In this document: piece by piece, positions 1 to 64,000 of the stretch
How the letters are laid out: every line of letters begins with the position of its first letter
Numbering within the stretch: position 1 is the first letter of the stretch
Source of the DNA: Hyphomicrobiales bacterium
Lineage (GTDB): Bacteria > Pseudomonadota > Alphaproteobacteria > Rhizobiales > Devosiaceae
Direction of reading: 5' to 3'
Length of the DNA: 64,000 bases
NCBI GenBank assembly: GCA_900470445.1
Contig: UCAU01000009.1
Span: 1-64,000, forward strand
Notes under the pieces: generated by a model
Databases searched by the model: none
Told to the model about the DNA's origin: nothing
The model's input: only the letters and a program-made list of their open reading frames with translations
Made by a program: the position numbers and the translations under genes

Positions 1-48
1 CCCAGTGGCCCACCTCCCCCCAATGCGATAACCTGCCCCAACTGACTC

Positions 49-64
49 GGAGGCCATCCCCATT
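49..64 (+). promoter_or_regulatory. Shine-Dalgarno site with apparent ATT start codon
   Basis: GGAGG at 49-53 is followed after 8 nt by ATT at 62-64. ATT is the only codon in this frame that combines a good ribosome-binding site with a complete first transmembrane helix. ATC at 56 is only 2 nt from the GGAGG. ATT starts are known for infC, so this is possible but rare; a sequencing change from ATG is the main alternative. Confidence 0.5.
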
Positions 65-1024
65 CTCGCTTACACACTGCGCCGCTCGGTCATTCTCATC
101 GCGTCCCTGCTGATCGCGGCCGTCGTGCTGTTCGTCCTGCTGCGCCTGCTGCCGGGTGATCCGGCCAATGCCCTGCTCGGCGTCGGCGCCACCGAAGCCC
201 AGATCGCCGCCGCCCGCAGCCAGGTCGGCTCCGATCAGCCGCTTTACAGCCAATTCGTCTCCTTCATCGGCAATCTCGCCCGCTTTGACCTCGGCACCTC
301 CTTCGTCAGCCGCGCCTCCGTCATCGGCGAAATCGGCAACCGCATGTCGGTCACCCTGCCGCTGACCTTTCTCGGCTTCCTGCTGGCCCTGGCCCTTGCC
401 ATTCCCCTCGGCATCATCGCCGCCGTCCGCTCCGATCGCTGGTATGGCGGGCTGATATCCGTGGTCTCCCAACTCGGCATCGCCATCCCTGTCTTCTGGG
501 TCGGCATCCTCTTGGTGACGCTTTTCGCCATCAATCTGCGCCTCTTGCCCTCGGGCGGCTTCCCCCTGCGCGGCTGGACCAATTTCGGCGAAGCCGCCAC
601 CGCCATGATCCTGCCGGTCCTCACGATTGCCCTCGTCATGGCTGCCTCGGTCCTGCGCTATGTCCGCGCCGCCACGCTCGACGTGCTCGGCAGCGACTAT
701 TTGCGCACCGCCCGCGCCCTCGGCTCTTCCTTTCCCGAGGCGCTGATCCGCCACGGCCTGCGCAATGGCGCCGTCCCGGTCATCTCCATTCTGGGCATCG
801 AACTGGCCAGCACCTTCCTCGGCGCCGTCGTCATCGAGCGCGTCTTCAGCCTTCCCGGCCTCGGCTCCATGCTCCTCCTCGCCATCCAGCAACGCGATTA
901 TCCAAACGTGCAGGGCGTGCTCTTCATCTCCACCCTCCTCGTCCTGCTGATCGGCTTCGCCGCCGACCTGTTGCAGCGCTTCATCGACCCGCGCCTGCGC
1001 GAGCGTGGAGCCGGCACGCCATGA
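62..1024 (+). CDS. ABC transporter permease, DppB/NikB type
   Basis: Inner-membrane permease of a peptide/nickel-type importer, the first of four adjacent transporter genes. The protein shows the family N-terminus LRRS...LLRLLPGDPA, several hydrophobic segments and a C-terminal IERVFSLPGLG motif that follows the EAA loop. Start choice: the frame is open from the TAA at 29-31, and no ATG, GTG or TTG occurs before GTG 125, which would cut away most of the first membrane helix. ATT at 62 lies 8 nt after a GGAGG at 49-53 and gives the normal N-terminus MLAYTLRRS, so I place the start there (320 aa). The stop overlaps the next gene (ATGA). The binding-protein gene presumably lies left of the window. 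The substrate (peptide, nickel or other) cannot be told from the permease. Confidence 0.85.
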   Translation: MLAYTLRRSVILIASLLIAAVVLFVLLRLLPGDPANALLGVGATEAQIAAARSQVGSDQPLYSQFVSFIGNLARFDLGTSFVSRASVIGEIGNRMSVTLPLTFLGFLLALALAIPLGIIAAVRSDRWYGGLISVVSQLGIAIPVFWVGILLVTLFAINLRLLPSGGFPLRGWTNFGEAATAMILPVLTIALVMAASVLRYVRAATLDVLGSDYLRTARALGSSFPEALIRHGLRNGAVPVISILGIELASTFLGAVVIERVFSLPGLGSMLLLAIQQRDYPNVQGVLFISTLLVLLIGFAADLLQRFIDPRLRERGAGTP

Positions 1025-1866
1025 CCCTCGACGTCATCACGCCCAAACGCCGCAGCTACGGTTCCCTCACCCTCTGGGCGGGCCTGGCGCTCGTAGGCCT
1101 CCACATCGCCATCGGCCTGCTCACCCTGGTCTGGACGCCCTATGACCCCACCGGCATGAGCGGCGGGCGCCTCGAAGCCCCGTCATGGCTGCACTGGGCC
1201 GGCACCGACCGGCTCGGCCGCGATTTCCTCACCCAGATCGTGATCGGCTCGCGCATCGCGCTCATCGTGGGCACCGGCGCGGTCGCCATCGGCGTGCTCA
1301 TCGGCGTCACCCTGGGCATCCTCGCCGCCTTCGCCAGCAAACTGCTCGACGATGCCCTTGCCGCCACCCTCGATATCCTCATTGCCTTCCCAACCCTGCT
1401 GATCGCCATGCTGGTGGTCGCCGCCAGCGACACGGCGAACCTGGCCTCCGCGATCGTCGCCATCGGCATTGCGCTCTCGGCCATCGTCGCCCGCCTGACC
1501 CGCATTCTCGCCAAGCGCGTGCTGCAGATGGATTACATCACCGCCGCCCGCACCTCCGGCTCCTCCTGGCCCGCTATCGTCTTCGGTCATATCCTGCCCA
1601 ATATCTGGCCGACCCTGTCGGTCAATTTCGCCCTGCAATTCGGCCTCGCCGTCATCGCTGAAGCATCCCTCTCCTATCTCGGCCTCGGCGCCCCACCGCC
1701 CAACGCCTCCTGGGGCCGCCTACTGCAGGAGGCCCAGGGCACGGTCTACACCGCCCCCATCGGCGCCATCGCCCCCGGCATTGCACTGGTCTCGCTGGTC
1801 ATCGGCATCAACCTCCTCGCCGATGGCCTGCGCGACAGCATCGACCCCACAAGGCGCGCCCGATGA
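1021..1866 (+). CDS. ABC transporter permease, DppC/NikC type
   Basis: Second inner-membrane permease of the importer, 281 aa. It has one N-terminal hydrophobic helix, the periplasmic WAGTDRLGRD motif typical of DppC/OppC proteins (HxxGTDxxGRD), and a C-terminal core with the SLSYLGLG(A/G)xPPxxSWG signature. The start overlaps the stop of the first permease by 4 nt and its own stop overlaps the downstream ATPase, so the four genes are translationally coupled. It forms a heterodimer with the first permease by family knowledge. Confidence 0.92.
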   Translation: MTLDVITPKRRSYGSLTLWAGLALVGLHIAIGLLTLVWTPYDPTGMSGGRLEAPSWLHWAGTDRLGRDFLTQIVIGSRIALIVGTGAVAIGVLIGVTLGILAAFASKLLDDALAATLDILIAFPTLLIAMLVVAASDTANLASAIVAIGIALSAIVARLTRILAKRVLQMDYITAARTSGSSWPAIVFGHILPNIWPTLSVNFALQFGLAVIAEASLSYLGLGAPPPNASWGRLLQEAQGTVYTAPIGAIAPGIALVSLVIGINLLADGLRDSIDPTRRAR

Positions 1867-2672
1867 GTGCTCTTCTCGCCATCACCGGCCTCACCCTCAA
1901 AACCAGCGCCACCACGCTGGTCGACAGCCTCAACCTGACCATAGCCCCCGGCGAACGGCTGGGCCTGATTGGCGAATCCGGCTCCGGCAAATCCCTCACC
2001 GCCATGGCCGCCACGGGCCTACTGCCCCCGAGTGTCAAAGCCACCGGCTCGATCACCCTCGCCGGCCAACAGATCATCGGCACCCCCGACCACCAGCTCA
2101 ATCACCTGCGCGGCACCGCGGTCGCCGTGGTCTTTCAGGAGCCCCTGACCGCCCTCGATCCGCTCATGCGCATCGGCCGGCAGATCGCGGAGCCCCTGCA
2201 GCGTCGCGCTGCCCGCGACGGCAACCCGCTCTCCGGCGCCGCCCTCGACAAAGCCATTCTCGACCTCATGGCCGACGTCGCCCTGCCCGATCCCCAGCGC
2301 ATCGCCCACGCCTATCCGCACGAAATCTCTGGCGGCCAGCGCCAGCGCGTCGCTATCGCCATGGCCCTGGCCTGTCGCCCCGATCTGCTGATTGCCGACG
2401 AGCCCACCACCGCGCTCGACGTCACCACCCAGGCCGAAATCCTGCGCCTGCTCGATAGTCTGGTCCGCCAGCGCAACATGGCCCTGCTCTTCATCAGCCA
2501 CGATCTGCCCGTCGTCGCCGGCATAGTCGACCGCGTCGCGGTGCTGCGCCGTGGCGTCATCGTCGAAACCGGCCCCGTTGCCGAAATCTTCGCCCGCCCG
2601 CAACACGATTACACCGCCACCCTCGTCGCCGCCGCCCACGCCTTCGACGCCGCCTTGGGAGCCCAGTCATGA
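1863..2672 (+). CDS. ABC transporter ATP-binding protein, DppD/NikD type
   Basis: Cytoplasmic ATPase that energises the importer. Walker A GESGSGKS is at residues 37-44, the Q-loop is in [12 protein letters not shown] near residue 91, the signature SGGQRQR at 156-162, and Walker B LLIADE at 175-180. At 269 aa it is shorter than peptide-type DppD/OppD (about 325-335 aa) because the C-terminal oligopeptide-ABC extension with its cysteines is missing; NikD-type proteins have this shorter length. It overlaps both neighbours by 4 nt. Confidence 0.92.
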
Positions 2673-3415
2673 GCCTCCTCAGCGTTCAGGACGTCACCTT
2701 CGCCTACACTGCCAGCAAACGCGTGCTCGACGGCGTCTCGCTCACCATCGAGCCCGGCGACAGCATTGGCCTGGTCGGTGAATCCGGCTCCGGCAAAACC
2801 ACCCTGCTCCGCCTGCTATTGGGCCTCACCCGTCCTTCAAGCGGCACCATCACCTTCAACGGCACCCCGCTCGATCCGCGCAGTCCCCGCTTCATGCGCG
2901 ACTATCGCCGCCAGGTGCAGGTGGTCTTTCAAGACCCCTATTCCTCGCTCGACCCGCGCCAGAATGTGCTCTCCATCGTCTCCGAGCCCCTGCGCGCCCT
3001 GCGCATTCCCGGCGATCACCGCCAGATGGTGTCCGACGCCCTCGCCTCGGTCGGCCTCGAACGCACGATCCTGGGCCGCTATCCCCACGAATTCTCCGGC
3101 GGCCAGCGCCAACGCATCGCCATCGCTCGCGCCATCGTTGCCGGCCCCAGCCTGCTCCTGGCCGACGAAGCCGTCAGCGCGCTTGATCTGTCCACCCGCA
3201 TCCGCATCGTCGATCTGCTCAAAAGCCTCAGCGAGCAGATGACCCTGGTTTTCGTCTCGCACGATCTGGGCGTCGTCGCCGCCCTCTGCCAAAGAATCGT
3301 CATTCTCGAAAAAGGCCGCATCGTCGAAGCCGGCGCCACCGCCTCTATTCTTGCCAATCCGCAACACCCATATACGCAGCGGCTGCTCAGCAGCGTGCCG
3401 CGCATGCCCGCCTGA
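2669..3415 (+). CDS. ABC transporter ATP-binding protein, DppF/NikE type
   Basis: Second ATPase of the same importer, 248 aa. It has Walker A GESGSGKTT (residues 37-45), a Q-loop in VVFQDPYSSLDPR, signature SGGQRQR and a Walker B LLLADEAVSALD, followed by an H-loop in FVSHDLGVV. It ends at NPQHPYTQRLLSSVPRMPA, just where full-length DppF proteins start their extra C-terminal domain, so it is short like its partner. It is the last transporter gene; the DUF1684 gene follows after 14 nt. Confidence 0.92.
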   Translation: MSLLSVQDVTFAYTASKRVLDGVSLTIEPGDSIGLVGESGSGKTTLLRLLLGLTRPSSGTITFNGTPLDPRSPRFMRDYRRQVQVVFQDPYSSLDPRQNVLSIVSEPLRALRIPGDHRQMVSDALASVGLERTILGRYPHEFSGGQRQRIAIARAIVAGPSLLLADEAVSALDLSTRIRIVDLLKSLSEQMTLVFVSHDLGVVAALCQRIVILEKGRIVEAGATASILANPQHPYTQRLLSSVPRMPA

Positions 3416-3429
3416 AGGAATTTTTTGCC

Positions 3430-4221
3430 ATGTCCGATTATCTCGCCGCCCTCGACGCCTGGAAGGCCAAGCGCCTCGCCAATCTCACCGCTTCCGATGG
3501 CTGGCTCAACATTATCGGCCGCTTCTGGCTCGCCGAAGGCACTGTCACGGTCGGCACCGCTGCGGATAACGACATCGTCCTCTCGGCCGGCCCCGCCCAT
3601 GTCGGCGCGATCACGCAAGCCCCCGACGGCAAGGTCACCTATACTCCCGCCGATGGCGGCGCCCCGCAAGCCATCAAGCTCGACAAGCACCATCCCCCGC
3701 GCTTCACCGCGGGCTCCCTGCTGCTCGAAATCACCACGCTCAACGGCGAAAACGCCCTGCGCGTCCGCGACACCGCCTCACCTGAGCCCGCCCGCTTCCC
3801 CGGCATCGATTATTTCCCGGCCCAGCCCGAATGGCGCATCGTGGCCGATTGGGTGCCCTTCGCCACGCCCAAGGGCATGACGGTGGACACCACCAAATCC
3901 ATCCCCACCGATATCGAAGCCACCCACAAGGCCGTCTTCACGCATGACGGCCAGACCTACGAGCTGATCGCCACCCACGGCACGCCGCAATCACCCCAAT
4001 TCGTGCTGCGCGACCCGACCTCCAAGGATTCCACCTACCCCGCCTCGCGCTTCCTCTATGGCGAAGACGTCACCGACAAAACCATCGTCCTCGACTTCAA
4101 CAAAGCCATTAACCCACCCTGCGCCTTCACCGAACACGCCGTCTGCCCATTGCCGCCGCCGGAAAATGTGCTGCCGTTCCGCATCGAAGCGGGTGAGAAG
4201 CGTCTGAAGGACAGCCACTAG
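3430..4221 (+). CDS. DUF1684 family protein
   Basis: A 263-aa cytoplasmic-looking protein without signal peptide or membrane segment. The C-terminal half carries the DUF1684 hallmarks: a GxxTYPASRFLY stretch, LDFNKAINPPCAF, CPLPPPENVLPFRIEAGEK. The N-terminal part (about 15-110) looks like a small beta-rich domain. No biochemical function is established for the family. An AAGGA just before the start at 3430 is the likely ribosome-binding site, and the 14-nt spacing puts the gene in the transporter operon. It could process or sense the transported compound, but that is only suggested by position. Confidence 0.85.
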   Translation: MSDYLAALDAWKAKRLANLTASDGWLNIIGRFWLAEGTVTVGTAADNDIVLSAGPAHVGAITQAPDGKVTYTPADGGAPQAIKLDKHHPPRFTAGSLLLEITTLNGENALRVRDTASPEPARFPGIDYFPAQPEWRIVADWVPFATPKGMTVDTTKSIPTDIEATHKAVFTHDGQTYELIATHGTPQSPQFVLRDPTSKDSTYPASRFLYGEDVTDKTIVLDFNKAINPPCAFTEHAVCPLPPPENVLPFRIEAGEKRLKDSH

Positions 4222-4530
4222 GCCGACCAGCCACGACCTCGCCCTTCGACAAGCTCAGGATGAGGTCTACTGGAAGCATCGCGATCTAAAAGTAGACCTC
4301 ATGGTGAGCCCGTCGAACCACGAGATCGTGCTCCACCCACGGTGTCATTCCCGCGAAAGCGGGAACCTCCGTTTGGGGCGCAAAGGAAAAACAGCGATTC
4401 CCTCCCATCCATCGTCATCACCCGGCTCGTCCGGGTGATCCATCTCTCGGCGAGCGCTGAAGCATGGATTGCCCGGACAAGCCGGGCAATGACGGGGGGC
4501 TGTGGCAACGAGGAGAGTTGGATCGGGCCC
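4222..4530. repeat. gene-free block made of three intergenic palindrome families
   Basis: No gene. Family 1: 40-nt imperfect inverted arms at 4232-4271 and 4291-4330 (core TTCGACAAGCTCAGGATGAG against its complement). Family 2: TTCCCGC-GAAA-GCGGGAA at 4348-4365. Family 3: ATCACCCGG / CCGGGTGAT at 4417-4439 and ATTGCCCGG / CCGGGCAAT at 4468-4490. The block lies between convergent genes and could end transcripts from both sides as RNA hairpins. Copies of families 1 and 2 recur elsewhere in the window. Confidence 0.85.
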
Positions 4531-5352
4531 TTACCCCCCCAAAATCCCCCGTGCCCGCGCAATCACCGGCGCATCCACCATCTTTCCATCCACCACAAAC
4601 GCGCCCTCATTGCGCGCCGCGGCCGCAACCACCCGTCGCGCCCAATCCAGCTCGTCCACACTCGGCGCAAATGCCGCATTGAGCACCGCCACTACCGACG
4701 GATGCACGCAACTCGCCCCATCAAACCCATGCATCCGCGCCTCGCGCGCCGCCTCCGCCAGAGCCTGCGTGTCAGCATAATCCGCCGTCGACCGCAGTAG
4801 CCCAAATGACAGCCGCCCCTCCGCCTTGGCCGCATAATGCACCATCAGCTTGGGAAATTTCAGCACCTCCGGCACCGGCTGTGCCCCCAGCAAAAATGCC
4901 AGATCTTCCCCGCCCGTACTCAGCGCCATCACCCGTGGCTCCCGCGCAATCGCCCGCGCGTCGAGCACCGCCGCCGGGCTCTCGATCAGCGGCACAAAAG
5001 CCAGCTCCTCCCGCCTCAGCGACACTTCTAGCGGATGCAGCCGCGCCGCCAGCTCGCGCAGCGTCTTGGGGTCCTCCACCTTGGGCACATAAAGCCCGAA
5101 CGCTCCCGCCCGGCACGCCGCCTCCGCGTCCCCCAGCATCAGCGCCGGATCGGCATTGATCCGCACGAACGCCTTGGCGCCATTGCGCCCCACCGCCGGC
5201 ACCGCCTCAGCCAGCCGCGCCCGCGCACCGGCCTTGTCAGCCGCCACCACCGCATCCTCGAGGTCCAGAATGATTGCGTCGGCCCCGCGCTCATGCGCCT
5301 TGGCGATAAACCGCTCCGAACTCGCCGGCACATAGAGCAGCGAGCGGATCAT
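4531..5352 (-). CDS. CitE-like HpcH/HpaI aldolase/lyase family protein
   Basis: A 273-aa TIM-barrel lyase of the citrate-lyase beta-subunit-like family, which cleaves or condenses beta-hydroxyacyl-CoA thioesters (for example malyl-CoA or citramalyl-CoA). Seen: N-terminal RSLLYVPAS, the ILDLEDAV motif (about residues 28-35), FVRIN, FVPLIESP and the metal-site region ALSTGGEDLAFLLG, ending with GASCVHPSVV. Its start overlaps the stop of the upstream CoA-transferase gene (ATGA), so the two are made together. The pair suggests a CoA-activation then cleavage route for a hydroxy acid; the substrate is not identifiable. Confidence 0.87.
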   Translation of the reverse strand: MIRSLLYVPASSERFIAKAHERGADAIILDLEDAVVAADKAGARARLAEAVPAVGRNGAKAFVRINADPALMLGDAEAACRAGAFGLYVPKVEDPKTLRELAARLHPLEVSLRREELAFVPLIESPAAVLDARAIAREPRVMALSTGGEDLAFLLGAQPVPEVLKFPKLMVHYAAKAEGRLSFGLLRSTADYADTQALAEAAREARMHGFDGASCVHPSVVAVLNAAFAPSVDELDWARRVVAAAARNEGAFVVDGKMVDAPVIARARGILGG

Positions 5353-6560
5353 GCTCCCGTCTCCATCGCCGCCGCGATCTGCCCTTCATCAAGCCCCGCC
5401 TCGCCCAAAACCTCGCGCGTATGCTCGCCCAGCCCCGGTGCCGGCCGCCGCCAAATGCCCGGCGTGCCCGACATGCGCGGCACGATATTGTGCATCGGCA
5501 ACGTCCCGAATTCCGCATCCTCGACATCGACGATGATTTCGCGCTCATCGAAATGCGGGTCCGCCATCGCATCGGCAATATTGAAGATCGGCCCCACCGT
5601 CGCCCCCGATTTGCGCATCATATCAAGCGCATCCACGCTGTTCCGCCCAGCAAACCATCCGCCAATCGCTTCGTCCACCAGCGCGCGGTTCTTCACCCGG
5701 TCCGAATTACTGGCAAAGCGCGGATCGTCATTCATGTCGCCGCGGCCGATAATCTCGAAAATCCGTCGCGCCACCGCCGGCGTCGAGCCCGACAGCGCCA
5801 GATATTTCCCATCGGCACAGCGATAGACATTGCGCGGCGAGGCCGTATTGGACGCACTCCCCACCCGCTGCTTGGTCTTGCCGGTCACCGCATGAATGGC
5901 CGCCTCCGGCCCCAACACCGAAAACATCGGCTCCAGCAGCGACAGGTCAATCACCTGCCCCCGCGCCCGCCCCTGTTGCCGCGCATAAAGCGCCATGGTC
6001 GTGGCCGACGCCCCATAAATCCCCGCGATCATATCCGCCAGCGCCAGCGGCGGCAGCACCGGCTCCCGGTCGGGAAATCCCGTCCGATCCGCAAACCCGC
6101 TCATCGCCTCGACAATCGTACCAAAGCCCGGCAATTGGGCATAAGGCCCGGTTTGCCCAAAGCCCGAAATCCTCACAATGATCAGATCAGGATTGCGCCC
6201 AAGCAGCGCCTCGGGCGCCAGCCCCATGGCTTCGAGCGTACCCGGCCGATAATTCTCGATGAACACATCGGCCCCATCGACCAGCGCCCATAGCGCCGCC
6301 ATGGCCGGCCCATGCCGCAGGTTCAGCGCCACCGAGCGTTTATTGCGCCCATAGGTCTTCCAGAACAGGGAATGCCCATCATCCTTCCAATCCCGCAGGG
6401 GATCGCCATCATGCCCCTCGATCTTGATGACATCGGCGCCGAAGTCGGCAAGCTGCAGGCTGAGCATGTTGCCGGCCATCAGGCGCGACAGATCGAGTAC
6501 CCTAATACCGTCAAGCGGGCCCTTGGCTGCGGGATCAAAAAATTTGTGGGTGAAGGTCAT
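5349..6560 (-). CDS. CaiB/BaiF class III CoA-transferase
   Basis: A 403-aa family III CoA-transferase that moves CoA from one acyl-CoA to another carboxylic acid. Seen: GIRVLDLSRLMAGN near residue 18, DVIKIE, the YGRNKRSVALNL block, FIENYRPGTL, ISGFGQTGPY, and LADMIAG, whose Asp (about residue 176) matches the catalytic nucleophile. The frame stays open to 6596, but those extra 12 residues (MVRQAHHEVFGK) come from an intergenic palindrome, so I start at MTFTHKF (6560). It is coupled to the CitE-like gene. It is 121 nt from the ATPase gene upstream and may or may not be in the same transcript. Confidence 0.88.
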   Translation of the reverse strand: MTFTHKFFDPAAKGPLDGIRVLDLSRLMAGNMLSLQLADFGADVIKIEGHDGDPLRDWKDDGHSLFWKTYGRNKRSVALNLRHGPAMAALWALVDGADVFIENYRPGTLEAMGLAPEALLGRNPDLIIVRISGFGQTGPYAQLPGFGTIVEAMSGFADRTGFPDREPVLPPLALADMIAGIYGASATTMALYARQQGRARGQVIDLSLLEPMFSVLGPEAAIHAVTGKTKQRVGSASNTASPRNVYRCADGKYLALSGSTPAVARRIFEIIGRGDMNDDPRFASNSDRVKNRALVDEAIGGWFAGRNSVDALDMMRKSGATVGPIFNIADAMADPHFDEREIIVDVEDAEFGTLPMHNIVPRMSGTPGIWRRPAPGLGEHTREVLGEAGLDEGQIAAAMETGA

Positions 6561-6568
6561 TTTCCCAA

Positions 6569-6664
6569 AGACCTCATGGTGAGCCTGTCGAACCACGAGG
6601 TCGAGCGAGTGAAGGCTTGGATGCCACGACCTCGTCCTTCGACAAGCTCAGGATGAGGTCTACT
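6569..6664. repeat. family 1 intergenic inverted repeat
   Basis: Two inverted arms, about 6569-6603 and 6625-6664, with the same sequence as the pair at 4232-4330 (core CTTCGACAAGCTCAGGATGA on one arm). Read on the minus strand, the left arm stays open into the CoA-transferase gene and would encode MVRQAHHEV, a peptide typical of this repeat rather than of the protein. It fills the gap between the ATPase and CoA-transferase genes. Confidence 0.85.
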
Positions 6665-6681
6665 GGGCACGTGAGACAACA

Positions 6682-7740
6682 TCACCGCAGCCTCAACCCC
6701 GTGCCCTTGTCAAAAATCAACAACCGCTCGGGATCAATTCGCAGCTGCACCACCGCCCCGGGGCTCAACAGCCCATGATCCCGCACCACAATGGAAATGT
6801 CCTCATCCCCAATCCGCGCCAGCACTTCCTGCGCGTCGCCGGTCGGCTCCACCACCACCACATTGGCCGGCACGCCCGCATCTGCCAGCGTGATATGCTG
6901 CGGCCGTACGCCATAAACGATCTGCGTCCCTACCGGCACATCGAGCGCCGTGCCCAATGGCAGCTTCGTCCCATTCTTCAGCGCCACATCCGTGCCGCCC
7001 TGGTAAACCGCCTCGAATAGATTGATCTCGGGCGAGCCGATAAAGCTCGCAACAAATAGGTTCACCGGATTGTTGTAGAGCTCCAGCGGCGCCCCGGCCT
7101 GTTCGATCTTGCCGCCATTGAGCACCACGATCTTGTCAGCCATGGTCATGGCCTCGGTCTGATCATGTGTCACGTAAATCGTGGTCTTGCCCAGTCGCTG
7201 ATGCAGCCGCTTGATCTCGCCGCGCATCTTCACCCGCAGCTTGGCATCAAGGTTCGATAGCGGCTCATCGAACAAAAACGCCCGCGGATTGCGCACGATC
7301 GCCCGCCCCATGGCCACACGCTGGCGCTGCCCGCCGGACAGCTCGCGCGGCAGCCGGTTGATCAGCTTTTCCAGCCCAAGAGTTTCCGCGGCCTCGTCCA
7401 CTCGCTGCTTGATTTCGGCTTTGGGTGTGCCGGCGAGCTTGAGCGCGAAGCTCATATTGTCGGCCACTTTCATATGCGGATAGAGCGCATAATTCTGGAA
7501 CACCATGGCCAGGTCCCGCTCCTTGGCCGGCATATTGTTCACCACCTTGCCGCCAATGGTGATCTGCCCGGAGGTAATGTCCTCAAGCCCGGCAATCATG
7601 CGCAGCAAGGTCGATTTCCCGCACCCCGAGGGCCCGACCAGCACGACGAATTCGCCATTACCCATTTCAAGAGAAATGTCATCGAGCACAGTAACTTGCC
7701 CATAAGATTTCCCAACGCGCTTGAGCTCGATCTCAGACAT
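6682..7740 (-). CDS. sugar ABC transporter ATP-binding protein, UgpC/MsmK type
   Basis: A 352-aa ATPase of the CUT1 carbohydrate importer class. Walker [10 protein letters not shown] is at residues 36-44, [15 protein letters not shown] follows, then Walker [12 protein letters not shown] and the H-loop YVTHDQTEA. The C-terminal third (about 235-352) has the TOBE/OB regulatory domain ([16 protein letters not shown]). Start at [16 protein letters not shown] sits about 7 nt upstream, while the longer frame to 7779 has no such signal. It is very likely the motor for the two LplB/LplC-type permeases at 12.8-14.7 kb, whose operon otherwise lacks an ATPase. Confidence 0.9.
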
Positions 7741-7785
7741 TCTGGTCTCCTCCGAGGGGGAACGCACGAGGCGCTCCACCCCACC

Positions 7786-7818
7786 ATGTCATTCCCGCGA
7801 AAGTGGGAACCTCTGTTT
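7786..7818. repeat. family 2 palindrome (TTCCCGC type)
   Basis: TTCCCGC-GAAA-GTGGGAA at 7792-7809, one mismatch from the copies at 4348 and 12673, with the same flanks (TGTCA before, CCTC after). It sits between two genes of the same minus-strand operon. Confidence 0.8.
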
Positions 7819-7828
7819 CACTTGCGGC

Positions 7829-9928
7829 TTACGCCGTCTCGACGATCTCAATCCGCCCAACGCCGACCCGTCCGGCCGAAGCCAGTCGAATGCCCGTCAT
7901 GCCATAAGCGTAGCTGGCGTCCGTCGCCTCGATCAGCACCTTGCCATCGACGGCAAAGCTCAGCCGGTCACCCTTGAGCGTAAACTCAAACGAATAGGTC
8001 TTGCCGGTCTCGACCTTGAACGGCGCCCGCGCCAGCACGGTGCTGCCGAAATCCTCCTTGAGGATCACAACCTCGTCGCCCTCGAACCCGGCCGCATAGA
8101 ACCGTGCCGTGCCCTGCACACGCGCCGTCACCAGTTGCGAAATGCCCGACAGGCGCTGCACATCGGCCGTCACGCTCAGGTCACGCGCATAATAATGCCC
8201 GGTCCACAGATCGGCGTCCGTCGCCGTATGCCCCTGAATGCGGTCACCCGACTTGGTCCAGTGCCCCCGGTTCCAGGTAAAGCGCGTGATGGAGCCCAGC
8301 TCCTGCACTTCCCGCGCCGGCTCGATCACCGTCTTGCCCGCCCCGCCGATCTGGAAATCGGCCAGGAACAACCGCCCCAGGAACTTCAGCCGCCCGAAAT
8401 ATTCGATGGAGATACCCACCTCGTCGATCGCCTCATCGCCTTCCGGCACCACAAAGCTGATCTCCTGCCAGCCCTCGGCCGAGGGCACATGCCATGCGCC
8501 CGTCTCCTCAATGGCCCCGCTCATCGTCCGGCGGATGTAAGGCGCAATCCGCAGATTGCCGTCGCCATTCCACGGATCGAGCCACACCTTGAAGCTCACC
8601 GTCTGCCCGGCATCGAGCACCGGCGAGAACATCGGGCGATAGCGCTCATCGTCAAAATCGGCCCGGCGATAGAATGGCTTCCAGAATACCCGTCCGCCCT
8701 GCCCGCGCTCCAGCCGGTCAAGCTGGATTTCCAGCGATCCGCGAGAGTCCTCAGTGTGCCGCTCCGTCCCGCCCTTGAGCGTGATCTGGTTGAAGCCCTC
8801 GGTGCGGAAGCCATGCGTCGCCCCCGGCAGATCGAAATCGAACCGCACCCCGCGCCGCGTCATATCCTCCAGCCACAGCGCCGGAACATCACGCCCCGCC
8901 AATTGCAGCGCCAGCACGGTCAATTCCCGCGCAAAGCTCGGGATATCGACAATGTTGATCGACCCGACAATGCCCGACGCCACCAGGAAATCGTTGATCG
9001 GCTTGCGATACTTGTCCCAGCCCGGCTGCAGCCCCTCGAACGTGCCGACAATAGCGCCCGCATTGCCCGCATTGCAGTCCGTATCCCAGCCCGCCATGGT
9101 CGCAATCTCGACCGTGCGCGGCAGGTCGCCCTTGCCATAGAGGATCGACATAATGGTCACGCCGGCATTGGGAATGATGTGGCAAACGCCCGGATAGCGG
9201 TCATAGCCCCATTCCGCCGTCAGCATGTCGCGGCAAGCGCGCCAGTCATCGGGATTGGCCGCATAGAAGTCGATCACCGCCTGGCAAACCCGCGCATAGG
9301 TCGAGCTTGCGTCGATCGTCCCCATCGCCGTGGCGATAATCTCGTCAATCGACTTCGCCTCAAACGCCGCCGCAATCGCCGCCGCGCAGAAACGCGCTCC
9401 ATTGAGCCCGTCGCCATCATGCGCCACTGATGCCGCCATGGCCGACATATCGGCCGCCTTCTGCGGATTGCCCGGGTTCACCCAGCCCCAGCTATCGATG
9501 AAAATCTGCCCGCCGATCTGCTCGGCCACAGTCGTCCCATTCTGCGCAATCGACCCCGATTGCGGCGCAGCAATCCCCGCCCGCAGATTGCGATAAGCCG
9601 TATGCTCGGTCGAAACGCCAAACCCGCCCCACCAATACATGCCATGCTCTTCGGCGGCATAATTCAGCCACGTCTTGCCCACATCGGCCGCGCTCGCATT
9701 CAGCCCATAATCGCGCAGCGCCCGGATGAAATAGACCGGACCATTGGTGTCATCATCTGCCGCGAAGTTCTTGAAATCGCGCAGATATTGCGTCACCTCG
9801 CCATAGGTCTTCTGTATGCGCTCATAGCTCCAGATGGTCGGCTCCACTGGGGCGCCCAGGCGCACGCCAATGGCCTTGCCGATGAAGCCGGCATAGATTT
9901 TCTCAAGAATTTGGATTTCGGAGAGCAT
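7829..9928 (-). CDS. ADP-ribosylglycohydrolase-fold enzyme with C-terminal beta-sandwich domains
   Basis: A 699-aa protein with no signal peptide. Residues 1-320 have the DraG/ARH fold: DDDT at 58-61 and DTDCN at 282-286 followed by AGNAGAIVGT, the two acidic clusters that bind the paired metal ions. The usual GDxxG near the N-terminus reads GVRLG (21-25), so its Asp is missing. Residues about 350-699 are beta-rich: first a CBM-like stretch, then a LamG/concanavalin-like domain with a GKxYxFxFTLKGDRLSFAVDGK pattern. The family cleaves ADP-ribosyl or related N-/O-ribosyl bonds; given the sugar importer around it, a glycoside substrate is plausible. It is 12 nt from the second ARH gene. Confidence 0.82.
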   Translation of the reverse strand: MLSEIQILEKIYAGFIGKAIGVRLGAPVEPTIWSYERIQKTYGEVTQYLRDFKNFAADDDTNGPVYFIRALRDYGLNASAADVGKTWLNYAAEEHGMYWWGGFGVSTEHTAYRNLRAGIAAPQSGSIAQNGTTVAEQIGGQIFIDSWGWVNPGNPQKAADMSAMAASVAHDGDGLNGARFCAAAIAAAFEAKSIDEIIATAMGTIDASSTYARVCQAVIDFYAANPDDWRACRDMLTAEWGYDRYPGVCHIIPNAGVTIMSILYGKGDLPRTVEIATMAGWDTDCNAGNAGAIVGTFEGLQPGWDKYRKPINDFLVASGIVGSINIVDIPSFARELTVLALQLAGRDVPALWLEDMTRRGVRFDFDLPGATHGFRTEGFNQITLKGGTERHTEDSRGSLEIQLDRLERGQGGRVFWKPFYRRADFDDERYRPMFSPVLDAGQTVSFKVWLDPWNGDGNLRIAPYIRRTMSGAIEETGAWHVPSAEGWQEISFVVPEGDEAIDEVGISIEYFGRLKFLGRLFLADFQIGGAGKTVIEPAREVQELGSITRFTWNRGHWTKSGDRIQGHTATDADLWTGHYYARDLSVTADVQRLSGISQLVTARVQGTARFYAAGFEGDEVVILKEDFGSTVLARAPFKVETGKTYSFEFTLKGDRLSFAVDGKVLIEATDASYAYGMTGIRLASAGRVGVGRIEIVETA

Positions 9929-9940
9929 CAGAAAAGTCTT

Positions 9941-11137
9941 TCAAACAAGAGTAAGGCGAGCGCGCTGGCGCGCTTCGGCGGCTTGGTGATCGGCAGTGAG
10001 AATGGTCTTGGCCGTTTCGGTGAAGGCATCGGCCGATGCCGTCAAATCGAGCCGATTGGCGCTATCGAGCAACGCCCGGTCCTCGGCGAGGATGACGCTC
10101 TCGCCATGCAGCGCGCCAAGGATCGCCCCGGCCATCACGCCAATGGAATCCGTATCCCGCCCCGAATTGATCCCGTCTTCGATCGATACGCGGAATGCCC
10201 CGTCATTGAGTAGGCAAAAGCCCAGCGCCAGCGGCAATTCCTCGATCGCATTGAGCCGGCTGGGCCGATAGGCATCGGTCAGCCGCCCCACCCGCTCGGG
10301 GCTGTGGTTCACATCGTCCCCCATGGGCGAATATTTGGCGATTGCCGCGTGAAACGCGTCGCATACCGCCGCATGGCTCGCGCCGGTGCCGCGCAAGTCC
10401 CGCGCAATCGCGGCAATCTCCACAATGGCGTTGCGCGTGCCGTCCTTGGCCACGCCAATCGCCGCGTCGACAATGGCGTCGATGCTGGTATCAGGCACAA
10501 AAGCCGCCGCTACCGCCGCCGCCATCACCCCGGCCGCTTCCAGCCCAAAACTCTCCTGGTGTCCCGAAGCAAAGGCGATCGCCTCGTCATAGGCCGCCTT
10601 GGGGTCCGCCGCATTAGTCACGCCAATCGGCGCGATATACATAGCCGCCCCGCAATTGACCATGTTCCCGATCCCGCCCTGCCGCGGGTCGCAGGAACTC
10701 AGCTGATGCCGCTGGAAAATCCACTTTTCCGGGTAAAACAGCCGGTCGATCAACATCGCCTCGCGCTGCAATTCGGGCACCCAGCGCGGCTTCCAGGCGA
10801 TTTCGCGCACCATGCCGTCCGCCATGTCCCAGGCATCCAGATGCCGGCGCACATCGGCGTAAATGTCCATCAGCGCCAGCGTCATCAGCGTGTCGTCGGT
10901 GACAATACCGTCCCCGCGCACCCGGTTATTGCGCGCCTCGGGCGCCATATCCATCTTGTGCCAGCGCGTCTTGAGCGAGGTCACCCGGCCATAACGCGCC
11001 CGGATATCGGCCGCCGACAGCTTCTCCACCGGCGCGCCGAGCGCATCGCCCAGGGCAATGCCGTGCAACATGGCGCGGACCCGGCCGCGAAGGGAATTTG
11101 GCATGTATTCGACTTTCACTTCTGACAGTCGCCCCAC
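9941..11137 (-). CDS. ADP-ribosylglycohydrolase family protein
   Basis: A 398-aa DraG/ARH-fold hydrolase with all family metal motifs: GDALG at residues 30-34, TDDT at 80-83 and GRDTDS around 326-331 followed by GxxxGAxxG. Family members need two Mg or Mn ions and cut N- or O-glycosidic bonds of ADP-ribose-like groups. Start: GTG at 11137 has a GGAGG 7 nt upstream, but that GGAGG belongs to a palindromic repeat; ATG at 11104 (MPNSLRGRVRAML) is the alternative and gives the family's usual N-terminus. It is paired with the longer ARH gene and lies downstream of the solute-binding-protein gene. Confidence 0.85.
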   Translation of the reverse strand: MGRLSEVKVEYMPNSLRGRVRAMLHGIALGDALGAPVEKLSAADIRARYGRVTSLKTRWHKMDMAPEARNNRVRGDGIVTDDTLMTLALMDIYADVRRHLDAWDMADGMVREIAWKPRWVPELQREAMLIDRLFYPEKWIFQRHQLSSCDPRQGGIGNMVNCGAAMYIAPIGVTNAADPKAAYDEAIAFASGHQESFGLEAAGVMAAAVAAAFVPDTSIDAIVDAAIGVAKDGTRNAIVEIAAIARDLRGTGASHAAVCDAFHAAIAKYSPMGDDVNHSPERVGRLTDAYRPSRLNAIEELPLALGFCLLNDGAFRVSIEDGINSGRDTDSIGVMAGAILGALHGESVILAEDRALLDSANRLDLTASADAFTETAKTILTADHQAAEARQRARLTLV

Positions 11138-11176
11138 CCTCTATCCTCCATGGGAGGAGAGGGATGGAGGGTGAGG
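11132..11176. repeat. imperfect palindrome rich in CCCTC/GAGGG
   Basis: Arms around 11132-11149 and 11153-11176 (CACCCTCTATCCTCC against GGAGGAGAGGGATGGAGGGTG, imperfect) meet at CATGG. It lies just after the binding-protein gene and overlaps the possible GTG start of the ARH gene. It could fold as a hairpin that protects the upstream mRNA or lowers expression downstream. Confidence 0.55.
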
Positions 11177-11195
11177 CCCCTGTCGTTACTCAGTT

Positions 11196-12602
11196 CTACT
11201 TCAACACAGTCCGCGCATATTCATTGAGCCGGCTGCCGCCCGCCGCTTCCCATTCCGCGACATAGGCATCCCACTGGTCCATTCCGGCCTCGCCGGAGAT
11301 GAACTTGTAGACCCAGGCGCGGTAGACGCTTTCGGTGGCATCGAGGTCCGCCGCATAATCAGCCGGGAACACGAACGCATTGTCCGGGTTGAAATTGTCC
11401 GACACCTGCTTGAGTGAGCCTTGCGCGGCTTCGCTCATCCAGGGGGTCGGCGGCGTCCAATTGGCGGCCGCAAAGAACCGCGCATACCAGGTGCTGATCT
11501 TGTCGGTCATCGTGTAGGTGTCGCCCGACTTGGTATATTCCTCGCCTTCAAAGCCGAGGCGGTCGAGCAATTGGCCTTCCGGGCTCGCCATGAAATCAAG
11601 CAGCGCCATCACCGTGTCCTTGTGCTCGGAGAGCGAGGACATGGCAAAGCCGCGCGCTTCCTTGGATACGTCGATGGCCTGATTGCCCTGCCCGGCCGGC
11701 CCTTTGGGCGGCGCCAGCAGCACCAGTTCAGTGCCCGGATGCACCTGGCGCATCTTGCCGCCATAAATGTCGATGACCTCGGCCGACGAGCCGAAGATCA
11801 CGCCCGCCTTGCCGGTATAGAACTTGTCTTCCTTCACATCGAATTTGGACGTGATGTATTCGGGATCAAACAGGCCCTTCTCGCGCAGCGAGGCGTAGAA
11901 GGCGATCTTGTCCTTCTCCTGGCTGGTGATGCGGGCATTGACCCATTCGCCAGCCTCATTCTTCATCCAGCTCCCGGTCACGCCGAAGGCCTGGTTGAAA
12001 ATGGAATCCAGCTCATTGGTGTTGTCGGCCGTGGTCACGCCATAGGTATTGGCCACCCTGTCGCCGTCAAAATCGCCATCCTTGATGGCGGTGAACAGGG
12101 CGACATAGTCCTCAACCGTCTGCGGCGCCGGCAGGCCCGACTTTTCCAGCCAATCCTTGCGGATCACCGGCTGCGGCATGCGCGGCGGATAGACGTAAAG
12201 CAGGTAGGGATAATTGGCCAACCGCTCCACATTGTGCGGATAAAGCGCCGCCTTCAGGTTGGGCGATTTCTCGATCCAGGGCGTCAGGTCTTCGAGAATC
12301 CCCTGCTCCACCATCTTGGCGTCGCCACCCTGGAAATAGATCAGGTCTGGAATATCGCCCGACAGCAGCATGACGCTGAGCGCATCGGCATAGCCGGAGC
12401 TGGGCAGATCAACGATCTGGATATCGATCTCGGTGCCCTTGGCCGCCATCGCTGCCTCGATCCGCTCGATATGCTTCACATCGGGCGGATTGGTACTCAC
12501 CAGATCCTTGCTGACCATCCGGATCACCACCGGCTCGGCAAATGCCGGCACCATGGCAAAAGCCAGCGCAGTCGTCGCCAGCAACAGTTTCCTCATAAGC
12601 AT
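11196..12602 (-). CDS. extracellular solute-binding protein of a carbohydrate ABC importer
   Basis: A 468-aa secreted receptor. The first 22 residues form a signal peptide (MLMRKLLLATTALAFAMVPAFA, cut after AFA; no lipobox). The mature part has the family-1 binding-protein pattern: DLPSSGYADALSVMLLSGDIPDLIYF early, then WLEKSGL and the C-terminal ADYAADLDA and WVYKFISGEAGMDQWDAYVAEW. The last motif is typical of LplA-like receptors working with LplB/LplC permeases. AGGAGGA stands 7 nt before the chosen ATG. It lies between the permease and ARH genes in the same direction. Confidence 0.9.
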   Translation of the reverse strand: MLMRKLLLATTALAFAMVPAFAEPVVIRMVSKDLVSTNPPDVKHIERIEAAMAAKGTEIDIQIVDLPSSGYADALSVMLLSGDIPDLIYFQGGDAKMVEQGILEDLTPWIEKSPNLKAALYPHNVERLANYPYLLYVYPPRMPQPVIRKDWLEKSGLPAPQTVEDYVALFTAIKDGDFDGDRVANTYGVTTADNTNELDSIFNQAFGVTGSWMKNEAGEWVNARITSQEKDKIAFYASLREKGLFDPEYITSKFDVKEDKFYTGKAGVIFGSSAEVIDIYGGKMRQVHPGTELVLLAPPKGPAGQGNQAIDVSKEARGFAMSSLSEHKDTVMALLDFMASPEGQLLDRLGFEGEEYTKSGDTYTMTDKISTWYARFFAAANWTPPTPWMSEAAQGSLKQVSDNFNPDNAFVFPADYAADLDATESVYRAWVYKFISGEAGMDQWDAYVAEWEAAGGSRLNEYARTVLK

Positions 12603-12661
12603 TGCAGTCTCCTCCTAGTGTTTTTGGTTATTAGGTGTTTGGCCGACGGGTCCGGTTATTT

Positions 12662-12756
12662 TCACGGTGTCATTCCCGCGAAAGCGGGAACCTCCGTTTC
12701 CGGGTATCCGAAGCAAGAAAACAGGGGTTCCCGCTTTCGCGGGAATGGCACCGCAG
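12662..12756. repeat. pair of family 2 palindromes in inverted orientation
   Basis: TTCCCGC-GAAA-GCGGGAA at 12673-12690 and TTCCCGC-TTTC-GCGGGAA at 12728-12745. Together with flanks they form a larger inverted repeat of about 28 nt per arm with one mismatch. The block separates the permease gene from the binding-protein gene within the operon, where hairpins often allow different mRNA levels of receptor and membrane parts. Confidence 0.85.
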
Positions 12757-12787
12757 AAGGGGATTGGCGTGTGGTGGTGACGAAAAA

Positions 12788-13687
12788 TCATCCCTTCAAC
12801 GCCCCCGACATCGTCCCCTTGGTGAAGAACTTTAGAATCAGCGGGTAAATCACCAGGATCGGCACAATGGTCAGGATGATCATCCCGGCCTTGAGCGCTC
12901 GCAGATCGATCTGGCTGGCCCCGGTGTAATTGTTCGCCGCGTCCACCCCGACAATGGCCAGCTTGTCCCCGCCGATCACGAATTGCCGGAGCACCACCTG
13001 CAGTGGCCACTTGCCCTGGTCGGTGATGTAGATCATCGCCCGGAAGAACTCGTTCCAGTGGAACACGATGTAGAACAGGGTGATCGTCGCCAGCGCCGGC
13101 TTGGCTAGCGGCAGCACCACATACCAAAAGGTCTGGAACGCGTTGGAGCCGTCCAGCTCAGCCGCATCGAGCAATTCCTGCGGAATTTCCTCGAAGAACC
13201 GGATCAGGATGATCAGATACCAGGCATTGACCAGCTTGAAGAGGATCACCGACCAATAGCTGTCCAGCAGCCCCAGCCGCTTGTTGACGAAATAATCAGG
13301 GATAATGCCGGGGTCGAACACGATGGTGACCAGCACCATGATGAACAATATCCGCCGCCCCGGCAGGCCCGGCCGCGATAGCCCCCAGGCCATCAGCGCG
13401 GTGAAGATGATATTGAGCAGCGTGCCGGCCCCCGTGATGAGGATTGAATTGAGGAGCCCCGCCCGCACATTGGGGTGGTTGATCAATAGCGTCCACACAT
13501 CGAACGACAGCCCGCGCGGCAACACTTCCATGCCGCTCATCCCCGGCAACTTGACCGGATCGGACAACGACACCGCCAGCAGGTTGAGCAGCGGCTGCAC
13601 CGTCACCACTACCAAGAGCAGCAGTGTCGAAATGATGATCGCATATTCCACGCGCTCGAGCGGGGTGCGGCGATTATTGGCGGCCAT
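12788..13687 (-). CDS. carbohydrate ABC transporter permease, LplC/YtcP type
   Basis: A 299-aa inner-membrane permease with six predicted helices (the first around residues 16-38). The EAA loop reads ELLDAAELDGSNAFQTFWYVVLPLAKPALAT, and the end FFTKGTMSGALKG is the C-terminal signature of the LplC/YtcP group. Start: GTG 13690 (GTGA overlap) and ATG 13687 (TGATG overlap) are both possible; I use the ATG. It is translationally coupled to the other permease and forms a heterodimer with it by family knowledge. Confidence 0.9.
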   Translation of the reverse strand: MAANNRRTPLERVEYAIIISTLLLLVVVTVQPLLNLLAVSLSDPVKLPGMSGMEVLPRGLSFDVWTLLINHPNVRAGLLNSILITGAGTLLNIIFTALMAWGLSRPGLPGRRILFIMVLVTIVFDPGIIPDYFVNKRLGLLDSYWSVILFKLVNAWYLIILIRFFEEIPQELLDAAELDGSNAFQTFWYVVLPLAKPALATITLFYIVFHWNEFFRAMIYITDQGKWPLQVVLRQFVIGGDKLAIVGVDAANNYTGASQIDLRALKAGMIILTIVPILVIYPLILKFFTKGTMSGALKG

Positions 13688-14682
13688 CACCAGACTCCCT
13701 TGCCGGTCAGTCGTTTGGAAAACAGATGCGCCAGCAGGATCAGCAACATGCCCAGCACGGCCTTGAACAGTCCCGCCGCCGTCGCCAGCGAGTATTCCCC
13801 GGTCTGCAAGCCGATGCGGTAGACATAGGTGTCAACGATATCGATCTGGCTGCGCACCACGTCATTGGAGAAGTTGATCACCTGGTTGAGGTCGGCGCTG
13901 AGGAACATGCCGGCATTGAGGATGAACAGCGTGGCAATGGTCGGCACGATCCCCGGAATGGTCACGTAGAGGATCTTCTGCCAGCGATTGGCCCCGTCCA
14001 TTTCCGCCGCGTCATACAGCGCCTGGTCGATGGCGATGATTGCCGCCAGATAGAGCAGGCTATCCCACCCCGCCGAGCGCCACATTTCCGAAAACACCAG
14101 TACCCAGCGGATCGCGCCGGTATCGGTCATGTAGGATTTCGGCTGCCCGCCAAAGAAGCCGGTAATGTCGTTGACCACGCCATCGCTCGGTGACAAGGCC
14201 GCGATGAACACGCCGGCGATCACCACCCAGCTCAAGAAGTGCGGCAGATACACTGCCGACTGGATGAATTTGCGCAGCGATCCGCTCCGCACTTCATTCA
14301 GCATCAGCGCCACCACGATCGGCACCGGAAAGACGAACAGCATTTTCATGCCGGAAATGATCAGCGTGTTGACCAGCACCTGCCAGAACACCGGCGAGGT
14401 GAACAACACCTGGAAATGCTTCAGCCCCACCCAGATATTGGGTGGAATGATCCGCACCTGTTCGAACGCGATCTTGGCTTCCCAGATCGGCAGATAGTGA
14501 AACAGGATGAAGAAAATGATGCCCGGTGCCATCATGGCGTAATAGGGCCACCATTGCCGCACTTTCGCGCCGAATCCGCCCGTCGATGCTAACAGTCTGT
14601 TAGCAGATTCGGAGTCTTCGCGAGCGGGAACGTTCCCAATGTCAGGCGCCGCAACGCGGCGCAGCCCTGGCTTCACAACCAT
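13687..14682 (-). CDS. carbohydrate ABC transporter permease, LplB type
   Basis: A 331-aa permease with first helix about residues 47-66 (MMAPGIIFFILFHYLPI), then the LplB-like FPVPIVVALMLNE, QSAVYLPHFLSWVV and EAA loop ALYDAAEMDGANRWQKILYVTIPGI. The ATG at 14682 has a GGGAGG site and lies 12 nt after the regulator gene. The first 40 residues are unusual: their DNA holds two palindromes (14587-14605 and 14626-14637). A GTG at residue 41 (MRQWWPYY) would give a more typical short N-terminus and place the palindromes upstream of the gene. I keep 14682 but the start is uncertain. Confidence 0.85.
   Translation of the reverse strand: MVVKPGLRRVAAPDIGNVPAREDSESANRLLASTGGFGAKVRQWWPYYAMMAPGIIFFILFHYLPIWEAKIAFEQVRIIPPNIWVGLKHFQVLFTSPVFWQVLVNTLIISGMKMLFVFPVPIVVALMLNEVRSGSLRKFIQSAVYLPHFLSWVVIAGVFIAALSPSDGVVNDITGFFGGQPKSYMTDTGAIRWVLVFSEMWRSAGWDSLLYLAAIIAIDQALYDAAEMDGANRWQKILYVTIPGIVPTIATLFILNAGMFLSADLNQVINFSNDVVRSQIDIVDTYVYRIGLQTGEYSLATAAGLFKAVLGMLLILLAHLFSKRLTGKGVW
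14587..14605. promoter_or_regulatory. 19-bp perfect palindrome TGCTAACAG-T-CTGTTAGCA
   Basis: TGCTAACAGTCTGTTAGCA has 9-nt arms around a central T. It lies in the 5' part of the first permease gene and encodes residues about 26-32. The length and symmetry suit a dimeric regulator site. No second copy was noticed in the window. Confidence 0.5.
14626..14637. promoter_or_regulatory. candidate LacI-family operator GGGAACGTTCCC
   Basis: A perfect 12-bp palindrome with an ACGT centre, as in many LacI-type operators. It matches GGGAACGTTACC at 15784-15795 upstream of the regulator gene except for one base. It lies 45 nt inside the first permease gene as annotated. Confidence 0.6.
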
Positions 14683-14694
14683 CCTCAGTCCTCC

Positions 14695-15741
14695 CTACCC
14701 CGCCGCAACGCGCTTGGGGGCTGGCACCGACAGATCGGCGAGTGAACCTCGCTCTATCAGCCGGCACGGCATATAGATCCGGCCATGTTCGGGCCGGTGT
14801 TCGATTTCGTCGAAGAGCTGTTCCACTGCCCGCACGCCGATTTCTCGGCCCGGCTTGGCAATCGTGGTCAGCCCCGGCCAGGCAAATTCGCCCGACGGAA
14901 TGCCGTCAAAGCCGATGATCGATACATCTGCCGGGCAATTTAGCCCCGCCTCGCGCACCGCCATCATGGCGCCCAGCGCCATCATGTCATTGGCTGCAAA
15001 TACACAGACATGCCCGACATGCGGCCGCTCCAGCAGTCGCCGCATTGCCTCGCGCCCGCCCTCGACAGTGTATTCGCCATCTTCCATGGCCAATATGCCA
15101 GGGTCGATATCGCGCTCCACGCAATGCTCATGCACCGCCCGCAAGAACCGTGCCCGCGCCAGTCGCGACTTCGGTCCAACGATAAAGCTTGGTGCAGAAT
15201 GTCCTTTTGAAACAAGATGATCCATCCCAAGCCTCACGGCCTGGGTGATATCCGATCCAACGCTCGATATGTCAGCAAACCGCTCGGCGCTCGATCCGAT
15301 GAACACGAATGGCAGCCCAAAACGGTGGTGGTCGTCGAAATTATCGGCCACCGGATTGATGATCGCGCCATCCACCCGCGCCCGCCGCAGCGTGCCGATA
15401 TGGGTGGCTTCCTTGGCCGCATCCCAATCGGATGAGAACACCAAAAGCGACGCCCCACTCTCCGCCGCCCGGTCCTGTGCGCCGCGCGCCACCTCGCCCC
15501 AGAACGGATTAGTGATATCGGGAATGACCAGCCCCAGCATGCCCGAACGGCCCGATCGCATGCCCACCGCAAGGTGGTTGCGCTCATAGCCCGTCGCCGC
15601 CGCCGCGCGCAAAACCCGCTCGCGCGTCTCGTCATTGATATTGTCCGAACCGGCAAGCGCGCGCGCCGCCGTGCTCTTGGACACGCCAGCGCGTTCTGCC
15701 ACATCAATGATGGTCGGCCGACGATTGCGGCTGCTGTTCAT
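14695..15741 (-). CDS. LacI-family transcriptional regulator
   Basis: A 348-aa repressor-type regulator. The N-terminal helix-turn-helix (TIIDVAERAGVSKSTAARAL, residues 10-29) is followed by the hinge (ERNHLAVGMRSGRSGMLGLVIPDITNPFWGEV) and a periplasmic-binding-like effector domain (GFDGIPSGEFAWPGLTTI near residue 260). It is the first gene of the minus-strand sugar locus, 12 nt before the LplB-like permease, so it likely controls that operon and itself through the two GGGAACGTT palindromes. The effector is probably the imported sugar or a breakdown product. Confidence 0.92.
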   Translation of the reverse strand: MNSSRNRRPTIIDVAERAGVSKSTAARALAGSDNINDETRERVLRAAAATGYERNHLAVGMRSGRSGMLGLVIPDITNPFWGEVARGAQDRAAESGASLLVFSSDWDAAKEATHIGTLRRARVDGAIINPVADNFDDHHRFGLPFVFIGSSAERFADISSVGSDITQAVRLGMDHLVSKGHSAPSFIVGPKSRLARARFLRAVHEHCVERDIDPGILAMEDGEYTVEGGREAMRRLLERPHVGHVCVFAANDMMALGAMMAVREAGLNCPADVSIIGFDGIPSGEFAWPGLTTIAKPGREIGVRAVEQLFDEIEHRPEHGRIYMPCRLIERGSLADLSVPAPKRVAAG

Positions 15742-16017
15742 AAACCCATCCCAAATGGCTTCTGGTCGGCCATTTCAATTGATGGGAACGTTACCGCGAA
15801 TCCAAACCAAGTCAATAACTTTGTGCCGCTACTTCGGTCGCCTGCCAAAACCCAATCAAAATCAAAACCTTACCGCATGTGCAAAACCACGCCCACTGGT
15901 TGGCAGATTGCAGCACACCAGACTCGCGGGCAGCTTCCCATCTCCGATCACAACAAAATTCCTGGAAATTTCACTCAAGCCCATGATTTTGTCGCACCCA
16001 TCATCAAAGGATTGCCG
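15742..16017. promoter_or_regulatory. divergent promoter region with LacI-type operator
   Basis: A 276-nt gap between the LacI-type gene (leftwards) and the serine hydrolase gene (rightwards). GGGAACGTTACC at 15784-15795, 43 nt before the regulator start, is a near copy of the palindrome at 14626-14637 and is the best operator candidate. The rest is AT-richer than its surroundings, as expected of promoters, and shows no supported gene. Confidence 0.6.
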
Positions 16018-17028
16018 ATGATGTTCCGCAGCCTCCTCCTCGCCTCCTCAATGCTCCTCGCCGCGCCCGCCTTCGCGCAGGACGCAGCCCCCTCGCGCAC
16101 GCTGACCGAAGTGCTGGAGGACGCCGAACGGCTAGAGCCACTGGAAACCGTGATCGTCTCGCAGAACGGCGAAATCATCGCCGAGCGCGGCTATAACGGC
16201 CATCGCCTGGACGCACCGACCAATATAAAATCGGCCTCAAAAACAATCATTTCCGCCCTGATCGGCATCGCCATCGAGAAGGGCATTCTCGAAAGCACCG
16301 ACCAGAAGATCGCGCCAATCCTGCGCGATGACCTGCCCTCCAATGCCGATCCGCGCATCGAGGACATCACCGTCGGCAATCTGCTGACCATGCGCGCCGG
16401 GCTCGAGCCCACCTCCGGCGTCAATTACGGCCGCTGGGTCGCCAGCGACAATTGGGTCCGCGCCGCCCTCGCCCGCCCCTTTGTCGATGATCCAGGCGCC
16501 GGCATGCTCTACTCCACCGGCTCCAGCCACTTGCTGTCAGCCATCCTCACCCAGCAAACCGGCCGCTCAACCCTGGCCAACGCCCGTGAATGGCTCGGCG
16601 CGGTCCCCGGCTTCGCCATCGCCAGCTGGGACCGCGACCCACAAGGCATCTATCTGGGCGGCAACCAGATGGCCATGACCCCACGCTCGCTGCTGGCCTT
16701 TGGCGAACTCTACCGCAATGGCGGCCTCGCCCCCGATGGCACGCGCGTCATCTCGCAAGCCTGGATCGACCAATCCTGGTCCCCGCATACACGATCCATC
16801 CGCACTGGCGACAGCTATGGTTATGGCTGGTTCTTGCGTAATATCGGTGGAGAAGACACCCGCTTTGCCTGGGGTTTCGGCGGCCAGATGCTCTACATCG
16901 TGCCTGCGCTGGACCTGACCGTCGTCATGACCTCGGACGAAACCACCGGGGCCGCCAATACCGGCCACCGCGACGATCTGCACAACCTGCTGGCCGAAAT
17001 CATCGCCACCATAAGTGATGCGGAATAG
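16018..17028 (+). CDS. secreted serine hydrolase, beta-lactamase class C / EstB-like
   Basis: A 336-aa protein with a signal peptide (residues 1-20, cut after AFA). SxxK is S72-A-S-K75 (catalytic serine and lysine), the second motif is Y165-S-T, and a C-terminal WGFGGQ stretch corresponds to the third motif. The family includes esterases, transpeptidase-like enzymes and 6-aminohexanoate-dimer hydrolases; true beta-lactamase activity is not implied. Start: AAAGGA 6 nt before ATG 16018; the frame is open further upstream but without signal-peptide logic. It reads away from the sugar locus and converges with the DUF4169 gene, 4 nt away. Confidence 0.87.
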   Translation: MMFRSLLLASSMLLAAPAFAQDAAPSRTLTEVLEDAERLEPLETVIVSQNGEIIAERGYNGHRLDAPTNIKSASKTIISALIGIAIEKGILESTDQKIAPILRDDLPSNADPRIEDITVGNLLTMRAGLEPTSGVNYGRWVASDNWVRAALARPFVDDPGAGMLYSTGSSHLLSAILTQQTGRSTLANAREWLGAVPGFAIASWDRDPQGIYLGGNQMAMTPRSLLAFGELYRNGGLAPDGTRVISQAWIDQSWSPHTRSIRTGDSYGYGWFLRNIGGEDTRFAWGFGGQMLYIVPALDLTVVMTSDETTGAANTGHRDDLHNLLAEIIATISDAE

Positions 17029-17032
17029 GCCC

Positions 17033-17215
17033 CTACTCGTCCTCGCCCCGCTTATGGCCATCGGTCCGCTTGTCCGCCAGCGCCTTCTCGGCCTCGGCCA
17101 AGGCCTTCTCAGCCTTGGTCCGCCCAAACTTGACGCGATTCTCCGCCGCCTGTGCCTCTTTGCCGGCCAGAACCTTCGCCTTGCGCGCTTTGGACAGCGA
17201 AATAATCTCAGCCAT
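17033..17215 (-). CDS. DUF4169 family small protein
   Basis: A 60-aa, strongly charged, Ala/Lys/Arg-rich protein starting MAEIISLSKARKAK, with an NRVKFGRTKAEK core and DGHKR near the end. This pattern matches the DUF4169 family of alphaproteobacteria. It is predicted to be helical; no function is known. It begins 2 nt after the stop of the acetyltransferase gene, so the two and pyrG form a likely transcript. Confidence 0.8.
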   Translation of the reverse strand: MAEIISLSKARKAKVLAGKEAQAAENRVKFGRTKAEKALAEAEKALADKRTDGHKRGEDE

Positions 17216-17217
17216 GT

Positions 17218-17720
17218 CTAGCTTACCTCCGGACGGTCCAGCCGAAGATAAACGCTATGGCACCATTCGTCACCCAGCAGGAAGGTGTTCTCGGCCCGTC
17301 CGGTCTCGACAAATCCAAGCTTGTCCAGCACGCTCAGCGAGGCGGCATTGCGCGGATCGACATCGGCATCCAGATGCGTCGCCGCCGTATCGGCAAAGGC
17401 ATAGGCAATAAACGCTCGCGAGGCCTCGGTCGCTAGCCCGCGCCCCCAACAGTCCCGCCGCAACATGAAACCGAAATCGGGCAGCCGCCCTGCTCCAACT
17501 GTGCCGATGGCCTCGCCATCCAGCAGCATGATGAAGTCCTCGCCGCCATTGGCCGTGCGCTCGATCATCTTGTCGAGCCAGAGCCGGGTCACGTCCCGGT
17601 CGGCATGCGGCAATGTCGACCAATACCGCATCGCCTGCGGGTCCGACATGATGGCGAACATCGCCTCCAGGTCGCTCGTGAGCGGCCGCCGTAACAGCAG
17701 CCGCGCACTACGTAATTCCA

Positions 17721-17721
<1 letters not shown>
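17218..17721 (-). CDS. GNAT family N-acetyltransferase, RimJ/RimL type
   Basis: A 167-aa acetyltransferase. It opens with ELRSARLLLRRP, then has the GFMLRRDCWGRGLATEASRAFIAYAF acetyl-CoA segment (R/Q-x-x-G-x-G/A equivalent RDCWGRGLA) and the typical ending DPRNAASLSVLDKLGFVETG. The start at 17721 overlaps the pyrG stop by one base (TGATG). A longer open frame upstream lies inside pyrG and is not used. The target may be a protein N-terminus or a small amine. Confidence 0.87.
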
Positions 17722-19355
<1,634 letters not shown>

Positions 19356-19382
19356 TCACCTTAATCACATCGTCGTCGATTC

Positions 19383-19405
19383 GTAGAGCCCGTGTGCGGC
19401 TCTAC
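19383..19405 (-). other. hairpin GTAGAGCC / GGCTCTAC upstream of pyrG
   Basis: Perfect 8-nt arms at 19383-19390 and 19398-19405 with a 7-nt loop. It lies between the secG terminator and the pyrG start, about 34 nt before the ATG. It has no U-run and may be a leader structure or stabiliser. Confidence 0.5.
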
Positions 19406-19409
19406 ACAA

Positions 19410-19437
19410 AAAGAAGAAGGGGATGTTTCCATCCCCC
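19410..19437 (-). terminator. rho-independent terminator after secG
   Basis: On the minus strand, GGGGATG-GAAA-CATCCCC (arms 19419-19425 and 19430-19436) is followed by a T-rich run TTCTTCTTTTTG. It lies 24 nt after the secG stop. Confidence 0.75.
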
Positions 19438-19460
19438 TCTGCCGTTGCGCCTTGCGGCGG

Positions 19461-19979
19461 TTAGTTGGTCGCCGGAGCGGCCGGTGTTTGTGTCGGCGTC
19501 TCCGCCGGAGTCGTGGGAACCGGCAGGTCGCTATTGGCGGCCGGAGCAGTCGTCGTGGTGGTATCGGTGGCCGGGGCCACAGTGCCGATATCCTCGGTCA
19601 CCGGATCGGCGCCAGCCGGAGCCGTCGGGTCGGTCGCGGGAACCGGCAGATCAGATGTCGTGCCGCCCTGCAGCGAATTGAGCGCATCGAGCACGCTGGT
19701 CGGCGCGGTCTGGTCGGTGCCCTGCACGGCGCGTTCGAGAATACCCGAAGTGCCACGATCAAATTCGCTGAGCACGGTCAACCCGATCGCCGTTGCGAAA
19801 AACAGCGTCGCCAGAATCGCCGTGGTCCGGGTCAAAAGGTTGGCCGAGCCGCGAGCGGTCATAAAGCCGCCGCTGCCACCACCAATGCCCAGCGCACCGC
19901 CCTCGGAGCGCTGCAACAGGATCACCGCGATCAGCGCCAGGACGATCAGCAGATAGGCAACAATCAGGACGTTCGCCAT
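19461..19979 (-). CDS. secG: preprotein translocase subunit SecG with long Pro/Thr tail
   Basis: Small integral membrane partner of SecYE. Residues 4-22 and about 52-72 are the two helices; between them lies the LLQRSEGGALGIGGGSGG stretch typical of SecG. At 172 aa it is much longer than common SecG (75-130 aa): residues about 100-172 are low complexity, rich in Pro, Thr and Ala, with SDLPVP present twice. The ATG at 19979 and the secG-pyrG order (downstream of tpiA) support the call. The tail should face the cytoplasm or periplasm depending on SecG topology; its role is unknown. Confidence 0.93.
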   Translation of the reverse strand: MANVLIVAYLLIVLALIAVILLQRSEGGALGIGGGSGGFMTARGSANLLTRTTAILATLFFATAIGLTVLSEFDRGTSGILERAVQGTDQTAPTSVLDALNSLQGGTTSDLPVPATDPTAPAGADPVTEDIGTVAPATDTTTTTAPAANSDLPVPTTPAETPTQTPAAPATN

Positions 19980-20089
19980 CGTGTCTCAGTTTCAGGTCGT
20001 GTCAAAAGATGGCGCGTCTTACACGCCTCGTGCCGCAATTGCCAGAGGCCGGGCGGAATTTCCAACCAGCCTCTGCCGTCTCGCGCTTA

Positions 20090-20845
20090 TTATACGGCGG
20101 AGATAATGGTGTAGAAGTCCTTTGCCAAGAGGCTGGCGCCCCCAACAAGCCCGCCATTGACGTTTTCAATGGCCAAAATCTCGCGCGCATTCTGCGGCTT
20201 GAGCGAGCCGCCATAAAGAATGCGGATGGCGAGGCCCTTGTCCGCGAACCGGTCGACCAGAATGGTGCGGATGCGATTGTGCATCTGCGCGATTTCTTCA
20301 CTGGTCGGTGTGCGGCCCGTGCCGATCGCCCAGACGGGTTCATAGGCGACGATCACCTCATGTTGACCGGCATGATCGGGAATCGATCCGGCGAGCTGGG
20401 TGGCGACGACGGTTTCAGCTTTGCCGCCATCGCGCTCGGCCTCGGTCTCGCCGACGCAGATGATCGGCTTGAGCCCGGCGCCGATGGCGGCCTCAGCCTT
20501 GGCGCGGACGGTAGCATCGGTTTCGGCATAAGCAGCGCGGCGCTCGGAATGGCCGACGATGACATATTGCGCGCCCGCATCGGCCAGCATGCCGGCTGCG
20601 ATATCCCCGGTATGGGCACCGGAGGCAGCGGCGTGGCAATCCTGCCCGCCGGCCAGAATGCCTGATGTGGCGCCCTGGCGGGCGACGGCCGCCAGAATCG
20701 TTGCGGGAGGACAGATGACTACGACGGCGCGGGGCGCTTCACCGGTTGTCAGCATTTCTGCCAGGCTCTGGAGTTCGTCCAGCGAAGCGCGAACGCCGTT
20801 CATTTTCCAGTTGCCCGCGATCAGCGGCGTCAATGTCGTTGTCAC
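20090..20845 (-). CDS. tpiA: triosephosphate isomerase
   Basis: Interconverts dihydroxyacetone phosphate and glyceraldehyde-3-phosphate in glycolysis. At 251 aa it has the normal length. Seen: GNWKMNG (substrate Lys), VIVGHSERR (catalytic His), [11 protein letters not shown] (catalytic Glu) and ILYGGSLKP near the end. Start: GTG at 20845 with CAGGAG 8 nt upstream gives the usual N-terminus; the open frame continues to 20902 but adds residues not seen in the family. Divergent from ppiD. Confidence 0.96.
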
Positions 20846-20967
20846 TCTTAATACTCCTGCCTCTTGCACCAGAGCGGGCTTTGCCCTAACCCCGAACGTC
20901 AAATTGGATTACTAGTGCCCACCCGCTGCTGCGGTAAAGCCTAGATACGCGTTATGGAACGTCTGAC

Positions 20968-22842
20968 ATGCTCGATAGTTTGCGCGGTTTTGCAAAATCC
21001 TGGCCCGGTAAGGTCATGGGTGCTTTTCTTTTGGTGGGCATTGCCGGGTTCGGCATCAACAATGTCATCACGGACCTGGGCACCAACACCGTAGCACGTG
21101 TCGGCAATGAGGAAATCAATTCGCGGGAATTCCTGCGCGCCTACCAGAACCAGATGAACCAGGTGGCCCAGCGGCTGGGGTCAGTCCCCACCCAGCAGGA
21201 AGCCGTGAGCCTGGGCATTCCCTCCATGGTGCTGCAGAGCCTGGCGCAGGACGCGGCCCTCAGCCAGATGGCGAATAATTTCGGGCTCGGCGTTTCCGAG
21301 CAGAAGCTTAGCGAAATGCTGCGCGAGGACCCATCCTTCGCCGGCACGCTCGGCACGTTTGACCCCGCCGCCTTCACCCAGGTGTTGCAGCAGAGCGGCC
21401 TGACCGAGGCCGAATATTTTGCCGACCAGAGCAAGGCCGCAGAGCGCCAGCAACTGGTGCTCTCGCTGTTTGGCGATACCAAGCTCTCCGCCACGGCCTC
21501 CAACCTGGTCAACCGCTACGCTGCCGACCAGCGCACCATGGACTATTTCGTCATTGGCGACACCAATATCGAAACACCCGCAGCGCCGACCGAGGCAGAA
21601 CTGGCCGCCTATCTCACCGAGCATCAAGCCGACTATCGCACTGTTGAAACCCGCACAGTGCAAATGCTCGAGCTGTCGCCCGCGAGCCTGGCTAAAACCA
21701 AGACCATTTCCGACGACGCCATTGCCGCCGAATATGAGCGCACCAAGGCCAGCCTCAATACGCCCGAGACCCGCACCATTCAGCAGGTCGCGCTCAATCC
21801 CGAGCAGGTCACGGCCTTCGAAGCCGGCCAGACCGCTGGCACGTCCTTCGAAACGCTGGTGACCACTGCCGGCTTGACGCCGACCGAGCTTGGCACCCTG
21901 GCGCAGTCCAACATCACCGACGCCGCTCTCGCCACCGCCGCCTTCGGGCTGCCGCAGGGCGGGTTCGCCATCATCGATGGCATTGGCGGCAAGCGAGCCA
22001 TTCATGTCTCGGCCATTCAGGCGGCCCGCGAGCCTACGCTGGCCGAGGCCCGTGACCAGATCGCGCAGAATCTGGCTCTGGCCGAAGCGCGCAATGAAGT
22101 GTCCGACGTCCTCGACCAAATCGAAGAATTGCGCGCTGCGTTCCAGCCGCTGACCGACATTGCCGCCCGCTTCAATCTCGATCTCTACGAGGCCAATGTG
22201 ACTGCCGGCGGCGGCGAACTTTCCGTCGTCCCCGGCCTCACTGACGCCGACCGCCCCCGCGTTGCCCAGGCTATTTTCAAGGCCGAAGAGGGCAAGCTGA
22301 CCCCGGCAACCCAGTTGGCCGGCAGTGCCAATCTGTGGTTCGACCTGGTCAAGATCGATCCGGCACGCGACCAGACGCTTGATGAAGTGCGCGAGCAGGT
22401 GACGACCGCGATCACCACCGAACGCACCAATGCCGCTCTCGCCATCGCGCAGGATGCCGCTGTAAAGCGCATCGAGGCCGGCGAAGCGATTGCCGATGTG
22501 GCCGCTTCACTCGGGGTGTTCCCGCAGCTGAGCACCCAGTTCACCCGCTTTGGGTCGCAGGACCAGACGATTGACCAGACGGTCGCAGCCGCGGCCTTTG
22601 CCGGCGGCGAAGACCATCACGGCGCCGTGGTCAGCAATAGCGGCGAGCACATCGTGTTCCAGGTCACCGCTGTGACGCCAGCCGAAGGCGGCCTGGCCGA
22701 ACAGGCCAATGCCAGCCTCGAAAACGAAGTGCGGATCGGCATCTATGGCGATTTCGTAACCGCCGTGCGCGACGAAGCCGGCTTGCGCGTCAATGAGCAG
22801 GCCTTGCAGCAATCGCTTTCTCTCCTCACCGGCGCGCAATAG
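20968..22842 (+). CDS. ppiD: PpiD-like membrane-anchored peptidylprolyl isomerase/chaperone
   Basis: A 624-aa periplasmic folding factor anchored by one N-terminal helix (about residues 14-32, after the KSWPGKVMGA stretch). The SurA-N-like chaperone region follows (RVGNEEINSREFLRAYQNQMNQVAQRLG). A parvulin-type domain lies at about 235-360 (IQQVAL ... FGLPQGGFAIIDGIGGKRAIHVSAIQAA) and a long helical C-terminal region after it. The parvulin domain looks poorly conserved, as is usual in PpiD. It precedes trpE by 31 nt, a pairing seen in many alphaproteobacteria. Confidence 0.88.
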   Translation: MLDSLRGFAKSWPGKVMGAFLLVGIAGFGINNVITDLGTNTVARVGNEEINSREFLRAYQNQMNQVAQRLGSVPTQQEAVSLGIPSMVLQSLAQDAALSQMANNFGLGVSEQKLSEMLREDPSFAGTLGTFDPAAFTQVLQQSGLTEAEYFADQSKAAERQQLVLSLFGDTKLSATASNLVNRYAADQRTMDYFVIGDTNIETPAAPTEAELAAYLTEHQADYRTVETRTVQMLELSPASLAKTKTISDDAIAAEYERTKASLNTPETRTIQQVALNPEQVTAFEAGQTAGTSFETLVTTAGLTPTELGTLAQSNITDAALATAAFGLPQGGFAIIDGIGGKRAIHVSAIQAAREPTLAEARDQIAQNLALAEARNEVSDVLDQIEELRAAFQPLTDIAARFNLDLYEANVTAGGGELSVVPGLTDADRPRVAQAIFKAEEGKLTPATQLAGSANLWFDLVKIDPARDQTLDEVREQVTTAITTERTNAALAIAQDAAVKRIEAGEAIADVAASLGVFPQLSTQFTRFGSQDQTIDQTVAAAAFAGGEDHHGAVVSNSGEHIVFQVTAVTPAEGGLAEQANASLENEVRIGIYGDFVTAVRDEAGLRVNEQALQQSLSLLTGAQ

Positions 22843-22873
22843 CGCCGGCCCAACCCAACTGGAACACCTGACG

Positions 22874-24382
22874 ATGGGCGACGATTCCTACCAGCGCTTT
22901 GCCGAGCAATACGAAGCCGGGAAATCGCAGATCGTCTGGCGTCGCATCGTGGCCGATCTCGAAACGCCGATCGGCACCTATCTGAAGCTGGCACAGGACC
23001 GCACCAACACCTTCCTGCTCGAATCAGTGCAGGACGGTGCCATTCGCGGCCGCTATTCGATCATTGGCCTCTTGCCCGATGTCATCCTCAAGGTTGAGGC
23101 CGGCCAGGCGTCCATCAATCGCACGGCCCAGCTTGATCCGGATCATTACGAGCCGCTGAGCGAAGCCCCACTCGACGCGCTGCGCACCCTTGTGGCCGAC
23201 AGCAAGATCGACGTGCCGCCCGGCCTGCCGCCGCAGTCGGCCGGCATCTATGGCTTTTTGGGCTATGAGATGGTCCGCTATATGGAAGTGCTGCCCAACA
23301 GCAATCCGGACCATCTGGAGCTTCCCGAAGCGACCTTGATGCGTCCCTCGCTGCTGGCCATCTTCGATACGCTCAAGGACGAGCTCTATCTGACAGCGCC
23401 GATTTTCGTGCGGGAGGGCGTCACGGCCCGTCAGGCGCATGAGGCTGCCGAGGCCCGCATCGAGGAAGCCATCGCCCGCCTGGGCCGCGCTTTGCCCACC
23501 ACAGCCGCCCTGCCCGACCTTGAGAGCATCGCTGTCACCAGCAACACCAGTCGCGAAGAGTATTTCGCGATGGTTGCCAAGGCCAAAGACTACATCACGG
23601 CCGGCGATATCTTCCAGGTCGTGCTGAGCCAGCGTTTCGAGGCTGAATTCACCCTGCCCGCCACAGCGCTCTATCGTGCGCTGCGCCGCACCAATCCCAG
23701 CCCCTATATGTATTTCCTCGACTTCGGCGGCTTTGCCATTGCCGGGTCGAGCCCGGAAGTGCTGGTGCGCGTGCAGGATGGCCAAGTCACCATCCGCCCC
23801 ATCGCAGGCACCCGCAAGCGCGGCGCCACCCCGACGCGGGATCAGGAACTGGCCGCCGAACTGCTGGCCGACCCCAAGGAACTGGCCGAGCATCTGATGC
23901 TGCTCGATCTGGGCCGCAACGACGTCGGCCGCGTCGCCAAGACCGGCACGGTCAAGGTCACCGACAAGTTCTTCCTCGAATTCTATTCCCACGTCATGCA
24001 CATCGTTTCCAACGTGGTTGGTGTGCTCGATCCCAAATACGACTTCGTCGATGCCCTCTCGGCCGGTTTCCCGGCGGGCACGGTCTCCGGCGCCCCCAAG
24101 GTTCGCGCCATGGAAATCATCGATGAGCTGGAAAAGTCCCGCCGCGGCATCTATGGCGGCTGCGTCGGCTATTTCAGCGCCGATGGAACCATGGACACCT
24201 GCATCGTGCTGCGCACCGCCATCGTCAAGGATGGCAAGCTCTATGCCCAGGCCGGCGCCGGCATCGTGGCGGACAGCAAACCCGAACTCGAACAGCTCGA
24301 ATGCGAAAACAAGGCCCGCGCCCTTTTCAGCGCCGCCGAGGAAGCGCTACGCTATGCCGGCGAGGCGAGGATCGGGCAATGA
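22874..24382 (+). CDS. trpE: anthranilate synthase component I
   Basis: Converts chorismate to anthranilate with ammonia from TrpG, the first tryptophan step. The 502-aa protein has the N-terminal regulatory region (LLESVQDGAIRGRYSIIG, containing the ES that binds tryptophan in the family) and the chorismate-binding C-terminal half (NPSPYMYFLDF, IAGSSPE, RPIAGTRKRG, LGRNDVGRV, AGFPAGTVSGAPKVRAMEIIDELE, IVADSKPE). Start at MGDDSYQRF (22874); the open frame upstream overlaps ppiD. It is separate from TrpG, unlike the fused TrpEG of Rhizobium. A repeat block splits it from trpG. Confidence 0.97.
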   Translation: MGDDSYQRFAEQYEAGKSQIVWRRIVADLETPIGTYLKLAQDRTNTFLLESVQDGAIRGRYSIIGLLPDVILKVEAGQASINRTAQLDPDHYEPLSEAPLDALRTLVADSKIDVPPGLPPQSAGIYGFLGYEMVRYMEVLPNSNPDHLELPEATLMRPSLLAIFDTLKDELYLTAPIFVREGVTARQAHEAAEARIEEAIARLGRALPTTAALPDLESIAVTSNTSREEYFAMVAKAKDYITAGDIFQVVLSQRFEAEFTLPATALYRALRRTNPSPYMYFLDFGGFAIAGSSPEVLVRVQDGQVTIRPIAGTRKRGATPTRDQELAAELLADPKELAEHLMLLDLGRNDVGRVAKTGTVKVTDKFFLEFYSHVMHIVSNVVGVLDPKYDFVDALSAGFPAGTVSGAPKVRAMEIIDELEKSRRGIYGGCVGYFSADGTMDTCIVLRTAIVKDGKLYAQAGAGIVADSKPELEQLECENKARALFSAAEEALRYAGEARIGQ

Positions 24383-24395
24383 GCGAAACTTTTGA

Positions 24396-24488
24396 AGACC
24401 TCATGGTGAGCTTGTCGAACCACGAGGTCGGGCGAGTGGAGGCCGGTGCCACGACCTCGTCCTTCGACAGGCTCAGGATGAGGTCTAC
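24396..24488. repeat. family 1 inverted repeat between trpE and trpG
   Basis: Arms at about 24396-24430 and 24450-24488 repeat the sequence at 4232-4330 and 6569-6664 (AGACCTCATGGTGAGC... against ...CTCAGGATGAGGTCT). The element is in the gap between two genes whose products form one enzyme complex. Confidence 0.85.
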
Positions 24489-24524
24489 CGAAATTCATCG
24501 ATGGCGGGACGAGTTCTGAAAACG

Positions 24525-24556
24525 GCGGTTCCCGCTTGCGCGGGAATGACACCGTG
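24525..24556. repeat. family 2 palindrome upstream of trpG
   Basis: TTCCCGC-TTGC-GCGGGAA at 24529-24546, followed by TGACACCGTGG as in the reverse-oriented copies at 4.3 and 12.7 kb. The loop differs (TTGC instead of GAAA/TTTC). It lies 43 nt before trpG. Confidence 0.8.
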
Positions 24557-24589
24557 GTTGGAATTTGTCTTTAGTGGAAAGTCCCGAAC

Positions 24590-25189
24590 ATGACCCGCAC
24601 TCTCGTCATCGATAATTACGATAGCTTCACCTACAATCTCGTCCACTTCCTCGGAGAATTGGGCGCCGACGTCACTGTCTACCGCAACAACAAGATCACC
24701 CTCGAGGAAATCGCTGATATGGCGCCCGAGGCAATCGTGCTGTCCCCCGGCCCCTGCACCCCCAACGAAGCCGGCATTTGCCTCGCCGTCATCGACCGCT
24801 TCAAAAGCCAGATCCCGATCCTGGGCGTGTGCCTGGGCCATCAGGCCATCGGCCAGGCCATGGGCGGCGACGTGATCCGTGCGCCGCATCTCGTTCACGG
24901 CAAGACCAGCAAGATCCATCACACTGGCAAGGGCCTGTTCCGCGGCCTGAACAATGACTTCGAGGCCACGCGCTACCACTCGCTGATCGTCAAGCCCGAA
25001 ACCCTGCCGCAAACCCTTGATGTCACCGCCACCACCGATGATGGGCTGATCATGGGCATGCAGCACAAGACCCTCCCGGTTCACGGCGTGCAGTTCCACC
25101 CCGAAAGCATCGCCTCGGAAAATGGTCACGCTTTGCTGCAGAATTTCCTCAACATTGCCCGTGACTTCAACGGGCAGAGGGCTGCGTGA
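24590..25189 (+). CDS. trpG: anthranilate synthase component II (glutamine amidotransferase)
   Basis: Releases ammonia from glutamine for TrpE. The 199-aa class I glutaminase has VIDNYDSFTYNLVHFLGELG at the start, LSPGPCTPNEAG, the nucleophile in LGVCLGHQAIGQ and the His/Glu pair in VQFHPESIAS. The stop overlaps the trpD start (TGATG). In some species TrpG also serves folate synthesis; no pabB is near. Confidence 0.96.
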   Translation: MTRTLVIDNYDSFTYNLVHFLGELGADVTVYRNNKITLEEIADMAPEAIVLSPGPCTPNEAGICLAVIDRFKSQIPILGVCLGHQAIGQAMGGDVIRAPHLVHGKTSKIHHTGKGLFRGLNNDFEATRYHSLIVKPETLPQTLDVTATTDDGLIMGMQHKTLPVHGVQFHPESIASENGHALLQNFLNIARDFNGQRAA

Positions 25190-26208
25190 TGGATATCAAA
25201 GCCGCCCTCAACAAGATTGCCGACCGACGCGACCTGACCGGCGAAGAAATGCGCGCCGTCATGCGCACCATCATGGCCGGCGAAGCCACCCCCAGCCAGA
25301 TCGGCGCCTTCCTCATGGGTATGCGCATCAAGGGCGAAAGTGTCGGTGAAATCGCCGCCGCCGTCTCGATCCTGCGCGAACAGATGGTGCCCGTCGAGGC
25401 CCCCGAAGACGCCGTCGATATTGTCGGCACCGGCGGCGATGGCGGGGGCACGCTCAACATCTCCACCGCCAGCGCCATCGTCGTCGCCTCCATTGGCGTC
25501 CCCGTCGCCAAGCATGGCAACCGCGCCCTCTCCTCCAAATCCGGCGCCTCGCAGGTGCTCGAAGCCCTCGGCGTCAAGCTCGACCTGACCCCGGCCGAAA
25601 TCTCCCGCTGCATCGCCAAAGCCGGCATCGGCTTCATGTTCGCGCCTAGCCACCATCCGGCGATGCGCCATGTCGGCCCCTCGCGCGCCGAAATGGGCGT
25701 GCGCACCATGTTCAACCTGCTTGGCCCGCAATCCAACCCGGCCGGCGTGCGCCGCTACATGCTGGGCGTCTATGCCGAGGAATGGGTCGAACCCGTCGCC
25801 GCCGCCCTGCTCGCCAATCGCGCCATCAAGGCCTGGGTCGTGCATGGCAGCGATGGCCTCGACGAAATCACCGTCACCGGCCCAAGCTTCGTCGCCCAGA
25901 TCGCCAATGGCGATCTGCGTAGCTTCGAAGTCACCCCGGAACAAGCGGGCCTCAAACGTCACAACCCCAAGGATTTGCTCGGCGGCGATCCTGCCTATAA
26001 TGCGGCGGCCATGCATGCGCTGTTCGATGGCGCTCCTGGCGCTTATCGTGACATTGTATTGCTCAATACGGCGGCAACCCTCATCGTGGCCGACAAGGCC
26101 GCCGACCTCCGCGAAGGCGCGGCCATGGCGGCCGAAGCAATCGACAGCGGCAAAGCAAAACAAACTCTGGCCCGCCTCGTGGCGGTTTCCAACGGACAGG
26201 ACCAATGA
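25189..26208 (+). CDS. trpD: anthranilate phosphoribosyltransferase
   Basis: Transfers phosphoribose from PRPP to anthranilate. The 339-aa protein has the GTGGDGG loop followed by [12 protein letters not shown], the [21 protein letters not shown] block, and [15 protein letters not shown] 25189 overlaps the trpG stop by one base; a GTG one codon earlier is an alternative. Coupled to trpC by a 4-nt overlap. Confidence 0.97.
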
Positions 26209-27017
26209 GCGATATCCTGCAGCAGATCGAGGCCTATAAGCGCGAAGAAATCGCCGCGGCCAAAGCCATGCGCCCCTGGGCCGAGGTCGTGGCGCAAGCC
26301 CATGACCAGCCCGCGCCCCGCGGCTTCATCAGCGCCATCAAGGCCAAGCGCAGCCAGGGCCAATATGCCCTGATTGCGGAGGTGAAAAAGGCCAGTCCCT
26401 CCAAGGGCCTGATCCGCCCCGATTTCAATCCAGCCGAAATCGCGCGCGCCTACGAAACCGCCGGCGCGGCGTGTCTCTCGGTGCTGACCGACCGCCCCTC
26501 CTTCCAGGGCTCGCCCAGCTATCTGATCGAGGCCCGCGCCGCCACGCGCCTGCCGGTGCTGCGCAAGGACTTCCTGTTCGAGACCTATCAGGTCGCCGAA
26601 GCCCGCGCCTGGGGCGCCGATTGCATCCTGGTGATCCTTGCCGCCATTGGCGACGACGTGGCCCGCTACCTGCTCGACGCCGCCGCCGAATGGGGCATGG
26701 ACGCCTTGGTGGAGGTCCATGACCAGCTCGAACTCGACCGCGCCCTGGCTTTGGGCGCCGAGTTCATCGGCATCAACAACCGCAATCTGCGCACCTTCGA
26801 AACCACGCTCGACACCTCGATCAATCTCGCCATCGGCGTGCCGAAAAACGTCCTCCTGGTCAGCGAAAGCGGCATTATGAGCCACGACCATGTGGTCAAG
26901 CTCGAGCAGGAAGCCGGCATCGGCACCTTCCTCGTCGGCGAAAGCCTGATGCGCCAAGACGATGTTGCCGCCGCCACTCGCACCCTGCTGATGGGCGCGC
27001 CCGAGGTCGTTCGCTGA
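26205..27017 (+). CDS. trpC: indole-3-glycerol phosphate synthase
   Basis: Closes the indole ring from CdRP. The 270-aa TIM barrel has [19 protein letters not shown] (phosphate and catalytic Lys region), [39 protein letters not shown] and [12 protein letters not shown]. It overlaps trpD by 4 nt and moaC by 1 nt. trpF, trpB and trpA are not in this window, so the pathway is split over two loci. Confidence 0.97.
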
Positions 27018-27499
27018 TGGCTGAGGCCACCCTCACCCATCTCAACGAGCGCGGCGAAGCCCGTATCGTGGATATCGGCGACAAGGCCTCCACCAAGCGC
27101 CGCGCCGTCGCCCAGGCGCGGGTGATCGCCCAGCCCTCCACCATCACGGCGATCATGGGCGGCAGCCTCAAAAAAGGCGACGCCCTGGCCGTGGCCCGTA
27201 TCGCCGGCATCATGGCCGCCAAAAAGACCGCCGAGTTGATCCCGCTCTGCCATCCGATCTCGCTCACCAAAGTCGGCGTCGACATCTCGGCCGAGAACGA
27301 CACCACCATCCGCATTGAAGCCACAGCCGAAACCACCGGTCAGACTGGCGTCGAGATGGAAGCCCTCGTCGCCGCCTCCACCGCGGCGCTGACGCTCTAC
27401 GACATGGCCAAGGCCATCGACCGCGCCATGGTGGTCACCGACATCTGCCTTCTCGAAAAGTCCGGCGGCAAGTCCGGCGATTTTACGCGCGCGCCATGA
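27017..27499 (+). CDS. moaC: cyclic pyranopterin monophosphate synthase
   Basis: Acts with MoaA in the first step of molybdenum cofactor synthesis. The 160-aa protein starts with LTHLNERGEARIVDIGDKA, and has GDALAVARIAGIMAAKKTAELIPLCHP, GQTGVEMEALVAASTAALTLYDMAK and MVVTDICLLEKSGGKSG, all family signatures. It sits between trpC and moeA with overlapping ends. Confidence 0.97.
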   Translation: MAEATLTHLNERGEARIVDIGDKASTKRRAVAQARVIAQPSTITAIMGGSLKKGDALAVARIAGIMAAKKTAELIPLCHPISLTKVGVDISAENDTTIRIEATAETTGQTGVEMEALVAASTAALTLYDMAKAIDRAMVVTDICLLEKSGGKSGDFTRAP

Positions 27500-28698
27500 G
27501 CCTCTTGCCCGTCGAAGACGCCATCGCCGCCATTCTCGCGCGCGTACCGACCGTCCGCCCCGAAACCGTGCCCCTCGCCGACGCCAATGGCCGCGTGCTG
27601 GTGCAAACGCTCTTTGCCACCCACGACCAGCCCCCATTCAACGCCAGCGCCATGGATGGCTACGCTGTCCGCGCCGCTGACATCGTTCCCGGCCATAGCC
27701 TGACGCTGATCGGCACGTCCCAAGCCGGCGCAGGCTTTTCCGGCAGCGTCGCCGAAGGCCAATGCGTCCGCATCTTCACCGGTGCTCCGGTGCCGCCCGG
27801 GGCCGACGCCGTCATCATGCAGGAAGAGGCGACGGTAAACGGCAATCTGGTGAGCTTTGCCGAGCAGCCCAAGCCCGGCCGCAGCATCCGCGCCATTGGT
27901 AATGACTTTGCCAAGGGCGATGCCCTGATCGAGGCTGGCGTCCGCATGGGCCCGATGCAGCTGGCCGTGGCTGCCGCCGCCAATGCGCCCAGTCTTACGG
28001 TGGCCACGCGCCCCCGCATCGCTCTGCTCGCCACAGGCGACGAGTTGGTGCTGCCTGGCTCGCCACTCGCGCCCGATCAGATCGTTGCCTCCAACAGCTT
28101 CGGTCTCGCGCCCATGTTCGCGCCCTATGCCGCCGAGGTCACCGATCACGGTATCGCCCGTGACGACCGCGACGCCCTGCGCGCCAAGCTCGAATCAATC
28201 TTCGCCGCCGAGCCCGATATTCTGATCACCACCGGCGGCGCCAGCGTGGGCGACCACGACATCGTCCAGGAGATACTGCTCGACCTCGGCGTGACCCTCG
28301 ATTTCTGGCGCATCAACATGCGCCCCGGCAAACCGCTGATGTTCGGCACGCGCGGCAAGACGTTGATTTTCGGCCTGCCGGGCAATCCGGTTTCGGCCAT
28401 GGTCACCGCAACCGTCTTCATCAAGCCGGCCCTGCGCAAATGGCTCGGCTATGCCGAACAGCCCAGCTGGCGCCTGCCCTTGGCCGGCCCGACCCCGCCC
28501 AATTCCGCGCGCCGCCACTTCATGCGCGCCCAGCTCGTGCACACACCCACCGGCCCCGAATTGATGCCAATCTCCCAGACCGACAGCGGCCATACCTCGT
28601 CCCTGTCAAACGCCGACATGCTGATCGTCCAGCCAGAATTCGACCCCGGCGCCCATGCAGGTTCGATTGTCGAAACCATAGAGATCGACGCATTTTGA
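27496..28698 (+). CDS. moeA: molybdopterin molybdotransferase
   Basis: Inserts molybdate into adenylylated molybdopterin. The 400-aa protein has FNASAMDGYAVRAAD in domain I, RIFTGAPVPPGADAVIMQEE, the MoCF-binding domain with LLATGDELV and ITTGGASVGDHD, MRPGKPLMFG and GLPGNPVSAMV. It overlaps moaC by 4 nt and ends 108 nt before lexA. Confidence 0.96.
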   Translation: MSLLPVEDAIAAILARVPTVRPETVPLADANGRVLVQTLFATHDQPPFNASAMDGYAVRAADIVPGHSLTLIGTSQAGAGFSGSVAEGQCVRIFTGAPVPPGADAVIMQEEATVNGNLVSFAEQPKPGRSIRAIGNDFAKGDALIEAGVRMGPMQLAVAAAANAPSLTVATRPRIALLATGDELVLPGSPLAPDQIVASNSFGLAPMFAPYAAEVTDHGIARDDRDALRAKLESIFAAEPDILITTGGASVGDHDIVQEILLDLGVTLDFWRINMRPGKPLMFGTRGKTLIFGLPGNPVSAMVTATVFIKPALRKWLGYAEQPSWRLPLAGPTPPNSARRHFMRAQLVHTPTGPELMPISQTDSGHTSSLSNADMLIVQPEFDPGAHAGSIVETIEIDAF

Positions 28699-28743
28699 CT
28701 GTCGAGCCAAGAAAATCGCGATACCGGCGCTGGGGATATTGCG

Positions 28744-28758
28744 GAACATAACTGGAAC
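28744..28758. promoter_or_regulatory. LexA box (SOS box) 1: GAAC-N7-GAAC
   Basis: GAAC at 28744-28747 and at 28755-28758, spaced by 7 nt; this is the alphaproteobacterial LexA site GTTC-N7-GTTC read on the other strand. It lies about 50-60 nt upstream of the lexA start, fitting autoregulation. Confidence 0.85.
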
Positions 28759-28768
28759 ACGTATAGTC

Positions 28769-28783
28769 GTTCTGCCTATGTTC
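28769..28783. promoter_or_regulatory. LexA box (SOS box) 2: GTTC-N7-GTTC
   Basis: GTTC at 28769-28772 and 28780-28783 with a 7-nt spacer, on the strand opposite to box 1 and 10 nt from it. Two perfect boxes in inverted orientation suggest tight control of lexA and the gene coupled to it. Confidence 0.88.
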
Positions 28784-28806
28784 CGAATCCCTGTGGAGGG
28801 CCGCCA

Positions 28807-29520
28807 ATGCTGACGCGCAAACAACACGAGCTGCTGATGTTCATCCACGAACGGATGAAGGAAAGCGGCATTCCTCCCTCATTCGACGAAATGAAGGACG
28901 CCCTCGATCTGGCGTCCAAATCCGGCATTCACCGCCTGATCACCGCGCTGGAAGAGCGCGGCTTCATCCGCCGCCTGCCCAATCGGGCCCGCGCCCTCGA
29001 AGTGGTCAAGCTTCCCGATTCGATGAATCCTTCGCTAGGCGGCCGCAAGGCGCGCTTCGAGCCATCGGTCATCGAGGGCACACTGGGCAAGGTATCCAAC
29101 CCGCCGGCGCGCCAATCTGTTGGCGACGATTACGCCCGTCCGATCTCGATCCCCGTCATGGGCCGCATCGCCGCGGGCACGCCCATCGAGGCGATCCAGA
29201 CCCATTCGCACACCATCATGGTGCCCCCCGAAATGCTGGGGGCCGGCGAACACTACGCGCTGGAAGTGCGCGGCGATTCCATGATCGAGGCCGGCATTTT
29301 CGATGGCGACACGGTCCTGATCAAAAAGCAGGAATCGGCCAGCACCGGCGAAATCATCGTCGCCCTGGTCGACGACGAAGAAGCCACCCTCAAGCGCCTG
29401 CGCCGCAAGGGCAACACTGTCGCCCTCGAAGCCGCCAACCCCGCCTACGAAACCCGAATTTTTCCGCCTGACCGGGTCAAGGTCCAGGGACGTTTGGTGG
29501 GTCTGCTGCGGAAGTACTGA
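28807..29520 (+). CDS. lexA: LexA repressor
   Basis: Represses SOS genes and self-cleaves when RecA is activated. The 237-aa protein has a winged helix-turn-helix ([20 protein letters not shown] start; [21 protein letters not shown]), cleavage site Ala123-Gly124 in IAAGTP, catalytic Ser158 in RGDSM and Lys196 in ATLKR. The length matches Rhizobiales LexA, with a longer linker than E. coli. A GGAGG-like site (TGGAGGG) is just upstream of the ATG. Its own promoter holds two SOS boxes. The stop overlaps the next ATG. Confidence 0.98.
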
Positions 29521-29900
29521 TGGTGGGTCGCGCCACGCCTGAAGCGGTGATGGCAGCTTATGCCGAGCTCATCAACCAGCATGATTTTGAGCTGCTGACA
29601 TCGTTGATCGATGACGACGCGACCTTTTGGTTCAGCTCTGGCTCCTACCATGGCACGGAGTCGGTGCGAGCCGCCTTCGAGCGGATCTGGCAGCGCTTAT
29701 CAGACGAAAGATATTGGCTGGAAGACGTCCGCTGGATCGCCAAGGCCGATGCGGCGGCAAGCTGCATCTATAGTTTTCATTGGCAAGCGGTCATCGAAGG
29801 GCAACTGGCGCAAGGCAGCGGCAGAGGAACGACCGTTCTCGGCAAGCGAAGAGGCGTCTGGCGCATAGCACATGAGCATTTAAGCGCCTTTCCCGAATAA
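29520..29900 (+). CDS. NTF2/SnoaL-like (DUF4440-type) protein coupled to lexA
   Basis: A 126-aa single-domain protein: N-terminal helices (PEAVMAAYAELINQHDFELLTSLIDDDATFWFS), the small beta-sheet, then SGRGTTVLGKRRGVWRIAHEHLS, which is the common ending of the SnoaL-like/DUF4440 ketosteroid-isomerase fold. It is not possible to say whether it is an enzyme. The ATG overlaps the lexA stop by one base, so it should be translated from the lexA mRNA and rise during SOS. It is followed directly by a terminator. Confidence 0.75.
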   Translation: MVGRATPEAVMAAYAELINQHDFELLTSLIDDDATFWFSSGSYHGTESVRAAFERIWQRLSDERYWLEDVRWIAKADAAASCIYSFHWQAVIEGQLAQGSGRGTTVLGKRRGVWRIAHEHLSAFPE

Positions 29901-29930
29901 AAAGGCCCGCTGGTTTAGCGGGCCTTCCTG
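29898..29930. terminator. bidirectional rho-independent terminator
   Basis: AAGGCCCGCT (29902-29911) and AGCGGGCCTT (29917-29926) form a perfect 10-nt stem with a 5-nt loop. A-rich sequence precedes it and a T-rich stretch follows, so it can stop transcription from both the lexA side and the dehydratase gene, which converge here. Confidence 0.88.
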
Positions 29931-29949
29931 CTTCTGAGACTTAACGTGC

Positions 29950-31746
29950 CTAGTGATTATCCCGCGGAACCCCATTGGTCTGGGCAATCCGCTGGTACTT
30001 TTCAGCAGGCTTCAAAATAGCGCCGTCTCCGAGTTGGCCAACGATGCCGCGCTGGATTTCCTGCCATGGGGTCTGATGCTTGGGATATTTGTACCCGCCC
30101 ATCGATTCCAGATCGGCCCGGCGCGTGGCGATTTCCTCGTCGGAAATCAGGATATTGGCCGTGCCGGTATTGAGATCGATGCGTACCCGGTCGCCGGTCC
30201 GCAGGATGGCGAGATTGCCACCGGCAGCCGCTTCGGGCGATGCGTTGAGGATCGAGGGCGAACCCGAAGTGCCCGACTGGCGGCCGTCGCCGATACAAGC
30301 CAGCGCATGGATACCCTTCTTGATCAGGTAATCAGGCGGCCGCATGTTGACGACTTCCGCCGCGCCTGGATAGCCGATGGGGCCGGCGCCGCGCATGAAC
30401 AACAGGGTATGTTCGTCGATCTCGAGGGAGGGATCGTCGATCCGGTGGTGGTAATCCTCCGGCCCGTCGAACACCACAGCCTTGCCCTCGAACGCGCCGG
30501 GGCTGGCCGGATTGTTAAGATAGCGGTCGCGGAATTCCGAAGAAATCACGCTGGTCTTCATGATGGCGTTGTCGAACAGATTGCCCCGCAGCACCAGGAA
30601 CCCGGCTTCCGCCTTGAGCGGATTGTCGAAGGAGCGGATGACCTTGTCGTCCTGGATCGTGCTGTTGCGGCAGTTCTCGCCAATGGTCTTGCCATTGACG
30701 GTCGGCGCGTTCTCACGGATCAGCCCCTGGCCCATCAACTCGTGGACCACCGCCGGCACGCCACCGGCATGGTAGAAGTCCTCGCCCAGATATTCGCCCG
30801 CCGGCTGCATGTTGACCAGCAGCGGCACCTTGTGGCCATAGGTCTGGAAATCCTGCAGTTCCAGCTCGACACCAATGTGCTTGGCAATGGCCTGAATATG
30901 GATCGGCGCATTGGTCGAGCCACCGATTGCGGAATTGACCACGATCGTATTGATGAAATTGTCCTTGGTCAGGATGTCGGAGGGTTTCAAATCCTCATGC
31001 ACCATGTCCACGATACGCTTGCCGGTGCGGTAAGCCATTTCCTGGCGATCGCGATACGGCGCGGGAATCGCTGCCGAACCCGGCAGCTGCATGCCCAGCG
31101 ACTCGGCCAGCGAATTCATCGTGCTCGCGGTGCCCATAGTGTTACAGAAACCCGTCGAGGGCGCTGACGACGCCACCAATTCGATGAACTGGGCGTAATC
31201 GATCTCGCCAGCCGCCATCATCTGGCGCGCCTTCCACACGATGGTGCCCGAACCGGTGCGCTCGCCCTTGTGCCAGCCATTGAGCATTGGCCCAACCGAC
31301 AGCGCGATGGCGGGAATATTGACCGTCGCCGCGCCCATCAGCATGGCCGGGGTGGTCTTGTCGCAACCAATGGTCAGCACGACGCCATCCAGCGGATAGC
31401 CATAAAGCACTTCGACCAGACCCAGATAGGCCAGGTTCCGGTCGAGCCCGGCGGTCGGTCGCTTGCCGGTTTCCTGGATCGGATGCACGGGGAATTCAAT
31501 GGCAATGCCGCCGGCTTCCCGAATGCCTTCGCGCACGCGTTCGGCCAGCACGATGTGGTGGCGGTTGCACGGCGAAAGATCGGACCCCGTCTGCGCGATG
31601 CCGATGATCGGCTTGTCCGATTGAAGCTCTTCGCGCGACACGCCAAAGTTCATGTAACGCTCGAGATAAAGCGCGGTCATGTCTGGATTGTCAGGATTAT
31701 CGAACCAAGCGCGCGAACGCAGCTTCTGGGGCTTGCTGGCAGTCAT
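29950..31746 (-). CDS. IlvD/Edd family sugar-acid dehydratase, xylonate-dehydratase-like
   Basis: A 598-aa iron-sulfur dehydratase that turns an aldonic acid into a 2-keto-3-deoxy acid. Seen: [69 protein letters not shown]. From memory, the [21 protein letters not shown] start and PRDNH end resemble D-xylonate dehydratase of Caulobacter; the neighbours (DgoK, DgoA, lactonase) point to galactonate. I start at 31746 with GAGG upstream; the longer frame to 31929 has no family support. Divergent from dgoK. Confidence 0.9.
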
Positions 31747-32046
31747 TTCCTCATACCTCACTGTCCGCGCTGGCGGATCGTGCCTCAACGATTGCAGCTT
31801 TCTAGCATGCCCGTGCCGAGAGTGAACGGAATTCTGCCGAAAAATCATACTTTTTAGAGGCGCGCGAAAAAGCGCGTGCAATGTTCCGAAACGCGTCTGC
31901 TCGCTTACCAAATGAGGAGACGAGACCACGCGGCTTGGGCCTGTGTTCTGTCGCGCCGGCAGCCGCAGATTCTGGCTGGCTCCACCGGCGCTCTACGATT
32001 AGGGTCGCCCCGCCGGGATAAGGCATGCGGCTCAGGGGGAGTGACT
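31747..32046. promoter_or_regulatory. divergent promoter region between dehydratase and dgoK
   Basis: A 300-nt region between divergent genes. No supported gene. A short hairpin CGCGC-GAAAAA-GCGCG lies at 31861-31876, in the AT-richest part. No regulator gene is adjacent, so the control protein must be elsewhere. Confidence 0.5.
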
Positions 32047-32967
32047 TTGACTGACATCGTGGATTGGGTCGCCGTCGATTGGGGCACCTCGAACTTGCGC
32101 GCCTGGGGCATTGCCGCAGGTGGCGCGGTGACATTTTCGCGGAACTCCCCAAAGGGCATGGGCAAGCTGACGCGCGAGGACTATTCCGCCGCGCTGAGCG
32201 AATTGCTCGATGGGGTTACCGGCACACGCGCCGGCGCTATCGATGTGCTGGTCTGCGGCATGGCCGGCGCCCGCCAGGGGTGGCTCGAAGCCCCCTATCT
32301 CGAAGCCCCCACCGATCTGCGCCATCTGCTCGCCGGTGCTGTCCAGCCGGCCATGCCCAACACCCGGTTCGCGGTCTCGATTCTGCCCGGCGTCTGCCAG
32401 AAAAACGGCGCCGACAATGTCATGCGCGGCGAAGAAACCCAGTTGCTCGGCCTTGCCGCCATCCGGCCCGGCTATACGGGCGTGGTCTGCATGCCCGGCA
32501 CCCATTCCAAATGGGCGCAGCTCAACGGCACCCGCATCGATCATTTCGCTACCGCCATGACCGGTGAATTGTTCGAAATCCTCAGCACCCATTCGGTGCT
32601 GCGCCATTCCCTCAATGGCAATCTTGATGGCCCGAGTCGCGCCGAAGGCTTTGCGGCCGGCGCCGAAGCAGGCCTTGAGCGACCGCAGGAGTTGCTCGGC
32701 CAATTGTTCCAGGTTCGCGCCGGCTCGCTCCTGTCCGGCCGCACGCCCGATTGGTGCGCCGGCTTCCTGTCCGGGCTGTTGATCGGCACCGAGATCGGCA
32801 GCAATCGTCATCTGATCGGTACCGAACCTGTGCCATTGATCGGCTCGGCCGCACTTTGCGCGCTTTATGCCGATGTGCTCGCCAAAACCGGCGCAACAGG
32901 CATCCCCGTCGACGCAACAGATGTGGTGCTGGCCGGCCTCAAAGCCGCCCGCAGCGCCATCGCCTGA
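32047..32967 (+). CDS. dgoK: 2-dehydro-3-deoxygalactonokinase
   Basis: Phosphorylates 2-keto-3-deoxygalactonate on carbon 6. The 306-aa protein is of the DgoK family: VDWGTSNLRAW phosphate loop at the start, VLVCGMAGARQGW, then MPGTHSKWAQL and the C-terminal ALCALYADVL. Start: TTG 32047 has GGGGGA 6 nt upstream; GTG 32041 is in frame but directly abuts that site. It leads a plus-strand run dgoK-dgoA-lactonase-GH42. Confidence 0.92.
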   Translation: MTDIVDWVAVDWGTSNLRAWGIAAGGAVTFSRNSPKGMGKLTREDYSAALSELLDGVTGTRAGAIDVLVCGMAGARQGWLEAPYLEAPTDLRHLLAGAVQPAMPNTRFAVSILPGVCQKNGADNVMRGEETQLLGLAAIRPGYTGVVCMPGTHSKWAQLNGTRIDHFATAMTGELFEILSTHSVLRHSLNGNLDGPSRAEGFAAGAEAGLERPQELLGQLFQVRAGSLLSGRTPDWCAGFLSGLLIGTEIGSNRHLIGTEPVPLIGSAALCALYADVLAKTGATGIPVDATDVVLAGLKAARSAIA

Positions 32968-32979
32968 TTGGAGTTACCC

Positions 32980-33591
32980 ATGAATCACCGTCACATCATC
33001 GCCATCCTGCGGGGCATCACCCCGCCCGAAACAGTCGCTGTCTGCGAGGCGCTGGTCGCCGCCGGGATCACCATGATCGAGGTGCCGCTCAATTCTCCCG
33101 ACGCGCTGACCAGTATTGCACTGGCCTCCAATGCGTTGGGCGACAAGGCCGCCATAGGCGCAGGCACCGTGCTCACCAAAAAGCAGGTCTGGGCCGTGGC
33201 CGATGCCGGGGGCACGTTCATCGTTTCGCCCGACACCAATAAAGCGGTGATCGAGGAGACGGTGCGCATCCAGATGCTCTCCTATCCGGGCGTATTCACC
33301 CCGACCGAGGCTTTCCGCGCTATCAAGGCGGGCGCCACGGGGCTCAAATTTTTCCCCGCCGAAGTGCTGGGTGCCAAGGGCATCAAGGCGATCAAAGCCG
33401 TGCTACCGCCGGAAATGCCGATCTATGCTGTAGGTGGCGCCAACCCCGACAACTTCGACGAGTTCTTCGCCGTAGGCTGCACTGGCTTTGGCCTGGGCAC
33501 TTATATCTACAAGCCTGGCATGGACGTGGCCCAGGTCGCCGAGCGCGCCGCTGTTGCCGTTGCCGCGTATGACAAGGGCCTGGCGCAATGA
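32980..33591 (+). CDS. dgoA: 2-dehydro-3-deoxy-6-phosphogalactonate aldolase
   Basis: Splits KDPGal into pyruvate and glyceraldehyde-3-phosphate. The 203-aa class I aldolase has AILRGITPPE, MIEVPLNSP, GAGTVLTKKQV, FIVSPDTN and the Schiff-base Lys in GLKFFPAEVLG, then YAVGGANPDNF. GGAG lies 6 nt before ATG 32980. It is 12 nt from dgoK and overlaps the lactonase gene. Related to KDPG aldolase Eda, but the dgoK partner and sequence favour DgoA. Confidence 0.93.
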   Translation: MNHRHIIAILRGITPPETVAVCEALVAAGITMIEVPLNSPDALTSIALASNALGDKAAIGAGTVLTKKQVWAVADAGGTFIVSPDTNKAVIEETVRIQMLSYPGVFTPTEAFRAIKAGATGLKFFPAEVLGAKGIKAIKAVLPPEMPIYAVGGANPDNFDEFFAVGCTGFGLGTYIYKPGMDVAQVAERAAVAVAAYDKGLAQ

Positions 33592-34466
33592 CTCAGACGG
33601 CAAAACTCCTGCTCGATAGCCAATGTGCCCTGGGCGAGGGCCCGATCTGGCATCCCGGCCGCCAGCAGCTGTTCTTCTTCGACATCAACGAGCAGACACT
33701 GTTCGCCGTGACGGCGGCAGGTGAAATCGCTGACAGCTGGCTGTTCAACGAGATCGTGGCCGCCGCGGCCATTGTGGATGACCACACGCTGGTGCTGGCC
33801 ACCGAAACGGGTCTCAAGCAATTCGACCTGGCCACTGGCGGCATGAACCGCATCAACGAGATCGAGGCCGATAACGCGCTGACCCGCACCAATGACAGCC
33901 GCGTGCATCCCTCCGGCGCGTTCTGGATCGGCACCATGACCAAGAGCGAAACGGAAGCCCCGATCGGCTCGGTCTATCACTACCGCGCCGGCACGCTGAC
34001 GACGCTCAAATCCGGGATCAAGATTCCCAACGCGACCTGCTTTTCGCCCGACGGCAGCATCGCCTATTGGAGCGACACGCCGACCAAAAAGATCATGCAG
34101 TGCCCCACCGATCCGGCGACGGGCCTGCCGACCGGCGAATGGACGCTCTTTGCCGACGTCTCGGACCATCGCGGCTATCCAGACGGCGCCGTGGTCGATA
34201 GCGAAGGCTATCTGTGGAACGCTCGCTGGGGCGGCTCCTGCGTGGTCCGCCATGCGCCCGATGGCTCGACCGACCGCGTCATCGAAGTTCCCGTCAGCCA
34301 GGTCACCTGCCCCGCTTTCGGCGGCCCCGATCTGAAGACGCTGTTTATCACCACCGCCAACAAGAATCTCAGCGTCGAACAACTCGCCGCCGAGAAAGTC
34401 GCCGGTGGCCTCTTTGCCATTGCCGTCGATGTCGCCGGCCTTCCTGAAACTCCGATTGCCCTCTAG
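33588..34466 (+). CDS. SMP-30/gluconolactonase/LRE family lactonase
   Basis: A 292-aa six-bladed propeller that hydrolyses sugar lactones to aldonic acids. Seen: LGEGPIWHPGRQQLFFFDI (metal Glu), NRIN, NDSRVHPSGAFWIGTM (metal Asn/Asp), IPNATCFSPDG, SDTPTKKI, PDGAVVDSEGYLWNARWGG and TCPAFGGPDLKTLFIT. It is coupled to dgoA by a 4-nt overlap. In this context it probably opens galactono-lactone made by a galactose dehydrogenase encoded elsewhere. Confidence 0.92.
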   Translation: MTQTAKLLLDSQCALGEGPIWHPGRQQLFFFDINEQTLFAVTAAGEIADSWLFNEIVAAAAIVDDHTLVLATETGLKQFDLATGGMNRINEIEADNALTRTNDSRVHPSGAFWIGTMTKSETEAPIGSVYHYRAGTLTTLKSGIKIPNATCFSPDGSIAYWSDTPTKKIMQCPTDPATGLPTGEWTLFADVSDHRGYPDGAVVDSEGYLWNARWGGSCVVRHAPDGSTDRVIEVPVSQVTCPAFGGPDLKTLFITTANKNLSVEQLAAEKVAGGLFAIAVDVAGLPETPIAL

Positions 34467-34475
34467 AGCCACAAA

Positions 34476-36434
34476 ATGACCCCTGCCCTTGGCGTTTGCT
34501 ATTACCCCGAACACTGGCCCGAAGACTGGTGGGACCGCGACGCCGCCCGCATGGCCGAGGTTGGCATCAAATTCGTCCGCATCGGCGAATTCGCCTGGTC
34601 CAAGCTAGAACCCACTCCCGGCGATCTGCGCTTTGATTGGATCATCCGGGCAATGGACGTGCTGGGCCGCCACGGCCTCAAAGTCGTCTTCGGTACCCCT
34701 ACAGCCACGCCCCCGCGCTGGATGGTCGACAAGCATCCCGATATGCTCGCCGTCGACGCCAATGGCCGCAAAAAGGGTTTTGGTTCACGCCGCCACTACG
34801 ACTTCTCCCATCTCGGCTATCGCGAGGAAGCCGCCCGCATCACCCAGCTGCTGGCCGATGCCGTCGGCAATCATCCCGCGCTTGGCGGCTGGCAAACCGA
34901 CAATGAATATGGCTGCCACGGCACCACCTATTCCTATTCCCCAGCAGCCGAAGCCGGGTTCCGCACCTGGCTCGAAGCCCGCTACGGCACGATCGAAGCC
35001 TTGAACGAGGCCTGGGGCAATGTCTTCTGGTCGATGGAATATAATCGTTTCGACCAGATCGAATTGCCGAACCTGTTGGTCGCCGAAGCAGCGCCCGCCC
35101 ACGATCTGGATTTCCGCCGCTACGCCTCCGACCAGGTCGCCGCCTTCAACAAGGTGCAGTACGACATCCTCAAGGCCAAGCGCCCGGACCTGCCGGTCAT
35201 CCATAATTTCATGGGCCGCTATACCGAATTCGACCATTACGACGTGGCCGAAACGCTCGACGTCGCCAGCTGGGACGCTTACCCGCTCGGGCACCTGGCC
35301 CAGAGCGACGAGCCCGAGGACGTCAAGCGCCACTATATGCGCCAGGGCGAGCCCGATTATCAGGCCTTCCACCACGATCTCTATCGTTCCGTCGGCCATG
35401 GCCGCATGTGGATCATGGAGCAGCAGCCCGGCCCGGTGAACTGGGCCAATTTTAATCCCGATCCACTCCCCGGCATGGCCCGTCTCTGGGCCTGGGAAGC
35501 CTTTGCCCACGGCGCCGAAGTCGTCTCCTATTTCCGCTGGCGGCAGGCCCCGTTTGCGCAGGAGCAGATGCATGCCGGCCTGTTGCGGCCCGATAGCGAA
35601 CCGGCGCCGGCCTATCATGAAGCCAGCCAGGTCGCCGCAGAACTGCGCCAGACCGCCATCGCCGGCACAGCCGCCAAAGGCCGCGTTGCCATCGTTTTCG
35701 ATTATCAGAGCGAGTGGGCCTGGCAGATTCAGCCCCAGGCCAAGGGTTTTAGCCATAGCGCCCATGTCCGCGCCGTCTATGCCGCCTTCCGCAAGCATGG
35801 CGTCGACATCGATATCCTGTCGCCCAGCACCAAGAGCTTTGCCGGCTACGACATCGTCGCCATTCCCGCGCTCTTTGCCTGGAATGATGCCCTGCGTGAA
35901 GCCATTGCCGATTTCGAGGGCCATCTGCTGCTCGGCCCCCGCTCCGGCTCTAAGACGCAGAACTTCGCCATTCCGCCCGCCCTGGCGCCAGACCTGCCGA
36001 GCAATCTGCTCGACGCCAAGGTGCTGCGCATCGACAGCGTCGATCCGACCCTTGAGGTGGAAGTGCGTGGTGGCGGCGGTGCCGTGCGGCATTGGCGCGA
36101 GCGCATCGAAACCCGCGCCGAGGTCGAAATCGAGGATGCCGAAGGCTGGCCCGTGCTGATCGCGCAGGGCAAGCTGCGTTACCTCGCTGCCAGCGGCAGC
36201 AAGGCACTGGTTCAGCGCATCGTCGATTATCTGATCGCCGAGGCCGACGTTCCCACGCTATTGCTGCCCGCCGGCGTTCGCTCCCGGGTCCGCGACGGCT
36301 TCCGCATCTATGTGAACTACGGCTCCGGCGCTGCTGTGCTGAACCCGGCCGCCGACGAATCCGGCTATGTGCTGGGCACAGCTGAAATGCCGGCCGCTGG
36401 CGTCACCGTGGCAAAACTCGCCAAGGCCTCGTAG
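34476..36434 (+). CDS. beta-galactosidase, GH42 family
   Basis: A 652-aa cytoplasmic glycoside hydrolase (no signal peptide). Residues 1-380 are the TIM barrel: GVCYYPEHWPEDWW at the start, acid/base Glu144 in TDNEYGCH, nucleophile Glu315 in MEQQPGPVNW. A trimerisation-type domain and a small C-terminal beta domain follow. The gene starts 9 nt after the lactonase gene. It would supply galactose to the galactonate pathway encoded next to it. Its last 32 nt overlap the 3' end of comEC on the other strand. Confidence 0.93.
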   Translation: MTPALGVCYYPEHWPEDWWDRDAARMAEVGIKFVRIGEFAWSKLEPTPGDLRFDWIIRAMDVLGRHGLKVVFGTPTATPPRWMVDKHPDMLAVDANGRKKGFGSRRHYDFSHLGYREEAARITQLLADAVGNHPALGGWQTDNEYGCHGTTYSYSPAAEAGFRTWLEARYGTIEALNEAWGNVFWSMEYNRFDQIELPNLLVAEAAPAHDLDFRRYASDQVAAFNKVQYDILKAKRPDLPVIHNFMGRYTEFDHYDVAETLDVASWDAYPLGHLAQSDEPEDVKRHYMRQGEPDYQAFHHDLYRSVGHGRMWIMEQQPGPVNWANFNPDPLPGMARLWAWEAFAHGAEVVSYFRWRQAPFAQEQMHAGLLRPDSEPAPAYHEASQVAAELRQTAIAGTAAKGRVAIVFDYQSEWAWQIQPQAKGFSHSAHVRAVYAAFRKHGVDIDILSPSTKSFAGYDIVAIPALFAWNDALREAIADFEGHLLLGPRSGSKTQNFAIPPALAPDLPSNLLDAKVLRIDSVDPTLEVEVRGGGGAVRHWRERIETRAEVEIEDAEGWPVLIAQGKLRYLAASGSKALVQRIVDYLIAEADVPTLLLPAGVRSRVRDGFRIYVNYGSGAAVLNPAADESGYVLGTAEMPAAGVTVAKLAKAS

Positions 36435-38550
36435 TATTGGGAACGGCGGTGCGGATTTCGAACCGCCCCGCCGTTTCATCCCAGCGCAGCCAATGCACCC
36501 CGCCCGTCCGCAGCGCCGCCGCGTCGATATATTGCGCCACAGTACACGTCGCTGGCACCCTGATGCGGCTAATCACCAGATCATGCGTTGGGCAATCCTC
36601 GGCGAAGGCCGCCGCGCTCTTGATGACGGCGATTGAGAATTCCGGCGTTGTCGCTACGCAGGCAATGCTGTCGCAGCGCGCCTCCGCCAGCCCTTCACCA
36701 ATCGCTTCCTGGTAATGCTGGCCCCACACTTCCACGGCAAAGCTGCCCGCGCGCCCGGTCACCAGCCCCACGCCTTCGGCGCCGCGTAATGCAACGGCCT
36801 GCGTCGTGTCGGCCACCAGGATATCAGGCCGCTGATCGAGCCCCAGCAGCAGGATCAGCGGCATCGCGACCACCGGCCCCAATATCCGCCACCAATTGCC
36901 GACAAAGGCAAACCAGGCCAGCGCAGCAACGCCGATCAGGATGGCGACAGGCGTAAGCAGCGGGTTACCAGTCAGCCCTTCGCTCCAGCCGGCCACCAGC
37001 ACGCCGCCGCCGACCATGCGGTCGATTCCCCACCCCATGATGGATACAGCGGCCCCTTCGATGCCGAAGGGCATCAGCAGGACCGAGATTACGGCAAATG
37101 GCATGATGACGAGGCTAACCACCGGTAGCACCAGCACATTGCCGATGACGCCGAGCGGCGCCGTCTGCTGGAAGTGGTAGGCGGAGAAGAGCAGCGTCGC
37201 CAGACCGGCAATGAAGCTGGTCATCGCGGTCACCCAGACCGTGCTGCCCATGCGCAGCAGCCAGCCGCTCTGCCCCTTTACCGGCCGGCGCGGCAGCTCA
37301 AAATACCCGATCAACCCGACCACGGCAGCAAAAGACAGCTGGAAACTGGGCCGGAATATGCTGGCCGGATCGATCAGGATGATTGCCAATGCGGCGAACG
37401 CCACGTTGCGCATGGTCAGCGCTCGTCGCCCCGCCAGCACCGCGCCAAAAATCAGCGCCAGCATAATGGTCGAGCGCAGAGCCGGCACATTTGCCGGGCC
37501 ACCCGCCAGCATCAGATAGCCTGCCGCTGCGACCAGTCCGCCAATGGCTGCCAATTTCTTGACCGGCAGCCGCGTGCCTAAAGCCGGCACCGAGGCCAGT
37601 CCCAATCGCAACAGCCAGAACACCCCGCCCGCCACGATCGACAGGTGCAGGCCGGAAATCGAATAAATATGCGCCAGCCCCGACTCGGCCAAAATATCCC
37701 GCGTTTCGTCGCTCAGCGCACTCTGGTCGCCCATCACCATGGCCCGGCCAATCGCTGCCGTGTCGCCATCGAGCACCGCATCGATCCGCGCACCGATGCT
37801 GAAGCGCAGGCTCTCGATCATGCGACTTGCATCAAATCCGCTGGCTGGCGTGACCAGTGTAAGATCGCCAATCACCGAGCCATAGGCGCCGATGCCGGAG
37901 AAATACGAATGAAACTGCCCGTCATAGCCCCCGGGCAAAACCGGCCCCGGTACGGGCGCCAGCCGGAACCGGCCGGATATGGTGTCGCCCAGTTCCAGCG
38001 CTGGCTCGGCAGGCACCAGCAACCGCGCTTTGGTGATTGCCACCGGCCGCGTCGCTCCTATCGGCACCAGGTTCGACACGACAATCCGGCGCTCCTCCGC
38101 ATTGGCCGAGATGATTTCGTCGACCCGCGCCTCAAACTCTCCATAGGCCAGAAAGGCCAGCATTTGCGTGCCGAACAATGCGCTGTGAATCGGCAGCAGG
38201 CAGAACCCGGCCCAGAATGCGCCGAGCAACGCGACTATTGGCAAAGCCCGGAACGGCCAAGCCATGGCCATTGCCACACAGAGAGCCAAAGCGACGCCGA
38301 TTAAAGCCTGCGGCAGCGGTTCGAACGGCAATTGGGCATAAGCCGCCAGTCCAAAAATCATGGCAAAGGGCAGCAGTACAAACAGCCGCCGCGTTGCGCT
38401 GGCAGTAGATAGTCCATCGCGGAGCGAGGCCGAAACGCTGCCGCGGCCTTTAGTTAGCGGCCATACTTGCCGTTTTACCGGAACTGGATTCGGCCGGAGG
38501 CGCGCCCGCTCCGGCGCGGTTCTCGGCTCAAGTGTTTCTGCCCCCAGCAC
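36403..38550 (-). CDS. comEC: ComEC/Rec2 family competence protein
   Basis: A 715-aa membrane protein that in competent bacteria forms the DNA uptake channel. It has an N-terminal DUF4131 part with several helices and an OB-like region, then the Competence domain with [21 protein letters not shown] and many hydrophobic segments. The C-terminal beta-lactamase-like domain is present only as a degenerate stretch without an HxHxDH motif. The first residues are weakly supported, so the start may be downstream. Divergent from gltX. Confidence 0.9.
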
Positions 38551-38629
38551 CCGCCTAGCCCCCGCCCTTGCGCTCGTGCCCCTCTATGGTACACACGGCT
38601 CGCAAATTCGTCCAAACTTTCCGGTCGCC

Positions 38630-40048
38630 ATGTCTCAGGTTGTCACCCGCTTCGCTCCTTCGCCCACCGGCTATCTACACATTGGCGGTGCCCGCACGGC
38701 GCTGTTCAATTGGGCCTATGCCCGCAAGACCGGCGGCAAGATGCTCCTGCGCATCGAAGATACCGATCGGGAACGTTCCACCGAAGCCGCAGTCGTGGCG
38801 CTGATCGATGGCCTGACCTGGCTCGGCCTCACCTGGGAAGGCGAGCCGATCAGCCAGTTCGGCCGCGCCGCGCGCCACGCCGAAGTGGCGCATGAACTGG
38901 TGAAAATGGGCCATGCCTATTATTGCTATTGCTCGCCCGCAGAGCTCGACCAGATGCGCGAAGAGGCCCGCGCTGCCGGCAAGCCGCCGCGCTACAACGG
39001 CTATTGGCGCGACCGGGACCCCAAGGAGGCGCCGGCCGGCGTCGAGCCCGTCATCCGCATCAAGGCCCCGCTCACCGGCGAGATCGTCGTCGACGATCAC
39101 GTGCAGGGCAAAGTCGTGTTCAAGACCGAGAACCTGGATGATTTCATCATTCTGCGCTCCGATGGCACGCCCACCTACATGCATGCCGTGGTGGTCGACG
39201 ATCACGATATGGGCGTCACCCACATCATCCGTGGCGACGACCACCTGACCAATGCCGCCCGCCAGATCGTCATCTATAACGCCATGGGCTGGACCGTGCC
39301 GGAGATGTCCCACATCCCCCTGATCCATGGCCCCGATGGTGCCAAGCTCTCCAAGCGCCACGGCGCACTGGGTGTCGAGGCCTATCGCCAGATGGGCTAT
39401 CTGCCCGAGGCCTTGCGCAATTATCTCGCTCGCCTGGGCTGGAGCCATGAGGACGATGAAATTTTTTCCACCGAGCAGATGGTGGAATGGTTCAGCCTCG
39501 AAGGCCTGAACAAGGGCGCCGCGCGCTTTGACTTCGTCAAGCTCGAGAGCATCAATGGCCATTATATTCGCGAGGCCAAGCCGGAATATCTTTACGACAT
39601 CATGATTGCGACAGCCGAGGAAGTCGGCCGCCTGACGGATCTCGAGGGGCTCGTCGCCAATAAGGCCACGGCGCTGGCTGCCCTGCCCGAGCTGCAGCCG
39701 CGCGCCAAGACCATTCTCGAGCTGATCGATCTGGCCCAGTTCATCTATGCGTCACGTCCGCTTGCTATCGACGCAGCAGCATCGGCTCTGTTGACCCCCG
39801 ATGCCCGTGGCGTTCTGGCCGATATGGAAGAGACTCTGCGCGGCCTCAACGAGTGGAGCGTTCCGGCCATCGACGCGGCCATGCGCGCGCTCGCCGAAAC
39901 CAAGGGCCTCAAGCTCGGCAAACTTGCTCAGCCGCTACGTGCCGCCCTCACCGGTCGCACCGTTTCGCCCGGTATTTTCGAGGTCATGGTATTGATCGGC
40001 CGCGACGAAAGCATGGCCCGCCTGGCCGACCAGACCGCTGCTCACTAG
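38630..40048 (+). CDS. gltX: glutamyl-tRNA synthetase
   Basis: Charges tRNA-Glu. The 472-aa class I synthetase has [16 protein letters not shown] (HIGH-type motif) and KLSKRHG (KMSKS-type motif), plus [11 protein letters not shown] and [14 protein letters not shown] start at MSQVVTRF; the frame is open 90 codons upstream through the comEC start region, without family support. Many alphaproteobacteria have two gltX copies, so charging of tRNA-Gln by this one is possible. Confidence 0.96.
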
Positions 40049-40058
40049 AGCGCGAGGA

Positions 40059-40076
40059 GGGTAAGCGCTGCTTACC
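40059..40076. promoter_or_regulatory. palindrome GGTAAGC-GCT-GCTTACC upstream of gltA
   Basis: Seven-nt arms around GCT at 40060-40076, in the 148-nt gap before gltA. It is too short and lacks a T-run for a clear gltX terminator, and could be an operator or mRNA hairpin for gltA. Confidence 0.4.
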
Positions 40077-40196
40077 TATCGATTGCATCGCGGGGGCGAA
40101 AACTGATACCTCTCCCGCATGCTGCTACGCAGATTTGCCGGCCCAGCCCAACCGAAATTCCTTCCCTTCGGGCGCGCGGCCAACGAGGAGAGCTGA

Positions 40197-41486
40197 ATGA
40201 CCGATAAAGTCGCCAAACTCGTCATCGGGGACCAGACTTACGAATTTCCGGTACTGGCCGGATCCGTTGGGCCTGAAGTAATCGACATCCGATCTTTGTA
40301 CGCCAAAACCGGGCTGTTCACCTACGATCCCGGCTTCACCTCGACCGCAGCCTGTGACAGCGCGATCACCTATATCGACGGCGACAAAGGTGAATTGCTC
40401 TATCGCGGTTACCCGATCGACCAGCTCGCTGCGAAGAGCAACTACCTGGAAGTCTGCTATCTGCTGCTTTACGGCGAACTCCCCAGCAAGGCGCAGATGG
40501 CCGAGTTCGAAGAGCTGGTGACGCGCCACACCATGGTGCATGAACAGATGCACTACTTCTACCGTGGCTTCCGTCGCGACGCTCACCCGATGGCCGTCAT
40601 GACCGGCGTGGTCGGCGCCATGGCCGCGTTCTATCACGACTCGACCGACATCAACGATCCGCAGCAGCGCGAAATCGCGTCGATCCGCATGATCGCCAAA
40701 ATGCCGACGATCGCCGCCATGGCCTACAAATATTCGATCGGCCAACCCTTCGTCTATCCGCGCAATGATCTCGATTACGCGGCCAATTTCCTGCATATGT
40801 GCTTTGCCGTGCCGGCCGAGGAATACAAGGTCGATCCCCGCATCGCCCGCGCCATGGACCTGATTTTCACGCTCCATGCCGATCACGAGCAGAATGCCTC
40901 GACCTCGACCGTGCGCCTCTCCGGCTCGTCTGATGCCAATCCCTTTGCCTGTATCGCCGCCGGCGTTGCCTGCCTGTGGGGTCCGGCGCATGGCGGCGCC
41001 AACGAAGCCGCGCTCAACATGCTCAAGGAAATTGGCACCGTTGACCGCATTCCCGAATTCATTGCTCGGGCCAAGGACAAGAACGATCCGTTCCGCCTGA
41101 TGGGTTTTGGTCACCGCGTCTACAAGAACTTCGACCCGCGTGCCACGGTGATGCAGGCGACCGCCAAGGAAGTCCTCGACATTCTGGGCGTGCACAATAA
41201 CCCGACGTTGCAGGTCGCCCAGGAGCTCGAAAAGATCGCGCTCGAGGATCCCTATTTCATCGATCGCAAGCTCTATCCGAACGTCGATTTCTATTCCGGC
41301 GTCATCCTGGAGGCCATCGGCTTCCCCACCTCGATGTTCACCGTGCTGTTCGCCGTCGCGCGCACCGTCGGCTGGATTTCGCAGTGGAAGGAAATGATCG
41401 CCGACCCGCAGAAGAAAATCGGCCGCCCGCGCCAGCTCTACAATGGCTCGCCGGCTCGCGACTTCACGCCCGTCGCATCGCGCTAG
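40197..41486 (+). CDS. gltA: citrate synthase
   Basis: Condenses acetyl-CoA and oxaloacetate in the citric acid cycle. The 429-aa hexameric-type enzyme has [33 protein letters not shown], a catalytic His in [24 protein letters not shown] (second His and Arg) and a catalytic Asp in [19 protein letters not shown] site lies before the ATG. The gltX-gltA order is common in the group. A terminator follows. Confidence 0.98.
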
Positions 41487-41504
41487 GCGTTTACCTCTAC
41501 AAGT

Positions 41505-41542
41505 CTGCGGCCCCATCCTTGTTCGAGGATGGGGCCGTTTTC
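41505..41542 (+). terminator. rho-independent terminator after gltA
   Basis: CGGCCCCATCCT (41508-41519) and AGGATGGGGCCG (41526-41537) form a 12-nt perfect stem with a 6-nt loop, followed by TTTT. It lies 21 nt after the gltA stop. Confidence 0.92.
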
Positions 41543-41570
41543 ATGAATGAGCACTATTCGCAGTTAAGCG

Positions 41571-42710
41571 TTAGCCTCGCCACCAGGCAAGGACCCGATC
41601 TGCAGGGTCCTGACGCGGGGATTCAGGTTCGCCATGTTCCATCAGGTCTGACAGCTCGCTAAAAGCAGCGATCTGGGCCTGGCGGGCTGCCTTGTCGTCG
41701 AGCAGGTTACGCACTGCCCCCGTCAACGCCGTAGCGTCCGGTTGCGACAGGACCAGTTCTGGCGCCGCCGCTCGCTTGAGCACGATATTGGGCAGGCCGA
41801 CCATCGGCCGGTTGATCTTCTCGTAGACCCGAGCCTGATGTCCGTCCATGACATAGCTGATGACCATCGGCACACCCGCCAAGGCTAGTTCCAGCGTCGC
41901 CGTGCCGGAGACGGCGAGCGCCAACGCCGCCCGCTGATACAGCGTGGCTCGCTCGGAGCGCTCGGCAATCACCGTGACCGGCACGGGCCAATCCGCCACT
42001 TCGCGGCGCAGCCGCTCGGCCAGGATCGGCAGGGTTGGGATAACAAAGCCGGTCACCGCGGGGTGATTTGCCACTTCTGCGGCGACCTGCCGGAATAGCG
42101 GCAAATGCCGCCGCAACTCGCCATCCCGGCTGCCCGGCAGCAAGACCAATGGCCCTGCATCAACCGCGTCTCGTTGCTGCAGCCGCTCACGCAAAGCCGG
42201 ATGGCCGACATAGGCCGTTGGCGGCCCGCCCAGTCGGGCCATCACTTCGGGCTCGAAGGGCAAGACAGCCAGCACCTCATTGAACAGCGGCGTGAGCTTG
42301 GCCGCGCGCCCGGGCGAACGCGCCCAGACCGAGGGCGCCACGTAGAGCAGGATCGGCCCGGTATATTTCATGGCGCGCAGCCGCCGCGCCAGCAGCGCGG
42401 AGAAATCCTGGGCGTCGAACAGCACGACGATATCGGGCTGGGTCGAGCGGATCACCCGCGCCGCCTGCTCGATCCGCCACAACAACAGCGGCAGGCGCAG
42501 CAACACATCCGTGACGCCCATGACCGACAAATTGCTCATCGGAAACAATGAGCGCAGCCCCTGCCCGATCAGCTCATCGCCGCCGACACCGGTCAGGTCG
42601 AGCGCCACTCGCTCGCGCAGGCGGCGGACCAAGTCGGCGGCAATCCTGTCGCCGGAGGGTTCGCCAGCCAGCACGAACAGCTTGAGCGGCCTGGCCATGG
42701 GCAATGTCAT
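41571..42710 (-). CDS. lpxB: lipid-A-disaccharide synthase
   Basis: Joins UDP-2,3-diacylglucosamine and lipid X to make the lipid A disaccharide at the inner membrane. The 379-aa GT19 protein starts KLFVLAGEPSGDRIAADL and has GVGG, MGVTDVLLRLP, FDAQDFSALLARRLR, YVAPSVWAR, LLPGSRDGELRRHLP and SGTATLELALAGVPMVISY. It is last in the lpxD-fabZ-lpxA-lpxB series, 21 nt after lpxA. Confidence 0.96.
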   Translation of the reverse strand: MTLPMARPLKLFVLAGEPSGDRIAADLVRRLRERVALDLTGVGGDELIGQGLRSLFPMSNLSVMGVTDVLLRLPLLLWRIEQAARVIRSTQPDIVVLFDAQDFSALLARRLRAMKYTGPILLYVAPSVWARSPGRAAKLTPLFNEVLAVLPFEPEVMARLGGPPTAYVGHPALRERLQQRDAVDAGPLVLLPGSRDGELRRHLPLFRQVAAEVANHPAVTGFVIPTLPILAERLRREVADWPVPVTVIAERSERATLYQRAALALAVSGTATLELALAGVPMVISYVMDGHQARVYEKINRPMVGLPNIVLKRAAAPELVLSQPDATALTGAVRNLLDDKAARQAQIAAFSELSDLMEHGEPESPRQDPADRVLAWWRG

Positions 42711-42731
42711 GCGGCGCTCCGCTGCTGGCGC

Positions 42732-43541
42732 CTAATCGAGCGTGGGACCGTTGCGCGGCAACAGGATCGGGCGATCCGACGCAGCGGCGATGAAGGCCAC
42801 GACGTCCTGCACCAGGGCATTGCCCTTGAACAATTCGGCCGCATCCTCGACGCGCTCGCGCAGCGTTCCTTCGCTGGCAAAGATCATGCGATAGGCCGCG
42901 CGCAGCTTGTGGATTTCTTCACGATCGAATTTACGCCGCTTGAGTCCGACGAGGTTGAGACCCGTCAGCACCGCACGGTTGCCGACCGCCATGCCATAGG
43001 GGATCACGTCGCCATCGACCATGGAATGGGCGCCGATAAAGGCGTGCGCGCCAACGCGGGTGAACTGATGCACGACGCAATTGCCGCCGAAGATGACATT
43101 GTCACCAACCTGGCAGTGCCCGGCAATGCCCACATAATTGGCCATGATGACATTGTTGCCGATGATGGCGTCATGCGCGACATGGGCGCTGGCCATGATC
43201 AGGCAGTCATTGCCGATCTTGGTCAGCATGCCGCCGCCTTCGGTGCCCGGATTGAGGGTCGCACCCTCGCGGATCGTGCAGCGCTCGCCGATCACCAGGC
43301 GCGAATTCTCGCCGTGATATTTGAGATCCTGCGGCTGCAGGCCGACCGAGGCAAACGGAAATATGCGCGAGCCAGCGCCGACCTCGGTATTGCCATCGAT
43401 GACGACATGGGACACCAGTTCCACATTGTCGTGCAGGATGACCTTATCCCCCACGATGCAATAGGGACCGATCTTGACGCCTTTGCCGATGCGCGCGTGC
43501 TGCCCGACAATTGCCGTCGGGTGAATTGCGGCATCGCTCAC
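42732..43541 (-). CDS. lpxA: UDP-N-acetylglucosamine acyltransferase
   Basis: First step of lipid A synthesis. The 269-aa left-handed beta-helix protein shows repeated hexapeptides from residue 4, the GLQPQDLKYHGE loop, HVAHDAIIGNNV (catalytic His), and the C-terminal helical domain from LVGLKRRKF. It begins at GTG 43541 overlapping the fabZ stop (GTGA). lpxB follows directly, with no lpxI in between. Confidence 0.97.
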   Translation of the reverse strand: MSDAAIHPTAIVGQHARIGKGVKIGPYCIVGDKVILHDNVELVSHVVIDGNTEVGAGSRIFPFASVGLQPQDLKYHGENSRLVIGERCTIREGATLNPGTEGGGMLTKIGNDCLIMASAHVAHDAIIGNNVIMANYVGIAGHCQVGDNVIFGGNCVVHQFTRVGAHAFIGAHSMVDGDVIPYGMAVGNRAVLTGLNLVGLKRRKFDREEIHKLRAAYRMIFASEGTLRERVEDAAELFKGNALVQDVVAFIAAASDRPILLPRNGPTLD

Positions 43542-44014
43542 GGTGTTGCCTCGATGATCATGGCAGTGATCTCCGCCTCCGCGATAACGGTGCCTTCGAC
43601 AATGGCCTTGGCTTGGTAGCGCCCGACATTACGTCGGCGCTGGATCTTGGCGATATGGAATTCGATGACGTCGCCGGGGCCTGCCGGTTTACGGAACTTG
43701 GCCTTGTCGACGCCCAGCATCAAGACGATGTTCTTCTTGCCGCCGCCAGCATCGTGCTTGATCACGATCGCGCCCGCAGTCTGCGCCATGCCCTCGATGA
43801 TCAGCACACCGGGGAAAATCGGATTTTCGGGAAAATGGCCTTGGAAGATGGGTTCGTTGAACGTGACGTTCTTGATGCCCACGGCCGTCTCATCGCCGTC
43901 GATCTTGATAATCTTGTCGATCATCAGGAACGGATAGCGGTGAGGCAGGCTCCTGAGGATTTCGGCAATGTCCATCGCCGCCAGCTCAGTACCCTCTATC
44001 GCGCTGTCGGTCAT
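43538..44014 (-). CDS. fabZ: 3-hydroxyacyl-ACP dehydratase
   Basis: Dehydrates beta-hydroxyacyl-ACP in fatty acid synthesis and competes with LpxA for the same substrate. The 158-aa hot-dog fold has His25 in [11 protein letters not shown] and Glu74 in [12 protein letters not shown]. The ATG at 44014 overlaps the lpxD stop by 4 nt; a longer open frame reaching 44263 lies within lpxD. Confidence 0.96.
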
Positions 44015-45036
44015 CCCCGCTTGTCCCCTTTTGTCAGTTTGCGCATTGTGGCGATCTCGCGCCAGAAATCTCTTATATCCTGCGCCGGAGCTCCGGCAAG
44101 TTTGGATCCGGCAGGCCAGTCCTTGGTGACGGCTGCCCGGCCGTGAATCACCGAGCCCGACCCGATCGTCAGATGGCCGGAGGTACCGGCGCCGCCGCCC
44201 ATCAGGACGCTGTCGCCAATAATAGTCGAACCCGCCAGCCCGCTCATCGCCGCGATGATGCAATTGCGGCCAATCCGGCAGTTATGACCGATCTGGACCA
44301 GATTATCGATCTTGGTGCCCTCACCGACCATGGTGTCGCCCAGCGCACCCCGATCGATGGTAGAATTGGCGCCCACTTCAACGCGGTCCTGAAGCAGGAC
44401 CCGGCCCAATTGCGGCAACTTGCGGTTGGTGATGCCGAAGTCCAGCCAGCCAAACCCTTCAGTGCCGATACGCACGCCGGACTGGATGACGACGTCATTG
44501 CCGATATGGGCACAATCGATGGTGCAATTGGCGGCGATAATGCAATTGCGGCCGATAGTGACGCCGGCCCCGATGACCGTATTGGCGCCGATGATCGTGC
44601 CGCGACCGATCTCGACTCCGGCGCCAATGACGACATTGGAGCCCAACGTCACATCGCGCTCAAAGATCGGCGCGCCAAGGTCGTCCCGGCCGGCCGAAAT
44701 GATGGAGCGCGTGTTGGATGGATAGAGCTGATCGAGAATATCGGCGAACAGGTGATGGGGCTTGTCGGTGACAATCGCCACGCTGCCGGCCGGAACGGCA
44801 TCGCGCAGTGCCGGCAAGACGATAACGGCGCCTGCCGAAGTTTTGCGGAGAGCCTCGGTATAGCTGGCGTGGGCGGCCAGCGCGAGATCGCCCGAAGCGG
44901 CAAGATCCAGCTCGGCGACACCCGATATTGCCGGGTTGGCCTGCTGGGAGGGCAGCAATTCACTGCGGCCCGCCGCAGTCAGGATCGCGCCAAGCGTGGC
45001 CGTTCCGGCGAAACGATGAAATCGGGTATCGACCAT
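44011..45036 (-). CDS. lpxD: UDP-3-O-(3-hydroxyacyl)glucosamine N-acyltransferase
   Basis: Third step of lipid A synthesis. The 341-aa protein has an N-terminal substrate-binding domain (to about residue 100) and a beta-helix with hexapeptide repeats ([20 protein letters not shown]). The catalytic His is in [12 protein letters not shown]. It starts only 18 nt after the T-run of the bamA terminator and lacks a strong ribosome-binding site. Confidence 0.96.
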
Positions 45037-45045
45037 GATGTCACT

Positions 45046-45086
45046 TAAAAAGATTGAGCCGCGGCGCTACCGCCCCGCGGCTCAAC
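45046..45086 (-). terminator. terminator or attenuator between bamA and lpxD
   Basis: On the minus strand TTGAGCCGCGG (45085-45075) and CCGCGGCTCAA (45064-45054) form an 11-nt stem with a 10-nt loop, followed by TCTTTTT. It lies 23 nt after the bamA stop and 18 nt before lpxD, leaving no room for a separate promoter after it. Confidence 0.85.
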
Positions 45087-45108
45087 AACTGAGTCACTGC
45101 ACTTTAGC

Positions 45109-47235
45109 CTACAGCAGAGTCTGCAGGGTCAGCTGGAACAGCTGGGTGCGGTCGTCGGTCGACTTGTTCAGCACGTGGGCGAAGTCGCCACGCAGCGGGC
45201 CGAACGGCGAGTCCCAGATCAGCGAGGCGCCGATCGAAGTCCGCCACGGCGAGTCAATGCTCTCCGGATCAACCGCATTGCCATTCGTATTCGGCAGGCT
45301 GCCATCATCGATCCAGGCAGCATCAGCCCAGATTGCACCCGACAGACCATAGGTCTCCGGCAGAACCGGGATCGGGAACTGGATTTCAGCAGACAGGCCA
45401 GCATACATGGTGGCGCCCAGATATTGGTCACCCACGATGCGCGGACCCAGGCCACGGCTTTCAAAGCCACGGATCAGTTGCGAACCAGGCAGGAAAGCTT
45501 CGACGACATTGACGCCATTGTCGCTGAAGTCGTTGATCACGCCAGCCTGGCCCCTGACGCTGGCAACGATGCCGCTGTCGTCAAGCAGAGGCACGAAGTA
45601 GCGGGCACGAGCTTCGCTCTTGAGCAGGTTGTGATCCCAGCCGATATATTGCTGAGTAAAGGTCGCATAGAGACCGCTCGTCGGCTTCTTGGTGTCATCC
45701 AGGCCATTCCAGGTCAGCGTATAGCCAACGAATGCCTTGTAGAACTCATCGCCATCATTGAGCAGCAGCGACTTGTAGGTGCCGTCCGTATCGGAGATCA
45801 GCTTGCGCTCGGCACCAGCGAACACCGTCGCCGACAGGTCGCCCATGATCGGCATGCTGGCACGCAGCTGGCCGCCGGTCGCCTGGACGCCATAATAGTT
45901 GCGCGAGGATTCGTCGGTGATGCGGTGATATGCATCGACGCCAGCGGCAACCTTGAGGCCCATGAAGCGGGGTTCGGTGAACGAGAAGTCGAAGGTACGA
46001 CCCGATTCCGACGCGCCGATTGCAGCGCGCAGATACTGGCCACGACCCAGGAAGTTGCGTTCTGTCAGCGAGATTTCGCCCAGAATGCCTTCCGAAGTTG
46101 AGTAACCGGCCGTCGCGCCATATTCACCCGTCGACTGCTCGGTCACGGCGATGTTCAGCACGACCTTGTCGGCGGCGGAGCCAGGAGCGGTCGACAGCTG
46201 CACGGCGGAGAAGAAGCCGAGTGCTTCGATATTCTTGCGGCCACGGATCACCATGGAACGGTTGAAGGGGTCGCCTTCACCGAATTCCAGTTCGCGACGG
46301 ATCACGAAGTCACGGGTCTTGGTGTTGCCGGTGATGTTGATGCGCTCGACATAGATGCGAGCACCCTCATCCACCAGATAGGTGACATTGAAGCGGCCAT
46401 TGGTGACATCGCGATCGAGACGGGCACGGACGTCGGCAAAGGCATAGCCCTGCGAGGTGGCCTCGTAGGACATGTCCTCGATGGTCTTCTGCAGGTCGGT
46501 AACCGAGTAGCCGCCACCCTCACGGGTATCGACCGAACCGGTCAGCGCATTGGTGTTGAGGCCGTCGATGCTGGTCTCGATACCGACATTGCCGAAGGTG
46601 TACTTCTGGCCTTCATTGATGGTGAAGTTGATGAAGTAGGCATTGCGCGAGGCATCGAACTCACCGACCGAAGTCACCTGCGTGTCGGGATAGCCGCGAT
46701 TGGCGTAATAGAGGCGGATGCGCTCACGGTCGACGGCGAGCTTCTGCTCGTCATAGCTGTCATCCTTGAAAAGCCAGCTCAGGAAGCCGGTTTCCTTGGT
46801 GAGCATCGCGCCCTTGAGATTACCCGAATTGAACGCATTGTTCCCGGTGAAATTGATTGCCGCGATGCCGGCGCGATCGCCTTCATTGACCACGAAGGTC
46901 ACGCGGACACGGCCATCCGGAATAACTTCGGTGCGCGCCGTAACGGACACGCCGCGGAAGCCATCGCGATCATAGGCCTGACGGATGCTTTCAGTATCGG
47001 CTGCGAGGCGCTGCTGGGAGAAGATGCCCGAGGTGGACATGTCCACCATGGTGAGCAGCTGCTTGTCGGAGAAACGACGGTTTCCCTCGAACAATACCGA
47101 GCCAACAAGCTGTTGTTGCTGGGCGTGAGCAGAGACAACGCCAAGAAGCGGAACACCAGAACCTGCCAGCGGGGCAGCGCCCAGGATTGCCAGCGCCAAG
47201 AAAGCGCCGCGCATCAGCTTGGTGGGGTGGATCAT
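45109..47235 (-). CDS. bamA: outer membrane protein assembly factor BamA
   Basis: Inserts beta-barrel proteins in the outer membrane. The 708-aa protein has a signal peptide (about residues 1-38, cut after AHA). Five POTRA domains follow (VEGN-type starts such as VLFEGNRRFSDKQL and ITGNTKTRDFVIRRE), then a 16-strand barrel with the IRGFESRGLGPR motif (RGF of the barrel lumen loop). The last residue is Leu (TLQTLL), not the usual Phe. Start at MIHPTKLMRG; the longer frame to 47304 has no signal-peptide logic. Downstream of rseP, as in related genomes. Confidence 0.96.
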   Translation of the reverse strand: MIHPTKLMRGAFLALAILGAAPLAGSGVPLLGVVSAHAQQQQLVGSVLFEGNRRFSDKQLLTMVDMSTSGIFSQQRLAADTESIRQAYDRDGFRGVSVTARTEVIPDGRVRVTFVVNEGDRAGIAAINFTGNNAFNSGNLKGAMLTKETGFLSWLFKDDSYDEQKLAVDRERIRLYYANRGYPDTQVTSVGEFDASRNAYFINFTINEGQKYTFGNVGIETSIDGLNTNALTGSVDTREGGGYSVTDLQKTIEDMSYEATSQGYAFADVRARLDRDVTNGRFNVTYLVDEGARIYVERINITGNTKTRDFVIRRELEFGEGDPFNRSMVIRGRKNIEALGFFSAVQLSTAPGSAADKVVLNIAVTEQSTGEYGATAGYSTSEGILGEISLTERNFLGRGQYLRAAIGASESGRTFDFSFTEPRFMGLKVAAGVDAYHRITDESSRNYYGVQATGGQLRASMPIMGDLSATVFAGAERKLISDTDGTYKSLLLNDGDEFYKAFVGYTLTWNGLDDTKKPTSGLYATFTQQYIGWDHNLLKSEARARYFVPLLDDSGIVASVRGQAGVINDFSDNGVNVVEAFLPGSQLIRGFESRGLGPRIVGDQYLGATMYAGLSAEIQFPIPVLPETYGLSGAIWADAAWIDDGSLPNTNGNAVDPESIDSPWRTSIGASLIWDSPFGPLRGDFAHVLNKSTDDRTQLFQLTLQTLL

Positions 47236-47419
47236 ATTTTTATTGCCTTCTGCGACCAGGCCCAAGGGCTCGCCATGCACAGCGCTCCCCCAAGCAAACT
47301 CCATTACACCGTTTTACCGTCTTTTTAACCAACGGCAAGGCGGAAGCCTCGACGCGGTTAGCAAATGATTGGTGCACTTGTATTCCTGCAACACCTTGCG
47401 AACCAAGGTTAACCAAAGG

Positions 47420-48556
47420 CTAACCCAGAGCTCTCAGATAGGCAAACAGGGTGTCGTTAAAGAGCGTGAACACCATGAGAGCCAAGACCAGGGCAAACCC
47501 GAAACGGAACCCTATTTCCTGAACTTTCATGCTGAGCGGACGCCCTCGCACGGCTTCGACGAGATAGTACAATAAGTGCCCGCCGTCGAGCATAGGTACG
47601 GGTAAAAGGTTGAAGATTCCGATATTAAGCGACAACAAGGCTGTCAGATTGATCAGCGCGATGATGCCGAGCGTCGCCACTTCCCCGGAAACCTTGGCGA
47701 CTTTGACCGGGCCACCCAATTGTTCGACATCGCCGCGGCCGACGAAAAAATCGCCTAGGAAGGCGCCGGTGCGCTGCACGATGAAGCGAATTTCCTCCAC
47801 CGTCATGCCAATCGCCTCGATTGGGCCGGGCCGATAGAGGCTCACATCGGCCTGATCGACGTTCCGACTCACCCCGATGCGGCCGATCCGCTGGTTGTTG
47901 CCGAAGCGATCCTGCACCTCGACGGCTTCGGGCGTCAGCTCAATGGTCTGGTCGGCGCCATCGCGCTCGATGACGATGTTGACTGGCCGCTGCGGTGCGG
48001 TGGCGATAAAGCGCTGGAAATCGTCGAAGCCATGCACGGCATAGCCATCGACCGACACGACGGTGTCACCCGCTTCCAGCCCCGCCGCCTCGGCAACCGA
48101 GGCCGCCACTACTTCCCCGATCACCGGGGGAATGGTGTAGCGGCCATAGCCGAGCAGCAGGACGTAGAGAATGACAAAGGTGAGGATGACGTTGGCGATG
48201 GGGCCGGCAGCCACTACGGCGATGCGCTGCCACACATTCTTGTTGGCGAACAGCCGCGGCGCGAGTTCGGGATCAATGTTGGCCAGCGCATCATTGTCCG
48301 GCACGCTGGCAGCATTCATATCCCCGACGAACCGCACGTAACCGCCGAGCGGAATTGCGGAAATCCGCCAGCGTGTGCCATGCTTGTCGTCCCAGCCGAT
48401 CAGTTCCGGGCCGAAGCCGACGGAAAAGGTCTGGATCGCCACGCCATTCCAGCGCGCCACCAGGTAATGCCCCATCTCGTGCACGAACACGATGACGGTA
48501 AGCACCGCCAGGAACGGAATGACGTAGGAAAGCAACCAGAAGGCGAAGTCGAACAT
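47420..48556 (-). CDS. rseP: RIP metalloprotease RseP
   Basis: Site-2 protease in the inner membrane; cleaves transmembrane segments such as anti-sigma factors and signal peptides. The 378-aa protein has HEMGH at residues 26-30, a PDZ domain at about 125-210 (EAAGLEAGDTVVSVDGYAVHGFDDFQ) and the second active-site motif NLLPVPMLDGGH near residue 320. Start at MFDFAFWLL with AAGGA upstream; the longer frame to 48640 runs into cdsA. Between cdsA and bamA. Confidence 0.95.
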   Translation of the reverse strand: MFDFAFWLLSYVIPFLAVLTVIVFVHEMGHYLVARWNGVAIQTFSVGFGPELIGWDDKHGTRWRISAIPLGGYVRFVGDMNAASVPDNDALANIDPELAPRLFANKNVWQRIAVVAAGPIANVILTFVILYVLLLGYGRYTIPPVIGEVVAASVAEAAGLEAGDTVVSVDGYAVHGFDDFQRFIATAPQRPVNIVIERDGADQTIELTPEAVEVQDRFGNNQRIGRIGVSRNVDQADVSLYRPGPIEAIGMTVEEIRFIVQRTGAFLGDFFVGRGDVEQLGGPVKVAKVSGEVATLGIIALINLTALLSLNIGIFNLLPVPMLDGGHLLYYLVEAVRGRPLSMKVQEIGFRFGFALVLALMVFTLFNDTLFAYLRALG

Positions 48557-48596
48557 GTCGTTCCTTATCGATCCGGCCACCTTGGCGGCCGGGTCA

Positions 48597-49457
48597 TCAC
48601 CAGTAGAGCAGGCCCTGGGCCACGGCGTCAAAGCCGCCATGCAAGCCGCCCACGATCAAAACCAGCAAGACGCCAAATGTGAGGCTATCGAGCCGGTCCA
48701 TCAGGCCGCCATGACCCGGAATGATATCGCCGCTATCCTTGATGCGGAAATGACGTTTGATTGCGCTTTCGCCCAGATCGCCCAATTGCCCAAGAACGCT
48801 GATCGAAGCCGACAGCACGAGGCCGATCCACCATGGGGAATCCGTGATGATGATCCACAGCAACAGCCCTGCCCCGGTTCCCAGCGCCAACCCGCCGAGT
48901 GCACCCGACCAGGTCTTGGACGGCGAAATATCGGGCGCGAGTTTTTCTCCGCCGATCTGCCTACCGGTAAAAAAGGCTGCAGAATCAGTCATCCACACCA
49001 CCGTGCCGAGATAGAGGCCAGCCCAGACGCCGTGGATCGTGGTGCCCCGCATCATCAGGGCCGCAATGATGATGGAGCCGAAAATCACCAGCCCCAGCAC
49101 CCGCCACCAGATGCCCTCGCCGCGCATTGCCAAAGCGACCACACAAGCCACGGCGATAACGGCCATGCTGCCAAGTGGCCCGAATAGCGGGAAAACCACC
49201 CCGGACAGCGCCACCAGCCCGATCAGCGCCATGCCGCCGGGCGTCAGTGGCGCCCGCGACACCATGGTTTCCCATTCGCGATAGACGCCGCCAAACACCC
49301 CGCCGACCACGGCCGAAAACACATAGCCGCCCAGATAAAGCGCGGTGGCGGTCAAGGCAATCAGAACGGCAGCGGAGGCGAGACGTGGCCCGAGATCGGA
49401 CCACAAACGGCGGCGATTGGCAGAAGGTTCTGACGAGGAATCGCCTGGATTGGTCAA
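48597..49457 (-). CDS. cdsA: phosphatidate cytidylyltransferase
   Basis: Makes CDP-diacylglycerol, the precursor of all phospholipids, in the inner membrane. The 286-aa protein has several helices and the C-terminal signature SAIKRHFRIKDSGDIIPGHGGLMDRLDS. It appears to start at TTG 49457, which overlaps the uppS stop (TTGA). rseP follows after 40 nt. Confidence 0.95.
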   Translation of the reverse strand: MTNPGDSSSEPSANRRRLWSDLGPRLASAAVLIALTATALYLGGYVFSAVVGGVFGGVYREWETMVSRAPLTPGGMALIGLVALSGVVFPLFGPLGSMAVIAVACVVALAMRGEGIWWRVLGLVIFGSIIIAALMMRGTTIHGVWAGLYLGTVVWMTDSAAFFTGRQIGGEKLAPDISPSKTWSGALGGLALGTGAGLLLWIIITDSPWWIGLVLSASISVLGQLGDLGESAIKRHFRIKDSGDIIPGHGGLMDRLDSLTFGVLLVLIVGGLHGGFDAVAQGLLYW

Positions 49458-50215
49458 GGTGATGCCGCCTCGATGCCGCCGAAGCGCCTGACGCGCTGGG
49501 AGAAAATCTCCAGCACACGAAGGAATGTGGCCTCGTCAAAATCGGGCCAATACTCATCCACGAAGACGAATTCCGAATAGGCTGCCTGCCAGAGCAGGAA
49601 ATTGGAAATGCGCTGTTCGCCGCTGGTGCGAACGATCACGTCGGGATGTGGAATGCCGGTTGTATAGAGCGCCGCTTCGATGGTGGCCTCGGTAATATCC
49701 GATGGCGCCAGCCGGCCGGCGGCGACTTCAGTGGCGATCCGCCGTGTCGCGTCGACGATTTCGGCCTTGCCGCCATAGTTGAAGGCGACGATCAGCACGA
49801 GCCCGGTATTGGCAGCCGTCTTGGCCTCGACGTCGTCGATCAGCCGGATCAGCGAGGGCTCGAGCCCGTCGCGCGAGCCGATGATCCGCACCTGCACATT
49901 GTTGCGGATCAGCCGTTGCAAATCCGATGCAACAAAGCGGCGCAACAGATTGAAGATGAAAACAATCTCATCCTTGGGCCGTGTCCAGTTTTCCGACGAG
50001 AAACTGAACACGGTGAGGTTTGCCACGCCGTAATTGATGCACAGCTCGACGAGATTGCGCAGCGCCTTGACGCCCTCGATATGCCCCTCGGTGCGGCGCT
50101 TGCCGCGCGCTTTCGCCCAGCGGCCATTGCCGTCCATGATCACGCCGATATGCGCCGGAATGCGCAGCGACGCAGGCGGAGCGAGTTCGGCAATGCTGGC
50201 GGGGTCGATGGACAT
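49454..50215 (-). CDS. uppS: undecaprenyl diphosphate synthase (isoprenyl transferase)
   Basis: Builds the C55 lipid carrier for peptidoglycan and other wall polymers. The 253-aa cis-prenyltransferase has HIGVIMDGNGRWAKARG (catalytic Asp28), GVANLTVFSFSSENW and RTSGEQRISNFLLWQAAYSEFVFVDEYWPDF. Located between frr and cdsA as in most alphaproteobacteria. Confidence 0.97.
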   Translation of the reverse strand: MSIDPASIAELAPPASLRIPAHIGVIMDGNGRWAKARGKRRTEGHIEGVKALRNLVELCINYGVANLTVFSFSSENWTRPKDEIVFIFNLLRRFVASDLQRLIRNNVQVRIIGSRDGLEPSLIRLIDDVEAKTAANTGLVLIVAFNYGGKAEIVDATRRIATEVAAGRLAPSDITEATIEAALYTTGIPHPDVIVRTSGEQRISNFLLWQAAYSEFVFVDEYWPDFDEATFLRVLEIFSQRVRRFGGIEAASP

Positions 50216-50245
50216 CCACGCTCTCCTGGCGCAGTGGGCGCAAGC

Positions 50246-50806
50246 TTAGACCTGCATGATTTCCTGTTCCTTGGCAGCGACGACACTATCGATTTCGGCC
50301 ACGGCCGCATCGGTCGCCTTCTGCACCAGGTCGGACTGCACACGGGCATCGTCCTGGCTCATATCGCCGTCTTTTTCGGCCTTTTTGAGAATGTCCATGC
50401 CATCGCGGCGGATATGCCGCACCGCCACACGAGCCTGTTCGGCATAATTGTGGGCAACCTTGGTCAGGTCGCGCCGGCGCTCTTCATTGAGCTCAGGCAG
50501 TGGCACGCGAATAATCTGCCCCTCCCCCATCGGGTTGAGCCCCAGGCCGCTATCGCGGATCGCTTTTTCGACGGCGTTGGCCATTGAGCGATCCCACACC
50601 TGCACGCTGAGCATGCGCGGCTCCGGCACCGTCACGGTAGCCACCTGGTTGAGCGGCATGCGCGAACCATAGGCTTCCACCGTTACCGGCTCCAGCAGGC
50701 TCGCGCTAGCGCGGCCCGTGCGCAGTCCGGCCAGTTCCTCGCGCAGCGAAGTGATGGATTTCTGCATGCGGTTTTTGAGTTCGCTCAGGTCGTAGCTGAC
50801 GGCCAT
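50246..50806 (-). CDS. frr: ribosome recycling factor
   Basis: Splits post-termination ribosomes with EF-G. The 186-aa protein has [69 protein letters not shown], all conserved family blocks. It follows pyrH by 18 nt and precedes uppS by 30 nt. Confidence 0.98.
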
Positions 50807-50824
50807 GGCTAAAGTCCTTCTCGT

Positions 50825-51544
50825 CTAGTTCGATGCGCTGACCAGGGTACTGCGGGTCTTGCCGGCAAGCACACCGGTCAGCCCGCCCGGATCGTCGAGC
50901 GCATATACGATTATCGGCATGGAATTGTCGCGGGCAAGCGCGAAAGCCGCAGTATCCATAACCCTGAGGTTTTTCCCGATGACTTCGTCATAGCTGACGG
51001 TGTCATAGCGGCGCGCATCGGGGTTCTTCATCGGGTCTTCGGTATAAACCCCGTCGACCTTGGTGCCCTTGAGCACAACATCGCATTCAAGCTCGATGGC
51101 GCGCAGCGTGGAAGCGGTGTCTGTCGTAAAGAATGGATTGCCGATGCCGCCGCCCAGTACCACCACAAAACCATCTTCGAGCGCCGATTTGGCGGCGCGA
51201 GCGGTAAAGGTGTCGGCTACGTTGGGCATGGTGACGGCGCTGAATGCCTTGGACTTGATGCCCTGGCGGGAAATCGCGTTGGACAGCGCCAGCGCGTTGA
51301 TCATGGTGCCGAGCATGCCCATCAGGTCCGCAGTGACGCGGTCCGTGCCGTCGGCAGCGCCGGCCATGCCGCGGAAGATATTGCCGCCGCCCACCACGAC
51401 CCCGATCTGCACGCCCGTATTGGCGACATCGGCGATCTGCTTGGCGATGGCCTGCAAAAAGGGTGGTTCGATACCGAAGGAATTATCCCCCGCCAGCGCT
51501 TCGCCCGAGACCTTGAGCAGAATGCGTTTGTAGGCAGGCGCCAT
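50825..51544 (-). CDS. pyrH: uridylate kinase
   Basis: Phosphorylates UMP to UDP. The 239-aa amino-acid-kinase-fold protein has RILLKVSGEALAG at the start, GVVVGGGNIFRG, DLMGMLGTMINALAL and VDGVYTEDPMKNPDAR. It begins a transcript with frr; 199 nt separate it from tsf. Confidence 0.98.
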   Translation of the reverse strand: MAPAYKRILLKVSGEALAGDNSFGIEPPFLQAIAKQIADVANTGVQIGVVVGGGNIFRGMAGAADGTDRVTADLMGMLGTMINALALSNAISRQGIKSKAFSAVTMPNVADTFTARAAKSALEDGFVVVLGGGIGNPFFTTDTASTLRAIELECDVVLKGTKVDGVYTEDPMKNPDARRYDTVSYDEVIGKNLRVMDTAAFALARDNSMPIIVYALDDPGGLTGVLAGKTRSTLVSASN

Positions 51545-51710
51545 CGGCGAACCCCTTCAAGAAAAATTGTTTTGGGGCACCGAATCCGGCGGCACCCGCG
51601 CGACACTAGGCAATCGTGCTGCCAAGGGGAAGCACTGAACCCATGCAAATTGTAGCTAGGCGAGGTTTCTGCGCTCAATCCCCGGCCAAATCATGGCCAG
51701 ACGGAGAGCA

Positions 51711-51736
51711 GCGGACGGGCCCGAAGGCCCATCCGC
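51711..51736 (-). other. hairpin with UUCG loop downstream of tsf
   Basis: On the minus strand GCGGATGGGCC-TTCG-GGCCCGTCCGC forms an 11-nt stem (one G-T pair) closed by the very stable UUCG loop. It begins 7 nt after the tsf stop. No T-run follows, so it may stabilise the mRNA or work with Rho instead of ending transcription itself. Confidence 0.6.
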
Positions 51737-51743
51737 AAGTGGC

Positions 51744-52670
51744 TTACTTGACGCCGGCAGTAGCGGCGACTTCGGCGGCAAAGTCGGTCTCGACCTTCTC
51801 GATGCCCTCGCCCAGTGCGAAACGCACGAACTTGGTCAGCTTGATCGGAGCGCCGACATCCTTCTCGGCGTTCTTGAGCACGTCGGCGACCTTGGTCTCG
51901 CCATCGACGACGAACACCTGGCTGAGCAGCGTGACTTCCTCGAAATACTTGCGCATGCGGCCTTCGACCATCTTTTCAGCGATCTCGGCCGACTTGCCCG
52001 ATTCTTTGACCTGCTCAAGAATGATGGCGCGCTCGCGAGCGACCACATCCTGGTCCAGTTCGTCGGGGGCAATGGCCTGCGGCTGAGCGGCGGCGATGTG
52101 CATAGCGAGCTGCTTGCCGAGAGCCGACAGGGCAGCCTTGTCGCCGGTCGACTCGAGAGCCACCAGGATGGCGATCTTGCCGAGACCCGGCTTGACCGCA
52201 TTATGCACATAGCTTTCCACCACGCCGTCGGTGACCGAAACGGTCTGCGTGCGGCGCAGGTTCATGTTCTCGCCGATCTTGGCGATGGCTTCGGTCAGTT
52301 CGGCCGAAACCGAATGGCCCGAGCCGGGGAACGGCATTTCGCCGAGCTTGACCACGTCGCCATCGGCGTCGAGCGCCAGCTTGGCAACATTGCTCACGAT
52401 CGACTGGAACTGCTGGTTGAGCGCGACGAAGTCGGTTTCGGAATTGACTTCGACGGCAGCCGCGGTGGTGCCATTGGTGGCAACGCCAACCAGGCCTTCG
52501 GCCGCAACGCGGTCAGCCTTCTTGGCAGCCTTGGCCAGGCCGCGCGTGCGCAGCCAATCGACTGCTGCTTCCATGTCGCCATTGGTTTCGGCCAGGGCCT
52601 TCTTGCAGTCCATCATGCCGACGCCGGTCGCGTCACGGAGCTGCTTAACCAGTGCTGCTGTGATTTCCAT
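51744..52670 (-). CDS. tsf: translation elongation factor Ts
   Basis: Nucleotide exchange factor for EF-Tu. The 308-aa protein has [23 protein letters not shown] (N-terminal domain), then [13 protein letters not shown] and the dimerisation core. Start at MEITAALV with AAGAGG upstream; the longer frame is not family-like. It follows rpsB with a hairpin in the gap. Confidence 0.98.
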
Positions 52671-52684
52671 GGGTACACCTCTTG

Positions 52685-52704
52685 GCGGCCCCTCGCGGGG
52701 CCGC
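52685..52704 (-). other. hairpin between rpsB and tsf
   Basis: GCGGCCCC (52685-52692) and GGGGCCGC (52697-52704) form a perfect 8-nt stem with a 4-nt loop. On the mRNA it ends just before the AAGAGG ribosome-binding site of tsf. No T-run follows. It may reduce or tune tsf expression relative to rpsB. Confidence 0.6.
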
Positions 52705-52740
52705 ATATTTCAGATCAAAACGAAATCGGATTTAGCCGAC

Positions 52741-53511
52741 TTAGTTGACACTTGCTTCGTCGGCCGGCAGGTCTTCAGCCGGAGCGCGCTCGGAAGCACC
52801 CAGATCCGCGCCGAGAGCCGAGGACGAACGGCCGATGCCGTCGATCGCAGCCTTGGAGACCAGCGACACATAGAGCTCGAGAGCGCGCGACGCGTCATCA
52901 TTGCCCGGGATCGGGTAATCGACGGTGTCGGGATCGCAATTGGTGTCGACGATCGCCACGACTGGGATACCCAGACGACGGGCTTCCTTGATCGCGTTGG
53001 CTTCCTTGTTGGTGTCGATGACGAACAGCAAGGACGGCAGGTTGCCCATGTCCTTGATACCGCCCAGGTCACGCTCGAGGCGTTCCTGCTCGCGGCTCAT
53101 CATCAGGCGTTCCTTCTTGGTGCGGAGCGCGAGTTCGTCTTCGCTCAGCGACTCGAGTTCGCGCAGGCGCGAGATCGAGTTCGAGATGGTCTGCCAGTTG
53201 GTCAGCGTGCCGCCGAGCCAACGCGAGTTGACATAGTACTGGGCCGACTGCTTGGCGGCATCAGCCACCAGGGGAGCCGCCTGGCGCTTGGTGCCAACGA
53301 ACAGCACGCGGCCACCGTCAGCAACGGTGTCCGAGATCAGCTGCAGCGCGCGGCTCAGGGCCGGCACGGTCTGGCTCAGGTCGAGAATGTGGATGTCGTT
53401 GCGAACGCCGAAAATATAGCGCTCCATCTTCGGGTTCCAGCGATGCTTCTGGTGACCAAAGTGAACGCCTGCTTCGAGCAATTGACGCATAGAAAAATCG
53501 GGCAGTGCCAT
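52741..53511 (-). CDS. rpsB: 30S ribosomal protein S2
   Basis: Small-subunit ribosomal protein. The 256-aa protein starts [21 protein letters not shown] and has [39 protein letters not shown] and [18 protein letters not shown] lies 8 nt before the ATG; the open frame extends 12 codons upstream without support. rpsB-tsf order is universal in bacteria. Confidence 0.98.
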
Positions 53512-53690
53512 GATGGCTGCTCCTTGTTTACCGGTTGATGCCTCCACGAAACATTGCGACGGTCTCCCGCCACCGGATGGTTCTTCAGTTTCCCGAAAAG
53601 CCTGTCTCGTGTGTGAAATCGCGCTGACACGCAGTCAAACGCAGGGGCGATATAGGGGAAGCAGCCTCAGAAGGCAAGCGCTACCGCGTT

Positions 53691-53981
53691 TTAGGGCTTG
53701 CCCGGTTTGGCCGGCTCGACGGCGGTGAAGGCCAGACCGACCTCGTCTTCACTGCGCCAGACCACGCGATAAGGTTCGATCTGGTGGCGATCGGGGATCA
53801 GGATATAGGCTGCGTCGGGGATATCCTCGGTTGAGGCGAAGGACAGCTTGGCGCCCTCCGGCGAGATATTCCGGATCGTGCCGGTTTTGCGGACAATGCC
53901 GTCCTCGTGCACCAGGGTGGTCTCCACCTTGGCGGCTTGCCGCGGCACTTTGCGACGCTCGATCTTGGGAGTGGGTGTCAT
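53691..53981 (-). CDS. PilZ domain protein
   Basis: A 96-aa single PilZ domain, the cyclic-di-GMP binding fold. The RxxxR motif is R10-K-V-P-R14 and the second motif is N38-I-S-P-E-G43, matching (D/N)xSxxG. Both c-di-GMP contact motifs are therefore present. The end is Pro/Lys-rich. It is a free-standing gene between rpsB and the oxidoreductase gene, with its own short upstream regions. Confidence 0.85.
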   Translation of the reverse strand: MTPTPKIERRKVPRQAAKVETTLVHEDGIVRKTGTIRNISPEGAKLSFASTEDIPDAAYILIPDRHQIEPYRVVWRSEDEVGLAFTAVEPAKPGKP

Positions 53982-54149
53982 GACCTTTGCCCGGTTGCAC
54001 CTATGTTGTAGCGGTTTTGGGTCACTATCGGATTACACAATTCGATGCGTTTTTAGCTATCCGGCAAGGACTGCTTCGTGAACTGCGAGCCTGTTTCCGC
54101 GGGCACAACATCGCGCTAACCTCGCCATGCGCAATAAGGAGGTCGAGCG

Positions 54150-54764
54150 ATGAAATTTGGCGTGATGGGAACCGGACAGGTCGGTACAACTATTGGCGGC
54201 AAGCTGCAGGCGCTGGGACATGATGTGGTCTTCGGCTCGCGATCGCCAGAGGGCGGCAAGGCGAGCCGCGTCGGTGCTGAAACCGGCATCAGGGTCGCGA
54301 GCCACCAGGAAGCCGCCGAGCACGGCGAATGGATCGTCAATGCCCTGCCCGGCGAGCATGCCCTCGCCTCCCTGACGGGCTGCGCACTCGACGGTAAAAT
54401 TCTCGTCGATATCGGCAATTATGAAGCGGCTGTCGACGGCCCCATCGCCATGCCGCTCGGCCAAGCGCTGCAGGCGGCCTTTCCGGCGGTACGGCTGATA
54501 AAGACGCTCAACAGCGTCAGCGCCCATCTCATGGTGGATCCCGACAGCCTGGGCGCAGACCATAGCGTCTTTCTCGCGGGCAATGATGCGGCTGCCCGAG
54601 CGGAGGTCGAGACATTGCTGCGCGCATTCGGCTGGCGATCGATCCTTGATCTGGGGGATTTGGAAGCCTGTCGCGCCATGGAAGAGCTGGTGCCGATGTG
54701 GATGCGCCTGTTCGGCAAGTTCGGCGATCCCAACTTCAATTTGCTGGTGGCGCGGCAGCGTTGA
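54150..54764 (+). CDS. NAD(P)-binding oxidoreductase, F420-dependent NADP reductase-like
   Basis: A 204-aa Rossmann protein. GTGQVG at residues 7-12 is the dinucleotide-binding loop, and VFGSRSPEGGK right after the second strand (Ser/Arg) suggests NADP(H) preference. Later parts are GKILVDIGNYEA, VRLIKTLNSVSA and a C-terminal MEELVPMWMRLF. This matches the F420-oxidoreductase-like family (NpdG/YRXB), which in proteobacteria need not use F420. The substrate is unknown. AAGGAGG stands before the ATG. Confidence 0.8.
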   Translation: MKFGVMGTGQVGTTIGGKLQALGHDVVFGSRSPEGGKASRVGAETGIRVASHQEAAEHGEWIVNALPGEHALASLTGCALDGKILVDIGNYEAAVDGPIAMPLGQALQAAFPAVRLIKTLNSVSAHLMVDPDSLGADHSVFLAGNDAAARAEVETLLRAFGWRSILDLGDLEACRAMEELVPMWMRLFGKFGDPNFNLLVARQR

Positions 54765-55148
54765 AAGTTATCCACAAGAACGGAATGTCCGTTTCATTGT
54801 GACAGCGATACGGATGATGCGTTCGAATAACGCGGAGCGTGAGGGGGCGCCATATAGCCCGTTTTGCCACAAAATCGAGCACGCGTGCAGTGGGACTCCG
54901 CACTCGCACCACGCCGCTCCTGCCCTTGCGAACGGCCGAGTGGCAGGCTGTTACAAGACCGTCGCAAACTTATGGTTACAACGCGGCCGCCGAGACGTTG
55001 TGTCCGGTAGCGGGTTTCCGCTTGCACACGCTCGCAATGAATAGTTAGTCTTGCTTCCAGCATTGGCACAAGACCGATGAAATCTGCGGGCGGAACAAAC
55101 CGTCGAGTGGAACATCCGTTCGAAAACGGACTTTGGGAGACAACAACG
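54765..55148. promoter_or_regulatory. 384-nt intergenic region upstream of the phosphodiester-type importer
   Basis: No supported gene. Just after the oxidoreductase stop lies TTATCCACA (54768-54776), identical to the DnaA-box consensus but single. GTTACAA occurs twice as a direct repeat at 54950-54956 and 54975-54981, 25 nt apart, and is a candidate regulator site. The leader ends with GGGAGA 8-9 nt before the binding-protein start. Confidence 0.45.
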
Positions 55149-56297
55149 ATGAAACGGCGTGATTTCATGCTCGCTGCCGGCACTGTCGCCGGCGCCCTTA
55201 TGCTGCCCCGCATGACGTTCGGTGCCGAGGGCACGATCGACTGGTACACCAGCTCGGATCAGAACGTGCTCGACTTCTGGACCAATGTGGTGAAGCCGAA
55301 GTTCGAGGCTGCAAATCCCGGCCTGACGCTGAACCTGGTTGATGGTGGCGATGGCGCCGGCGTCGCAGCGATCGGCGACCGCGCTCTGGCGGCTCTGGCC
55401 TCTGGTGCCGATCCGCAGGCTGATATCTTCGAAGGCTTCGATACCCGCGTGACGGTCGATGGTATTGCCAAGGGCCTCTATGTCGATTTCGAAAAAGCCG
55501 GCCTTTCCAACTATTCCAAGATCAATCCGCTGGCTTTCGATACGCCGACCAACCTGCCCTATCGTGGCTCGCAGGTTTTGCTGGCCTATGACACCACCAA
55601 GCTCGATCCGGCCAATGTCCCCAAGACCTGGCCTGACCTGGTTGCCTGGATCAAGGCCAATCCCGGCCAGTTCATCTATAATCGTCCCAACAAGGGCGGC
55701 TCGGGCGGCAATTTCGTGCGCCGCGCGATTTTCGAAGCGAACGGCAAGGACCCGAGCAAGTTCACCGTCGACAATTACACCCAGGAAACCGGCGATGCCA
55801 TGCTGAACCCGGCATGGGATATCCTGAAGGACCTGGCCCCGTCCCTGTTCGATGGCGGCGCCTACACTTCGGGCAATACCCAGTCGCTGCAGCTGCTCGG
55901 CCAGTCGGCCGTGACCATGATCCCGACCTGGTCCGATCAGGCCCTTTCAGCCATTTCGCAGGGCGTGCTGCCGGAAACCACAGGTCTGGTTCAGCTCTCC
56001 GATCTCGGCCTGCCGGGCGGTTTCACCAAGATCGCCGTTCTCAGCAACGGCGTGAACAAGGAAGCGGCGCTCAAGCTGTCCGATTTCGTGCTCAGCGAAG
56101 AAATCCAGTCGGCTGTGCTGACCGAACTGGGTGGTTTCCCCGGCGTGTCCTGGGACTATGTCTCGGCCGACCTGCGCGAGAAGTTCAAGGATATCATTCC
56201 GAGCTCGATCCCGTTCTTCCCGGGCGGTGATTGGGAAAAGGCCGTCAATGACGGCTGGTATCGTGCTGTTGCTCCGAACGTGGATCCCAATTCGTGA
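55149..56297 (+). CDS. ABC transporter solute-binding protein, AfuA/PotD-like
   Basis: A 382-aa periplasmic receptor. The signal sequence MKRRDFMLAAGTVAGALML has a twin-arginine motif (RRDFM), so export by Tat is likely, ending around TFGA. The mature part shows TIDWYTSSDQNVLDFW, an ADIFEGFD stretch and FIYNRPNKGGSGGNFVRR, which may bind a charged ligand. Start at 55149; the longer frame lacks a signal peptide. First gene of a six-gene run. AfuA relatives bind iron or sugar phosphates. Confidence 0.87.
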   Translation: MKRRDFMLAAGTVAGALMLPRMTFGAEGTIDWYTSSDQNVLDFWTNVVKPKFEAANPGLTLNLVDGGDGAGVAAIGDRALAALASGADPQADIFEGFDTRVTVDGIAKGLYVDFEKAGLSNYSKINPLAFDTPTNLPYRGSQVLLAYDTTKLDPANVPKTWPDLVAWIKANPGQFIYNRPNKGGSGGNFVRRAIFEANGKDPSKFTVDNYTQETGDAMLNPAWDILKDLAPSLFDGGAYTSGNTQSLQLLGQSAVTMIPTWSDQALSAISQGVLPETTGLVQLSDLGLPGGFTKIAVLSNGVNKEAALKLSDFVLSEEIQSAVLTELGGFPGVSWDYVSADLREKFKDIIPSSIPFFPGGDWEKAVNDGWYRAVAPNVDPNS

Positions 56298-57169
56298 CAG
56301 CGGTCACCTCCGGCCCGATCGCGGCCGCGCCCGCAACTCGCAAGAGGCCAATTGGCCTCTTGCTCGTCGCTATTCCCGTGCTGATGGTGATCTGGCTGGT
56401 GATCTGGCCGATCATTTCGGCTGTCATAACCACGCTCTGGGTCAAGACTCCGGAAGGCAGCGCCTTTTCCGTCGACACCTATCGCTTCTTCTTTTCCGAC
56501 GGCTATAGCCTGTCAAATCTGTCGCTGACGCTATGGACAACCGGTGTTTGCGCCATTCTGCTGCTGATCGTGTGCCTGCCCATCGCGCTGTATCTGCGCT
56601 TTTCCAATAGCCGCGTTTCGGCCTATGTGCAGGGCCTCGCCATCTTCCCGATGTTCGTGCCCTCGATCATTCTGAGCTTCGCCTTTATCCGCGTGCTTGG
56701 CCCCAATGGCACTGTCGATCTGCTGCTCAATGCGGTAAACCTGCCCAAAATCCGCACGCCCTACCTTACCCCCTGGGGGCCGGTGATTGGCTTGGTCTGG
56801 GACAATATTCCGCTGACCGTGCTGATCCTGCTGTCGGGGCTGGGGGCGGTGTCCAACCAGTCCATCGAGGCGGCGCGGGATGTGGGCGCGGGGCGCTTTG
56901 CTGTGCTCTGGCACATCATCCTGCCGCGCATTTCCAATTCCATTCTGGTCGCCATCTCGTTTGCCGTTCTGGGCATTTTCTCGGCCTTCACCCTGCCCTA
57001 TGTGCTGGGGCCGGCGGCGCCGGAAATGATGGGTCCGTTCATGCAGCGCACCTTCCGCGAATTGTTCGAGCCGCGCACCGCCATTACCCAAGCCGTTGTA
57101 ACCTTCGGGTTCTGCATCGTGTTTGGGCTCTTTTATGTGCGCTCCGTCGCCAAGAACAGGACGACCTGA
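56294..57169 (+). CDS. ABC transporter permease 1 (spermidine/iron/sugar-phosphate class)
   Basis: A 291-aa permease with six helices (the first about residues 18-40). The EAA loop reads SIEAARDVGAGRFAVLWHIILPRI. It starts at GTG overlapping the binding-protein stop (GTGA) and its stop overlaps the second permease by one base. The class is that of PotB/AfuB-half proteins with separate partners. Confidence 0.9.
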   Translation: MTAVTSGPIAAAPATRKRPIGLLLVAIPVLMVIWLVIWPIISAVITTLWVKTPEGSAFSVDTYRFFFSDGYSLSNLSLTLWTTGVCAILLLIVCLPIALYLRFSNSRVSAYVQGLAIFPMFVPSIILSFAFIRVLGPNGTVDLLLNAVNLPKIRTPYLTPWGPVIGLVWDNIPLTVLILLSGLGAVSNQSIEAARDVGAGRFAVLWHIILPRISNSILVAISFAVLGIFSAFTLPYVLGPAAPEMMGPFMQRTFRELFEPRTAITQAVVTFGFCIVFGLFYVRSVAKNRTT

Positions 57170-57990
57170 TGGCCGCCACTCTCGCTCGTCCGAAATGGGA
57201 CTGGACCGGCATTATCTTTGCCGTCGTGCTGACGCTGGTCATCGTCTTCCCACTCATCGTGGTGGGGACATGGGCCTTTACCAATGTGTGGCGCTACCCC
57301 TCGGTCATCCCGCAGGAATTCGGCCTCAAATTCTGGAACCAGACCCTGGCCCGAGCCGACGTGTGGAGCTCTATCACCACCAGCCTGACGCTGGCGGCGA
57401 CGGTAACGTTCCTGTCCGCCCTGATCTGCCTGCCGGCCGCCTATGCCTTTGCGCGGCTGGATTTTCCGGGGCGGAACCTGCTGTTTTTCTCGTTCCTCGC
57501 CGGTCACGCCTTTCCCAAATTCGGCCTGCTGGTCGCCATTGCCGGCATCTTTTTGCAGCTCAATCTCATCGGGACCTTCTGGGGCGTGGTGCTGATCCAG
57601 CTCGTGGGCACATTGCTGTTCATGATCTGGATTCCGGTTGCCGCCTTCCAGGCGGTTGACCGGCGTATGGAGGAAGCGGCGCGCGATGTCGGGGCCTCGC
57701 CATTCCGGGTGTTCTGGTCGATCACCCTGCCCCAGGCCGGGCCGACCATTGCGGCGGCAATCCTGCTCTCCTTCGTTGGCACCTTTTACGAAACCGAGGG
57801 CGCCTGGCTGATCGGCGCGCCGCAAGTGCGCACCCTGCCGGTCCTGATGATTTCGTTCATCAACAACCAGCCGGTCATCCAATATGGCGCCGTGCTTTCG
57901 GTGTTGCTCTGGGTGCCCAGTTTCATTGCCCTGCTGTTCGCGCGCCGCGTGGTCAATTCGGGATCGTTTGCCCGCGGTTTCGGCGGCTAG
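57169..57990 (+). CDS. ABC transporter permease 2 (spermidine/iron/sugar-phosphate class)
   Basis: A 273-aa permease, helices from about residue 13. The EAA loop reads RRMEEAARDVGASPFRVFWSITLPQAGPTI. It pairs with permease 1 and is 8 nt from the ATPase gene. Segments such as FARLDFPGRNLLFF and FYETEGAWLIGAP are typical of the PotC-like side. Confidence 0.9.
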   Translation: MAATLARPKWDWTGIIFAVVLTLVIVFPLIVVGTWAFTNVWRYPSVIPQEFGLKFWNQTLARADVWSSITTSLTLAATVTFLSALICLPAAYAFARLDFPGRNLLFFSFLAGHAFPKFGLLVAIAGIFLQLNLIGTFWGVVLIQLVGTLLFMIWIPVAAFQAVDRRMEEAARDVGASPFRVFWSITLPQAGPTIAAAILLSFVGTFYETEGAWLIGAPQVRTLPVLMISFINNQPVIQYGAVLSVLLWVPSFIALLFARRVVNSGSFARGFGG

Positions 57991-57998
57991 GAAGTCTC

Positions 57999-59033
57999 AT
58001 GTCCGTTCTCAATATTTCCGATGTCTCCAAGGTGTTCAGCACGACGCGCGCCGTGGATTCGTTCTCCCTCGACGTTGCCGATGGCGAGCTGGTTTGCCTG
58101 CTGGGGCCATCCGGCTCGGGCAAATCCACCCTGCTCCGCATGGTGGGCGGGTTCGAGCAGCCCTCGAGCGGGCTGATCACCATAGATGGCCAGGAGATCA
58201 CCCATCTGCCGCCGGAAAAGCGGCCGACCGGCATGGTGTTCCAGAGCCATGCGCTGTGGACGCATATGAATGTGTTCAAGAACCTGGCCTTCGGCCTCAA
58301 ACTGCGCCGCCTGCCGGCTGATGAGATCAAGCGCCGGGTCGAGGGCGTGCTGGAGCTCGTCGGTCTGGGTGGCTATGGCACGCGGTCTGTCACCCAGCTT
58401 TCGGGCGGGCAGCAGCAGCGGGTGGCACTGGCGCGGTCGCTCGTGCTGGAGCCCAAGATTTTGTTGCTCGACGAGCCCTTTGCCAGCCTTGACCAGCATC
58501 TGCGCGAGCGGCTGCGTGAGGAAGTGCGCGATATCCAGCAGCGGCTCAAGATCACGACGCTGTTCGTGACGCATGGGCAGGATGAAGCGCTGTCCATGGC
58601 CGACCGGGTTGTGGTGATGCGCGATGGCAAGATCGAACAAGCTGACCGGCCAGACGTGGTGTATCGCGAGCCGCGGACGCCGTTTGTTGCCGGGTTTATT
58701 GGCACGATGAACCTGTTGGAAGGCACTGTTTCCAATGGCGTGTTCAATCGCGCCGGTTTCAGTTTTCCGCTGCCGGTAGCCGATGGCCCGGCAATTCTGG
58801 CGATCCGCCCGGAAGCGCTGGACCTTACGGCCGTTGCCGAGAATGGCCAGGCCAAGGTGCATCGGGTGACCGATTATGGCACCCATGGGCTGGTTGATCT
58901 GGAACTGCCGGATGCGACGCGCCTCAAGGCGTCGGTTGCGCATCCCGACCTGTTCAAGACCGGGCAATCGGTCGTGCTGACGCCGCGCGCTGTTGCCGCT
59001 TATCGTGATCACGCCTTCATTCATCGCAGCTGA
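57999..59033 (+). CDS. ABC transporter ATP-binding protein, PotA/UgpC-like
   Basis: A 344-aa ATPase. Walker A GPSGSGKST is at residues 36-44, the signature LSGGQQQRVALARSL follows, then Walker B ILLLDEPFASLD and the H-loop FVTHGQDEALSMADRV. Residues about 235-344 are the TOBE domain. One oddity is HG instead of the common HD after the H-loop His. It overlaps neither neighbour and drives the two permeases upstream. Confidence 0.92.
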   Translation: MSVLNISDVSKVFSTTRAVDSFSLDVADGELVCLLGPSGSGKSTLLRMVGGFEQPSSGLITIDGQEITHLPPEKRPTGMVFQSHALWTHMNVFKNLAFGLKLRRLPADEIKRRVEGVLELVGLGGYGTRSVTQLSGGQQQRVALARSLVLEPKILLLDEPFASLDQHLRERLREEVRDIQQRLKITTLFVTHGQDEALSMADRVVVMRDGKIEQADRPDVVYREPRTPFVAGFIGTMNLLEGTVSNGVFNRAGFSFPLPVADGPAILAIRPEALDLTAVAENGQAKVHRVTDYGTHGLVDLELPDATRLKASVAHPDLFKTGQSVVLTPRAVAAYRDHAFIHRS

Positions 59034-59034
59034 T

Positions 59035-59871
59035 ATGACCGACCCCATCACTATCGTTCGTAACGGCCACAAGACCTGGCTCAAATGGCATCGTGGCCGT
59101 CGCAGTGCGGGCGATCCGGCCTTTACCGGAGAGCGGATCCTGGAAGGCATGCGGTTGGGGGCCAGTGTCGAGGTGGACCTCGTCATCCATGCCGACCGGG
59201 GCTATGCCGTGCTGCACGACCTGAGTGTTGAGCGGGAAACCACCGGCACGGGCAAGGTGGCCGAATTGAGTGCCGCGCAATTGCGGACGTTCCATCTGCG
59301 CGATGAGGATGGCAAGCCGCTTGAGCAGAAGGTCATGCTGCTGGAAGATTTGGCGGCGCTGCTGGCCAAGGAAGGCGCGCATCCTGATGCGCTGCTGCAG
59401 CTGGATTACAAGGAAGACGCCCGCGTTCTTGATGAGCGCGCGATCAGGACGTTCAAGGAAAGCGTCGGTCCCGTTGCTCGCTGCATGATCCTGTCATCGG
59501 GGGATGCTGACTCGGTGCGGTTGCTGAGTGAGGGCGTGGATGGGCTGCGGATTGGGTATGATCCTTGCCATGATGGGGCGCTGGAGCGTCTGGCCATCTC
59601 GCGAGACTTCACCGGCTTTGTGGCCGATGCCATCGCGGCCTCGCCGAATGCTGAGATGATTTATCTGGCCTATCCGCTGGTGCTGGAGGCCGACCGGCAG
59701 GGTTTTGATATTGTCGCGGCCTTCCATGCGCATGGCCGCCGCATCGATGCCTATACGATCAAGGCGGCGAATGCGGATTCTCGCGTTGCGGTCGAGCGGC
59801 TGCTGGCGCTCAAAGTGGATCAGATCACCACGGACGATCCAGAGGGCCTTGCGGCCCTCGTTGCCGGATAA
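59035..59871 (+). CDS. glycerophosphodiester phosphodiesterase family protein
   Basis: A 278-aa TIM-barrel enzyme that cuts glycerophosphodiesters into an alcohol and glycerol-3-phosphate. Catalytic and metal residues are visible: His19 (WHRGRR), Glu46 and Asp48 (VEVDL), His61 (VLHDLSVERETTG). No signal peptide, so it acts on substrate after import. The start at 59035 is one base after the ATPase stop. At 278 aa it is of normal length. Confidence 0.88.
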   Translation: MTDPITIVRNGHKTWLKWHRGRRSAGDPAFTGERILEGMRLGASVEVDLVIHADRGYAVLHDLSVERETTGTGKVAELSAAQLRTFHLRDEDGKPLEQKVMLLEDLAALLAKEGAHPDALLQLDYKEDARVLDERAIRTFKESVGPVARCMILSSGDADSVRLLSEGVDGLRIGYDPCHDGALERLAISRDFTGFVADAIAASPNAEMIYLAYPLVLEADRQGFDIVAAFHAHGRRIDAYTIKAANADSRVAVERLLALKVDQITTDDPEGLAALVAG

Positions 59872-59898
59872 TTTGGCCCATAGGGCCCGGAGATAGAT

Positions 59899-60711
59899 AT
59901 GCAGTCCTACGATGCCGTACTCGCCGATATGGTCGCTGTTGCCCGCCAGGCAGGCGCGCTGACGCTGGGTTATTTCAAGCGCTTCCGCGACCTCGAAATC
60001 GGCATCAAGGGACCGGCGGACTTTGTCTCCGAAGCCGATATGGAATCGGAAAAGCTCATCCGCAAATTCCTGTTCGAGCGCTACCCGAACTGGAGCTTTA
60101 CCGGCGAGGAATTTGCCCCGGTGACGGGCACGGACCCCGAATATCGCTGGCTGGTCGACCCTATCGACGGCACGACCAATTTCATCAACGGCATGCATTA
60201 TACCATCTCGATTGCCCTGCGGCGCGGCAATGAGACGGTCTGCGGCGCGCTCTACAATCCGGTGTCCGACGAGATGTTCACCGCGATCAAGGGAGAAGGC
60301 GCCTTCATGAATGGCGAGCCGCTCAAGGTCAGCGAGCAGAGCGATATCGGCCTGATGAATGTCGGCACGGGCCTGGCGACCTCGCGCCTGTTCACCTTCC
60401 CCGGCTTCTATCAGCGGCTCGAACAGATCCGCGATCCGATCAGCTCGGTGCGTATTGTCGGCAGTTCCGCCAATTCCTGCGCTTATGTCGCGCTGGGCCG
60501 GCTGACCGGCTATTACGAGGAATCGGGCCTGGTCGATTGGGCTGTCGGCGTACTGCTGGTGCAGGAAGCCGGCGGCATTGTTACCGATTGGTGGGGGCGC
60601 GGGCCGGAATTCTACGAAAAGACCGGCTGCGTCATCGTCGCCAACAAGGCGACCCACGCCTATCTGATCGACAAGCTCAAGGACGCGCCGCGCAAAGACC
60701 CAGCTGACTAA
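59899..60711 (+). CDS. inositol monophosphatase family protein (SuhB-like)
   Basis: A 270-aa Mg-dependent phosphatase. Metal-binding motifs are GEEFAP, LVDPIDGTTNFINGMHY and the C-terminal GLVDWAVGVLLVQEAGG (normally WD in the motif; here VDWAVG). The family splits inositol-1-phosphate and related sugar or nucleotide phosphates. It follows the phosphodiesterase gene by 27 nt, which suggests it handles a phosphate released by that enzyme. Alternatively it may be the general SuhB. Confidence 0.88.
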   Translation: MQSYDAVLADMVAVARQAGALTLGYFKRFRDLEIGIKGPADFVSEADMESEKLIRKFLFERYPNWSFTGEEFAPVTGTDPEYRWLVDPIDGTTNFINGMHYTISIALRRGNETVCGALYNPVSDEMFTAIKGEGAFMNGEPLKVSEQSDIGLMNVGTGLATSRLFTFPGFYQRLEQIRDPISSVRIVGSSANSCAYVALGRLTGYYEESGLVDWAVGVLLVQEAGGIVTDWWGRGPEFYEKTGCVIVANKATHAYLIDKLKDAPRKDPAD

Positions 60712-60724
60712 GCCGGGCGGCGGC

Positions 60725-60997
60725 TCATGTCGGGCTAAATTCGACTTCCCACATGCGCGGCCAATAGACGTCGTCGTAAAAGTCGGGCGGGATCGGCGAC
60801 ATGCGCGAAATCGCGCGTGACGCCAGATCGATCTGCTGGGCGAGGTGCTGGATGACCTCGGGCATGGGTCGCCCGGTGATGAATTCGCGCGTACGCCACT
60901 GATCGAGCTTGAGATAACGCAGGCGGCGCCTGGCTTCGGCCTCTACGTCTTCGACGGAGACGGGATCACTACTGTTCTCGACGACTGCGAAACGCAC
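60725..60997 (-). CDS. conserved hypothetical protein, 90 aa
   Basis: A 90-aa, charged protein without signal peptide or membrane segment. The middle has RRRLRYLKLDQWRTREFITGRPMPEVIQHLAQQIDLASRAISRM, likely helical, and the end is DDVYWPRMWEVEFSPT with several Trp and Tyr. I do not recognise the family. It starts at GTG and has a weak ribosome-binding site. It converges with the phosphatase gene, 13 nt apart. Confidence 0.55.
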   Translation of the reverse strand: MRFAVVENSSDPVSVEDVEAEARRRLRYLKLDQWRTREFITGRPMPEVIQHLAQQIDLASRAISRMSPIPPDFYDDVYWPRMWEVEFSPT

Positions 60998-61112
60998 TTT
61001 TGGAACTCAATACGAACACGAACGGCATGATCGCCGCCATAGGTGTCATCACTTTGTCATGCCGGCGTTACCGAAGCGGTAACGCCAATCTGTTGCGTGC
61101 TAGTTTGCGGCC

Positions 61113-61712
61113 ATGTCGATTCTCTACGTCATGGCCGCCCCGGCCGAATACGGCCCCCACCTGCGCGCACGCATCACGCCGCTGATGACGGGGATTGGTC
61201 CGGTCGAGGCCGCAATCGTGGTGACACGGGCGCTGGCGGAGGCGAAAGTGGCGGGCAGCTTGCCTAGCCTGGTTGTTTCACTGGGATCTGCGGGTTCTCG
61301 CACGCTGGAGCAATGCGAAGTCTATCAGGCCTATTCGGTGAGCTATCGCGACATGGATGCCTCGGCACTGGGTTTTGCCAAAGGCCAGACGCCGTTGCTC
61401 GATCTGCCACCGGTCTTGCCGCTGCTTCCGCTGGTCGATGGGCTAAAAGGCGCCAGCCTTTCGACGGGCGCCAACGTCGTTTCAGGCGCCGCTTACGATG
61501 CTATCGAAGCCGACATGGTGGATATGGAGACCTATGCCACCTTACGGGCGTGCCAGAGCTTTGACGTGCCTTTGCTGGCATTGCGCGGCATTTCCGACGG
61601 CGTGGCAGAACTGAACCACTTGGCCGACTGGACGCAATATCTGCATATCATCGACGAAAAGCTGGCCGCCGCCGTCGATACGATCGAAGCGGCATACGGC
61701 CAAAGGCCCTAG
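61113..61712 (+). CDS. MTA/SAH nucleosidase-like phosphorylase family protein
   Basis: A 199-aa protein with the nucleoside phosphorylase/hydrolase fold. Glu12 (MAAPAEY) matches the active-site Glu of MtnN, SLGSAGSRTLEQCEVYQAY the substrate loop, VDMETYA the ribose-binding Glu and GISDG the catalytic Asp. It is shorter than MtnN (about 230 aa), which fits a trimmed N-terminal part. It would cleave methylthioadenosine or S-adenosylhomocysteine. The last 4 nt overlap the next gene, which is convergent. Confidence 0.78.
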   Translation: MSILYVMAAPAEYGPHLRARITPLMTGIGPVEAAIVVTRALAEAKVAGSLPSLVVSLGSAGSRTLEQCEVYQAYSVSYRDMDASALGFAKGQTPLLDLPPVLPLLPLVDGLKGASLSTGANVVSGAAYDAIEADMVDMETYATLRACQSFDVPLLALRGISDGVAELNHLADWTQYLHIIDEKLAAAVDTIEAAYGQRP

Positions 61713-62038
61713 TTTCCGGTCTGCGCCTTCTTGTCGCGACGGGCGCGGCGCCAAGTGGACCATTTGCGGGTGCCGCGAACGATGGCGTGGTTGACCGGTC
61801 CCTGCAGGAAGACCAGGTCGAGCGCCAGGAGCAACAGGCCCAGCGGCAGCATCCAGAGGCCCAGGACCGGCAGGAAGCTGAATATACCGCCAAGGACCAG
61901 CAGGAAGCCGAGCGGAATACGAATCCAGCGGGCTTCGGGGCGGCGGACGCGTTCGAGCCAACCGGCGGCGAAGCCGGGCGCACGGCGTTGTATCTTGTCG
62001 AATTGCCGGTTGAGACGGGCGTGGCTCTTGCTGCGCAT
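61709..62038 (-). CDS. PGPGW-like small membrane protein
   Basis: A 109-aa protein with a basic N-terminus, two close hydrophobic segments (about residues 41-60 and 62-80: IPLGFLLVLGGIFSFLPVLG then WMLPLGLLLLALDLVFLQG) and a basic C-terminus (RGTRKWSTWRRARRDKK). This layout matches short PGPGW-type membrane proteins of alphaproteobacteria, sometimes mislabelled as tryptophan synthase subunit. No function known. Confidence 0.7.
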   Translation of the reverse strand: MRSKSHARLNRQFDKIQRRAPGFAAGWLERVRRPEARWIRIPLGFLLVLGGIFSFLPVLGLWMLPLGLLLLALDLVFLQGPVNHAIVRGTRKWSTWRRARRDKKAQTGN

Positions 62039-62211
62039 GGGCTATCCCTTATTGGCTTGGCGTCAAACTATAGCTGGTGTTTCAATCTGACTTTCCAAGG
62101 CCCGTAGCGCAATTTCGGCAATTCGCCAATACGGCCCATTTGTCCTGCTACCGGAACCATTGGCGCGAGGCCGAGTTGATCGGGGGCAACGAAAACCATG
62201 GGAGCGTCATT

Positions 62212-62544
62212 ATGGCAACTTCAGCACGACGGGCTATCAAACAGATTGAAGAGGCCGGCGACGACATCTCCGACAACCTCATCCAGCAGATCGCCGCGCT
62301 ACGCAAGGAAATCTCGACCATAGCCGACGCTGTCGGCGATTATGGCGGGCACCGGATGCATGACATGCAGCACAACGCGGTGGCCCTGGCCAACGAAGTG
62401 CGTCACCAGGGCCGCGTCGTGGCTAAGCAGGTCGGCCGCCAGGCGGGCGTCGCCACACGGGCTGTGCAGGAAAATCCAGTGCCTGTTATCATCGCTTTGG
62501 GCACCATTGCCCTCATCTCGGCGCTGGTTTTCCGGCGCGATTAG
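62212..62544 (+). CDS. DUF883/ElaB-YqjD-like membrane-anchored protein
   Basis: A 110-aa protein: a helical, charged region (residues 1-85, with IEEAGDDISDNLIQQIAALRKEIS) and one C-terminal helix (about 88-106, NPVPVIIALGTIALISALVF) ended by RRD. This is the layout of ElaB/YqjD-like proteins that sit in the inner membrane and, in E. coli, bind ribosomes in stationary phase. GGAG is 7 nt before ATG 62212; the longer frame upstream is not used. Confidence 0.72.
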   Translation: MATSARRAIKQIEEAGDDISDNLIQQIAALRKEISTIADAVGDYGGHRMHDMQHNAVALANEVRHQGRVVAKQVGRQAGVATRAVQENPVPVIIALGTIALISALVFRRD

Positions 62545-62645
62545 CAGCGTTAACGTTTTGCTAACCGTGCCAGTCACCGTTTCCTTAATCGTACAGAGTC
62601 ATTTTCGGTCAAACTTGCACCAATGCAACAGACCGGAGATGACCC

Positions 62646-63110
62646 ATGCACTTTACGTCGAAGGCGCTTTTGCGCGTCGCCGCTTTGGCTGTCGTCGCGA
62701 CCAGTCTGGGGGGCTGTAGCTTCCTCGGTCTTAATTTCGGCATGGCCCAGCTCAGCGAAAAAGAATGCCTGATGCGGGCAATGTATTTCGAATCCAACCG
62801 CTCAAGCTCTGAAGGCATGCTGGCTGTCGGTACAGTGGTGATGAACCGTCTGCAGGATGCCCGCTATCCCAAGTCAGTTTGTGGCGTGGTGGGGCAAAAG
62901 AACCAGTTCGCCCAGGGCGTCCTGACCAAGAAGATGACCGATAGCGGTGCCGTACTGGCCTCGCAGGTTGCCGATCAGGTGCTGCGCGGCGCGCGGCATC
63001 CCGGCGTGCAGAATGCGCAGCATTTCCATACTGCCGGCCTGCGCTTCCCGTACAACAATATGCACTACGTACTCGAAGCGGGTGGCAACGAGTTCTACGA
63101 AAAGTACTAG
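62646..63110 (+). CDS. SleB-like cell wall hydrolase, lipoprotein
   Basis: A 154-aa lipoprotein: signal peptide with lipobox LGGC (Cys24), then the hydrolase-2 (SleB/CwlJ) domain. The Glu in MRAMYFESNRSSSEGMLAVGTVVMNR is the likely catalytic residue, and YPKSVCGVVGQKNQF and HFHTAGLRFPY follow. It probably cleaves peptidoglycan from the periplasmic side of a membrane. GGAG is 7 nt before the ATG. Confidence 0.87.
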   Translation: MHFTSKALLRVAALAVVATSLGGCSFLGLNFGMAQLSEKECLMRAMYFESNRSSSEGMLAVGTVVMNRLQDARYPKSVCGVVGQKNQFAQGVLTKKMTDSGAVLASQVADQVLRGARHPGVQNAQHFHTAGLRFPYNNMHYVLEAGGNEFYEKY

Positions 63111-63111
63111 C

Positions 63112-63663
63112 CTAGAAGTCGCCGCCCAGATCGAAATCGTCGTCGCCGCCGAAATCGGCATCACCGGCGTCCGTTTCGTCCGGCGTAGCCTCCAGCGGCT
63201 GGTCGGCTTGATATTCGGATGCGTTGGCATCGCCGCCCAGCATGCCAGCAATTGCCGAGCCGAGCAGCAGACCACCCGTCACGCCCAGCGCCGTTTGCGC
63301 CGCGCCGGCCAGAAAGCCGCCGCCCTGCCCGCGACCAACATCCCTGTCGCCGCCCTGATCCCAGGGGCCACGCGCCCGCCGGCTCGGCCGGGCGGGTTCG
63401 TCACCGCCAAACAGACCGCCGAGAAATCCCCCGCTCGGTTGCTGCTTTGCTTCCAGTTCCTCAATGCGCTCGCGCGCCGCACGTAGGGCTTGCTCCTGAA
63501 CCAGGATGGTCTGCGCCATGTAATAGGGGGATGGCGGATATTCGCGCAGGCGCTGCTGGATCAGGGCCTCCGCCTCGGCCTCGCGCGGCGGGCTTTTGCG
63601 GGCCGCGGCTTCGATTCGGTCGAACAGGTCGTCTATGGCGTCGCGTTCCTGCTGATTCAGCAT
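63112..63663 (-). CDS. DUF2076 domain protein
   Basis: A 183-aa protein. N-terminal MLNQQERDAIDDLFDRI, SPPREAEAEALI and YPPSPYYMAQTILVQEQAL are DUF2076 signatures. A coiled-coil-like region (ARERIEELEAK), a Gly/Arg-rich linker, one hydrophobic segment (GVTGGLLLGSAIAGMLGG) and a very acidic end (DAGDADFGGDDDFDLGGDF) follow. AGGGAG 7 nt upstream supports the start at 63663 over 63681. Family members are periplasmic ligand-binding-like; function unknown. Ends one base from the hydrolase gene. Confidence 0.83.
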   Translation of the reverse strand: MLNQQERDAIDDLFDRIEAAARKSPPREAEAEALIQQRLREYPPSPYYMAQTILVQEQALRAARERIEELEAKQQPSGGFLGGLFGGDEPARPSRRARGPWDQGGDRDVGRGQGGGFLAGAAQTALGVTGGLLLGSAIAGMLGGDANASEYQADQPLEATPDETDAGDADFGGDDDFDLGGDF

Positions 63664-63867
63664 TGTCGGGCTCCCTGACATCTCGTCGTAACAAGGAAAT
63701 GGGAAACACCATCCGATGTTGCAACCGCGCGGAAACTACGATCTATGCAAAGAATTCAAGCTGCCGCGAAGATGCCGCAAAGTTGACCGAATTTCGTCCA
63801 GCTTCGTGCGGTAACGAAGCGGTGATCTATAGACCTAACATCATAAAATTTATGGGAGATTGTCGAT

Positions 63868-64000
63868 GAATTCAAAGTTCCTGCTGCCGCTGGCCGCTCT
63901 TTCCATGTTTGCGCTGGCCGCATGCAGTGATCCGAAGACTCCGGACGCACCTGCGGCCACGACCGAGACCACGGCACCTGCTGCCGCGCCGGCCGCTGCG
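63868..64000 (+). CDS. lipoprotein, 5' part only
   Basis: The first 44 codons of a gene cut by the window end. GGGAG is 7 nt before the ATG. The peptide has a signal sequence with lipobox LAAC followed by SDPKTPDAP and an Ala/Thr/Pro-rich stretch, so it is an Ala/Thr-rich lipoprotein or has a low-complexity linker near its anchor. The family cannot be named. Confidence 0.7.

Follow-up and report, generated by a model that had tools for sequence, protein, structure and literature searches.

A three-domain ARH-fold protein with an altered metal site, encoded in an ABC importer operon of a Devosiaceae bacterium

The importer operon and its fused ARH-fold protein

The stretch of DNA analysed here, referred to as the window, comprises 64,000 nucleotides from a soil bacterium of the Devosiaceae and contains a run of nine same-strand genes with gaps of -4 to 185 bp, all located on the minus strand in the order LacI, two permeases, binding protein, ARH1, a 699-aa ARH, ATPase, CaiB and CitE. 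The LacI-family regulator (14695..15741, PF00356/PF13377) is followed by ABC permease A (13687..14682) and ABC permease B (12788..13690), both matching PF00528, and by a solute-binding protein (11196..12602, PF01547), whose nearest match in the PDB is AlgQ1 (1y3n, E=2e-17), which we take to be an alginate-oligosaccharide binder. ARH1 (9941..11137), the second ARH protein of the run, has 398 aa, carries the canonical GD/TDDT/DTDS residues according to Pfam and alignment, and sits 12 bp upstream of the 699-aa ARH. An ABC ATPase of the UgpC/MalK type (6682..7779; NF008653, 479.3 bits at a cut-off of 432), a class III CoA-transferase of the CaiB type (5349..6596; PF02515, E=5e-115) and a CitE-type acyl-CoA lyase (4531..5352; PF03328) complete the run, in which no kinase gene is found. 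In the PDB, the CaiB-type protein matched 4ed9 (E=8e-59) and SUGCT 9br6 (E=4e-52), and the CitE-type lyase matched 8khl (E=4e-30) and the mitochondrial CitE-like 5vxc (E=5e-26); no NCBIfam equivalog scored above its cut-off for either protein.

Importers of this type take up small compounds. By eye, no signal peptide could be seen on the 699-aa ARH, the first ARH helix of which starts from residue 4 in the predicted model, and the binding protein opens with a signal-peptide-like stretch; we therefore place the enzyme in the cytoplasm. An export signal, as expected of a secreted polysaccharide-degrading enzyme, is thus missing as judged by eye and from the position of the first helix. An earlier reading of these letters, made without database searches (the sequence-only reading), had proposed a carbohydrate polymer or a large glycoside as substrate, and both the missing signal peptide and an importer neighbourhood of the small-compound type speak against this proposal.

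The open reading frame of the fused protein (7829..9928, minus strand) could be confirmed as real and encodes 699 aa, with PF03747 (ADP_ribosyl_GH) at residues 14–300 as its single Pfam domain (E=2e-48; 166 bits at a curated cut-off of 26.2). No further Pfam domain was detected at E up to 0.1, and no NCBIfam model matched the protein. Single-sequence folding gave an unusable result (pLDDT 38), and the AF2 model built from alignment A1 (pLDDT 90.2, pTM 0.92) was used alone. A1 contains 44 rows, namely the window, the paralogue on contig C58 and 42 of 80 loci picked for spread, with 38 of the 80, split and truncated copies among them, left out. In the predicted model, residues 2–344 adopt the ARH fold, matching ARH3 (6g1p; Z 21.5, rmsd 2.8, 302 aligned) as well as MJ1187 and DraG (Z 21.0 for DraG), and the ARH-fold domain is assigned to residues 1–344 (8897..9928). 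The architecture of an ARH domain with two C-terminal beta-sandwiches, anticipated in the sequence-only reading, was borne out by this model and its fold matches in the PDB, although the ARH part had been set to end at residue 320 and the modelled fold extends to about 344 in comparison to ARH3.

Structure prediction and fold comparison of the C-terminal part, which that reading had suggested, yielded beta-sandwiches at residues 357–533 (8330..8860) and 535–699 (7832..8326), and the expected carbohydrate-binding type was found for both in the predicted model. Sandwich 1 is predicted to have a CBM22-type fold (4xuo: Z 15.0, rmsd 2.6, 147 aligned; 2c26: Z 16.1), as in xylan-binding modules of this type, but shows 12–13% identity to 4xuo and 4xup, no sequence match in Pfam or PDB, and a cluster of invariant residues at 404–432 that sets it apart. 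Sandwich 2 is predicted to have a CBM66 fold (4azz: Z 18.3, rmsd 1.7, 154 of 165 aligned), and a profile built from the 44 rows of A1 hits the levanase CBM66 of Bacillus subtilis at residues 545–686 (E=4e-10), while its identity to the levanase module is 18% and the protein that carries it is apparently cytoplasmic. The fold list also contained sialidase, galactocerebrosidase, thrombospondin, phage fibre and insecticidal-protein rows, which were likewise assigned to the sandwich domains. Going by the model, these domains may fall in a CBM family outside the list of fold matches.

Sequence conservation is distributed unevenly over the three domains. Invariant positions across the 44 A1 rows number 81 of 344 in the ARH domain, 9 of 177 in sandwich 1 and 7 of 163 in sandwich 2, and the mean identity of the window protein to 12 Firmicute and spirochaete rows is 60.8%, 39.5% and 35.1%, respectively. 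Among the 43 window-type rows, sandwich 2 shows 11 invariant positions, mostly glycines, and sandwich 1 shows 25, at least 8 of which are charged or His (H372, D404, R405, K417, D427, R429, E503 and E509 are included), a conservation that fits a role of sandwich 1 as part of the working enzyme.

Metal site and clades of ARH proteins

The 699-aa ARH contains the motifs GVRLG (21–25), DDDT (58–61) and DTDCN (282–286), the residues of which were mapped in two steps, by aligning ARH3 to ARH1 of the window and ARH1 to the 699-aa ARH. The available sections of PMC8141533 list Thr76, Asp77, Asp78 and Asp316 as ligands of one Mg ion of ARH3 and Asp314, Asp316 and Thr317 as ligands of the other, and Glu41 is described in excerpts of PMC8319183 and PMC9738213 as contacting one Mg ion and is proposed to help catalysis. 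The position of the catalytic Glu41 is occupied by E29 (9842..9844), T76-D77-D78 correspond to D58-D59-D60 (9749..9757), and D314-T315-D316-T317 correspond to D282-T283-D284-C285 (9074..9085), all on the minus strand. E29, D58, D59, D60, D282, D284 and C285 are unchanged in all 44 A1 rows, the window and the paralogue included. Consequently, the acidic ligands are kept, but both Thr ligands are replaced, T76 by D58 and T317 by C285, and the two-metal ligand pattern T/S-D-D ... D-x-D-T/S is lost. The sequence-only reading had taken DDDT and DTDCN as kept; both motifs are indeed present, but with these first-shell changes within them.

The Asp of the GD motif (ARH3 D34) is absent as well. Its position is taken by V22 (9863..9865), and aligning it across homologues, a check named in the sequence-only reading, showed V in 32 A1 rows and I in the other 12. 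GVRLG thus replaces GDxxG as that reading had noticed, but its description as a lost metal-motif residue is inexact, since D34 is not among the listed Mg ligands of ARH3; it is absent from the ligand table, yet D34G strongly lowers the activity of ARH3 (PMC8319183, as far as its available sections go). Judged by its residues, the 699-aa ARH is a member of the ARH fold family that keeps the catalytic Glu but lacks other defining sequence features of ADP-ribosyl-acceptor hydrolases.

ARH proteins for comparison came from other loci and from 190 genomes of the class searched with PF03747, 23 of which matched (the window's own included). The resulting motif table of 49 rows consists of 13 rows taken from A1 (of 44), 6 from alignment A2 (of 16) and 30 open frames, the last being every frame above the 1e-5 profile threshold across 33 loci, 6 of which gave none. 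GD and GxxM[RY] are names from our own reading of the alignments, and the GxxM[RY] region presumably has a role in adenosine binding. All 25 GD rows carry [TS]DD, and 24 of them combine S or T at the T317 position with GxxM[RY], the 25th being without that region. Among the 24 non-GD rows, 23 combine DDD with one of C, N and S in place of T317 and are devoid of GxxM[RY]; the 24th, L124, is without the DDD region and fits neither type. Row L127, without the later motifs, was dropped from the tree for coverage.

The 48-row tree of the ARH domain splits both types, with labels of 96 and 100 on either side of the midpoint root. Asp occupies position 22 in 24 of the 25 rows on one side (the exception being L124 with Leu) and in none of the 23 rows on the side of the 699-aa ARH. 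A GV common among ADP-ribose hydrolases of ordinary function, named in the sequence-only reading as evidence that would count against it, was therefore not seen, given the 24 of 25 rows with Asp in the other clade, whose members are assigned by sequence alone. The long fused proteins of this tree form one group (100), consisting of a window-type branch (99) and a branch of the genome's second copy (100), and Cys at the T317 position is limited to 18 fused rows of the 49-row table. V/I22, D58 and C285 recur in all 44 A1 rows and are thus considered long-fixed features of a branch and no chance or lone mutation. Other ARH proteins of the DDD type, with 457 to 662 aa, carry N or S at the T317 position (L085, L086, L087, L118 and L100 7320-9071 (+)).

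Related loci across phyla

The related loci comprise the best-ranked 80 out of 156 confirmed relatives, a set skewed to Devosia and Ensifer, and our own grouping divides them into 68 window-type, 10 Firmicute and 2 spirochaete loci. Among the 68 window-type ('alpha') loci, several are short contigs, which explains several gene misses; the ARH partner is present in 67 of them, the binding protein in 62, the permeases in 58, LacI in 55, CaiB in 61 and CitE in 53. ARH partner, binding protein and permeases are likewise found in 9 of the 10 Firmicute loci and in both spirochaete loci. A tree support of 74 was obtained for ARH1 with the Firmicute/spirochaete partner, and the partners are not clearly one orthologous group. 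One MAG counted as window-type (L053) is labelled Planctomycetota and has a gene cluster at 55–75% identity to the proteins of the window; its contig is probably mis-binned. The fused ARH gene is split into at least two frames in five loci (L044, L056, L060, L062 and L077), probably due to sequencing errors or as pseudogenes.

The genes accompanying this core vary. The Firmicute loci feature a ribokinase-like PfkB (6 of 10), CitE (5) and CitF (4, Pfam-confirmed in one locus with E=3e-166), and the spirochaete loci feature AtuA with DUF4387 (both) and PfkB (one). As acid modules, CaiB with CitE occurs in 53, CitE with CitF in 4 and AtuA with DUF4387 in 2 of the best 80 of 156 relatives. AtuA and DUF4387 adjoin methylaspartate mutase and ammonia-lyase on an E. 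coli plasmid as well as in Prevotella; the methylaspartate route passes through mesaconate and citramalate. A ribokinase-like PfkB was detected in 2 of the 68 window-type loci, with the match in L029 covering a short stretch, and no kinase in the other 66 within the available stretch. Kinase, CaiB and CitE all lie in one run in L064, and the best PDB match of the kinase in L082 is ribokinase 6znx (E=6e-46). In the cluster of Agrobacterium HAMBI 105, a ribokinase is found in place of CaiB and CitE, and the cluster of Nitratireductor contains neither CaiB/CitE nor a ribokinase. CitE is absent with CaiB present in six Ensifer/Sinorhizobium-type loci of 18 kb each (L017, L018, L020, L022, L054 and L065), both genes are absent from L026, and neither CitE nor CitF was found within 18 kb in L070 and L080. 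With CaiB and CitE missing from several clusters, the core can do without the acid module.

In Deinococcus, a ribokinase lies between two ARH genes. The fused ARH of this cluster groups in the paralogue branch and its partner (L100 7320-9071 (+)) is of the DDD type instead of canonical, so not every cluster combines two metal-site types; a further gene (L100 6595-7707) has no match in Pfam or PDB. The paralogue in the window's own genome (L091 7143-9254 (-), contig C58) is a three-domain ARH of 703 aa with about 35% identity, which belongs to a same-strand run of LacI, binding protein, two permeases, fused ARH and ATPase. No catabolic enzyme besides the fused ARH is encoded in this run, and being the only catabolic enzyme of its own importer run, the paralogue supports a hydrolase role for the three-domain architecture. 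When 299 genomes of the phylum were searched with a profile, the full-length matches were two genes of the window's genome, and four other genomes gave partial matches, indicating that the gene is patchy. A small-genome relative (L128 3276-10471), for which gene names were assigned by reading the sequence, carries, in this order, a binding-protein and two permease-like genes, a three-domain ARH and an aldo-keto-reductase-like gene, with an HpcH/HpaI-like aldolase gene on the other strand before the transporter.

Proposed function and its alternatives

We propose that the 699-aa ARH is probably a cytoplasmic, divalent-metal-dependent ARH-fold glycosidase, which splits a small compound delivered by the neighbouring ABC importer. 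Metal binding, hydrolysis, substrate class, step order and the role of the sandwiches are what we infer from predicted fold, retained ligands, gene order and conservation. Two metal ions would be held by D58–D60, D282, D284 and possibly C285 and would bind the sugar diol, with E29 helping to activate the water that attacks the anomeric carbon, as proposed for ARH3. A Cys in place of T317 might make one of the metal sites weaker and is counted against this explanation. The two C-terminal sandwiches would be rigid parts of the enzyme shaping the substrate site or an oligomer, and no polymer tether.

Several other explanations have to be considered. The alteration of the metal shell at two Thr positions and the presence of two different ARH types side by side in window-type, Firmicute and spirochaete loci would be compatible with an ARH fold that converts the imported compound in some other way, for instance by phosphorolysis, epimerisation or non-glycosidic cleavage, with ARH1 acting as the glycosidase. 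We regard this as unlikely, since the Glu and the four Asp acting in ARH3 are all retained and the run of the paralogue encodes no catabolic enzyme apart from the fused ARH. The protein could also be an ADP-ribosyl-acceptor hydrolase of the usual kind, which regulates some cellular protein and happens to be lodged in the operon, given its ARH fold and the retention of most metal ligands. That the GD, T76 and T317 positions and GxxM[RY] are all altered together in the branch, and that several phyla retain the gene next to a sugar-type importer, renders this quite improbable.

The sandwich folds of predicted CBM22 and CBM66 type and the CBM66 sequence match would be expected if the sandwiches were carbohydrate-binding modules anchoring the enzyme to a polysaccharide or a large glycoside. 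Such a function is very doubtful for an enzyme that shows no signal peptide by eye, sits in an importer neighbourhood beside a binding protein with a signal-like start, and features a sandwich 1 whose 25 invariant residues, at least 8 of them charged or His, resemble a fixed part of an enzyme; the pTM of the model further suggests rigid packing. A catalytically dead sensor or scaffold, tuning the operon upon binding of the imported sugar, could account for the changed metal ligands and the CBM-like domains, but appears most improbable, as the invariant positions are concentrated in the ARH domain rather than in the sandwiches and include all acidic ligands, and a LacI regulator is already present in the operon.

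Returning to the proposed glycosidase, its substrate is likely to differ from ADP-ribosyl groups, as the sequence-only reading had expected, given that GxxM[RY] is absent in all 23 DDD rows and that the importer is of the sugar type. Beside the same importer and ARH pair, the acid-handling modules are of three kinds, two of which share a CitE-type lyase, and the sugar kinase is of one kind, for which a glycoside of a hydroxy-dicarboxylic or tricarboxylic acid would be the simplest account. Such a glycoside would be imported whole and split inside the cell by ARH1 and the 699-aa ARH, whereupon a ribokinase-like kinase, where present, would take the sugar, and the CoA-transferase and the CitE lyase, or their replacements, would take the acid. 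The variable presence of both modules shows that other downstream routes can accompany the core. The substrate may be a riboside whose acid part resembles citramalate or citrate, but the identities of sugar and acid are guesses read from neighbouring genes. PfkB enzymes differ in their sugar, which is counted against this explanation, as are the missing kinase in the window's run and in 66 of 68 window-type loci, the absence of the acid module from several clusters, the ARH partners that do not clearly form one orthologous group, and the Deinococcus partner of the DDD type. Methanopterin (alpha-riboside and hydroxyglutarate), bacillithiol (glucosaminyl-malate) and ribose-Kdo capsule fragments were considered as candidate substrates. 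We tentatively put forward a pathway shared across phyla in which two ARH-fold glycosidases, differing in metal-site type in most clusters, would process an acidic glycoside made of a ribokinase-type sugar and a citramalate- or citrate-like acid, O-linked through the hydroxyl of the acid; the three-domain DDD type would then constitute a carbohydrate-catabolic ARH branch with its own metal centre. Taken as a whole, this pathway is rather doubtful.

In comparison to ARH3 and DraG, the 699-aa ARH shares the predicted fold of residues 2–344 as well as the catalytic Glu and the four metal Asp, and differs in the exchanges D34 to V, T76 to D and T317 to C, the missing GxxM[RY], the two added sandwiches and the neighbourhood of a sugar-type importer. 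The E. coli genes yegTUV, encoding a transporter, an ARH and a PfkB-like sugar kinase according to the available sections of PMC10819704, resemble the loci described here by their combination of an ARH with a transporter and a putative sugar kinase. This likeness is one of gene content, and yegTUV differs from the operon of the window, as far as these sections describe it, by an MFS-type transporter and a single ARH. An ARH gene beside a hemin locus, described in excerpts of PMC10434189, is apparently unrelated to the 699-aa ARH. We found no paper on such a fused ARH or gene cluster in a literature search for which subscription journals were mostly outside the scope, so that this absence is a weak one.

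ARH-fold proteins are usually read as removers of ADP-ribose, and annotation labels relatives of the 699-aa ARH likewise. What the gene clusters suggest instead is an entire branch of the fold that has a changed metal centre and works in the breakdown of nutrients, and their occurrence in Alphaproteobacteria, Firmicutes and Spirochaetes, and in Deinococcus via the paralogue branch, points to a natural glycoside.
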